From positions 1 to 37,084 of the forward strand of contig JARFRN010000031.1 in assembly GCA_029287195.1 (NCBI GenBank): a DNA stretch of 37,084 nucleotides. The letters run 5' to 3'. The DNA comes from Acidimicrobiia bacterium (lineage in GTDB: Bacteria; Actinomycetota; Acidimicrobiia; Spongiisociales; UBA5794). Below, in pieces: positions 1 through 37,084 of the stretch; position 1 is the stretch's first letter, and every line of letters starts with the position of its first letter. The notes below the pieces were generated by a model. That model worked only from the letters and a program-made list of their open reading frames with translations. It was not told the origin of the DNA and ran no database searches. The translations under genes were made by a program, and so were the position numbers.

Positions 1-466
1 CGACAACCCGGGCATCGACGTGTCCCTCCTCCCACACATCGGGAGTGAACCAGGGCTCAATGATCAGCACCCCACCCGAATTGAGATGCTGCGCCGAGCA
101 GCGAATCACGGCACCGAGGTCGGCGAGCGATGTGACGTAGGCAATCGATGAAAAGAGGCAAGCGATGGCGTCATAGGACCTCCCGAGGTCGAAATCGGTC
201 ATGTCGTCTAGGTGGAGGACGGCGTCGGGGAGCCTGCGGTGCGCCACCGTGAGCATCGACTCCGAGATGTCGAGCCCCTCGATTTCGTACCACTGCCCCA
301 GCTGCTCCATGTAGCGGCCGGTGCCACAGCCCAACTCCAGCAGCGAGGTCGCACCCGGCTTCCGTTCCTCGATCTGCTCGTGGATCGTGATCGCATGGGT
401 CTCGTAGTCGAGCCAGCTGTAGTAAAGGTCGTATACCTGCGCCGAGCGCTCGTACGGATTGAGCAT
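1..466 (-). CDS. Class I SAM-dependent methyltransferase, partial (C-terminus outside window)
   Basis: The minus-strand frame is open from the ATG at 466 to the window edge, so the ORF track misses it. The translation starts MLNPYERSAQVYDLYYSWLD and carries motif I (LLELGCGTGRYMEQL), followed by an acidic motif II (EGLDISESML) and a motif near LHLDDMTDFDLG. This is the classic Rossmann SAM-binding layout of the small-molecule methyltransferase family. A good ribosome site (GGGAGGGGAAC) precedes the ATG, which decides the start. It lies about 70 bases downstream of pspA on the same strand, with a hairpin between. The substrate cannot be told from the sequence. About 155 codons are visible. Confidence 0.85.
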   Translation of the reverse strand, partial: MLNPYERSAQVYDLYYSWLDYETHAITIHEQIEERKPGATSLLELGCGTGRYMEQLGQWYEIEGLDISESMLTVAHRRLPDAVLHLDDMTDFDLGRSYDAIACLFSSIAYVTSLADLGAVIRCSAQHLNSGGVLIIEPWFTPDVWEEGHVDARVV

Positions 467-486
467 GTTCCCCTCCCAATGCAGCG

Positions 487-510
487 AGCCCCCCGGTTAG
501 CCGAGGGGCT
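487..510 (-). terminator. GC-rich stem-loop between pspA and the methyltransferase gene
   Basis: A 10-bp stem with one G-U pair in the RNA (AGCCCCTCGG / CCGGGGGGCT, minus-strand sense) and a CTAA loop sits after the pspA stop and just before the ribosome site of the next gene. No U tract follows on the minus strand, so it is at best a weak or factor-assisted terminator, or an mRNA-processing or stability element that lowers methyltransferase expression relative to pspA. Confidence 0.4.
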
Positions 511-537
511 TGCCTAAAAATCGAGTCCGGCGCGGCC

Positions 538-1257
538 CTACGCCAGTCCGAGTTCCGTCTTGAGCTCTTCCAGCTTGGCGTCGGCCTGCGCCATGTTGAT
601 GGCTTCCTTGAGCTCCATCTCGGAGCCCTCGGGGGTCGCCTCACGCAGCTCCGCCTTGGCCATCGCCTCGGCCTTGCGCCTCTCGATCTTATCTTCGACC
701 CTATCGAGCGAGACCGCCTCGTAGTCCGACATATTGGACATCGCATCAACGGCCTCGTTCACCTGCTCCTGCATCTTGGCCGCCTCCAGCGAACCCAGCA
801 GCTCCATACGCTTGGCAGCGAGCTCGGAAACCCGCATGGCGTTCTGCTGCACCGCCTGCTTGGCCTTGTCCGCCTGCACCGAAGCGTTCTCATACTGGGT
901 CTTGAGCGTCGACAGGTTGTTTTCAGCAGCCTGCAGCTTCATCGCAATCGACTGCGCAGCCTTGGTCCACTTCTCCTGACCGGCCGCGTCGCCGGTAGCC
1001 TTGGCTTCCTCTGCTTTGAGTATCGCCTGCTTGGCCATCTCGCGAGCCTCACCGACATCGTCGGCTGCGTTCTCCATCTTCGACTCGAGCTGCGTGCGGT
1101 GAGCCACGACCTTTGCTGCTTGGTTACGCAGCTCCTGATCGCGCTTCCTGGCCTCGTTGATGGCCTGCTCGATCTCGACCTCGGGCTTCATCATCTTCTC
1201 GGCGCCGCCCTTGAAGAGCGTCGTGACATAACCCCAAAGGCGCTTCAGAAAGCTCAT
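538..1257 (-). CDS. pspA: PspA/IM30 (ESCRT-III-like) membrane-stress protein
   Basis: This 239-residue protein is almost entirely coiled coil. It opens with an amphipathic helix (MSFLKRLWGYVTTLFKGG), then the KPEVEIEQAI segment typical of PspA/IM30/Vipp1, and continues as long Ala/Glu/Lys/Gln-rich helices to a short acidic tail. The length matches the family (about 220-260). PspA polymerises on stressed inner membranes and limits proton leakage. The ATG is preceded by a clear ribosome site (GGGAAGGAAACGA). It lies 74 bases downstream of the TPM-domain membrane protein on the same strand, an association known for PspA-family genes. The family is clear; the regulator is not. The nearby kinase/regulator pair at 4520-6285 is a candidate by proximity only. 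Confidence 0.93.
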   Translation of the reverse strand: MSFLKRLWGYVTTLFKGGAEKMMKPEVEIEQAINEARKRDQELRNQAAKVVAHRTQLESKMENAADDVGEAREMAKQAILKAEEAKATGDAAGQEKWTKAAQSIAMKLQAAENNLSTLKTQYENASVQADKAKQAVQQNAMRVSELAAKRMELLGSLEAAKMQEQVNEAVDAMSNMSDYEAVSLDRVEDKIERRKAEAMAKAELREATPEGSEMELKEAINMAQADAKLEELKTELGLA

Positions 1258-1331
1258 TCGTTTCCTTCCCTAGTTTGCTCGGATTGTAGATGTCCGTCAG
1301 AACGTGGCGCTTCGCCGTGTCCGCTCAGTAT

Positions 1332-2636
1332 TCACCTGCGTCGCTTGCCACCGCCTCGAATCCGGCCACCGCCGCTGCGTCGTCGCGATGAGGATCGAGA
1401 GGATGACCGTCGCAAGCTGTTGCGACGTTGCACCGGAGCTCCTGGACCGGGGACGGCCGCACCTTCGCCGCGGGCTTGGGAGGTAGAGCTGTGTCGGCTG
1501 CCCATGGGGGGACGGCCAAATGTCGGCCAGAGGTCTCTGCCGCGACCCCTGCGTCCGCCGGCCAGCACCTGCCCGGCAACACCAACGAGAATCTCGAACA
1601 TACCCGGCTCCAGATAGGAACTGCGACGCGATGGCCGTCGCTGATAGTCGGGACGCGGTGCCGGGATGGCGACCCGATCGTCCGGGCGTCGTTCCGGGTC
1701 GAGCCGTTTGGCCTCGGGTCGGGGCGGCTTCGGTTTGTCATCGAGCACTGCCTCGGCACAGTCCAGCTGCCAAATGGCTTCGTCCAGATCGTTACTGATC
1801 TCGAGCAGCTCCTGTGGAGAGTCCGCCTGCCGGAGACGCTCCGTGATCGTGCGATAAGTCTCGCCGGCTTCGTTGTAGAAGCGATCTACCTCATCGTTGT
1901 CGGCAACCCGAACCTCGTCCTCCATGTCGAGGATGTCGTTGGCGACCGCGTCAACCTGCTTCTGGATCGCAGCCCGTGCCTTGGCCGTCTGCTCCGCAGC
2001 CGCATTGACCGTCTTCTTACCACTGCGTCGCACCATGAACAGGACCAGCAGGCCAATACCACCGACGATGACGATGAACCACAGGAACCCCGAACCACCC
2101 CCACCTTCCGAATCAGTCGCCGCCGTGGCCGACCCAGCTGTGGTTGCGGTCTGGGCAGGTAAGGGTATCGGCTCTGCCGACGCCGGTTCCCCCAGCAGCC
2201 CAACCACGAAATTCGCCGCGTACTGGGCATCAGTGCCGCCCGCGGCATTTGCGAAGTCGACGGCGTCCACCATGTCGGCGTCGCTGAGGCCCTCGTCTTC
2301 ACTGAGGTAGCCGACATCCTCGGGAGACAGCACCAGCACCGTGCCTGCCGTGATACCCAGTTCCTCGTATACCGCCTCGGCAAAGACGGTGTTGCCGCCC
2401 GGCGGGGTGTCGTCGAGAACTATCAGGTAGAAACGAGACCCATTGTTTCGTGCGGCCGAGACGATCTCGGTGGCATCGCTCTCGCTGATCGAGACACCAG
2501 GATCGAGGTAGAAGCCGGTATCGGACGCATCATCAACCACCGACCCGATGTCAGCCGCCAGCGCGCCCGTTGCACTCCCAACAAACAACACGAGCAGAAG
2601 CAACGTTGCTGAGCCGGTGCGGCATATCCAATCCAT
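1332..2636 (-). CDS. TPM-domain (YgcG/Psb32-like) membrane protein with basic Gly/Arg/Ser tail
   Basis: The 434-residue protein has a signal peptide (about 1-28), a TPM-type domain (about 29-150, ending in the LVLSPEDVGYLSEDEGLSD region), a Gly-rich linker, one membrane helix (about 184-203, FLWFIVIVGGIGLLVLFMV) and a cytoplasmic helical segment (about 210-300). A Pro/Arg region leads to a strongly basic tail ending RSGGGRIRGGGKRRR. The TPM domain should face outside and the coiled and basic part inside. The stop precedes pspA by 74 bases, so the two are probably co-transcribed and act together in envelope stress. I checked whether the unusual basic tail came from a frameshift; its repeated RS/GG character matches what is expected for this protein type. 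The ATG is 6 bases after a TACGAT box. Confidence 0.75.
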   Translation of the reverse strand: MDWICRTGSATLLLLVLFVGSATGALAADIGSVVDDASDTGFYLDPGVSISESDATEIVSAARNNGSRFYLIVLDDTPPGGNTVFAEAVYEELGITAGTVLVLSPEDVGYLSEDEGLSDADMVDAVDFANAAGGTDAQYAANFVVGLLGEPASAEPIPLPAQTATTAGSATAATDSEGGGGSGFLWFIVIVGGIGLLVLFMVRRSGKKTVNAAAEQTAKARAAIQKQVDAVANDILDMEDEVRVADNDEVDRFYNEAGETYRTITERLRQADSPQELLEISNDLDEAIWQLDCAEAVLDDKPKPPRPEAKRLDPERRPDDRVAIPAPRPDYQRRPSRRSSYLEPGMFEILVGVAGQVLAGGRRGRGRDLWPTFGRPPMGSRHSSTSQARGEGAAVPGPGAPVQRRNSLRRSSSRSSSRRRSGGGRIRGGGKRRR

Positions 2637-2642
2637 GGGGTC

Positions 2643-2648
2643 ATCGTA
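2643..2648 (-). promoter_or_regulatory. TACGAT -10 box of a leaderless TPM gene
   Basis: TACGAT lies 6 bases upstream of the ATG at 2636, with no ribosome-binding sequence between. This is the spacing expected if transcription begins at or next to the start codon. It would give the TPM-pspA pair a promoter of its own, separate from proC-putB. Confidence 0.5.
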
Positions 2649-2681
2649 CAGTCGGCGCCGGCGCTCAGCCCAAGCCGTGGA

Positions 2682-3596
2682 TCAGCCGCGAGATAGGGCA
2701 GCTCGGAGGAAGAAGGCGATATTGGCGGGACGCTCCGCCATCCGCCTGGTCAGATATGGATACCACGCCACCCCGTACGGCACATAGATTCGGAGGGGCT
2801 CGCCGCGGCTCAGCATCTCGTCCTGGAGTGTGGTCCTAACCCCATACAGCATCTGGTACTCGAACGGGCCGGTGCGGGCTCCCGCCAATCCCCGAGCCAC
2901 TTCCAGCCGATCTGCGTCGTGTGACGCGATCGCAGGCTTGACGCGGTCGTCTCCCATCAGCAGATGGGTGAGCCGGTCGAAGGCCGCGTTGACCTCGCCC
3001 CGGGATTGAAAAGCGACGTCCTCCGGCTCCGCGTATGCACCCTTGCACAACCGCACATGCCCTCCCAGCGGCATAATCGTGTCCAGATCCTGGACGGTGC
3101 GATGCAGATAGGCCTGGACGGCCAACCCGAGAGTCCCGCGTTTGCGCTGGGCGGTGCCGTAGAGGTCGATGGTCACCGAGGTCACAGCGCTTTCCTCCAT
3201 GTCGACGGATACGGTGGTTCCGGCCGCGGCAGCTCGCTCCGCCAAAGCATCGAGCGATTCCCCGGCCAGCTCATCGTCAAAACCCATACCAAGTTGGGAC
3301 AGCTTGACCGAGATGTTGCCATCGATGCCGTGTTCGCCGATGGCATCGAGACAAGCGAGATAGTCGTCGCGTGCCGCCTCGGCCTGCGCTCGATCGGTGA
3401 CGTGTTCGCCCAGGTGATCGAGCGACACCATCGCTCCCTTCTCATTGAGTGCGTAAGCCGTGTGAATCGCCTGCTCGAGTGTCTCCCCGGCAACGAATCG
3501 TTGCGACAGCGCGCGGCCGGGAGCCGTTTCCGTGATCAACTTGCGAAAGAACTTCCTGTCGGTGACGCCGAGTAGGCCGCGCCCGATGATGTTCAC
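2682..3596 (-). CDS. putB: Proline dehydrogenase (FAD-dependent, PutB/PRODH type)
   Basis: This 304-residue, single-domain proline dehydrogenase oxidises L-proline to pyrroline-5-carboxylate with FAD. Visible family features are the N-terminal helical cap, the barrel strands NISVKLSQLGMGFD and TVSVDMEESAVT, GHVRLCKGAYAEP, AIASHDADRLE, and the C-terminal helix VPYGVAWYPYLTRRMAERPAN, which carries the substrate-binding arginines. The length matches monofunctional bacterial PRODH rather than the long PutA fusion. The start is GTG at 3596, giving a GTGA overlap with the proC stop, so translation is probably coupled to proC. No P5C dehydrogenase is adjacent. The pairing with the opposing enzyme ProC is unusual. 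Confidence 0.93.
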   Translation of the reverse strand: MNIIGRGLLGVTDRKFFRKLITETAPGRALSQRFVAGETLEQAIHTAYALNEKGAMVSLDHLGEHVTDRAQAEAARDDYLACLDAIGEHGIDGNISVKLSQLGMGFDDELAGESLDALAERAAAAGTTVSVDMEESAVTSVTIDLYGTAQRKRGTLGLAVQAYLHRTVQDLDTIMPLGGHVRLCKGAYAEPEDVAFQSRGEVNAAFDRLTHLLMGDDRVKPAIASHDADRLEVARGLAGARTGPFEYQMLYGVRTTLQDEMLSRGEPLRIYVPYGVAWYPYLTRRMAERPANIAFFLRAALSRG

Positions 3597-4429
3597 GGCG
3601 CCGATTCCTCCGCCCGGGCCATGGCGGCCGCACCCAACTCCTCAGACCGCCGGGCTGCCGCTCGCACTGCGGTCTCGAGCAGAGCGCGGAAACCTCCCTC
3701 TTCGAGCATGTGCATGGCCGCTGCGGTCGTGCCGCCCGGAGACGTCACTTCGGCTCGAAGCCGGAAGGCACTCTTGTCAGAGACCGACAACAAGGCACCG
3801 GCGCCACGCAGCGTCTGTATCACCAGCTTCTCGGCGGCATGGTGCGGGAGACCTTCGCGAATGGCGGCCTCCGTCAATGCTTCGGCAAGCAGGAAAACGT
3901 AGGCGGGTCCGGTACCGGATACCGCGGTTACCGCATCCAGCAGATCCTCAGAGAGCCGAATCGTCTCGCCGACGGCGGCCAAGACCATGTCGGCGAGCGC
4001 CAGCGCATCATCATCCGCATATCGCCCACCACAGTATGCAGTCATCCCCTCATCGACTGCCGCCGGGGTGTTGGGCATCGCTCGCACCACTGCAACATCT
4101 GGCAGTGCTTGCTCGAACACGCCGATCGGGACGCCGGCCGCCAGGCTGACGACGACTTGGCCATTCTCTACCGAAGCTTGTATTTGGTGGAGCAGGAAGT
4201 CGACATCTTTTGGCTTGACCGCAATGACGATGACGTCTTTGCCGGCGACGGCTGCGGCCGGATCCAGGCTGGCTTCTATCGCTGTGTGGCGTTCCACCTC
4301 GCGGGCCCGTTCTTCACGCCGGGCCACTAGAACCAGGTTGCCGGTTTCCCAGCCGGCCCGCAATAAGCCCTCGGCGAGGATCTCTCCCATCGAGCCGGCG
4401 CCGAGTATCGCAACTGTGGGATGACTCAT
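3593..4429 (-). CDS. proC: Pyrroline-5-carboxylate reductase
   Basis: ProC reduces pyrroline-5-carboxylate to proline with NAD(P)H. The protein (278 residues from the chosen start) has the Rossmann motif VAILGAGSMGEILAEGL at the N-terminus, AVKPKDVDFLL, SLAAGVPIGVFE, VVRAMPNTPAAVDEGMTAYC, and the C-terminal signature region SGTGPAYVFLLAEALTEAA through EVTSPGGTTAAAMHMLE. The ORF track start at 4534 is too early. The ATG at 4429 fits family length and lies 7 bases after a TATCAT box. It overlaps the downstream proline dehydrogenase by 4 bases. A 90-base gap separates it from the divergent kinase gene. Confidence 0.95.
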   Translation of the reverse strand: MSHPTVAILGAGSMGEILAEGLLRAGWETGNLVLVARREERAREVERHTAIEASLDPAAAVAGKDVIVIAVKPKDVDFLLHQIQASVENGQVVVSLAAGVPIGVFEQALPDVAVVRAMPNTPAAVDEGMTAYCGGRYADDDALALADMVLAAVGETIRLSEDLLDAVTAVSGTGPAYVFLLAEALTEAAIREGLPHHAAEKLVIQTLRGAGALLSVSDKSAFRLRAEVTSPGGTTAAAMHMLEEGGFRALLETAVRAAARRSEELGAAAMARAEESAP

Positions 4430-4436
4430 AGCGGAG

Positions 4437-4442
4437 ATGATA
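4437..4442 (-). promoter_or_regulatory. TATCAT -10 box of leaderless proC
   Basis: TATCAT is 7 bases upstream of the proC ATG, and no Shine-Dalgarno sequence lies between. It supports 4429 as the true start and a proC-putB transcript with essentially no 5' leader. Confidence 0.5.
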
Positions 4443-4507
4443 CGAGGGTCGGCGGCGAGCATCGAGTCCGCGCCCCTCTGTGGGGTGGGGATCGTCGTGC
4501 GGGCGGT

Positions 4508-4513
4508 TACGCT
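4508..4513 (+). promoter_or_regulatory. TACGCT -10 box of the leaderless kinase gene
   Basis: TACGCT (TANNNT type) is 6 bases before the ATG at 4520, with no ribosome site between. It is consistent with a leaderless kinase-regulator transcript divergent from proC. Confidence 0.4.
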
Positions 4514-4519
4514 CACGGT

Positions 4520-5656
4520 ATGGACTACCCACAACGGTCCGAAGATCTGGAATCGACTCTGCTGTGGATTACAACCGGCTATCGCCTCTTTTCGGCTGTT
4601 TGGCTCTCGATTCTCGGCGTGGTGGTGGTTGCCGGCGAGTCCACGGAAGTAGAGCGTCCGGCGATCGTAACTGTGACCGTCGTCGGCGTCGTAGGCTGGG
4701 CAGTTCTGGCCACCGGAGCACGCATCAGGACACCTTCACTGGCCCGATCGTGGGGTTTCGTCGCAGTCGACCTGGCAATCGGAGCATGGACAGTGGTGGC
4801 CGGAACGGTCGCCGGCACGATTCAATTTGCGGGTGGATATCCGCTGGCTGGGGCGTTCGCCGCCATCTATGCCTTCAGCACCACGGGCGGCATCATCGGC
4901 GCCGTCGTCCTGACAGCAGCCGGCCTGGTGCCGCTACTTGGACAGGGGCAGGGCCTGTCCCAGGAGGTTGCCAACGCTATCGCTTTCCTCTTCTCTGTGG
5001 GAGCTGCCACCGGTGTCGCTGCGACTTTGCGCACCTCGGATCGGCGCCGGGTCGAGGCTGAGGCGGCTCTGGCGACCGAGCGCGCAGAGCGAGCCCGTGC
5101 CGAGGAACACGCAGAGGTCGCTACCCACCTCCATGATTCGGTCCTGCAGACCCTGGCGCTGATCCAGCGCAATCCAGCCGCAACCTCCGATATCAAGGGA
5201 TTGGCGCGGCACCAGGAACGCGAGTTGCGCCGCTGGCTGTTTCCGGAGCAAGCGAGATCGACTAAGTCTGCCGGTGGTTTCCGGGAGGCATTGCTGGCCG
5301 CTTGCGCCGAGGCCGAGGATGTTGGCTCCACGAAGGTCGAGGCCGTGGTGGTAGGCGACACCGGAGCACCGACCGAGGCGATCGTCAACGCAGCAACCGA
5401 AGCCATTCGCAATGCCCTGGCCCATTCCGGAGCCGAATTGATCTCGGTCTATGGAGAAGCCGGGGAAGATGAGGTGCTCATCTTCGTCAAAGATCGCGGG
5501 TCGGGCTTTGATCCTGCGGCGGTCGATCCATCCCGGCACGGTGTCCGCGAATCTATCGTTGGACGTATGGATAGGAGCGGCGGCTCGGCCGAGATAATCT
5601 CATCTCCGGGAACCGGCACTGAGATCCGCCTCCGTCTCCCGATCGGGGAATCATGA
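4520..5656 (+). CDS. Membrane sensor histidine kinase, MacS-like
   Basis: The 378-residue kinase begins at ATG 4520 (MDYPQRSED), not at the track start. About five membrane helices fill residues 15-170, followed by a charged coiled linker. The dimerisation/phosphoacceptor helix carries HLHDSVLQTLALIQRN, with the phospho-accepting His near residue 205. A HATPase domain follows with an N-box (AATEAIRNALAHSG), G1 (VKDRGSGFDP), a RHGVRESIVGRM segment and a closing SPGTGTEIRLRLP. HDSVLQTLALIQ and RELRRWLF are typical of actinobacterial MacS-type NarL-partner kinases. The gene overlaps its response regulator by ATGA. The stimulus is unknown; the lack of an extracellular domain suggests membrane sensing. 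Confidence 0.85.
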   Translation: MDYPQRSEDLESTLLWITTGYRLFSAVWLSILGVVVVAGESTEVERPAIVTVTVVGVVGWAVLATGARIRTPSLARSWGFVAVDLAIGAWTVVAGTVAGTIQFAGGYPLAGAFAAIYAFSTTGGIIGAVVLTAAGLVPLLGQGQGLSQEVANAIAFLFSVGAATGVAATLRTSDRRRVEAEAALATERAERARAEEHAEVATHLHDSVLQTLALIQRNPAATSDIKGLARHQERELRRWLFPEQARSTKSAGGFREALLAACAEAEDVGSTKVEAVVVGDTGAPTEAIVNAATEAIRNALAHSGAELISVYGEAGEDEVLIFVKDRGSGFDPAAVDPSRHGVRESIVGRMDRSGGSAEIISSPGTGTEIRLRLPIGES

Positions 5657-6285
5657 CCACCGTCTTCATCGTCGACGACCACGACCTATTTCGCGCAGGG
5701 GTTCGCGCTGAGCTACCTGCAGATCTAGAGGTGATCGGCGATGCCTCTCAAGTAGAAGCAGCAATCGAGTTGATTCGCGAACGCCGACCAGACTTGGTGC
5801 TGGTAGATGTCCACATGCCGGACGGTGGCGGCCGGGCCGTCATCGAGGGGGTACACGACACGCATCCCGACATCCGCTTCCTGGCAATCTCCGCCTCGGA
5901 TGCGCCCGAGGATGTCGTCGCTACGGTGCGGGCCGGGGCGCGGGGCTACGTGACAAAGACGGTGTCTCCCCCAGACCTGGCTGCCGCCATTCGGCGGGTG
6001 ATCGAAGGCGACGCAGTGTTCTCACCGAAGCTCGCCGGGTTTGTGCTCGATGCGTTTGCCTCGATGGAGGTGAGAGACCTCGACCCTGATCTCGACAAGC
6101 TGACGAAGCGAGAGCGCGAAGTGCTGCAGCACATTGCTCGGGGCTACACGTATCGGGAGGTCGGCGAGCAGCTGTTCATCTCCACGAAGACGGTCGAGAA
6201 CCACATGTCCGCCGTTTTACGCAAGTTGCAGCTATCCAACCGGCGCGAGCTGACCAAGTGGGCCCAGGATCGGGACCTGATCTGA
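5653..6285 (+). CDS. NarL/FixJ-family response regulator with LuxR-type HTH
   Basis: This 210-residue regulator has a receiver domain (acidic DDHD at 8-11, phospho-accepting Asp in LVLVDVHMP near 52, Lys in GYVTKTVSP near 102). Its C-terminal LuxR-type HTH reads LTKREREVLQHIARGYTYREV then STKTVENHMSAVLRKLQLSNRREL. It overlaps the kinase gene by 4 bases and is surely its partner. It ends 6 bases before the convergent DUF1023 hydrolase. No target operator could be recognised; the adjacent proC and pspA run and the type VII locus are possible targets by position only. Confidence 0.93.
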   Translation: MTTVFIVDDHDLFRAGVRAELPADLEVIGDASQVEAAIELIRERRPDLVLVDVHMPDGGGRAVIEGVHDTHPDIRFLAISASDAPEDVVATVRAGARGYVTKTVSPPDLAAAIRRVIEGDAVFSPKLAGFVLDAFASMEVRDLDPDLDKLTKREREVLQHIARGYTYREVGEQLFISTKTVENHMSAVLRKLQLSNRRELTKWAQDRDLI

Positions 6286-6291
6286 ATGCCG

Positions 6292-7773
6292 TTATCCGAC
6301 AAGGTCGACGTCGACGTAACGACCTTGCATGATCCTGACGAGGTTCTCCAGGGATCCGGCCTCGAAGTATCCGGAGTGGCCGGAAGTTCCTTCGGTGCTG
6401 AAACGAACGGCCCCAAAGTCGTCATCGGCGGGATTGGCGCCGTGCCACAACTCTTGGGGACCGTTGCACACGCCGACCGACGACCACGGCGGAATGCATG
6501 CCGCCGTCACCCACCAGGGCGGCGACTCGACTGACACCGAGGCTGCGACGATCGGATCACCCGCAGCTAGTCCCACCCAGACCCGGCCCCCCGGCCTCAA
6601 CCGGGCGTCGGTTGCACCGTCCAGACCCGTGCCGGGGCTACCGACAAAGACGAGATCATCGGCTGCGAGCCCCTCCGCAGCCGCGAGTCCTGCCACCAGC
6701 GACCCGTAGCTGTGGGCGACAACCGTCACTTGGGTTTGAGCTCGCGGGTCGATTCCTTCGACGAAACGCTGCAGCGCCGGAGCGCCCGACTCTGCTGCAC
6801 CACGCAGCCCGGCATCGATGCCGTCCGGTGTGTCGTAGCCCAACCAAGCGATGGTGGCGATGCCGGGGCCCATCGCTGCCGCGGCCTCGTAGAGGGCGGC
6901 CGCATTGGATCGGAATCCCCCGTCGGCTGCGGAGCTGAAGTTGGTCTTGTCGTTGCCGATCCCGGGCACGACGACGGCGATGCGATCGGCCCGGTCGAGG
7001 TCTCCGAAAACCTCGACCAGCCTTCCGTCCCCGCGGGGATCGAACAGAAGAATTTGGCGCCCTTCGTCGAGCCATCTCCGGTACTCGATCACCTGGCGCC
7101 GCAGTCGTTCAATTGCCGCATCCGCGTCGGCCCGGCGGCGCAACGCGGGAACGAGCCGGCCCGGATCGATCCAGTCCACCCAGCTCAGCGGCTTCACCTC
7201 GGGGAGCCGGCTCAACTCCGCCTCCAACTCGCAGAGGTGGCGATGAATGAGGACTCGGTTGGCTCGGTAGCGGAGCTGTGGCGGTATTCCGTCGAGACGC
7301 CCAACAATGCCGGGGTACCGGTCCGCCAGATCTGTGCCGACCGATGGCGCCAGCCGGGAGAATGCTGCCTCGACCTGACGTGGCGACATGCCCAGGAAGG
7401 CCACGATGTGCGGCGGCCCGTTCCACTCGCTAAAAGACTCGCTCCGGCTGGCCCGGTCGAACACGGCATATGTAGCGAAATGGGTCAGGCCGTACAGGTA
7501 GCGGTGTTGGCCCACATAGCCGTGGGTGGTCACTTCTTGAGCCGTCTGGATTGCCCCGGCCCTCCTCTCGAGGGATTCTGCTGCCTCCGCTACCGCTTCG
7601 GCCGCTAGGTGCAGATGACGGGCGATCTCTGCGGCGGAAGCTTCGCCGCACCGGGCGGCCAATCCGGTAACGACGACGGCGACGCGGCGTATGTGTCGTG
7701 AGCTCTCCCGAGAAAGGCGGGCCAGGTTCCCGAGACCTTCCGGGTACGCTCCGACAAATCCGGCAGCGGTCAC
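6292..7773 (-). CDS. DUF1023 alpha/beta hydrolase with helical N-terminal region; candidate type VII substrate
   Basis: The 493-residue protein has a helical N-terminal half (about 1-245, rich in Ala/Arg/Glu) and a C-terminal DUF1023-type alpha/beta hydrolase. Signatures are VVVPGIGNDKTNF, TIAWLGYDTPDG, the nucleophile elbow VVAHSYGSLVAG (Ser near 355, with Ala in place of the usual first Gly), VGSPGTG, AGDPI (acid) and GTSGHSGYF (His). DUF1023 enzymes are common in actinobacterial WXG100 loci and some are proposed exported effectors. The start is GTG at 7773, overlapping the stop of the EccC-like gene by GTGA, so it is the last gene of that operon. The role as secreted enzyme is inference; there is no Sec signal peptide. 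Confidence 0.82.
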   Translation of the reverse strand: MTAAGFVGAYPEGLGNLARLSRESSRHIRRVAVVVTGLAARCGEASAAEIARHLHLAAEAVAEAAESLERRAGAIQTAQEVTTHGYVGQHRYLYGLTHFATYAVFDRASRSESFSEWNGPPHIVAFLGMSPRQVEAAFSRLAPSVGTDLADRYPGIVGRLDGIPPQLRYRANRVLIHRHLCELEAELSRLPEVKPLSWVDWIDPGRLVPALRRRADADAAIERLRRQVIEYRRWLDEGRQILLFDPRGDGRLVEVFGDLDRADRIAVVVPGIGNDKTNFSSAADGGFRSNAAALYEAAAAMGPGIATIAWLGYDTPDGIDAGLRGAAESGAPALQRFVEGIDPRAQTQVTVVAHSYGSLVAGLAAAEGLAADDLVFVGSPGTGLDGATDARLRPGGRVWVGLAAGDPIVAASVSVESPPWWVTAACIPPWSSVGVCNGPQELWHGANPADDDFGAVRFSTEGTSGHSGYFEAGSLENLVRIMQGRYVDVDLVG

Positions 7774-10700
7774 GGTCTGCCCAGCTGAACCAGCTCCACC
7801 TGTCCGTCAGCGAGCAGGTAGCCCCGGCCCACAGGGAAGTGTTGCGGCCCGCGTCGGGGAAGCTCGGTATGCCAGAGATCGCCGTCGGTAGCGAGATTGG
7901 GTCGCAGAGCACAGCCTATGCGCGACCGGCGCAGGTCTTGGGTCCAGTGTCCGTACATACGGCGAATCGCGTCGGCAGACCCGGCCGCCACGATCCGGAG
8001 CGCCCGCTGCCGCCTATTCACCAGCTCGCTGAGCTGCGGGGAGGCTGCTACGAGCTCGGCATCATCGACGAGGATCAATTGCGCACCGGATTCATCTAAT
8101 TCTGCGAGCGACCCGAGCGTGATCGTGCGGTCGACGGCGGCAGCCCCGCCCAGCGGGGATCGACGCGGAGTCATCGCTGTGACGATCAGATCTGGTCGGG
8201 CAGCCTTGGCGACGGCAGCAATGGTGGCGAGGGCGCTGCTCTTGCCAGAACGCGCCGGCCCGGTGATCAAGGCGTGCTCGCCGTCCCGCAGGACCCAACC
8301 CGACGGCAGGAGCAACGTGTCCCCGATCCCAAGAGGTAGAAACCACTCGTCGTCGGTGATCCTGCCGACCCCCACGACCTCGGCCGCACACACCTCCTGA
8401 GGAAGGACATCGATTTGCCACGGGGCCAATTGCGGATCGCCCCATCGATTCGCCTCCACTGCTGCCTCGAGACCATCGCGGTGGGAAAGCATCACCTGGA
8501 TCTCCCGCCCACTCCCGGATTCAAAGGCCCTGCCCGGAAGAATCGGCGGGTCGACGGCAGGAATCCCCAGCTCGGTGTAGTCGTATCGGTCGGCGAGACG
8601 GAACCCGATCTTCGATCCGACCAGCGATCCGATTCGGATGGGAATGTCACCCGGACGTTTTGCGCTGATGATTGTGTAGATGCCGACCCCGGGACCATCG
8701 GCAACGATCCGGGCAATGAGGTTGCGTGCCGTCATGTCACCGGGTTCGTCGTAGGCGTCATTGAACCCACCGAAGTTGTCCAATACCACAACGACGGTGG
8801 GGACGGGCGAGCCGGGCTCGGGACCGTGGCCGACCGTATCGCGCCTTCGTTGCAACTCTTCGGAAAGCCGCCGCAGCAGGCGGAGCTGCCGTTCGCCCTC
8901 GTGTACCCCGACAACCGCACCAACATGAGGCAACCGGCTCAGCGGACCGAGCAACTGGTCGTCGAAATCGAGCACGTAGATGTGGAGCCGATTGGGGTCA
9001 TAGTCGTGCGCCAGCCCTGTGACCAAAGATGCAACAGCCGTGGTCGTCCCACTGCCTGGCAGACCGTAGAGCAGCAGGTTGCCGCAGGACGGCGACCACA
9101 CTGCACCTACTTGTCGCTGCCGATGGGGTTCATCACCGAGGGCAAACACCGTACCCTCTCCGTCGGGATGGGGAATCTCGGACGGAAACAACCGGAAGGG
9201 CAGTGGTTCCGGCCACGGTAGGCGCGGTGGCGGGAGCTGCATAGTATCTGCGACGCGCACCGCGGCGTCAACGATCCTCTCCAGATCGGTCGGCCCGTCG
9301 CCCGAACCGGCTGGAGCAACCGGCTGCGGTTGCTCGTATGCGAATACAAATGGTCCAATCAGCCAGCGAGTCGTGTCGGCGGCAAGCGAGCGGTCGGTAG
9401 CGATTGCTGCCTGAAATGCCACGACATCCTGCGGTCCCAGCCGGGCCATGCCCCGACCCGGCTGATTGCGACCAATCTCGGCCGCCGCCGCGGAGCCGAT
9501 CACATCGACAGAGTCGATGCCGTCTTGCATCCGCAGAGCAATACGTAAGTTGGTATTGGCCTTGATGCTCTCCGAGATGACACCGCTGGGTCGTTGGGTG
9601 GCCAGCACCAGGTGGACGCCCAAACTGCGTCCCCGCTGGGCGATGCCGACCAGCGCTTCGATGAAGTCGGGAATCTCTTTCGCCAGCGCGGCGAACTCGT
9701 CAATGACGACCAGCAAGCGCGGCAGGGGATCGTCGGTATCCCCAAACTCCGCGATGTCCGTCACGGAAGCCTCCCGCAGCCGCTTCTCCCGATAACGCAG
9801 CTCGGCGTCGAGACAGGACAGCGCTCTAATCGCGAGGTGGTCGTCTAGATCGGTAACGACCCCAACGGTGTGCGGAAGTGCTGCGCATGCATCGAAGGCG
9901 CTGCCTCCCTTGTAGTCGATCAGAACGAAGTTCAGCAACGTCGGGCTGCACTCCACCGCCAGGCCTGCGACCAGGGTTCGGAGGAGCTCGGACTTACCGG
10001 CTCCGGTGGTACCACCGAGCAGGGCGTGCGGACCATCGGCGATCAGATCGACAATCACTCGTCCCCTATCGGAATGCCCGATCGGTACGGCCGGACTAAC
10101 CGGGCGCCGTTCCCAACGTCTCTGGATCGACCTGTCGAGATCCCGCTCGAGTCCCAGCAGCGCCGGCAGGTAGGCAACGCTGGGCAAAGCTGCTCCAAGA
10201 GCTTGCGCCTCGGGATCTTTGAGCCGTGCCAGTGCCCGCGCTGCCGAGCGGGCCCGGGCGGCACTGAGTAGCCACGGGCTCACCCCGGACTCTCGACCGT
10301 CCGGAAACCGCACCCGGCACGCCCCTTTGTCGAATACCACAACCGTTGTCGACAACGACGGGAGATCAGCGGTCTGCGTCGCCAGAGCGAGACCGGCGAT
10401 CGAACGCTTCGCCCCGTTGCGGAGCGCCGTTCGGATTTCTGGTCGGGCCCCTGTCACGAGATTGGGCACGTCCACGACAATGAGATGATGCGGGGTGACC
10501 GGCTCGTTCCCATCGCCGCCGGGGAGATGGGTGGCTACGGAAGCAACCTCGTTGTCGGTTGCCGCCAACCGACGACGCGGCCCACCGTCGATCGTCACAT
10601 GCGGGAGCCATTTCGCCCAATCCCATTCGGCCGCGTTTTCCGTCACAATGGTGATCGCTAGATCGGCGGGCCCGTGATGCACCGCCGCCTGAAGCACCAC

Positions 10701-11564
10701 CTGACGAGCCAGCCCGAGGATTTGGCGACGTGCCCCGGCGACGCCCGTCGTGGCCCCTGCATCAAGCCGAATCTGCAACGGTACGCCATGCAGTTTGCCT
10801 AAGCGCTGCAGAATCGCACCCGACCCCACATCGAGCTGCCCCCGGAGATGCGGCTGCCATGGAATACACCCGGTACCGATCGGCAACTCCATGAAGTCGG
10901 CGTGGTCGGCTCGCCGCTCCCAAAGACGCGAATCCCTGTCGGCCACCCTTCGCAAGAGTTCTCGAGGAGGGGTCACTGCAGCGAGCGCTGCCTCGATGGC
11001 TCCACGATGGGCGGAAGCAACTTGCGCTCCAAACCGCTCGAGGGCAGCACCGTAGACCTGTCGTGTCTCTCGCCGCTCCCGCCCGGCGCGCCGCCGATCC
11101 TCGAACCTGTTTGCCAGCAGCATGACCGGCGAGAAGAGGGCAAACATCGCCATGCGCGGATGGATAAGCACGGCCATGGTAAGGCCGAGAAAGATCGGCA
11201 CTACGAGCGCGGCCCAGCCGAAGCGGGCGACCCTGGGAGGTTCTTGTGGGGCATGCGGAACGGTCAAGGGTTGTGCGGCAAGCCCGATCACCCGTCGCGG
11301 AGGACGGTTGAAGATTCCCTTCGAGACCTGCCCTGTGAAGCCTGCACCGACCACCGCTGGAGCATCGAACTCGATCACAGATCCGTCACCGAGACCCGAC
11401 TCCGCGAGCGGCATCGTGCGACCAACGGCGCAACCGTCGACTGCGATGCTCGCTGCGTCGCTGAGGTCCCACGAATCGGCGAGATCACCGAAGGTCTTGT
11501 CCCTTCCGGCGAGGTCGCAGTTGACCTCGTATTCGGTGTCGCCCAGGCGAACCACCAGCTGCAT
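7770..11564 (-). CDS. eccC: EccC/EssC-like FtsK-SpoIIIE ATPase of a type VII secretion system
   Basis: The 1264-residue motor of the locus. An N-terminal domain of about 70 residues looks ubiquitin-like or FHA-adjacent, followed by two membrane helices (about 117-150) and three P-loop modules. Module 1 is intact (Walker A GGTTGAGKSE near 516, Walker B LLVVIDEFAAL near 617, then LVLATQRPSG). Module 2 has a degenerate Walker A (GLPGSGTTT near 834, no Lys) and Walker B (VVVVLDNFGG, no Glu). Module 3 keeps GPARSGKSS (near 1102) with LILVDDAEL. This three-module plan is that of EccC/EssC, with EccCa and EccCb fused. The ATG overlaps the preceding WXG-like gene stop as TGATG, and the stop overlaps the DUF1023 hydrolase gene. 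Confidence 0.9.
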   Translation of the reverse strand: MQLVVRLGDTEYEVNCDLAGRDKTFGDLADSWDLSDAASIAVDGCAVGRTMPLAESGLGDGSVIEFDAPAVVGAGFTGQVSKGIFNRPPRRVIGLAAQPLTVPHAPQEPPRVARFGWAALVVPIFLGLTMAVLIHPRMAMFALFSPVMLLANRFEDRRRAGRERRETRQVYGAALERFGAQVASAHRGAIEAALAAVTPPRELLRRVADRDSRLWERRADHADFMELPIGTGCIPWQPHLRGQLDVGSGAILQRLGKLHGVPLQIRLDAGATTGVAGARRQILGLARQVVLQAAVHHGPADLAITIVTENAAEWDWAKWLPHVTIDGGPRRRLAATDNEVASVATHLPGGDGNEPVTPHHLIVVDVPNLVTGARPEIRTALRNGAKRSIAGLALATQTADLPSLSTTVVVFDKGACRVRFPDGRESGVSPWLLSAARARSAARALARLKDPEAQALGAALPSVAYLPALLGLERDLDRSIQRRWERRPVSPAVPIGHSDRGRVIVDLIADGPHALLGGTTGAGKSELLRTLVAGLAVECSPTLLNFVLIDYKGGSAFDACAALPHTVGVVTDLDDHLAIRALSCLDAELRYREKRLREASVTDIAEFGDTDDPLPRLLVVIDEFAALAKEIPDFIEALVGIAQRGRSLGVHLVLATQRPSGVISESIKANTNLRIALRMQDGIDSVDVIGSAAAAEIGRNQPGRGMARLGPQDVVAFQAAIATDRSLAADTTRWLIGPFVFAYEQPQPVAPAGSGDGPTDLERIVDAAVRVADTMQLPPPRLPWPEPLPFRLFPSEIPHPDGEGTVFALGDEPHRQRQVGAVWSPSCGNLLLYGLPGSGTTTAVASLVTGLAHDYDPNRLHIYVLDFDDQLLGPLSRLPHVGAVVGVHEGERQLRLLRRLSEELQRRRDTVGHGPEPGSPVPTVVVVLDNFGGFNDAYDEPGDMTARNLIARIVADGPGVGIYTIISAKRPGDIPIRIGSLVGSKIGFRLADRYDYTELGIPAVDPPILPGRAFESGSGREIQVMLSHRDGLEAAVEANRWGDPQLAPWQIDVLPQEVCAAEVVGVGRITDDEWFLPLGIGDTLLLPSGWVLRDGEHALITGPARSGKSSALATIAAVAKAARPDLIVTAMTPRRSPLGGAAAVDRTITLGSLAELDESGAQLILVDDAELVAASPQLSELVNRRQRALRIVAAGSADAIRRMYGHWTQDLRRSRIGCALRPNLATDGDLWHTELPRRGPQHFPVGRGYLLADGQVELVQLGRP

Positions 11565-11935
11565 CAGATCACACCGCTCTGAGTTCCGATGGGAGATCCG
11601 CCGGAGAAGCCGGCCGCTGCTGCCTCAGCTGCGGAGGCTTGCGCCCGCAGGGCCGCGGCTTCACTCCGCAGCCGGCGGGCTCGTCCGACCAGCTCGTGTG
11701 CGATCCGATCGAGCCGATCTGCCTGCTGATCCAGCACCCTTCCCCGCCTCCGGGTGTTCTGTTCGAACTCGGTAGCCGCCGGCCCCATCCACACTTGCCT
11801 CGACAGGACAATGAGCGGTTCGAGCACACCGCGCAGCGCCGCCGCCTGGATACGGAGATGCTCCGCATCTGCACCAAGGGAGGCGGCGTCGGCGACATTG
11901 CGGTCGGCCAGCCCGCGGAGCTCTGCCGGCGTCAT
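11564..11935 (-). CDS. WXG100-like helical protein
   Basis: This 123-residue helical protein carries a W-M-G turn (RQVWMGPAATEFEQ) near residue 49, between two long amphipathic helices. That is the WXG100 hairpin plan, extended by an Ala-rich C-terminal helix and a Gly/Ser tail. It follows the first WXG100 gene by 20 bases and is directly coupled to the ATPase gene (TGATG). It probably pairs with or is exported alongside the upstream WXG100 protein. The sequence differs too much from EsxA/EsxB for a symbol. Confidence 0.75.
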   Translation of the reverse strand: MTPAELRGLADRNVADAASLGADAEHLRIQAAALRGVLEPLIVLSRQVWMGPAATEFEQNTRRRGRVLDQQADRLDRIAHELVGRARRLRSEAAALRAQASAAEAAAAGFSGGSPIGTQSGVI

Positions 11936-11955
11936 GTCACGATCAACCCACGGAG

Positions 11956-12228
11956 CTAGCGCGTTGCCATCTCGATGTTGTCGCGATACTTCGCCACTGC
12001 GATCCCTGCCTGCACCAAGGCCTCACGCAGGTTGCGCAGCGCCGGCGCAAACTCTTGCTCCCAAGCTGACCGGAACTTGTCGGCCCCCGGCCCTTCCCAG
12101 GCGGTTGCGCCGGGGGCCACCTTGTTCGTGAGCGTCGTCTCGAGGCCCTGTACCTCACCCGCCTTGCTATCGAACATCGACCGCAGCTGATCCAGATCCG
12201 CAAGATTCGCACCAAACATCCCTGCCAT
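11956..12228 (-). CDS. WXG100 family (ESAT-6-like) secreted protein
   Basis: The 90-residue protein starts MAGMFGANLADLDQL and has the W-x-G turn (TAWEGPGADKFRSAWEQEF) in the middle, followed by a second helix ending DNIEMATR. Size and motif fit the WXG100 family of type VII substrates. The track start at 12306 is too early. The ATG at 12228 has a strong ribosome site (AAAGGAAGCGAC) and removes a non-family extension. It is the first gene of the minus-strand secretion operon. A C-terminal YxxxD/E export signal is not exact; AKYRDNIE is the nearest match. Confidence 0.9.
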   Translation of the reverse strand: MAGMFGANLADLDQLRSMFDSKAGEVQGLETTLTNKVAPGATAWEGPGADKFRSAWEQEFAPALRNLREALVQAGIAVAKYRDNIEMATR

Positions 12229-12277
12229 GTCGCTTCCTTTCGCTTCTCGATTTCGTGGTTTAGACTCGACCCTGCAG

Positions 12278-12306
12278 ACCATATAACGATATTTAACAAT
12301 TGACAA
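12278..12306 (-). promoter_or_regulatory. Promoter of the WXG100-EccC operon
   Basis: On the minus strand TTGTCA (12306-12301), a 17-base spacer and TATGGT (12283-12278) form a good sigma-70-type promoter. It predicts a start near 12271 and a leader of about 43 bases that includes the ribosome site of the WXG100 gene. Its -35 lies on the same bases as the -35 of the divergent promoter. Confidence 0.6.
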
Positions 12307-12327
12307 TAAGGTTTAAAAGCGTATAGA
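12300..12327 (+). promoter_or_regulatory. Promoter of the LysM/TcpC-like/EspG-like operon
   Basis: TTGACA (12300-12305), a 16-base spacer and TATAGA (12322-12327) are followed after 8 bases by the ATG at 12336. No ribosome site is present, so the transcript should be leaderless or nearly so. The region is conspicuously AT-rich against its surroundings. Confidence 0.6.
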
Positions 12328-12335
12328 GTCGCGAC

Positions 12336-13115
12336 ATGACGGAGAAGTCGGTCGGCAGGTTGATCACCCTTCTGGCGGCTAATGCGTCGCTCACGCTGGG
12401 ATTCCACCTACTCGGGTCGTATCCGGTATTCGCCGCCGAGTGGTCGCTGACCTGGCTCGACCAAGCGGACCCCGAAGTCGCCGTCGCTGCGTTGCTCCGG
12501 GTGATTGGTCTGATCCTCTGCTACTGGGTGTTGATTACAACTACGATCTATGCGCTGTCGAGAAGCCGCGGCCGGGTGCCGAGGACGATCCGATGGATGA
12601 CGATTCCCGCGATCCGCTACATCGTCGATCGCGCTCTTGCGACAACGCTGCTGATCTCAGCACTGGCCGTACCGTCCCATCCCTTGGCCGCAGCCGAGGA
12701 CCCCGAACCGGGGATCGTCCTCGAGATCCACGGGGACCGCATCCCCGTGCCGCACCTCCGGCCGGAACCGGTCGCCCCGGGCGCTACCCCAGCCGACCCG
12801 ACACCCGGCCCCCACGCGGCAGCAAGTCCGATACCACTGTTACTCGCACCCCCGGCAGCTGCGCCGGCTGCGGTCCTTCCCGTCGCTGCGCTACCAGGTG
12901 AAGAAAACTACACGGTCGCTCCCGGTGACAGCCTGTGGCTGATCGCCGAGACACAGGTCCAGGCTGCAACGGGAGACATACCGACCGAGCAAATGATTGC
13001 GACGTACTGGCGGGAGCTGATCGACATCAACATCGCCGGCCTGCGTTCACGTAACCCCAACCTGATCTACGCCGGCGAGCTCTTGACGTTGCCGAAACTC
13101 GAGGTGCAACCGTGA
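12336..13115 (+). CDS. Polytopic membrane protein with C-terminal LysM domain (type VII locus)
   Basis: The 259-residue protein has three hydrophobic segments (about 8-32, 51-74, 95-120), a Pro/Ala-rich linker (about 125-190) and a C-terminal LysM domain (about 200-256: ENYTVAPGDSLWLIAE through NPNLIYAGELLTLP). LysM binds peptidoglycan, so the protein probably anchors an envelope complex to the wall. It is the first gene of the plus-strand arm, divergent from the WXG100-EccC operon, and its stop overlaps the next start (GTGA). It shows no relation to EccB, EccD or EccE that I can see, so a structural role in secretion is inferred from context. Confidence 0.72.
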   Translation: MTEKSVGRLITLLAANASLTLGFHLLGSYPVFAAEWSLTWLDQADPEVAVAALLRVIGLILCYWVLITTTIYALSRSRGRVPRTIRWMTIPAIRYIVDRALATTLLISALAVPSHPLAAAEDPEPGIVLEIHGDRIPVPHLRPEPVAPGATPADPTPGPHAAASPIPLLLAPPAAAPAAVLPVAALPGEENYTVAPGDSLWLIAETQVQAATGDIPTEQMIATYWRELIDINIAGLRSRNPNLIYAGELLTLPKLEVQP

Positions 13116-14014
13116 CTATGGCGGACATGCTGGGAGCTCCGATCTGTGACCCACCGGACCCGATCGCGCCGACTTCCGATCCCTGCCCGCTACCGGCCCG
13201 GGACACTCGACCTGAGGTTGCAAACCCAACGAGGCGTCACCTCGTTCGGCTTTCCTTGGTCGTTGCGACCGCTCTCTGCGTCGGAGTAGCGGTCGGCACC
13301 TACGCGATCCCCCACAGGACGGAACTCGCCCCAAGGCCAACCGCCGCAGCGGCCAACGAGGTGCCGGCGGGGGTCGCCGGATTCGCCGAGCTATTCGTCG
13401 CCACCCACTTGTCCGCCATCGTCGCCGCGGAACACCGAGCTGCGCTCTACCCGAATGGTGGTGCGCCCCCAGATCCCAGCGGCCTGTGGGTCAACCGGGC
13501 GGCGACAACTGCGGCCGTAGCCGTCGATGAGAACGTTTGGCGGGTGACGGTGGCGGCGGAGGTCTTGGAGAAGGTCGACGACACGTATGAACCAGCCGGG
13601 ATCCAGTACTACACAGTCATCGTTGCCCAGACCGACGCACAGCCTATGGCCTTGTCCGCTCCCAGTCGTACCCCGATTCCCGAGGAACCGACGCGGACGA
13701 AGACTGCTCCGCGCTACACCGGAGCGGTGCCCCCAGATCAGGAAACAGCCGTTGTCGACTTCCTGACCGCATATCTCACCGGAAACGGCGAAGTCGCCAG
13801 GTATGTCGCCCCGACTGCCAGGATTGCCCTGTTCTCGGCTCCGCCTTACGTGTCCGCCGAGATCGTGAGCATTGGCGCCGACTCGCTGGGGCGGATTCGG
13901 GCACAGCTGACCGCAGTTTCTGCGAGCGGTGCAACTCCAAGACTCGAGTACACGCTCGAGATGACCTATGAGAGCGGCGTCTGGGAAGTCCTCGCAATGG
14001 CCCCGTCGACATGA
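13112..14014 (+). CDS. TcpC/VirB8-like single-pass membrane protein (conjugation-type NTF2 domains)
   Basis: The 300-residue protein has a Pro-rich cytoplasmic start, one membrane helix (about 45-67, RLSLVVATALCVGVAVGTYAI) and an extracytoplasmic part. This reads as two related NTF2-like domains: AGFAELFVATHLSA in the first, and ETAVVDFLTAYLTGNGEVARYVAPTA in the second. The layout and the FLTAYLTG...RYVAP pattern resemble TcpC, the VirB8-like component of Gram-positive conjugation channels. The start is GTG 13112 (overlap GTGA) or ATG 13118, and the stop overlaps the next gene by ATGA. No relaxase or other transfer gene is nearby, so it may be part of the type VII machine. The TcpC assignment is by eye. 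Confidence 0.55.
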   Translation: MTMADMLGAPICDPPDPIAPTSDPCPLPARDTRPEVANPTRRHLVRLSLVVATALCVGVAVGTYAIPHRTELAPRPTAAAANEVPAGVAGFAELFVATHLSAIVAAEHRAALYPNGGAPPDPSGLWVNRAATTAAVAVDENVWRVTVAAEVLEKVDDTYEPAGIQYYTVIVAQTDAQPMALSAPSRTPIPEEPTRTKTAPRYTGAVPPDQETAVVDFLTAYLTGNGEVARYVAPTARIALFSAPPYVSAEIVSIGADSLGRIRAQLTAVSASGATPRLEYTLEMTYESGVWEVLAMAPST

Positions 14015-14763
14015 ACGATCCCGGCCGACGCAGCGCGATCGACCATAGGCGGCGCTCGTTCTCCGTACCGAAGCGCCTGATGCCGGCCATACTGGCGCTT
14101 CACGCCGGCGAGCAGTCGCATTCTGCCGCAACGATCGCCGAACTGGAATCCGTTGACATCCTGGTCGACGGGGAACTCGACCCTTTGGTGGCGACCCTCA
14201 TGACGGTGATGACCGGCCCGAGGATGGTGGTGGCGGTCGAGGCGGCAGGAGTGAGAGCGCAGCGAATGGCAACTATTTGGGAGTCCGGGCGCCGCGCCGT
14301 GCTCGGTACTACCGCCGATCGGGATCAGTTCGACCTTCTCCAGATCGAACCAGAGCTGCTCCCCTTCCATCTCGCCCAGGTCACCGATTTGACTCCCCGA
14401 CCACAACCTCCTTTCAAGGGTGCGATTACGGTGCCGAAGGCGACGCTGCACCGTGTCGAAGACGTAATTGCTCGGGACCAAAGAGCTGCCGAGCGCGAGT
14501 TGCGAGCCGCAGGCCTCGTCTATCCGTGGTCCGATTGGCTGCTCATCGCCCTGGCGCATCGTCGGGCCCTGTGGACGATCGAAGCGATTTGGCTCGCCGG
14601 CCGTACCAAGCGAGCGGAGCAAATGACGGTGCTGGATGCCGGATCGGTCGGCTACTGGACCGTCAAAGAGAGTTCCTGCCGGGACACAGTCACGCTCCGT
14701 GTCAGCGACTTCGATCAAGTGCTACGCCGCTGCAGCGCGCTGCTTCCGGCTACGGCGCGGTAG
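14011..14763 (+). CDS. EspG-like type VII secretion-associated protein
   Basis: A soluble 250-residue protein. Its pattern (ILVDGELDPLVATLMTVMTGPRMVVAVEAAG, then FDLLQIEPELLPFHLAQVTDL, closing VTLRVSDFDQVLRRCSALLP) resembles the EspG/ESX-associated chaperone fold, which holds substrates for EccC. No signal peptide or membrane helix is seen. It is translationally coupled (ATGA) to the TcpC-like gene and ends the plus-strand arm, one base before the convergent acyl-CoA dehydrogenase. Remote similarity and context support the call; without a profile search it could be an unrelated cytosolic protein of the locus. Confidence 0.5.
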   Translation: MNDPGRRSAIDHRRRSFSVPKRLMPAILALHAGEQSHSAATIAELESVDILVDGELDPLVATLMTVMTGPRMVVAVEAAGVRAQRMATIWESGRRAVLGTTADRDQFDLLQIEPELLPFHLAQVTDLTPRPQPPFKGAITVPKATLHRVEDVIARDQRAAERELRAAGLVYPWSDWLLIALAHRRALWTIEAIWLAGRTKRAEQMTVLDAGSVGYWTVKESSCRDTVTLRVSDFDQVLRRCSALLPATAR

Positions 14764-14764
14764 A

Positions 14765-16492
14765 TCACACGTCCGCAGCTACCAGGGCATCCACGATCGT
14801 GGCGTACTGGACGTCTTCCTCGGGCCGGTAACCCGCCTCCACATGGAGGCCCAGGAGCAGTGCGGCAGCAGCAGCCAGCTCATCGGCGTGAACGTCCTCC
14901 CCATTCTCCTCCGCGGATTGCAGCAGAAGTGCAATCTGATGCAGACGGAGCAGTCGTTCGAGCTGGCCCCTGAAGTGCAGCGCACCAAAACCAGGATCCT
15001 CGATACAACGTGCTACAAGCCCGGCCAGCTCCTCGAGCTGCGATTGCGCCCGATCAGCCAACAGACCCAGGTCCTGTTCGGCGACGCCTTTGAGAATGGT
15101 GGCGGTGCGGTCGACGACCGTTCCCGCCAGGCCGAGCCGGCCCATGTCGCGCAACACTTGCGCCGTCAACACATTGTGGGTTCCTTCCCACTGCTCGTAT
15201 ACGACCGCGTCGCGCAGGAGACGGGGCAGCACGCTGAAGTCTTCGATCGCACCGTTGCCGCCCAGGATCTCAATAGCCTGACGAACGACTCCGGTGGCGG
15301 CCAGGGAGCAACCCAGCTTGTTGGCGTTCACGAGATACCGATGGAGACCGAAATCTGCGGACGAGACCTCGCCTGCACCCATCGCAGCCAGATCGACGGC
15401 TTCGTCCAACGCGGTCAGTTCCCAGGTGCTGTGGAGCGCCGCCAGCCATTCCGCCTTGATTTGCGCCAATTGCAGCCGCACGACCGGGAAGTCGGCGATT
15501 CGCTTTCCAAAGGCGTGACGCACGGCCGCGTAGTTGGCCGCTTCCAGGTATGCCCGGCGCATGATTCCGAGGTCCCCGATGGCGTTGAGCCAGCGGCTCG
15601 TGTTGAGCATCGCCGTGACCATGATCTTGAAGCCGGCCCCGAGATCACCAACCAGGTGGGCCTCGGCTGCTGTGAAGTCGATCTCGCCCGACGCCATCGA
15701 GGTGGTACCGAGTTTGTCCTTGAGGCGACGGACGGAGAAGCCGTTCGGTTCTCCCGCAACCATCCGCGGCACGAGAAAGCAAGCCAGCCCGGCGGTACCC
15801 CCAGCGGCGCCGGCCGGCCGAGCCAGCAGGAGGAATTGGTCGGCGTCGGCTACCGAGCAGAACCACTTCTCGCCGTCGATCTGGTAGGCAGCACCCCTCT
15901 CGGTGGCGGTGGCGGCAATGGCCCCGACATCACTGCCGCCCTGAACCTCGGTCAGGAACTGCGCACCTCGTATTGCGGTGTCGTAGTCGCTCGCCGTCAG
16001 GTGGGGAACGAACTGTGCCGCCAGATCGGGAGAGTGGCGGCGGAGAACTCGCACCATGCCGGTGGTACAAGTAGCGGCACACATGTGGCCCATTTCTCCC
16101 TCGAACGACGCCAGATAGAACAGATTGGCCTGCTCAAATGATGCGCCGGCAGCTGCCGCGTGCTGCAGCAGCCCGGAGGCCCAGACATAGCGGCCGGCTT
16201 CGTGGTACGCCTCATCGAAAACGATCCGCTCCTGTGGGTTGCCGGCACCGTCGTACTTGATCAACTCCGGGGGCCGAGACTGGTAGCCGGCTACGGCGGC
16301 ACCGAGGGGACCCGCCACCACCTTTCCAAAGTCGCCGGCACTGCGACGCACCTCTGCCAGCCGTCTTGGCTCTAGATAGCGCGCATTGACCAAGTCGAGG
16401 TGGCCCTCGGTGTCGTAGGGATTGCCGGGATAGCGGCTCCGCCACTCAGCGAGGGCACGACGGGCGTCGCCGTAAGCGGACGGCGTGCTCAT
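14765..16492 (-). CDS. Acyl-CoA dehydrogenase family protein (AidB-like length)
   Basis: The 575-residue FAD enzyme has an N-terminal helical domain, the FAD/substrate segment AQFLTEVQGGSDVGA, a beta domain (DGEKWFCSVADADQFLLLARP, RLKDKLGTTSMASGEIDF) and the C-terminal helical domain. Signatures there are YAAVRHAFGKRIADFPVVRLQ, EILGGNGAIEDF and YEQWEGTHNVLTAQVLRDM. Glu 436 in WEGTHN is the likely catalytic or position-equivalent residue. The C-terminal extension of about 120 residues makes it longer than short-chain dehydrogenases and closer to the AidB group. The track start at 16597 is too early; ATG 16492 gives MSTPSAYGDARRAL. The substrate is unknown. Confidence 0.85.
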   Translation of the reverse strand: MSTPSAYGDARRALAEWRSRYPGNPYDTEGHLDLVNARYLEPRRLAEVRRSAGDFGKVVAGPLGAAVAGYQSRPPELIKYDGAGNPQERIVFDEAYHEAGRYVWASGLLQHAAAAGASFEQANLFYLASFEGEMGHMCAATCTTGMVRVLRRHSPDLAAQFVPHLTASDYDTAIRGAQFLTEVQGGSDVGAIAATATERGAAYQIDGEKWFCSVADADQFLLLARPAGAAGGTAGLACFLVPRMVAGEPNGFSVRRLKDKLGTTSMASGEIDFTAAEAHLVGDLGAGFKIMVTAMLNTSRWLNAIGDLGIMRRAYLEAANYAAVRHAFGKRIADFPVVRLQLAQIKAEWLAALHSTWELTALDEAVDLAAMGAGEVSSADFGLHRYLVNANKLGCSLAATGVVRQAIEILGGNGAIEDFSVLPRLLRDAVVYEQWEGTHNVLTAQVLRDMGRLGLAGTVVDRTATILKGVAEQDLGLLADRAQSQLEELAGLVARCIEDPGFGALHFRGQLERLLRLHQIALLLQSAEENGEDVHADELAAAAALLLGLHVEAGYRPEEDVQYATIVDALVAADV

Positions 16493-16537
16493 AGCTCCAT
16501 TGTCGCATCCCGATGACGTGTCTGGGGGCACGAACCG

Positions 16538-16543
16538 TAAGAT
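16538..16543 (+). promoter_or_regulatory. TAAGAT -10 box of the leaderless small membrane peptide gene
   Basis: TAAGAT sits 7 bases before the ATG at 16551, with no ribosome site between. It is in the 58-base divergent gap opposite the acyl-CoA dehydrogenase gene. Confidence 0.45.
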
Positions 16544-16550
16544 TGTCGGC

Positions 16551-16646
16551 ATGAAGAAACTCATTCTCGTTGCCATCGCAGCCATGGGCGGGGTCATGGT
16601 CTACAAGCTTCTCAATGAGGAGTATCAACCACCGCCGGTCAAGTGA
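16551..16646 (+). CDS. Small single-pass membrane peptide (31 residues)
   Basis: This frame is too short for the ORF track. It encodes MKKLILVAIAAMGGVMVYKL, then LNEEYQPPPVK: a Lys start, one hydrophobic helix of about 16 residues and a charged, Pro-rich tail. Its TGA overlaps the GTG of the downstream hydrolase (GTGA), and a TAAGAT box 7 bases upstream supports transcription from this ATG. It recalls the tiny DLW-39-type membrane proteins of actinomycetes in size and start, but lacks their C-terminal motif. The function is unknown; it may serve as the coupled leader cistron for the hydrolase. Confidence 0.55.
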   Translation: MKKLILVAIAAMGGVMVYKLLNEEYQPPPVK

Positions 16647-17425
16647 CCGCAATCGCCACTCCCCACGGCGGGCTCTGGGTGCGCTCCTACGGCAACCCGC
16701 CTGCCGAGGTGGTCGGTTTGCACGGCTTCACGCTGCACGGTGGAATGTTCGCCGAGCTGGCCGAACTGACGAATGCAACATTCGCCGCACCCGATCTGCC
16801 GGGACACGGTCGCTCCACAATCGAGCCCATTACGATGTCGACCGCAGTCACAGCTGTAGCGAGCCTGTTGGCCGCATCGCCCGAGCCACCGATTCTGATG
16901 GGCTACTCGCAGGGCGGGCGAGTCGGGCTGCAGACCGCGCTGGCACATCCGACGCTGTTGAGAGCTCTGGTATTGGTTTCCGCATCGGCGGGTTTGCCGG
17001 AACCCGACCGCAGGGTGCGCCGCGTTGCCGACAACGCGCTCGCCGATCGAATCGAGAGTATCGGCATTGAACGATTCATCAACGAATGGCTGGCGAACCC
17101 GATGACGTCTACCCGGACCGTCGCAGCAGCAGACCGGGAGACGGACAGAGCACGGCGGTTGGAGAACAGTGCAGCCGGGTTGGCGGCGGCATTGCGCGGG
17201 ATAGGACAGGCCGCAGTTACGGATTCGTCTGCTGCGCTCGCATCGCTCCCGACGCCGGTGGTATGCGTGGCCGGAGGGCGGGACGAGATGTACACAGCAG
17301 CCGCATGGCGCATGGCGCGTGCGCGGAGTGAACGGCCCGTCATCGTTGCTCGTGCCGGCCACAACGTAATACTCGAGGCCCCAGAAGCGGTGGCGGACGT
17401 GATCAACGGATTGCTGAGTCTCTAG
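16643..17425 (+). CDS. Alpha/beta hydrolase, MenH-like
   Basis: A 260-residue alpha/beta hydrolase with the oxyanion segment VVGLHGFTLHGGMF, DLPGHGRS, nucleophile elbow MGYSQGGRVGLQ (Ser near 91), acid in VAGGRDEMY and His in RAGHNVILEAPE. FINEWLANPM echoes the W-x-x-x-P segment of MenH (2-succinyl-6-hydroxy-cyclohexadiene carboxylate synthase, menaquinone pathway). No other men gene is nearby, so a general esterase role is equally possible. The start is GTG 16643, coupled to the 31-residue peptide. It converges on the next hydrolase with a 30-base gap. Confidence 0.8.
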   Translation: MTAIATPHGGLWVRSYGNPPAEVVGLHGFTLHGGMFAELAELTNATFAAPDLPGHGRSTIEPITMSTAVTAVASLLAASPEPPILMGYSQGGRVGLQTALAHPTLLRALVLVSASAGLPEPDRRVRRVADNALADRIESIGIERFINEWLANPMTSTRTVAAADRETDRARRLENSAAGLAAALRGIGQAAVTDSSAALASLPTPVVCVAGGRDEMYTAAAWRMARARSERPVIVARAGHNVILEAPEAVADVINGLLSL

Positions 17426-17455
17426 CAGTCGGGTTGTGCTTGGTTGGCGACCGAA

Positions 17456-18364
17456 TCAGTCGATGAAGCGCCTGATGGCGTCAACGTATTCACCGGCCCG
17501 GTTGAGGATCGACTCGTGATAGCCGCCGTTCACTTCCACCAATTCCGCTTCCGGCATCAGATCTGAGAGTTCATACTGGGCCTCGGGTGGCACCACTTGA
17601 TCCGCGGTGGGAATGAAGATCATCGTTCTCTGCGGAAGATGCCCTACCCAATTCCGGGAATCGAATCGCCACACTGCGGCCCCGACCTCGTAGTACAGAT
17701 CCGGGTCACGCTTCAGCAGCGCCTGATGCATCCACAGCCTGTGCTGCGGCCTGACGGCTCCGCTGCGATAGAGCAACTCGCCGGTGACCCTGGCCACTTC
17801 GTGGTTGCTCAAACGCAGCCCGCTGCGCCCGAGCCAAAAAGCCAATCGGGCGGCAGGCCGCAACCTTGGTATCGGCTGGGCAGCAGTGGCGGCAAGAACC
17901 ATCGCGCCGACATGGCGGGGATGACGGCGCGCCAGTTCCTGGACGACCATTCCACCCATCGAGTATCCGAGCACAGTAGCCCCAGAGACACCCATCGCAT
18001 CGAGCAAACCCGCAAGGTCGTCGGCGAGATCGGTGATCTCGACTGGGCCGCGCACCCAATCGCTCTTGCCGTGGTTGCGAAGGTCGGGGACTATCACCCG
18101 GTAGCCCTCTGCCAGCAACGGCACAATGCGGTGGAAAGTCATGGTGCCGTCGAGATTCCAGCCGTGGACCAGTACAAGCACCTGAGAGTCGGGATCACCC
18201 GCCTCCCGAACGAACATTTCGTGTTGACCAACGAAAAGAGTGCGGCCGGGTATCGGCAGCGGGTTGGCCTGCGGATGCGGAAAGCGTGGTGCCAGATCCG
18301 GACCGAACAGGCGCCAGGCCAGCCAGCCGGCAGCGGTGAAACCAGCGACTCTACGCAGCCGCAA
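17456..18364 (-). CDS. Alpha/beta hydrolase with N-terminal membrane anchor
   Basis: The 302-residue protein begins with a basic hydrophobic stretch (MRLRRVAGFTAAGWLAWRLFG) that may anchor it to the membrane. A typical alpha/beta hydrolase follows: LVLVHGWNLDGTMTF, VIVPDLRNHGKSD, nucleophile elbow LGYSMGGMVVQE, acid in IPTADQVVPP and His in VNGGYHESI. The start is a TTG at 18364, 3 bases after the ferredoxin stop, so the two are co-transcribed. The cap region is short. The substrate cannot be told; a lysophospholipase-like or epoxide hydrolase-like role is possible. Confidence 0.82.
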   Translation of the reverse strand: MRLRRVAGFTAAGWLAWRLFGPDLAPRFPHPQANPLPIPGRTLFVGQHEMFVREAGDPDSQVLVLVHGWNLDGTMTFHRIVPLLAEGYRVIVPDLRNHGKSDWVRGPVEITDLADDLAGLLDAMGVSGATVLGYSMGGMVVQELARRHPRHVGAMVLAATAAQPIPRLRPAARLAFWLGRSGLRLSNHEVARVTGELLYRSGAVRPQHRLWMHQALLKRDPDLYYEVGAAVWRFDSRNWVGHLPQRTMIFIPTADQVVPPEAQYELSDLMPEAELVEVNGGYHESILNRAGEYVDAIRRFID

Positions 18365-18367
18365 TTG

Positions 18368-18823
18368 CTAATCCCCGGCTGGAGAGCGATTGAGTCCCAG
18401 CGCGTCAACGGCAAGGACATGATCGGCAACCGGCACTCCCCCGATGAGATGTTCGACGATGATCCGTTCCATAACCGGTTCGTCGACCGAGTGGTACCAG
18501 ACGCCCTCCGGATAGACGACTGCGATAGGTCCCCTTTCGCAGATCCTGAGGCAATCGACTTTGGTGCGCAGGATCGCACCTCCGGCGGCAGTGACGGTGG
18601 GCGGAGGGACATCGAGGTCACGACCGCGCCATGGCGGCGGCGCGGACGAAACGCCGAGTGCCTTCAGGCGTCTCTTCAGATAGGTCCACACCACCGCGCT
18701 CTCCTCGTATGTGGAACAGCGCGGTGTCCCCTGTTGCGCGCAGAGGAAAATGTGACGATCAAGGCCTCCGATCCCGAGAGAGCGAGCAATCGCGTCAAGA
18801 CGCCGCTGTACGTTGTCATCCAT
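18368..18823 (-). CDS. Thioredoxin-like (2Fe-2S) ferredoxin protein
   Basis: The 151-residue protein has the four-cysteine pattern of thioredoxin-like 2Fe-2S ferredoxins: [13 protein letters not shown] in the N-terminal part and [22 protein letters not shown] in the second half. It is a small electron carrier, probably cytosolic. It is directly upstream of the membrane-anchored hydrolase (3-base gap) and divergent from the methyltransferase (66 bases). The ATG at 18823 lies 9 bases after a TACCTT box. The redox partner is not evident in the window. Confidence 0.82.
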
Positions 18824-18832
18824 AGATCAACC

Positions 18833-18838
18833 AAGGTA
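18833..18838 (-). promoter_or_regulatory. TACCTT -10 box upstream of the ferredoxin gene
   Basis: TACCTT is 9 bases before the ATG at 18823, with no ribosome site between. It would give a near-leaderless transcript of the ferredoxin-hydrolase pair. Confidence 0.35.
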
Positions 18839-18877
18839 GCCGCTCGGGCAAAACCCAAATCCGATTCCACGGCGCCT

Positions 18878-18883
18878 TATGAT
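18878..18883 (+). promoter_or_regulatory. TATGAT -10 box of a leaderless methyltransferase gene
   Basis: TATGAT is 6 bases before the GTG at 18890, so transcription should begin at the start codon. No clear -35 element is seen. The box supports GTG 18890 over the far-upstream start that the ORF track reports. Confidence 0.5.
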
Positions 18884-18889
18884 CGTTTC

Positions 18890-19603
18890 GTGGATTGGAA
18901 GCAGCATTTTGCCCGGATCTACCAAAACGAGCCGGAGAAGTATCAACGGCTGGTGGCGGCAGAAGACCGTACAGGTGAGCTGGCATCGCGCGTCGAGGAG
19001 CTCGCCACCGCCGGTAGCCGCATCGTCGACATCGGCGCCGGAACCGGCCGACTCACGCTCGGACTGTGCCGACCGGGCAATGAGATTCACGGAATCGACA
19101 AAGAGGCGGCGATGCTGGACATCGCCCGAGGCCGGCTCGAAGCTTGTGGCGGGCAGTGGCAGTTGAGCGTCGCCGACGCCCGCGAGCTACCGATTGCTAC
19201 CGGGTGGGCCGACGCCGCTATAGCGGGCTGGGTCTTTGGCCACTTCACCGAGTGGCACCCGGACGACTGGGAGCAAGAGCTGGACAAGGCAATCGCCGAG
19301 ATGGATCGTGTCGTCCGTCCGGAAGGCATCGAGGTCGTCATCGACACGCTGGGGACGGGCACCACTGAGCCGAAGGCACCCAACCAGGCGTTGGCTGAGT
19401 ACCACCTCCGACTGGAGGACCGTGGTTTCGAGCGAACGGTACTTCGCACCGACTACGAATTCGACTCTGTGGAGGAATCGATCGAGTTGCTGGATTGGTT
19501 CTTCGGACTCGGAGATTGGGCACGCCGGCACAACAACAAGCGGATACCCGAGTACACCGGCTGGTGGGAGCGAACGACATCCAATCAAGCACGCGGCGGG
19601 TAG
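18890..19603 (+). CDS. Class I SAM-dependent methyltransferase
   Basis: The 237-residue enzyme has motif I (SRIVDIGAGTGRLTLGL), an acidic loop (IHGIDKEAAMLDIA), motif SVADARELPIATGWADAAIAG and later RPEGIEVVIDTLG, the standard class I order. The ORF track reports a 668-residue frame from 17597, but its first two thirds are antisense to two well-supported genes. The GTG at 18890, 6 bases after a TATGAT box, begins the protein (VDWKQHFARIYQNEPEKY). The substrate is unknown. The gene is followed after 23 bases by the DUF1704 gene on the same strand. Confidence 0.82.
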   Translation: MDWKQHFARIYQNEPEKYQRLVAAEDRTGELASRVEELATAGSRIVDIGAGTGRLTLGLCRPGNEIHGIDKEAAMLDIARGRLEACGGQWQLSVADARELPIATGWADAAIAGWVFGHFTEWHPDDWEQELDKAIAEMDRVVRPEGIEVVIDTLGTGTTEPKAPNQALAEYHLRLEDRGFERTVLRTDYEFDSVEESIELLDWFFGLGDWARRHNNKRIPEYTGWWERTTSNQARGG

Positions 19604-19612
19604 CGCACGCTC

Positions 19613-19618
19613 TACAGT
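19613..19618 (+). promoter_or_regulatory. TACAGT -10 box upstream of the DUF1704 gene
   Basis: TACAGT is 8 bases before the GTG at 19627, with no ribosome site between, matching the leaderless pattern seen across the window. Confidence 0.4.
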
Positions 19619-19626
19619 GAAGCATT

Positions 19627-21522
19627 GTGAGCAAGCCCGTCAGCATCAGTGATCGACTAATCGCAACGGTCCGGAAGCGACTCGCCGCCAATCAGCCGGT
19701 GCGCCGCACACTGCCCGAGCGCGGACGGCTGCATATCGATCGCCAGTTGCCTTTTCTCGTTGTGTACCGACGGCGCCGTGCAGGAGCCGATGAGGGTACG
19801 GCCAGCCTGGTCCGCGGAGAGGCGTCGTACCTGATAGCGCCCTACGGGAGTAGGCACACCAGGAAGACGTCCGCTCTGCTCGAAGCTATCTCCGAGGAGA
19901 TGGTGGAGGTCTTCGGCGAATTTCTGGTCGTCGAAATCTGGAGCGCCCCGGCTCCGCCGTCGGTGCCGGACGAGCTAGGTGAACTTCCCAAACCGGCGTT
20001 TCGAGTTGTCGTCCCACGGCGCGACAGCGATTCAGCGAGCGTAGGCGCCCTGGTGGAGAGACTCGGCAAGATACGTATCCAAGGACGACGGGCTGAGGTG
20101 GAATTGGCTCCGGGAGGTCGCATGTCGCCGCCCGGGGAGCCTCGCCTCAACCGCAAGTTTGGATCAGCCAACTCCCCAATTCGTCTGATCGGTATCGAAG
20201 TCCGGCCCGTCTACCGCAACGATGAGACGGGAGAGATGTTCCCTGAAGTCCGCCGCTCTCTACACCGCCAGTTGTCCGTCGCCATCCAGCAAGCTGCATA
20301 TCACTTTGCGATTCATCAAACGACACACCGGCCACGTCACTATCAAGCGCTGGGGAGGAGGGCGATTGTCAAGGCAGTCACCGATGTTGATGCTCGACTT
20401 GCCGAGATAGCCGCGGCCTTTGATCTACTGCTTCTGGTCTCACCCGTCAACGCCGATCGGGAGTATCGATCGTTTCGGCGGAATGGGGAGCAACGACCAC
20501 CCCGGTTCAGGTACCGACCCATGGACATAGATCCGGACACGCTGAAACGCAAGCTCTACGCCATTCCAATCGAACGGGTCGAAGATCCGACGCTGGCGGC
20601 AATCTTCCGAGAGAAGCGGCGCGAGTTATCGCTACAACTCGATCTGTTGAGCGATCTCGGCACTCCCAGGTTCATACATACGGGCGTCGCGCTCTACGGG
20701 AGCGTCGACTCCGGCACCGTGAATGAGGCCGTGAGGGTTCTCGACCGCTGGCAAGCTGATGAGACACAGAGCTCCCGTACCGTCGGGGCGGACGCTTTTG
20801 CGGCGGCTGCACAACGGGAGATATCTCGCTATCAAGATATCTACCCGGCTCTTGGGGCCCGGGTTGAGATTCGGGACGACATCAACTCGTTGATGGTGTC
20901 ACAAGGCCACTTGCTGGTTGGGTCGGCGGTGAGGATTCCGGTGGGAAGAGTCGAAGCGCTGGTGCAACACGAAGTGGGTACCCACGTCGTCACCTATTGG
21001 AACGGGCGCGCCCAGCGGCTCCGCCTTCTGTCGAATGGGCTCGCCCGGCATGAGGAGCTCCAGGAAGGTCTCGCGGTTCTCGCCGAGTATCTCGTTGCGG
21101 GGCTGACCCCGGCCAGACTCCGCGCCGTCGCCGGAAGGGTCGTTGCCGCCCAATCTGTTGTCGATGGAGCCGGGTTCATCGATACCTATCGGCAGCTGCG
21201 CAACGAGCACGGCTTCGGCAGTCGCCTCGCATTCCAGACTGCCACCCGGCTGCACCGTGGCGGAGGCTTCGTAAAGGATGCGATCTACTTCCGTGGACTG
21301 CGCGCCGTTATCGGCTACCTTGCGGAAGGGGGCCGGCTCGACACGCTGCTCATCGGCAAAATCGCAGTCGAACAGGTTCCGGTAATCGAGGAGCTCCAGC
21401 GGCGGGGAGTCCTCGAGCCGCCGCCGCTGCGTCCCGCTTACCTGGACGAACCCGACACCCACTATCAGCTGGAGAAGCTGCGCAACGGCATAGATATCGC
21501 GTCGCTGGCCGGGGCGGGCTAG
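19627..21522 (+). CDS. DUF1704 (QEGLA-motif) putative metallopeptidase
   Basis: The 631-residue protein carries both hallmarks of this family: a zinc-type HEVGTH motif (about 448-453) and the HEELQEGLAVLAEYL motif (QEGLA near 479-483, with a third metal-ligand candidate among the glutamates). Human members (MATCAP/TMCP group) are tyrosine carboxypeptidases that use the HExxxH site. Bacterial members carry the name flavohemoglobin expression-modulating QEGLA motif protein, but their reaction is unsettled. The start is GTG 19627. It converges with the formylglutamate amidohydrolase by a 4-base overlap of stop codons. The grouping with that gene and an ATP-grasp ligase points to a shared pathway on small peptides or glutamyl compounds (inference). 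Confidence 0.85.
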   Translation: MSKPVSISDRLIATVRKRLAANQPVRRTLPERGRLHIDRQLPFLVVYRRRRAGADEGTASLVRGEASYLIAPYGSRHTRKTSALLEAISEEMVEVFGEFLVVEIWSAPAPPSVPDELGELPKPAFRVVVPRRDSDSASVGALVERLGKIRIQGRRAEVELAPGGRMSPPGEPRLNRKFGSANSPIRLIGIEVRPVYRNDETGEMFPEVRRSLHRQLSVAIQQAAYHFAIHQTTHRPRHYQALGRRAIVKAVTDVDARLAEIAAAFDLLLLVSPVNADREYRSFRRNGEQRPPRFRYRPMDIDPDTLKRKLYAIPIERVEDPTLAAIFREKRRELSLQLDLLSDLGTPRFIHTGVALYGSVDSGTVNEAVRVLDRWQADETQSSRTVGADAFAAAAQREISRYQDIYPALGARVEIRDDINSLMVSQGHLLVGSAVRIPVGRVEALVQHEVGTHVVTYWNGRAQRLRLLSNGLARHEELQEGLAVLAEYLVAGLTPARLRAVAGRVVAAQSVVDGAGFIDTYRQLRNEHGFGSRLAFQTATRLHRGGGFVKDAIYFRGLRAVIGYLAEGGRLDTLLIGKIAVEQVPVIEELQRRGVLEPPPLRPAYLDEPDTHYQLEKLRNGIDIASLAGAG

Positions 21523-22298
21523 CGCCCCAGGTGCGATCGAACAGCCGCAGCAGCAACCGCCAGCGCTTCACCGACGGCGACGATTACAGCGTCGTCGGGC
21601 TGCCCGGTCCACTCGTCCATGTAGATCTTCTTGACCTCGATTGCGATCGTGCACCCCCGCCCGGCGTACTTGCTGTTGATCCAACGACTCATGTGCCCGC
21701 CCCTGAATCGAACGTTTTCGCGAACATCGAGATGGCCGCCATCGAAGGGATGGCGCGCCAGCGACTCGATGAAGGTCTCAACCACATCGCCCCACCTATC
21801 ACGATCCACCGATCCGGTACCGACGTTGACTTCGGGGTTTGCGGTGGGATCGTCCACGGGCGCATCGGGGCCCTGGCGGCGCTGGTTGTAGGAGTGGATG
21901 TCAAAGACTACGAAACCGGGGAACTCGGCAGCCATCTCGTCGCAGACGTCGGCGAGGTCTGCGTAGAAGCTGTCATAGATCTCTTGCGTCCTCTTCACGA
22001 GGTCATCTGGAAGGGGCCGATCCCACAACTCGAGTCCCCAGGCGTCTTGCGGGCTCGAGTAGATTGTGGCTTCGCGTGGTCTGTTGAGGTCGAGCTCGAA
22101 GCGTGATGCCGACACCGCAATCGAGTTGGCGGCATACCACAGCCATTGGTCGGTGAATGGGTCCTCCTCGCGGAGCCGAATCTCCTCTGGAATGACGCAA
22201 CGAGCCGCCACCTCTGGACGGAGCTCATGGCCGGCATGGATCGCAGTTGCCAGGATCGGGTCGTCACCCCTGGCGACCTCCCAACGTACGCCGCTCAT
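21519..22298 (-). CDS. N-formylglutamate amidohydrolase family protein
   Basis: The 259-residue protein has the family pattern AIHAGHELRPE near the N-terminus, a middle segment FELDLNRPREATIYSS and the metal or acid segment FVVFDIHSYNQRR. HLDVRENVRFRGGHMSRW and IAIEVKKIYMDEW follow. Classical members release formate from N-formylglutamate in histidine degradation, but no hut gene is present, so the true substrate may be another acylated glutamate or peptide. The ATG overlaps the stop of the ATP-grasp gene (ATGA), and its stop overlaps that of DUF1704 on the other strand. Confidence 0.85.
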   Translation of the reverse strand: MSGVRWEVARGDDPILATAIHAGHELRPEVAARCVIPEEIRLREEDPFTDQWLWYAANSIAVSASRFELDLNRPREATIYSSPQDAWGLELWDRPLPDDLVKRTQEIYDSFYADLADVCDEMAAEFPGFVVFDIHSYNQRRQGPDAPVDDPTANPEVNVGTGSVDRDRWGDVVETFIESLARHPFDGGHLDVRENVRFRGGHMSRWINSKYAGRGCTIAIEVKKIYMDEWTGQPDDAVIVAVGEALAVAAAAVRSHLGR

Positions 22299-23338
22299 AA
22301 GGTCGCCATCTCCCGGTTGTCGAATTTGCGCTGGTAGAACCGCATGTATTCGACCTTCCTGGCGAGCGCGTCAAGAACCGCCTCGGTGAAATTGACGCCC
22401 TCCAGCTTCTGGGCCGAACCAAGACCGCCGGGGGTGAAGACGTTGATCTCCATCAATTTGTCCCCCACGATGTCGAGCCCAACAAGGAACATCCCGTCCT
22501 GAACCAATTTCGGACGAACCATCTCGGAGAGACTGAAGGCGTCGTCATCGAGCACCGCCTTGGCAAGACTGCCCCCGGCGTGGATGTTCGAACGCATGTC
22601 TCCACCCTGTCGGACCCTGCGGAAAGCGGCATACCTACCGCGATGACGCAGCGGGCTTCCGTTCATCAGAAACAGCCGGGTATCGCCCTCCTCAGCGCGG
22701 GTCAAATACTCCTGGGCGATGACATAGCCATCACGGCTGACTGCATCGATGATCTGATTGAGATTCGCCGCATCGTCGTGCCGCACCAAAAAGACCCCTT
22801 CACCTCCCGATCCCTGGAGCGGCTTGAGCACAACCCGTCCTCGATCGGCCACGAAGGCTTTGATTTCGCTGCGGTTTCGTGTGATGAGCGTTTCCGGCCG
22901 CACCTCCTCAGGAAAGGTCTGGAAGTACATCTTGGTTTGCGCTTTCGCCAGACCGTTCGGATCGTTGAGGACGATAACCCCATGGCGCATGGCTATCCGC
23001 CCGAAGTCGATTGCGGCGGTTTTGGCCCAGTCCCTCCGCCCCTTCTCCGTTGACGGATCGTTGCGCAGCATCAGCACATCGAGATCATCCACCACCACCC
23101 GTTCCTGGACCGTATTGGGTCCCTGGAGATCCCGCAGATAGGCACTCCCGGTCTTGTAGCGCTGCCGGGGCACCCGGCGCGCTGTTGCCTTGACCTGCTC
23201 GTCGGAGTCATACGCAAGGTCGCCGACGCTGATCGTCCATGCCTCCCAGCCGCGGTTGGTTGCGGCCACCCCGAGTCGGGTGGTGGTGTAGACCGCCTGT
23301 TCGGTGGCGATGTCATTCACTACAAAGGCAAGCTTCAC
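22295..23338 (-). CDS. Glutathione synthetase-like ATP-grasp ligase
   Basis: The 347-residue protein (from the chosen GTG 23338, MKLAFVVNDIATEQAVYTTT) has an N-terminal pre-ATP-grasp domain, the ATP-grasp nucleotide segment GRVVLKPLQGSGGEGVFLV, IAQEYLTRAEEGDTRLFLM and the metal-binding end GLDIVGDKLMEINVFTPGGL, close to GshB. The track starts 12 codons earlier, but GTGGAG precedes this GTG at good spacing and homologous proteins begin at this point. It is coupled (ATGA) to the amidohydrolase. It may join an amino acid to a glutamyl compound rather than make glutathione. The substrate is uncertain. Confidence 0.8.
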   Translation of the reverse strand: MKLAFVVNDIATEQAVYTTTRLGVAATNRGWEAWTISVGDLAYDSDEQVKATARRVPRQRYKTGSAYLRDLQGPNTVQERVVVDDLDVLMLRNDPSTEKGRRDWAKTAAIDFGRIAMRHGVIVLNDPNGLAKAQTKMYFQTFPEEVRPETLITRNRSEIKAFVADRGRVVLKPLQGSGGEGVFLVRHDDAANLNQIIDAVSRDGYVIAQEYLTRAEEGDTRLFLMNGSPLRHRGRYAAFRRVRQGGDMRSNIHAGGSLAKAVLDDDAFSLSEMVRPKLVQDGMFLVGLDIVGDKLMEINVFTPGGLGSAQKLEGVNFTEAVLDALARKVEYMRFYQRKFDNREMATL

Positions 23339-23449
23339 GCGACTCCACTTCTCAGAAACAACGGTGGGTTCCACCGGCCATCCGGAATGTCACCCATGGC
23401 AGACCGACGATACACCGGCCGAGCCGCCAGCAACAGGCTCCATTCCCGA

Positions 23450-24277
23450 CTAAGGCTTCTCCAGCCTCCTGATCTCGAATGGCGTCCCCCCGTCGGGGAA
23501 ATCGAAGCGAACGGCCGCCGTCTTCTCCGACATGTGGTGAACCCTGAGAAACAACTCCACGAATGGGTCGTCGTAGCCCGACGAACCAATGCTCACAGCG
23601 AGCATCCCCCGTTCGACGGTGAAGCCCCCATCCGCAACAACGCCGGGCAGCGTCACCCCGTTGAGCGTTACCAGCACCCGATCCTCCGTCTCGTAACCGG
23701 CCGCGCGGAGATGGGACCTACGCATGCTCGTCTTGATGTTGCCGAAACCGTCGGTCCATGCGACCAAGTTGGGGGGCGCGGCCTCGATTGTGGCGGGGTC
23801 GAGTTCCGCTCCAAGAACCGACCGATCCCCGTCGACGATCGCAGCAACACGCCGCGGGAAGAAATCGCGGGATCGGAATTGCGACCCGGCGTCGGGGCTG
23901 ATGACCTCCCGGTACTCGGCCACTTCACCCTTCACGAAGCCGAAGGCGAACTCTGAGGAGACGCTGACTATCTCGACATCATTGCGCAGCCGCGCATACT
24001 GCAGCCTGCGCCCGCGGTTCTCGGTGGCCATCTCATGGCGGTCGCGGCGTGGTGCCGAATTCCCGAAGATCACAGTACGCGCCGCAACAGGAGCTAGGGC
24101 CAACTGTGCCGTGACAAAACCGACTGCGATGGTGTCGAGCGGCGGAGTCGCCGTTTGATGAATCAGGACGGCGCTCGGTTCGCCCAGGTGATGATGTAGC
24201 CGGGTCTTGATCTCGGCAAACTCGAGCCCGTCGGGGGCGTAATCGCAAACCAGATGAAGAAGTGCTTCTCGTACCAC
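23450..24277 (-). CDS. Divergent SAM hydroxide adenosyltransferase/halogenase-family (DUF62) protein
   Basis: The 275-residue protein resembles the DUF62/SAM-dependent chlorinase-fluorinase family. A large N-terminal alpha/beta part is followed by a C-terminal beta domain with LVAWTDGFGNIKTSM, LVTLNGVTLPGVV, GMLAVSIGSSGYDDPFVEL. Typical members open with a TDFG-type motif holding the catalytic Asp and later a DH segment. Here the start reads LLHLVCDYAPDGLEF and those motifs are not obvious. It may be a diverged member with altered or lost hydrolase activity. The start GTG 24277 is 41 bases downstream of selD on the same strand. The assignment rests mostly on the C-terminal half. Confidence 0.55.
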   Translation of the reverse strand: MVREALLHLVCDYAPDGLEFAEIKTRLHHHLGEPSAVLIHQTATPPLDTIAVGFVTAQLALAPVAARTVIFGNSAPRRDRHEMATENRGRRLQYARLRNDVEIVSVSSEFAFGFVKGEVAEYREVISPDAGSQFRSRDFFPRRVAAIVDGDRSVLGAELDPATIEAAPPNLVAWTDGFGNIKTSMRRSHLRAAGYETEDRVLVTLNGVTLPGVVADGGFTVERGMLAVSIGSSGYDDPFVELFLRVHHMSEKTAAVRFDFPDGGTPFEIRRLEKP

Positions 24278-24318
24278 CGGCGAGATGGTACCGCCACTCG
24301 CTCGGATCTCCGAGGCCC

Positions 24319-25371
24319 CTATGTGACGGTGATGCGCCCTGTCGGCCCATCGGCAAACTGGCGAGCCACCACCCGACCAATGATCTCACCCTTCTCGCCT
24401 TCGTCCTCTAGAGCCTGCAGCAAAGCACCGACAAGAGGACCATCGACGGCGATGAGCAGGCCCCCGCTGGTTTGGGCATCGGCCAACAACAGCCGATCGG
24501 GTTCGGCGGCGTCACCAAGCCGGGTGAATCGGGCGGCTGCGGCGAGATTACGGCGAGTGCCTCCCGGAACCACGCCATCGACGGCGAGCCGGCGTACTCC
24601 GGGCAGCAGCGGAATCGCTGCGAGTTCGATCTCGGCACTGACCCCGCTGGCCCGAATGATCTCGCCGAGATGACCCAGAAGCCCAAAGCCGGTTACATCC
24701 GTGGCTGCAGTGACCCCGACGCGCCGCATCGCGCGCGCCGCACCGGCGTTGAGCCGCGCCATGCTTTCCACTGCGGTGGCGCGCTGAAGCTCTGAGGCAA
24801 CGCCACGCTTGATGGCCGTAGCGATCAGGCCGGTGCCGATCGGCTTCGTCAACACCAGCGCATCGCCCGGCCGGGCACCGGCATTGGTAATCACCTCCTC
24901 CGGGTGGACGACACCGGTTACTGCCAGCCCGTACTTGGGCTCCGTGTCGTCGATGCTGTGCCCGCCGACCAGTGCACACTCGGCCTCGGCCAGTACCGCA
25001 GCACCGCCTTCGATTACCTCCCCGAGGAGATCGAACGGCAGCTTGTCCCGCGGCCATCCCACCAGCTGCAGAGCGGTGAGCGGGGAGCCGCCCATCGCAT
25101 AGACGTCTGACAAGGCGTTGGCCGCGGCAATCCTGCCCCAATCGAATGCCTCGTCGACGATGGGGGTGAAGAAGTCAACCGTCTGGACGAGCGCTACTTC
25201 ATCGCTGATGCGATATACGCCGGCATCATCGGATCCGGCGATGCCGACGAGCACATCCTCTCCGGCGACGATTGATAGGTTGTTCAGGGGGCGCAGGACC
25301 TGCGCCAGCTCGTCAGGGCCGAGTTTGCACGCTCAACCGGCACCGTGCGAGAACGACGTGAGTCGCGTCAC
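24319..25371 (-). CDS. selD: Selenide, water dikinase (SelD), itself a selenoprotein: in-frame TGA at codon 13
   Basis: SelD makes selenophosphate from selenide and ATP. The ORF track starts at 25254 and lacks the active site. Reading upstream in frame gives VTRLTSFSHGAG, TGA (25335-25333), then ACKLGPDELAQVLRPL, which matches E. coli SHGAGCGCK with the catalytic Cys replaced by Sec and the essential Lys three residues on. The start is GTG 25371, with an excellent AAAGGAG ribosome site. The remaining domains (SDDAGVYRI, VQTVDFFTPIVD, AAANALSDVYAMGG, DVTGFGLLGHLGE, ADAQTSGGLL) are canonical. Total 350 residues. A SECIS-like hairpin lies 26 bases downstream of the TGA. The DUF62-like gene follows after 41 bases. 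Confidence 0.93.
25290..25306 (-). promoter_or_regulatory. Bacterial SECIS-like hairpin in selD mRNA
   Basis: The minus-strand RNA GGCGCAGGUCCUGCGCC folds into a 7-bp stem with a GUC loop, or a 6-bp stem around a GGUCC apex. The apical GGUC resembles the SelB-binding apex of the E. coli fdhF SECIS (GCAGGUCUGC). The apical GG begins about 33 bases after the UGA, within the usual range for bacterial SECIS elements. It lies wholly in the selD coding sequence. Confidence 0.7.
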
Positions 25372-25525
25372 CGAATCTCCTTTGCGGGCAATTGAGTGCA
25401 GTCTACGTCCGGGCGGGGAACACTCGGCTGGCCTGCGGTGCGCATGCAATGGGTCAGAAGCGGAAAATCAGTGGCCGACGGCGGACTAAGACGTGTAGTC
25501 GACTGGCTGTCGAGTCCGCGAAAGG

Positions 25526-25531
25526 TATATT
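25526..25531 (+). promoter_or_regulatory. Possible TATATT -10 box for a leader or small RNA
   Basis: TATATT is a good -10 match in the gap before mgtE, but no clear -35 is seen. A start near 25538 would give a short RNA ending at the terminator at 25568-25610. Confidence 0.3.
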
Positions 25532-25537
25532 CCAGGT

Positions 25538-25610
25538 TGCCGGGTGATTCACCACCACCCGGGTTTCCAACAGGCCCCCTCGTCCCCCCTGGGGGGCCTG
25601 TTGTTATTTG
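25538..25610 (+). ncRNA. Candidate small RNA or attenuated mgtE leader
   Basis: About 70 bases downstream of a TATATT box hold two consecutive hairpins: CCGGGTG with CACCCGG (25540-25562) and then a strong terminator whose loop contains six cytosines. There is no coding sequence. The architecture recalls actinobacterial 6C-type small RNAs, but only the second loop has the six Cs. It could instead be a premature-termination leader of mgtE, though I do not recognise the Mg-sensing M-box. A GCCCGC/GCGGGC hairpin lies just downstream (25621-25635). I see no open frame in the whole gap 25372-25802. Confidence 0.35.
25568..25610 (+). terminator. Strong rho-independent terminator with no plus-strand gene before it
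   Basis: A perfect 12-bp stem (CAACAGGCCCCC / GGGGGCCTGTTG) with a 12-base loop holding CCCCCC is followed by TTATTT on the plus strand. No plus-strand gene ends upstream; the nearest gene there is selD on the other strand. It must therefore stop a leader RNA or small RNA. Confidence 0.75.
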
Positions 25611-25787
25611 GAGCACAAATGCCCGCTGCGCGGGCGTCCCCCAGATGCCTAGGGAATGTCGCCGACGAACTCAGCGCTACCGGTGCCGGATCCGCCCGGC
25701 CGAGCGCGGCCTCGCATTCTTCGAGGTGTCCTGCGGACGCCTTCGAGCCCGGCTCCGCATCTCAGCGGTCCCCCCTTCGGTAGTGCC

Positions 25788-25793
25788 TAGTCT
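25788..25793 (+). promoter_or_regulatory. TAGTCT -10 box near the mgtE start
   Basis: TAGTCT is 9 bases before the mgtE ATG, and no ribosome site lies between. It may drive a near-leaderless mgtE transcript that bypasses the upstream terminator. Confidence 0.3.
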
Positions 25794-25802
25794 GTCGACA
25801 CC

Positions 25803-27194
25803 ATGAGACTCCCCTTCCAAACCAGCCTGAGCCGCCTGAGTCACCGGCTGCGTGAGCTCGCCCGCAATCGTCCTGAGGAGGCCGAGGAGTTTCTCGACAC
25901 CCACCAGGATGAGTGGGAAGAGATCGCCGAAACCGACCCCGGCTCGGCTGCGGACATCCTCGAGGCTCTCGACGAGGAAGACGCCGCCGACCTGCTGCAG
26001 GATCTCGATGCCGACGATGCGGCCGACGTCCTCGATCAGATGCGGGCTCCGGCAGCCGCCGACGTCATCGAGGAAATGAGCACCGCGGCAGCCGCCGAAC
26101 TCATTGCAGAGATGGAACCCGACCAAGCTGTAGACCTGTTGGCGGCGCTCGAGGAAGACGAGCTGCGAGACGAAGTCATTGCGGCTCTCGACCCTGATAT
26201 TCGGCTCGCGATCAACCGCCTGATCGTTTATCCACCCGACAGCGCAGGTGGCCTCATGACCACCGACTATGCCTCCCTCCAGTTGGGCATCACCAGCGGT
26301 GAGGCCATTGAGGCGCTGCGTCGCCTCCATGATGAGATCGGGTCCAATCTCACATACGTCTACGTCGTCGATGTGCAAGGCAAACTCGCCGGCGTGGTGC
26401 CATTTCGCGAACTGGTTTTTTCCAGACCGCATACCGGTCTGGACGAGATCATGCTTGCCGACCCGGTAGCCGTTACGGTCGACACAGACCGCGAGATCGT
26501 GGCCGAGCTGATCCAGCGGTACCACCTGATATCGCTGCCGGTGACCGACGTACAGGAGCATCTCGTCGGCATCGTCAAGGTCGACGAGGCGATGGAGGCC
26601 GCCCAAGCCGAGGCAACGGAAGACATCGCTCAGATGGTCGGCGCCGGCGCCGAAGAGACCGTCTATACCGAAGTCTCCGTTTCGGTCCGCCGCCGTATCC
26701 CTTGGATAGCCCTGAACCTCGTAATCGGGCTGTTGATCGCTCAGGTGATCGGCGTGTTCGAGGATTTGATCGAAGAGAAGGCAGTACTCGCCTCGTTCAT
26801 GCCGATGATTGCGCTGCTCGGTGGCAACTCAGGGGCGCAAAGCCTGGCTGTCGTCATCCGGGCCATGGCGGTCGGGTCGCTGCCCCCGGGCCGGGCCACC
26901 CGCGCGGTGCGCCGTGAGGCGGCAATTGGGGTGATCAACGGTGTAGTGATTGCAACCCTCTCGGGACTGCTGGGTGGTTTCGTAGCCCAGGACGCCGTAA
27001 TCGGTTTGGTCATCGGGATTGCCGTGTTCGCCAATCTCGTCGCCGCCGGCATCGTCGGCGCCTCCATCCCCATCATCCTGCGTCGCCTCGGCCAGGATCC
27101 GGCGTTGGCCTCGAACATCTTCCTGACAACGGTCACCGACATCGTCGGTTTCGGAGGCTTCCTTCTGACGGCCAAGCTGCTGCTCGGCTTGTAG
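25803..27194 (+). CDS. mgtE: MgtE-type magnesium transporter/channel
   Basis: The 463-residue protein has the MgtE order. An acidic superhelical N domain (about 15-130, repeated DPGSAADILEALDEED-like units) is followed by a CBS-domain pair (about 140-265) and a plug helix with acidic residues. Then come five membrane helices (about 290-463), including PMIALLGGNSGAQSLAVVIRA with the conserved pore Asn/Gly segment and a final DIVGFGGFLLTAKLLL. Mg2+ binding to the N and CBS domains gates the channel. The ATG has no ribosome site but a -10-like box nearby. It is preceded by a 431-base non-coding gap with a terminator, which suggests leader control. Confidence 0.95.
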   Translation: MRLPFQTSLSRLSHRLRELARNRPEEAEEFLDTHQDEWEEIAETDPGSAADILEALDEEDAADLLQDLDADDAADVLDQMRAPAAADVIEEMSTAAAAELIAEMEPDQAVDLLAALEEDELRDEVIAALDPDIRLAINRLIVYPPDSAGGLMTTDYASLQLGITSGEAIEALRRLHDEIGSNLTYVYVVDVQGKLAGVVPFRELVFSRPHTGLDEIMLADPVAVTVDTDREIVAELIQRYHLISLPVTDVQEHLVGIVKVDEAMEAAQAEATEDIAQMVGAGAEETVYTEVSVSVRRRIPWIALNLVIGLLIAQVIGVFEDLIEEKAVLASFMPMIALLGGNSGAQSLAVVIRAMAVGSLPPGRATRAVRREAAIGVINGVVIATLSGLLGGFVAQDAVIGLVIGIAVFANLVAAGIVGASIPIILRRLGQDPALASNIFLTTVTDIVGFGGFLLTAKLLLGL

Positions 27195-27211
27195 AAGAAC
27201 AAACCGGTCGG

Positions 27212-27748
27212 TCAAGACCCGAGTATCGCTACCCCGCTCTCCTCGAAGCGCCCCACGTAGACGATCCGGAAGCCTTCTTCGAGACGAGCAATGTAACTGT
27301 TGGCGAGTTCGGTGGCCTGCTCCTCGGTGGGCTCTTCGACAAAGAGAGCGTCGGCGGCAGCCTGCGTCTCAACAATGTGCGCCTCGAAGACGGGGGCGAA
27401 TTGTTCCACCAGATCGGACATCACGTTGTGGATGTCGATATCGGATAGCGACTCGTAAGTGTTGGGGTCGAGCAGCACTACAACCGTGTCGCCGTTCTCG
27501 CCTTCCTCTCGGCTGATGATCCGATACTCCGGGAATACCAGCTCGGGGGCCTCTGTGGTGGTTGTTGTCGTGGTGGTTGTTGTCGATGCAGCCGACGGGT
27601 CGGCATCGCCCCCGGCCGTGGCCAATGTGGTAATGGTGCCGGATTCGGCAGGTGTCGTGGTCGTGGTGTCGTCGGCTTCGTCGTCCCCGGAGCAGGACGC
27701 AGCCAGCAGGACGACCATTCCGAGAACCAGTATCTGCTTCAACCTCAC
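27212..27748 (-). CDS. Thr-rich lipoprotein of unknown function
   Basis: The 178-residue protein has a lipoprotein signal (MRLKQILVLGMVVLLAASC, lipobox LAASC) followed by acidic and Thr-rich low-complexity sequence with runs of 5 and about 10 Thr. A folded C-terminal part (about 68-178) begins FPEYRIISREEGENGDTVVVLLDP and ends FRIVYVGRFEESGVAILGS. It is probably anchored on the outer face of the membrane with a flexible Thr stalk. The start is GTG 27748, 6 bases after TAAAGT. It converges with mgtE (17-base gap). I do not recognise the folded domain. Confidence 0.75.
   Translation of the reverse strand: MRLKQILVLGMVVLLAASCSGDDEADDTTTTTPAESGTITTLATAGGDADPSAASTTTTTTTTTTEAPELVFPEYRIISREEGENGDTVVVLLDPNTYESLSDIDIHNVMSDLVEQFAPVFEAHIVETQAAADALFVEEPTEEQATELANSYIARLEEGFRIVYVGRFEESGVAILGS
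27555..27584. repeat. 15-bp tandem duplication in the lipoprotein Thr tract
   Basis: GTGGTGGTTGTTGTC occurs twice head-to-tail (27555-27569 and 27570-27584, plus-strand reading) inside codons for the Thr run. It is likely a slippage-generated, length-variable stalk. Confidence 0.8.
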
Positions 27749-27754
27749 GCCGCT

Positions 27755-27760
27755 ACTTTA
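27755..27760 (-). promoter_or_regulatory. TAAAGT -10 box of the leaderless lipoprotein gene
   Basis: TAAAGT lies 6 bases upstream of GTG 27748, with no ribosome site between. Confidence 0.5.
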
Positions 27761-27783
27761 CCCCGACAACGGAAATGCGCGAT

Positions 27784-28215
27784 CTAGCTATCTGCTTGCC
27801 ATTCGTCGTAGCCGACACCATCCATCCACCGTTCCGAGTTGACCACTGCAAATCGGGCCTTCACTTCCATGAATAGCTCCTCGGATGGAGCCTCATTCAG
27901 GCCGATCCGGGCGAGTTCCAGCGTCGGCCTCCAGGCACGAGGACCAAGTCCGATGTCGATTTTGGAGCGCCAGTCGTCGTGGTCGGCAACCTCGCTGGAA
28001 CCCGTCGACCAAAACGCAGCGAGCTTCTGCGCCGCGGTGAGGCTGCGGCGTACTTGACGAACCGCTTCCTTGGGGAGATCGGATACGTCTACCAGGGTAT
28101 CGGAGGCCCAATCGGCAAACGCCTGATCTCCCCAGGCCCCGGGATTGGTAACGACCGATTCGTAGAGAGCCTCGATGGCACGGATGAGCGACAGGTAAGT
28201 GGAGGCCGAGCTCAA
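27784..28215 (-). CDS. Conserved-looking hypothetical protein coupled to the class IV aminotransferase
   Basis: This 143-residue acidic, helical protein (LSSASTYLSLIRAIEALYES...DEWQADS) has several Trp residues and no signal peptide or recognised domain. The ORF track begins it far upstream at 28500, inside the aminotransferase gene. The TTG at 28215 overlaps the aminotransferase stop (TTGA), the coupling style used elsewhere in the window, and trims the frame to the non-overlapping part. The function is unknown; co-expression with the aminotransferase is likely. Confidence 0.6.
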   Translation of the reverse strand: MSSASTYLSLIRAIEALYESVVTNPGAWGDQAFADWASDTLVDVSDLPKEAVRQVRRSLTAAQKLAAFWSTGSSEVADHDDWRSKIDIGLGPRAWRPTLELARIGLNEAPSEELFMEVKARFAVVNSERWMDGVGYDEWQADS

Positions 28216-29045
28216 TCTGCGGTCTCCGCGGCAATCAACTCCTGGAGGCCCCCCATCAGCTTCTTGGTAAGGGGCCCAACCTCCTTGTCCACCTCGCCGA
28301 TCTTGACCACCGGCTGAAGCTCGCGCAGCGTTGACAACGCCATGACCTCGTCCGCGGCCAGCATACGCTCGAGCCGAAAGCGACCCTCCTTGATCGGGAT
28401 GCCAAGCTCGCGGGCTACCTCGAGGACGGCCTTGCGGGTAACCGATGCCAGAATCCCCAAACCCAGTTCGGGAGTCTCCAGCACCCCGTGATAGATCCAA
28501 GCCACTGTGTTGGTGGGGCCCTCGAGAACGTTCCCGCTGCGTCCGACGAGGAGCGCATCACCGAACCCCTCCGCCTTGGCGTGAATCCTGGCGGCAACAT
28601 TGGGCCCGTAGGACAGGGTCTTGGCACCGGTCAACTCGGACACGGCCCCATCGGGGTGCCAGGGTGCCTCAACAGGCAACAGGGACACCGTGTCGTCTAT
28701 TCGGGAGAGCGGCTCGGCAAACACAATGAAGCGCGCCCCCTCGCCGGTAGCGCGCTCGTCGGTCCCTCCTGTGGCGACCACACGCACGGTGCAATCGCCT
28801 AAGGCAGCTCTGTCCGCGACCCAGCGCTCCATCTTCTCCCGCGGTGGCAACTCGAGCCCGAGCGAGGCGGCCGATCGTTCGAGCCGGTCGAGATGCTCCC
28901 CCTGCCGGAATGCGGTCCCGTTGTAGGAGCGCAGAGTCTCGAAGCAGCCAAAGCCCCGGAGCAAGGCGATGTCGAATACAGAGATAGTGGCTAGGTGGGG
29001 ATTCACCCGCTGCCCATCTATGAGGACGTGGCCGATGAAGTTCAT
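28212..29045 (-). CDS. PLP-dependent class IV aminotransferase (aminodeoxychorismate lyase/BCAT type)
   Basis: The 277-residue protein has fold-type IV features. ISVFDIALLRGFGCFETLRSYNG and HLDRLERSAASLGL lie near the N-terminus, the catalytic Lys is in GAKTLSYGPNVAAR (Lys near 142), and ALLVGRSGNVLEGPTNTVAWI binds the cofactor phosphate. Such proteins are 4-amino-4-deoxychorismate lyases (folate pathway), branched-chain transaminases or D-amino acid transaminases. The short length and FETLR favour the lyase-like group, but no pabA/pabB is nearby. ATG 29045 (MNFIGHVLIDG) follows a TAACCT box by 7 bases; the track start at 29138 is too early. Confidence 0.85.
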   Translation of the reverse strand: MNFIGHVLIDGQRVNPHLATISVFDIALLRGFGCFETLRSYNGTAFRQGEHLDRLERSAASLGLELPPREKMERWVADRAALGDCTVRVVATGGTDERATGEGARFIVFAEPLSRIDDTVSLLPVEAPWHPDGAVSELTGAKTLSYGPNVAARIHAKAEGFGDALLVGRSGNVLEGPTNTVAWIYHGVLETPELGLGILASVTRKAVLEVARELGIPIKEGRFRLERMLAADEVMALSTLRELQPVVKIGEVDKEVGPLTKKLMGGLQELIAAETAD

Positions 29046-29052
29046 ACCATCG

Positions 29053-29058
29053 AGGTTA
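29053..29058 (-). promoter_or_regulatory. TAACCT -10 box of the leaderless aminotransferase gene
   Basis: TAACCT lies 7 bases before ATG 29045, with no ribosome site. It supports the shorter start. Confidence 0.45.
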
Positions 29059-29109
29059 CAGCGCCGGCCCTCCTGGTCTTGCGTATCTGAGGACCTCACG
29101 ACCACGAGT

Positions 29110-29758
29110 GTGCAAAAGGAGCGCGGTGGACTTCTCATTCAGTTCCTGGGCGGCTGGGACGGGATTCTGAACCGACTGCGGAAGGTTCGCCCGGTACATA
29201 GATACTCCGTGCTCCTGTTAGCCATCATGCTGGTCGCCGTCGCCGGTTGCTCCGGTGACTCTGCGATCGATGGTGTTGCCACCCTCGACGCCACCGTTCC
29301 CGCGATGAGGCGGCCGCTGCCACCGCCGATCCGGTGATAGATAGCGAACAGGGGGCCCTGGACCTTGCACAGTGCATGCGAGAGCACGGCGTCGCCATGA
29401 GTGATCCGACTGTTGATGCCGACGGCAACCTGCAACTCCTCCAATCGAGTTCGCGGGTTCACCGGACGTGGGCCTGGAAGCAGCGATAGCGGAGATGGAC
29501 GCGGGGTCCGCGGAATGCGACCACCACCTCCAGGGACTTGTGTTCGATGCAGCCAATCCCGGTTCGGACGTCGGATTGGAAGACGCAATGCTGGGGTACG
29601 CCGGCTGTATGCGGGAGCAGGGTATCGACATGCCCGACCCTGATTTGTCGAGCGGCATGATCCGGCTCGGCAAGGACGCGCCGGGCGAGATGGAAGAGTT
29701 CGAAGCCGCCCACGAGGAGTGCCGAGAGATTCTGGCCGGCGTCGAGATGGACTTCTAG
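29110..29758 (+). pseudogene. Frameshifted lipoprotein with two CMRE(H/Q)G-type repeats
   Basis: Three frames carry pieces of one protein. Frame A has a lipoprotein signal (VLLLAIMLVAVAGC, about 29209-29250) and then runs out at 29335-29337. Frame B, from about 29304, gives DEAAAATADPVIDSEQ and the repeat QCMREHGVAMSDPTVDADGNLQ. Frame C, from about 29441, gives EFAGSPDVGLEAAI, a second repeat GCMREQGIDMPDPDL and EECREILAGVEMDF to the stop at 29758. Each change is a -1 shift, as if one base were missing at about 29300 and again at about 29440. The true start is unclear; a strong ribosome site (AAAAGGAG) precedes a GTG at 29126 in yet another frame. It is either a decaying gene or assembly error. 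Confidence 0.7.
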
Positions 29759-30141
29759 CTCTTCCGCTCCTCGACTGCCGCGGCGAGGCCATCCAGGTCG
29801 GCAACCGTCACCGTTAGTCCGGGATGGTGCTTCATGCCGGGGAGTTGTGCCGGCAACGGCTCATGAAACGTGACACACACGCCGCCCTTTCGCGACGAGC
29901 CATACGTGAGGCCCTGGTCGACTGCGGAGCCGCGAACACCGATCGCCTTGTAGCCACGATAGGGACCGGTGATCTGCACGCAATCGATGTTGCTGAGCCG
30001 TGTGTCGGCGCTCCAGCGCCCGAACTTGGCGACAAACCGATCGTCGTCGGTGAGAGTCACCGATGCGTTGCCGGGGTGCACCCCGAGCCCGAGCAGGACG
30101 GGGCGGTAGAGCGGATCGAAGCGGAACAGGAAGGTCTCCAT
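29755..30141 (-). CDS. Hypothetical protein, 128 residues
   Basis: The small, mostly beta-looking protein METFLFRFDPLYRPVLLGLGVHPGNASVTL...AAAVEERKS has no signal peptide and no domain I can name. DDRFVAKFGRWSADTRLSNIDCVQITGPYRG suggests a compact PH-like or beta-sandwich fold, which is inference. ATG 30141 follows a TACATT box by 6 bases (GGTGGG between could also serve as ribosome site). The track start at 30321 overlaps the HAD gene and is unlikely. Its stop overlaps that of the lipoprotein pseudogene on the other strand. Confidence 0.65.
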   Translation of the reverse strand: METFLFRFDPLYRPVLLGLGVHPGNASVTLTDDDRFVAKFGRWSADTRLSNIDCVQITGPYRGYKAIGVRGSAVDQGLTYGSSRKGGVCVTFHEPLPAQLPGMKHHPGLTVTVADLDGLAAAVEERKS

Positions 30142-30147
30142 CCCACC

Positions 30148-30153
30148 AATGTA
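30148..30153 (-). promoter_or_regulatory. TACATT -10 box of the 128-residue hypothetical gene
   Basis: TACATT lies 6 bases before ATG 30141. GGTGGG occupies the spacer, so either leaderless or conventional initiation is possible. Confidence 0.4.
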
Positions 30154-30196
30154 GGCGTTTCCGGAAGGCCGCGAGTAGCAGTCGCCGCCTTTGGCA

Positions 30197-30202
30197 TATG
30201 AT
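30197..30202 (+). promoter_or_regulatory. TATGAT -10 box of the leaderless HAD-like gene
   Basis: TATGAT lies 6 bases before ATG 30209. It overlaps the ATG at 30191-30199 region proposed by the ORF track, which argues for 30209 as the start. Confidence 0.5.
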
Positions 30203-30208
30203 CGGGCA

Positions 30209-30715
30209 ATGGCCACGGTGCAGAAGCCGTACTTGCTGGTCGACGTTGACGGGGTTCTCTTGCCGTTCGTCTTCTGGTCGGCTCCACCGGGCTTCGTACT
30301 GCACACGGTGCGGGATTCCAACGGCCGGAATCAAGACGTTTGGTTGAACCCGGCACACGGCCTCTGGTTGCGCACACTGGGGAAACAGTTCGAGTTGGTG
30401 TGGGCGACAGGCTGGGAACACGCGGCGCCCCGACTGCTGGGTCCCCTGCTGGGTCTGCCGGCGATGCCGGTCATCGAGTTCACCCAGCCCCCGGTGCTCG
30501 GGGTCCCGCTGTGGAAGCTGCGGGACGTCGACGCCTACGTTGCCGACCAACCGGTGGCCTGGATCGACGACGACCTGGACATTGCAGTGGAGCGTTGGGC
30601 AAGCCGGCGAGCGCCTCCGACGCTGCTGATCAAGACGGAAAGCACACTGGGGCTCACCCGAGACCATGTCTCGGAGCTAATCGAGTTTGCCCAGCGGGTG
30701 GCCAACGCAGGCTGA
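30209..30715 (+). CDS. HAD-like hydrolase (secondary-structure HAD group)
   Basis: The 168-residue protein has HAD motif I (PYLLVDVDGVLLPF), motif II (FELVWATGWEHAAPRLL) and an acidic motif IV (QPVAWIDDDLDIAVERW), with Lys in LLIKTESTLGLT. No cap domain of note is present, so it probably acts on a macromolecule or small phosphoester. The start ATG 30209 lies 6 bases after TATGAT. It ends in a spacer that holds an imperfect inverted repeat (GCCTGG...CCAGGC, about 30720-30743). No other gene is seen in 30716-30953. Confidence 0.75.
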   Translation: MATVQKPYLLVDVDGVLLPFVFWSAPPGFVLHTVRDSNGRNQDVWLNPAHGLWLRTLGKQFELVWATGWEHAAPRLLGPLLGLPAMPVIEFTQPPVLGVPLWKLRDVDAYVADQPVAWIDDDLDIAVERWASRRAPPTLLIKTESTLGLTRDHVSELIEFAQRVANAG

Positions 30716-30953
30716 ACGCCTGGGGCGGGACCGCTCCAGGCCCGGGGAAGCAAGTTGCCATGACGCTGGGGCGTTGCGGGAGGTATGTGGCCCACTGTGT
30801 GCGTGCTGCGGTGCGTTTGGCAATATGGGCGATAGCGCAGTTCCGAGCGCCGGCATCTGGTCATGGGTGCGCCCCCCGGTAGATCGCTAGATCGCACTCT
30901 TTGCGATGCAACTGGGGACGCACCCAACAGTTGGGATGGCTCCTGCTCTATGC

Positions 30954-31700
30954 TCAGATGACGTCGCGACGGGTGACGGCGACGAGGCCGACGGCGGCAG
31001 GAGCGAAGGCCCATATCGACATGGCCGCGATCGCTGCTCCGGTTCCCGTGGTGGTGTCGACTCCGGAGACCACGTTGGCGAGTGTGCCGGGCACCCAGGG
31101 AGCCATTCCGCTCACCATTTGCATGGCTAGCGGTGGCAGGATGATCAGCAGGACGATGGTGCCGGTGACCGCACCGCCCGTGTTGCGTATGAGGGCGCCA
31201 ATCCCTGCACCGAGCACTGCTCCGGCGCCTCCTGCAAGAGTCGATGCCAGGAGGACCTGCAACAAACCAGCGGCCGACACCATGAACCCATAGTCGGTCG
31301 TGGAGAGCCCGATTGCCACAGAGCCGGCGCTCACAACGGCACCGCTGAGCCCGAGCACGCCGCCGGCAACAAAGGCCGCCGTGAATTGCGCAAGGACGGC
31401 GTGGGTACGACGCGGAGTGGTCAGGAAGGTGAGAACGACCGTGCCGTGACCGTATTCGCGGGCGATGGCGATGGCGCCGAATAGCCCCGCAATCACAAGG
31501 GCGTTCCCGGCAAAGGCCATCAGTGACTGCTGGTCGGCCGCGGTGGAGATGAAGGTCTTGCTGCCGTCCATGTCCGCACCGAAAGCCACCGCGATGGCGG
31601 TCGCCGCACCGATCACCACGAGCACGGCGAGAAACGTCAAAGGCATTCTTGTGCTGGTCAGCTTGCGGATTTCGGCCCGCACGGTTCGGAGCCAGTTCAT
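30954..31700 (-). CDS. ABC-2 type transporter permease
   Basis: The 248-residue protein has about six membrane helices in the ABC-2 pattern. A cytoplasmic start (MNWLRTVRAEIRKLTSTRMP) precedes TM1, then AIAREYGHGTVVLTFLTTPRR, the coupling segment characteristic of these permeases, follows before further helices. A final helix ends LVAVTRRDVI. It would form the channel of an exporter with the upstream ATPase, with which it overlaps by ATGA. The cargo is unknown; drug or lipid/antibiotic export is usual for this family. Confidence 0.88.
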   Translation of the reverse strand: MNWLRTVRAEIRKLTSTRMPLTFLAVLVVIGAATAIAVAFGADMDGSKTFISTAADQQSLMAFAGNALVIAGLFGAIAIAREYGHGTVVLTFLTTPRRTHAVLAQFTAAFVAGGVLGLSGAVVSAGSVAIGLSTTDYGFMVSAAGLLQVLLASTLAGGAGAVLGAGIGALIRNTGGAVTGTIVLLIILPPLAMQMVSGMAPWVPGTLANVVSGVDTTTGTGAAIAAMSIWAFAPAAVGLVAVTRRDVI

Positions 31701-32656
31701 AGTTCCTCCTTAGTGTTGGACTGGGTGCCGCCGTCAGCTGCTTCTCCGGTCCAGGCAAAGAATCGATCCTCCAGCGAGTCGGCGTACTGTGATAGTTCAT
31801 GCAAAGCTATGCCGGCGCGGAAGGCGTGCTCGCCGATCTCGTCGAGGGAGAGGCCACGAACCACGAGCGTATTGGGCCGGCCGTTTTCGACGATGCCACC
31901 TGCCCCTTCGAGAGCGACTTGCAGAGCCTTCGGCGAAGCGGCCCGGACGAGGGATGCGGATTGCCGCAATTCGGACAACGACCCTCGTGTGACCAATCGT
32001 CCCTGGTTGACAACGACGACATCGTCGGCGAGTTGCTCCACTTCACCGAGCAGATGGCTGGAGACGAACACCGTGTTGCCTTCCGCCGCGCGCGATCGCA
32101 GCAGATTCCGCAGAGTGCGGATTCCTTGCGGATCCAGGCCGTTGCCGGGCTCATCGAGAACCAGCACCGGCGGATCGCAGAGCAACGCGGCGGCAAGTCC
32201 CAGCCGCTGCTTCATACCGAGCGAGTAGGCACCAGCGTGCCGGTTGGCCGCGGCACTGAGATCGACGAGTTCGAGGACCTCATCGACTCGTTCCAGCGGT
32301 GTATCCGTGGCGTCCGCCAGAATCCGCAGATGGTTTCGTCCGCTGCGTCCGGGATGGAACGCGTCGGACTCGACGCTGGCCCCCACAGTTCCGGTGGGGT
32401 CGGGAAGCTCGCCATAGGCGACGCCGCCGATGGTGGCCCGACCGCTGGTTGGAGACGCCAGGCCAAGCAATATCTTCATCGTCGTGGACTTGCCGGCACC
32501 GTTGGGGCCGAGAAAGCCCGTCACGCGTCCGGGCGTGACCTCAAACGATAGGTCGTCGACGGCGGCCGCGGCGCCGTAGCTCTTGGTGACGTGTTCGATG
32601 GATATCGCGTACGACCGAGTTGTGGCCTCGATCTTCTGATCGAATAGCTGTTCCAT
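31697..32656 (-). CDS. ABC transporter ATP-binding protein (exporter, DrrA/CcmA type)
   Basis: The 319-residue ATPase (from ATG 32656, MEQLFDQKIEATTRSYAISIEHVTKSYG) has Walker A GFLGPNGAGKSTTMKILLGL, ABC signature AYSLGMKQRLGLA, Walker B PPVLVLDEPGNGLDPQG, and the H-loop VFVSSHLLGEVEQLADD. A C-terminal extension follows. It is coupled to the permease gene. A very good ribosome site (AAAGGAGGGCA) sets the start; the track start at 32836 adds a non-family leader. A perfect 6-bp inverted repeat sits just upstream. It lies 269 bases downstream of the response regulator, which may control it. Confidence 0.92.
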   Translation of the reverse strand: MEQLFDQKIEATTRSYAISIEHVTKSYGAAAAVDDLSFEVTPGRVTGFLGPNGAGKSTTMKILLGLASPTSGRATIGGVAYGELPDPTGTVGASVESDAFHPGRSGRNHLRILADATDTPLERVDEVLELVDLSAAANRHAGAYSLGMKQRLGLAAALLCDPPVLVLDEPGNGLDPQGIRTLRNLLRSRAAEGNTVFVSSHLLGEVEQLADDVVVVNQGRLVTRGSLSELRQSASLVRAASPKALQVALEGAGGIVENGRPNTLVVRGLSLDEIGEHAFRAGIALHELSQYADSLEDRFFAWTGEAADGGTQSNTKEEL

Positions 32657-32666
32657 TGCCCTCCTT

Positions 32667-32693
32667 TGGTACTTGTCTTCAACGTACGTACCA
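32667..32693 (-). promoter_or_regulatory. Inverted repeat TGGTAC-N15-GTACCA upstream of the ABC exporter operon
   Basis: A perfect 6-bp inverted repeat with a 15-base spacer lies immediately 5' of the ribosome site of the ATPase gene. Its placement suits an operator or a leader hairpin. No promoter could be placed with confidence next to it. Between 32694 and 32925 I see no gene. Confidence 0.45.
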
Positions 32694-32925
32694 GAGGTGT
32701 GTCCGTCTTCGGGCAACGGAGTCATTCTCGGCTCCGCCTTTTGGGGGAAGTTTTTCGGTACCGGCGGAATTGATATCGGCCATTTGGGGGTCTGCGCAGC
32801 AGCTGGCCGAGACGCGTTGGCATCATCCGCTCGCATACTGCGCTGGGTGGCGGCCGGTCTTTCGTTGGACGTGGCGAATCTGGTTCCGGTCGCAGTCGGT
32901 GTCGGCGCTCATCGGGTGAACCGGA

Positions 32926-33603
32926 TCAGAACCCGATGTCGCTATCGCCGGGTTTGACCAGCCCGCTTTCATAGGCGAACGCCACCGCCTGAGCGCGGTT
33001 GTTGAGCCCGAGCTTGGTGAGGATGCTGGAGACGTGTGACTTGACGGTTGCGGTACCGACAAACAGGTCCGCTGCAATCTCGATGTTGCTCGATCCGGCG
33101 GCGACGGCGACTAGTACCTCCCGCTCCCGGCTGGTGAGGCGATCGAGACGAGCAACCACCGATGAGTCGAGGGACGGCGCTGCTGCAAATCGGCCTATCA
33201 GCCTTCGTGTCACCGACGGTGCTATCAGCGCTCCTCCATCGGCGACGATTCGAACGGCTGCCACCAGGTCCTCTGGTGAGATGTCCTTGAGCACAAATCC
33301 GCTGGCTCCTGCCCGAAGGGCCCGATACACGTACTCGTCCGGATCAAAGGTGGTGAGGATCAATACCTTCACGGGCCAGTCGGCGGATTCAACGATGGCT
33401 TTGGTAGCGGCGAGGCCGTCCATCCCCGGCATGCGGATATCCATCAGGATCACATCGGGACGATGGGTCCGGGCAATCTCGACTGCGGCCTCACCGTCTC
33501 CGGCCTCGGCGACGACTTCGATGTCGTCTTGAAGACTCAGCACCAAGGCGAATCCGCCCCGGACCAGGGCCTGGTCATCGATGACGGCGACTCGAATGCT
33601 CAC
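32926..33603 (-). CDS. NarL/LuxR-family response regulator
   Basis: The 225-residue regulator has a receiver domain (VAVIDDQALVRGG, phospho-accepting Asp in DVILMDIRMPGMDG near 55, Lys in GFVLKDISPEDL near 106) and a LuxR-type HTH (LTSREREVLVAVAAGSSNIEIAADL then GTATVKSHVSSILTKLGLNNRAQAV). The start is GTG 33603 and overlaps the kinase stop (GTGA). The kinase, NAD synthetase and the GCS2-type ligase precede it on the same strand; the ABC exporter follows. Regulating the exporter is a fair guess from placement. Confidence 0.93.
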   Translation of the reverse strand: MSIRVAVIDDQALVRGGFALVLSLQDDIEVVAEAGDGEAAVEIARTHRPDVILMDIRMPGMDGLAATKAIVESADWPVKVLILTTFDPDEYVYRALRAGASGFVLKDISPEDLVAAVRIVADGGALIAPSVTRRLIGRFAAAPSLDSSVVARLDRLTSREREVLVAVAAGSSNIEIAADLFVGTATVKSHVSSILTKLGLNNRAQAVAFAYESGLVKPGDSDIGF

Positions 33604-34793
33604 TTGTCTCCGATCGGCAATCTTGCGAATACTCGGAAACCGCCTTCGGGCTGCGGCCCGGCTTCGAAGGTACCGCCCAGCAGAATGGCGCGTTCTTGCA
33701 TTCCCACGATCCCATGGCCTGATCCCGGCAGCGTACTTGCCGCCGTCCCCGTGTTCGTCACCTCCACGTCGACGTGACCATCGACTTCCTCGAGACGCAC
33801 CCAGACGGCGGCGTCGACGCCGCCGTGCTTGAGGACATTGGTGAGTGCTTCCTGGACGATGCGAAAGGCAAACAGATCCACCCTGACGGGAAGCTCGGAC
33901 CTGACATCCATAGCCAGAGAGATGCTCATCCCGGTCTGTCTCATTTGATCCGCGAGTTCGTGAATCTGGTTCAGGGACGGCTGCGGACCGAGCCCGCCGG
34001 ATGCTGTCTCGGGACGGAGTACCCCGAGAAGATGGCGCAGTTCGTCGAGAGCCCTGCGCCCGGCCTGCTCCACCGCACCAATCGCCTCCCCCGCTCGTTC
34101 GGGATCATCCGCAACCACCAGTCGGGCAACACCCGCCTGCACAGTCATGACGCTCACATTGTGGGCGACAACATCGTGGAGCTCACGCGAAATCCCTGCG
34201 CGGGCGTGGGCAATGGCCCGCTCGGCCTCGGTGGCCCGCTTCCATTCCAGATACTCGGCACGCTCCCGAGCGGCAGCCGCCCGGATCCGGACCAGACGAC
34301 CTACGTACCACACAAGCATTGTCACAGCCAGTGCCGTGCCTACCTCAGATGCCGAGTCGCCATCGACCACCTGGCCAAGACCAACCACTGCAAGTGCGAC
34401 AGCCAACGCGGCAAGGCTTGTCCTCCCGTCCCGTTCGTACCGACCAACCGCATACAGCGATACCAAGATGTGGAACACCGGATTACCCGGATAACCAAGC
34501 GCCATCCAAGCAATCGTCATTGCCAGCACGAACCCCAACGCTCTCAGCGACCAGCGGCGCCTCCAGATCAGAGCGACGCTGCCGCCGGCCAACATCAGAA
34601 ACCCGGCAACGGGGATCTCGGAGACCCCCGCCGCATCCTGGGAAGCCACGTTGACGACGCTGACGCCAAAGACGACAACCGCTACTGCGACATCGAGTCC
34701 GAGCGGCGAAAGACGCCCGGGGCGAAAAACCGCCCGGCCGCCGACACCCATCGCTCTGGTGTCGAGTTCGCCGCCGGGCCGCGGGTCTGTCAT
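33600..34793 (-). CDS. Sensor histidine kinase, HisKA_3/NarX-like type
   Basis: The 397-residue kinase from ATG 34793 (MTDPRPGGELDTRAMG) has about five to six membrane helices in residues 30-165 and a coiled linker. The dimerisation helix carries GISRELHDVVAHNVSVMTVQAG (His near 206). A HATPase domain holds IVQEALTNVLKHGG, a G1-like VEVTNTGTA and SGHGIVGMQERAILLGG. This is the DesK/LiaS-like class that pairs with NarL regulators. The start overlaps the stop of the MerR-like fragment. The track start at 34880 lies inside that fragment. The signal is unknown. Confidence 0.9.
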   Translation of the reverse strand: MTDPRPGGELDTRAMGVGGRAVFRPGRLSPLGLDVAVAVVVFGVSVVNVASQDAAGVSEIPVAGFLMLAGGSVALIWRRRWSLRALGFVLAMTIAWMALGYPGNPVFHILVSLYAVGRYERDGRTSLAALAVALAVVGLGQVVDGDSASEVGTALAVTMLVWYVGRLVRIRAAAARERAEYLEWKRATEAERAIAHARAGISRELHDVVAHNVSVMTVQAGVARLVVADDPERAGEAIGAVEQAGRRALDELRHLLGVLRPETASGGLGPQPSLNQIHELADQMRQTGMSISLAMDVRSELPVRVDLFAFRIVQEALTNVLKHGGVDAAVWVRLEEVDGHVDVEVTNTGTAASTLPGSGHGIVGMQERAILLGGTFEAGPQPEGGFRVFARLPIGDK

Positions 34794-34942
34794 TGGGTGG
34801 GTTCTCCAGCAGCAAGACCGAAGAAGCCGGCGTAGTGCTGGATATGCCGGATCGACGTGCCCGTCTGCTCGTGGTAGCAAAGCGTGTCCGGCGACAGGTC
34901 CACGTGCGCTGCCGTCTGCGACATTGTGAGGTTTCTCGCCAT
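34790..34942 (-). pseudogene. MerR-family regulator remnant, 50 residues
   Basis: A frame too short for the ORF track encodes MARNLTMSQTAAHVDLSPDT then LCYHEQTGTSIRHIQHYAG and FFGLAAGEPTQ. The first part matches the MerR helix-turn-helix start (LSPDTLRYYER type). The second part matches the later SIRHIQRYAEL segment of MerR proteins, with roughly 20-30 residues missing between. The C-terminal dimer and effector domain is gone. It has a plausible ribosome site (GAGGA) and its TGA overlaps the kinase ATG (ATGA), so it is still translated-looking and may be retained as a coupling cistron. Divergent loss is the simplest reading; a tiny regulator is less likely. Confidence 0.55.
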
Positions 34943-34951
34943 GACTGGTCC

Positions 34952-36652
34952 TCAGTCTTTGAAGCGATTCGTAATCGGAAGCCGGCGGTCCTTGCCGAAC
35001 GCCTTCTGAGTGATACGGACCCCCGGAGCGGCCTGGCGCCGCTTGTACTCGTTGCGGTCCACCATACGGGCCACGCGGAGTACGGTTTCCCGATCGAAGC
35101 CGTCGGCGACGATGGCAGCAGGGGCCTCATCGAGCTCTATGTAGCGGCGCAGGATCTGGTCCAGCAGGTCGTATTCTGGCAGCGAGTCCGTGTCCTTCTG
35201 ATCGGGCCGCAGTTCGGCCGATGGTGGCTTGTCGATGATCGCCTGCGGGATCACCTCACCGTCTCGGTTGCGCCACCGGGCCAACCGGTACACCACGGTC
35301 TTGAACACGTCCTTGAGCACCGCATATCCCCCGGCCATATCGCCATAGAGGGTGGCGTAGCCGACGGCCAACTCCGACTTGTTGCCGGTTGCGACGACCA
35401 TTCCGCCAAACTTGTTGGACACCGCCATCAGGATTGCCCCGCGAATACGTGCCTGGAGGTTCTCCTCGGCAACATCGAATTTGGTACCGACAAACACCGG
35501 CGTCAAAGCCTCGGAGAACTCCCGGAAGATGCTCTCGATCGGGATTTCGTCGATGCGGCACCCCAGATTCTTTGCCAGGTCGACCGAATGGTCTACTGAG
35601 CCCTCGGAGCTGAACCGAGTAGGCATGGTGATTCCGCGCACTGCATCCGGTCCAAGCGCATCAACTGCAATGGCTGCAGTCAGGGCAGAGTCGATACCGC
35701 CGGAGAGCCCGACAACAACGTCTCGGAAACCATTCTTGCGGACGTAGTCCCGGAGTCCGGCAACCAGCGCTGTGTAGATCTCGGCCTCTTCATCGAGCCG
35801 GGGCCGGATCTCGGGAACGAGTGGGGTCACCTCCCGAGGTCTCCCGGCAGATACCGTGACCAGCCCCCCGTCGTGCCACTCACCGCTCACCGGGACGTCG
35901 ACAACGAAGTGCTCCTCGTAGAACTGGGCTGCGCGATAGATGATCTCGCCCGCACCGTCGAAGATCATCGAGTCGCCGTCAAAGACCAACTCGTCCTGTC
36001 CTCCGACCATGTTGACGTAGACCACAGGGACCCCGGATCGCTGTGCCTCGGCGGCGAGCAGCGCCGCTCGCTCGACTCCCTTGCCGACGTGATACGGCGA
36101 CCCGTTGATGTTGAGCAGCACCCTGGCGCCGGCTTCCGCCTGTAACGCCGGTGGGCCTTCCGCCGACCAGATGTCTTCGCACACCGATACTCCGGCAACG
36201 AACCCGCCTATCCCCCACAGCTTCTCCGATATCCGCCCCGGAGCGAAGTAGCGGGCCTCGTCGAAGACGCCGTAGTTCGGCAGCAACACCTTGTGGTAAA
36301 TGCCGCGGATGGCACCGTCGGCGAGGACCGCGGCAGCGTTGGCAAGGCCCCGCTGCACCGAGTCGTCTTTGTGTCGGTCCCCGTCAACTCGATCAACGAA
36401 GCCGACTATGACGGCGGTCTTCTCCGCAGCGTGCGCTACTCGACGCAGCGCCTCTATGTTCTGGTCGATGAACGAACGACGCAGCAGCAAGTCTTCGGGT
36501 GGGTACCCGGTGACGGCCAGCTCCGGCAGCAGCAGGACGTCGGCATCCGCTTCCTCGGCACGCCCCATCGCTTCGAGGATCACCCGCACGTTGCCATCGA
36601 TGTCGCCGACGACGAGGTTGACCTGGGCTCCCGCTATCCGCATGAACGACAT
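34952..36652 (-). CDS. nadE: Glutamine-dependent NAD+ synthetase
   Basis: NadE amidates nicotinate adenine dinucleotide to NAD using ammonia made by its own glutaminase domain. The 566-residue protein has the nitrilase-type N-terminal half with the catalytic triad (Glu near 44 in LLLPELAVTGYPPED, Lys near 121 in YHKVLLPNYGVFDE, Cys near 158 in VSVCEDIWS). The synthetase half has the PP-loop VVGLSGGIDSALTAA (near 316-322), ATGNKSELAVGYATLYGDMAGGY and the C-terminal KRRQAAPGVRITQKAFGKDRRLPITN. ATG 36652 lies 7 bases after TAACCT. It sits 21 bases downstream of the GCS2-type ligase and 9 before the MerR remnant. Confidence 0.96.
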   Translation of the reverse strand: MSFMRIAGAQVNLVVGDIDGNVRVILEAMGRAEEADADVLLLPELAVTGYPPEDLLLRRSFIDQNIEALRRVAHAAEKTAVIVGFVDRVDGDRHKDDSVQRGLANAAAVLADGAIRGIYHKVLLPNYGVFDEARYFAPGRISEKLWGIGGFVAGVSVCEDIWSAEGPPALQAEAGARVLLNINGSPYHVGKGVERAALLAAEAQRSGVPVVYVNMVGGQDELVFDGDSMIFDGAGEIIYRAAQFYEEHFVVDVPVSGEWHDGGLVTVSAGRPREVTPLVPEIRPRLDEEAEIYTALVAGLRDYVRKNGFRDVVVGLSGGIDSALTAAIAVDALGPDAVRGITMPTRFSSEGSVDHSVDLAKNLGCRIDEIPIESIFREFSEALTPVFVGTKFDVAEENLQARIRGAILMAVSNKFGGMVVATGNKSELAVGYATLYGDMAGGYAVLKDVFKTVVYRLARWRNRDGEVIPQAIIDKPPSAELRPDQKDTDSLPEYDLLDQILRRYIELDEAPAAIVADGFDRETVLRVARMVDRNEYKRRQAAPGVRITQKAFGKDRRLPITNRFKD

Positions 36653-36659
36653 GGCGGCA

Positions 36660-36665
36660 AGGTTA
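36660..36665 (-). promoter_or_regulatory. TAACCT -10 box of leaderless nadE
   Basis: TAACCT lies 7 bases before ATG 36652, with no ribosome site. It supports this start and a nadE transcript separate from the upstream ligase gene. Confidence 0.45.
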
Positions 36666-36673
36666 CCCCGCAG

Positions 36674-37084
36674 CTAAACGCCCCTGACGGTCTCCTCGAC
36701 CAGCCAGTCGACGACCTGGACCAGGGCCTCGTCCTGGGTCGCCCCGGATTCGAGAGCCTCGTGGTAGATCGACAGTTGCGTATCGGCGCTCGTACCCCGC
36801 TCGAGAATCGTGCGGGCGTGGGTCAACTCTTCGACACAGTCGAGCAAAACCGCGTCTTCGCTCACGAGATCGATGATCTCCTCGACCAGTTGTGGGTAAG
36901 GCACCAACTGACCCTTGCCAAAGTCGATCAGTGAATCCGAGATCCCGTAGCGCTGTGCTCGCCACACGTTCTCCTCGATCAGCATTCGGCTGTAGATACG
37001 CCACCGTTGATTCTGGACGCGTCGCCTGTAGAGCATCGATAGCAGCGACATGTACATGGCAGCGATGGAGAGAGTGTCTTCGAC
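36674..37084 (-). CDS. GCS2-type carboxylate-amine ligase (YbdK-like), C-terminal part
   Basis: Only the last 136 residues are in the window; the frame is open to the edge. The translation VEDTLSIAAMYMSLLSMLYR...EENVWRAQRYGISDSLIDFGKG...EELTHARTILERGTSADTQLSIYHEALE...VVDWLVEETVRGV shows the C-terminal pattern of the glutamate-cysteine-ligase family 2 (GCS2/YbdK) proteins, which join a carboxylate to an amine with ATP. The start and the catalytic N-terminal part are outside the window. It is 21 bases upstream of nadE. The substrate is not known, though it is notable that a glutathione-synthetase-like gene occurs elsewhere in the window. Confidence 0.85.
   Translation of the reverse strand, partial: VEDTLSIAAMYMSLLSMLYRRRVQNQRWRIYSRMLIEENVWRAQRYGISDSLIDFGKGQLVPYPQLVEEIIDLVSEDAVLLDCVEELTHARTILERGTSADTQLSIYHEALESGATQDEALVQVVDWLVEETVRGV

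Follow-up and report, generated by a model that had tools for sequence, protein, structure and literature searches.

In the tubulin tyrosination cycle, the ligase TTL is opposed by a MATCAP carboxypeptidase. Genes for ATP-grasp amidoligases are also said, in work by Iyer et al. from 2009, to be paired with peptidases of unrelated folds, and the general idea of a ligase-peptidase pairing is what those neighborhoods have in common with the locus described here. The tubulin carboxypeptidases MATCAP and TMCP (KIAA0895L, PDB 7z5g) belong to PF08014, and human MATCAP relatives are C-terminal carboxypeptidases (PMC10499314). Two further enzymes offer comparisons, namely E. coli GshB (1gsa; PRK12458) and the N-formylglutamate deformylase HutG (TIGR02017, PF05013).

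Here we describe three genes in a 37,084-nucleotide stretch of DNA from an Acidimicrobiia bacterium (the window, meaning this whole stretch), which encode a MATCAP/DUF1704-family zinc metallopeptidase, an N-formylglutamate-amidohydrolase (FGase)-family protein and a GshB-type ATP-grasp ligase. It is near certain that the three genes are a genuine self-contained module. No open literature on the trio was found.

Results

Layout and mobility of the cassette

The peptidase gene (19627..21522, + strand) encodes a long-form MATCAP of 631 aa, in which PF08014 covers residues 282-615 (E=1e-87, 294.9 bits against a gathering threshold of 27) and for which the QEGLA-protein family TIGR02421 scores 328.4 bits, a near miss of its cut-off of 338.65. 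It converges with the FGase gene (21519..22298, - strand; 259 aa), which matches PF05013 (E=1.3e-23, 84.8 bits against a gathering threshold of 28.9), and the stop codons of the two genes overlap in the palindrome CTAG at 21519..21522. The ligase gene (22295..23338, - strand; 347 aa) lies in an open frame that begins at 23374, starts with GTG at 23338 with GGAG upstream, and encodes both GshB-type ATP-grasp domains (PF02955, 1.3e-50; PF02951, 1.5e-9). Its stop codon and the FGase start codon share an ATGA overlap (22295..22298, - strand) indicative of translational coupling. The initial annotation had called these three genes at 19627-23338, with an end coordinate that implies the same GTG, and had proposed both the coupling and the overlapping stops; the Pfam matches and the sequence bear it out on each of these points.

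In a blastn alignment with a congener (G722), the match breaks off at 19572 and picks up again at 23456, and the flanks are only ~20 bp apart in that genome, which delimits the cassette to 19573..23455. Empty sites are likewise seen in closely related genomes. Because the same site is empty in close relatives, the trio behaves as a cassette, and computation shows it to be a horizontally mobile one. A compositional island was considered and rejected, since the G+C content of the trio (0.60-0.62) is like that of its flanks despite the empty site. A search for a phage link gave zero matches in 50,697 phage records.

Distribution and linkage

A survey of 395 genomes of the class Acidimicrobiia placed the trio-type ligase in 13, each of them one of the 14 genomes with a trio-clade MATCAP, and the trio-type FGase in 15, of which 12 belong to those same 14. 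The hypergeometric probabilities of co-occurrence with trio-clade MATCAP, which ignore phylogeny, are 2e-23 for the ligase and 2e-18 for the FGase. In a MATCAP tree, the ligase and/or the FGase lies within ~10 kb for 29 of 30 trio-clade members and for 0 of 22 others. Three genomes (G439, G448 and G583) each carry one trio-clade MATCAP and one other, and in each the linked copy is the trio-clade one alone.

The linkage appears in at least four gene orders across Actinobacteria, rhizobia and Vibrionaceae, with the cross-phylum evidence drawn from a plasmid collection, and Photobacterium has FGase-MATCAP fusions with the ligase just upstream. In Sinorhizobium meliloti 1021 the operon runs FGase-MATCAP-ligase and is carried by pSymB. 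Moreover, the three proteins co-diverge (Mantel r 0.84-0.87). The recurrence of the trio in distant bacteria, proposed in the initial annotation, holds for Actinobacteria and for Alpha- and Gammaproteobacteria, and co-occurrence of the genes clearly goes beyond chance.

MATCAP and the ligase occur without the FGase in two genomes (G047 and G032), MATCAP stands alone in another (G412), and the trio-type FGase occurs without the other two genes in G556 and G571. In view of the first three of these genomes, coupling of the steps may not be obligatory.

A survey of neighbors, from which antisense shadow frames were filtered, revealed no fourth recurrent gene beside the trios, and neither a conserved small ORF nor a fixed protein target was found there. 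A larger biosynthetic cluster was rejected on the ground that a fourth gene never recurs.

The MATCAP peptidase and its N-terminal domain

The peptidase, which is the sole MATCAP in the window's genome, retains both motifs named in the initial annotation, HEVGTH (residues 448-453; 20968..20985, + strand), the zinc-binding and catalytic motif, and QEGLA (residues 479-483; 21061..21075, + strand), in which Glu480 is the third metal ligand. The H, E, H and E of these motifs are invariant in 16 bacterial relatives. In human MATCAP, HEIGTH aligns to HEVGTH and EEG aligns to QEGLA. The likeness to the tubulin enzymes thus consists of the family fold and the HExxxH...E metal site, with HE(I/V)GTH present in both trio-clade and human MATCAP. 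Unlike them, trio MATCAP is bacterial and operon-borne, has no tubulin, and often carries an N-terminal degenerate FGase-like domain. A PDB sequence search with the single MATCAP protein gave zero matches. One of the three families is still named "flavohemoglobin expression-modulating QEGLA motif protein".

The full-length structure model, built from a shallow alignment, was poor (pLDDT 63), and its N-terminal domain of ~235 aa (19627..20331, + strand) was the part taken further. The best Foldseek match of the domain is the N-formylglutamate amidohydrolase 2q7s (E=4.7e-5, prob 1.00), at a TM-score of only ~0.35-0.42 and on the basis of a shallow model. A single hhalign comparison of the domain with trio FGase gave E=2.3e-5 over 135 columns (probability 76%). 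Metal ligands are lost from the domain in 14/14 sequences, with H21 absent, the D46 region deleted and H135 replaced by W, D or G. There is moderate support for the view, new here, that an FGase-like domain, degenerate and devoid of metal, opens the long MATCAPs; this dead domain is probably a docking or substrate-holding module.

The ligase and the FGase-family protein

The ligase resembles E. coli GshB (1gsa, E=1.6e-37) in both of its domains and in invariant ATP, Mg and catalytic Arg residues, and it scores above the cut-off of the NCBIfam model PRK12458 "glutathione synthetase". However, it falls below the cut-offs of the glutathione synthase equivalogs (TIGR01380, 197.7 versus 299.05; NF003573, 213.1 versus 272), and its neighbors are two zinc hydrolases rather than a gamma-Glu-Cys ligase. 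It also fails the RimK-type subfamily TIGR00768 (69.9 versus 143.4 bits); against GshB it scores 132 bits, against RimK a far lower 31. No other PF02955 protein is encoded in the window's genome. In Sinorhizobium sp. C101, a second and more distant ligase match (36%), of ordinary GshB character, resides on a 3.5-Mb replicon separate from the one carrying the trio.

A GCS2-type ligase had also been reported in the window, but a six-frame search of the genome with PF04107 yielded one copy, which is on another contig (C211). As a lineage-level partner GCS2 proved uninformative: it is widespread among relatives whether or not they carry the trio and so gives no specific link to it. What stands of the initial interpretation is a single recurring functional group in which all three proteins look catalytically competent from their residues, and what falls is the support from GCS2 in the window.

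The FGase-family protein has an intact M14-like metal site (H21, D46, H135 and E221, aligned with canonical family members). It shares its family with HutG and keeps the metal ligands and the catalytic Glu. Unlike HutG, it scores only 37 of the 278.75 bits set for the equivalog TIGR02017 and bears a KK.[FY]M[DE]E signature, and genes for histidine use are not recurrent beside the trios. PDB sequence searches with the single FGase protein and with an FGase alignment gave zero matches.

A stress promoter motif in rhizobia

The motif GGAAC-N18/19-TT, characteristic of EcfG general-stress promoters (PMC3892343, PMC6599016), is found in the 110 bp upstream of all six rhizobial trios (6/6), which are related loci; by comparison, it occurs in 1.4% of random segments and in 8/66 neighboring genes. 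Its presence on these trios is new here and suggests that the general stress response probably switches the cassette on in rhizobia. Transcriptome data on the rhizobial trio genes were not found in the open literature.

Discussion

It is quite possible, if short of probable, that the cassette makes and trims a small gamma-glutamyl or peptide-like or glutathione-like compound linked to stress. In the pathway whose substrate, product, step order and direction we infer here, the GshB-type ATP-grasp enzyme would activate a carboxylate as an acyl phosphate and join it to an amine such as an amino acid, the substrate probably being a small gamma-glutamyl or peptidyl compound. The FGase-family zinc amidase would remove an N-acyl or glutamyl-type group, and the MATCAP-family zinc carboxypeptidase would take off a C-terminal residue.

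A reversible tagging cycle, in which the ligase adds a residue to a protein or peptide C-terminus, MATCAP removes it and the FGase is accessory, seems rather unlikely. The two genomes with MATCAP and ligase without the FGase would represent its minimum write and erase pair, and both the carboxypeptidase activity of human MATCAP relatives (PMC10499314) and the shared HE(I/V)GTH motif are consistent with it. However, GshB-type ligases take small-molecule substrates, the match to RimK protein ligases is much weaker (31 versus 132 bits), and the trio has neither a small conserved ORF nor a fixed protein target as its neighbor, which also speaks against such a cycle.

Ordinary metabolism of glutathione or an analogue, in which glutathione or a homologue would be made by the ligase and salvaged by both hydrolases, is likewise improbable. 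The PRK12458 score argues for this reading, as does the ligase's position as the sole PF02955 protein in a genome with one GCS2 homologue on another contig, but the equivalog shortfalls (198 of 299 and 213 of 272), the separate ordinary GshB-like ligase of Sinorhizobium sp. C101 and the presence of GCS2 in relatives regardless of the trio all argue against it.

Less likely still is a prokaryotic equivalent of the tubulin tyrosination cycle, in which a ligase and a carboxypeptidase form a write-erase system for small peptides or the C-termini of proteins and a second zinc hydrolase takes part, its dead copy having become a docking domain on the peptidase by fusion. The two systems would be alike in that a carboxypeptidase of the MATCAP family counteracts an ATP-grasp ligase; TTL, however, is not GshB-type. 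That the three are independent stress-response enzymes with merely a common promoter and hitch-hiking is very unlikely, for although rhizobial trios carry the EcfG motif and second Ensifer ligase copies stand alone among typical stress genes such as CsbD, topoisomerase IB and LigD, the linkage survives four or more gene orders, a fusion of genes and recurrent empty sites in phyla lacking EcfG, and the three proteins co-diverge.

The joint travel of the three genes through distant bacteria suggests a previously unrecognized pathway, possibly related to stress. Three separately and vaguely named families are thereby brought into one testable pathway, and relatives of the MATCAP tubulin carboxypeptidases gain a bacterial context. 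Sinorhizobium meliloti, in which the trio genes form one operon with a probable general-stress promoter, is a tractable host.

Results

The MATCAP/DUF1704 zinc peptidase, N-formylglutamate-amidohydrolase-family protein (FGase) and GshB-type ATP-grasp ligase genes span window positions 19627-23338, on a contig of a genome that is 83% complete and whose closest named matches are Acidimicrobiia/Actinomycetes metagenome-assembled genomes. Family scans assign PF08014 (1e-87) to the MATCAP gene (19627-21522, + strand), PF05013 (1.3e-23) to the FGase gene (21519-22298, - strand), and PF02955 (1.3e-50) plus PF02951 to the ligase gene (22295-23338, - strand). The FGase scores 37 bits against the HutG model (cut-off 278.75), and MATCAP scores 328 bits against TIGR02421, under the cut-off of 338.65. 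As the initial annotation had it, the MATCAP and FGase genes converge with overlapping stops, and FGase and ligase are coupled. The convergent genes meet tail to tail in the tetranucleotide CTAG, and the coupling is through ATGA, the FGase start lying inside the ligase stop. The GCS2 ligase also claimed for the window is absent there; the genome's sole PF04107 match is on contig C211.

All three enzymes are predicted to be intact. The ATP/Mg residues and catalytic arginines of E. coli GshB have aligned counterparts in the ligase (K184, R233, R253, R261, D301, E309 and N311), invariant among 20 relatives. The FGase keeps the M14-like site (H21, D46, H135, E221) in alignment with canonical family members and carries a distinctive signature, KK.[FY]M[DE]E. 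The peptidase retains both motifs first noted in it, HEVGTH and QEGLA, whose aligned counterparts in human MATCAP (7z5g) are HEIGTH and EEG.

The grouping of these genes is more than chance, and its supposed recurrence in distant bacteria holds. Of 395 genomes from the class, the same for all three genes, 14 have MATCAP of the clade holding the window copy (the trio clade). The trio-type ligase occurs in 13, every one among those 14, and the trio-type FGase in 15, of which 12 are among them (hypergeometric 2e-23 and 2e-18, respectively, uncorrected for relatedness). Ligase and/or FGase lie within ~10 kb of 29 of the 30 trio-clade members of the MATCAP tree, compared with 0 of 22 sequences outside that clade; the second clade is never linked, and three genomes carrying both kinds (G439, G448 and G583) serve as internal controls. 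Plasmid records, in which rhizobial FGase-MATCAP-ligase operons are visible, number 125 for MATCAP and 116 for FGase. Their taxa are nearly identical and the counts per taxon match, except chiefly for Pseudoalteromonas copies from the unlinked clade. The trio proteins also co-diverge (Mantel r 0.84-0.87; 0/2000 permutations).

Gene order varies while linkage persists. FGase, MATCAP and ligase follow one another in rhizobia and many actinobacteria; ligase-FGase converges on MATCAP in the window and in loci L002, L003 and L005, precedes MATCAP in L096, and follows it after a gap in L004. In Photobacterium (L075 and L076) the ligase precedes an FGase-MATCAP fusion whose FGase part keeps its metal ligands. 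In the corresponding fusion of Vibrio sp. HDW18 (L043:7878-9869), two metal ligands of the FGase part are replaced (D46 to A, H135 to Y); unlike that of Photobacterium, this fusion has no adjoining ligase gene. Genome G412 retains MATCAP alone, and the G427 locus (L106:2920-4430) is a decayed trio: FGase is kept, just the C-terminal 96 residues of the ligase remain after it, and MATCAP is missing between them. Elsewhere, in G556, a stand-alone trio-type FGase faces a different ATP-grasp protein (PreAtp-grasp, PF18604; the pair at L107:2739-4529 and 4876-6195), which may be an alternative ligase partner.

The long MATCAPs, as in the window, several actinobacteria and rhizobia, carry ~235 additional N-terminal residues with no Pfam match. 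Foldseek matches an AlphaFold2 model of this domain (pLDDT 80, shallow alignment) best to PDB entry 2q7s, an N-formylglutamate amidohydrolase (E=4.7e-5, prob 1.00, TM-score only ~0.35-0.42), and in a profile-profile comparison 14 such domains align with the FGases of the trios across 135 columns (E=2.3e-5, 76% probability). When both are aligned jointly, the conserved R..xD motif persists, but all three metal ligands are lost in 14/14. With moderate confidence, the domain would be an inactive copy of FGase that has become joined to the peptidase; such joining does occur, as the Vibrionaceae fusions show. The short MATCAPs of other trios do not have the domain, and it is therefore not essential.

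Six further genomes from the genus of the window have none of the three genes. In two of these congeners (G722 and G667) the genes on either side of the trio position adjoin each other; the nucleotide alignment to G722 ends at window 19572 and restarts at 23456, with ~20 bp between the flanks in G722. A mobile cassette is consistent with the patchy distribution and the cleanly empty sites, which are compatible with either gain or loss. A search for genes recurring near trios found none besides the three, and the module therefore appears to be exactly three genes. At the same methyltransferase/SelD-side junction, two other congeners (G604 and G566) have a lone UvrD/HRDC helicase gene instead (L120:5483-8293, L123:1415-4222), and this may be an insertion-prone spot. 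Beside selD, a 275-aa ORF (window 23450-24277) without Pfam or NCBIfam match is 70-84% identical in five congeners, where it lies beside or near selD. Farther away, a 1264-aa FtsK/SpoIIIE-type ATPase (window 7770-11564), an adjoining Abhydrolase_8 alpha/beta hydrolase gene and a nearby Rv1476-like membrane protein gene may form a type VII secretion-like locus. Three coupled head-to-tail ORFs occupy window 12336-14763; the first has only a weak LysM match, and the other two match nothing in Pfam at the limits used.

Discussion

We found no report of the trio in the open literature searched. ATP-grasp/peptidase neighbourhoods were reportedly described by Iyer et al. in 2009, and for this reason we do not claim the linkage as a first sighting. 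The proposed pseudo-FGase domain, the fusions, the contrast between the two MATCAP clades, the empty sites and the EcfG-type motif come from this analysis.

A ligase of this kind would activate a small carboxylate and join an amine to it, an FGase-family enzyme would release an N-acyl group, and a MATCAP-family enzyme would release a C-terminal residue. The simplest joint role is the making and trimming of a small gamma-glutamyl or peptide-like compound, the putative product. Alternatively, ligase and peptidase could form a write/erase cycle. This is consistent with the C-terminal carboxypeptidase activity of the human MATCAP relatives (PMC10499314) and with the occurrence of the MATCAP and ligase pair without FGase, as in G047 and G032, where the trio-type FGase is absent. 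Two observations speak against plain glutathione metabolism: NCBIfam assigns the ligase to PRK12458 glutathione synthetase, but the protein falls below both glutathione-synthase equivalog cut-offs, and a further, separate GshB-like match is present in Sinorhizobium sp. C101.

If the trio does make and trim a small compound, this compound perhaps serves stress. The motif GGAAC-N18/19-TT lies within 110 bp upstream of 6/6 rhizobial trios (related loci), against 1.4% of random segments and 8/66 neighbouring gene starts. It corresponds to the promoter type of the EcfG general-stress response (PMC3892343, PMC6599016), and EcfG control of the rhizobial trios is predicted from it. Ensifer plasmids carry an additional, lone trio-type ligase (L041:7037-8083, L042:7001-8047) surrounded by stress-type genes (CsbD, topoisomerase IB, ferritin-like and LigD).
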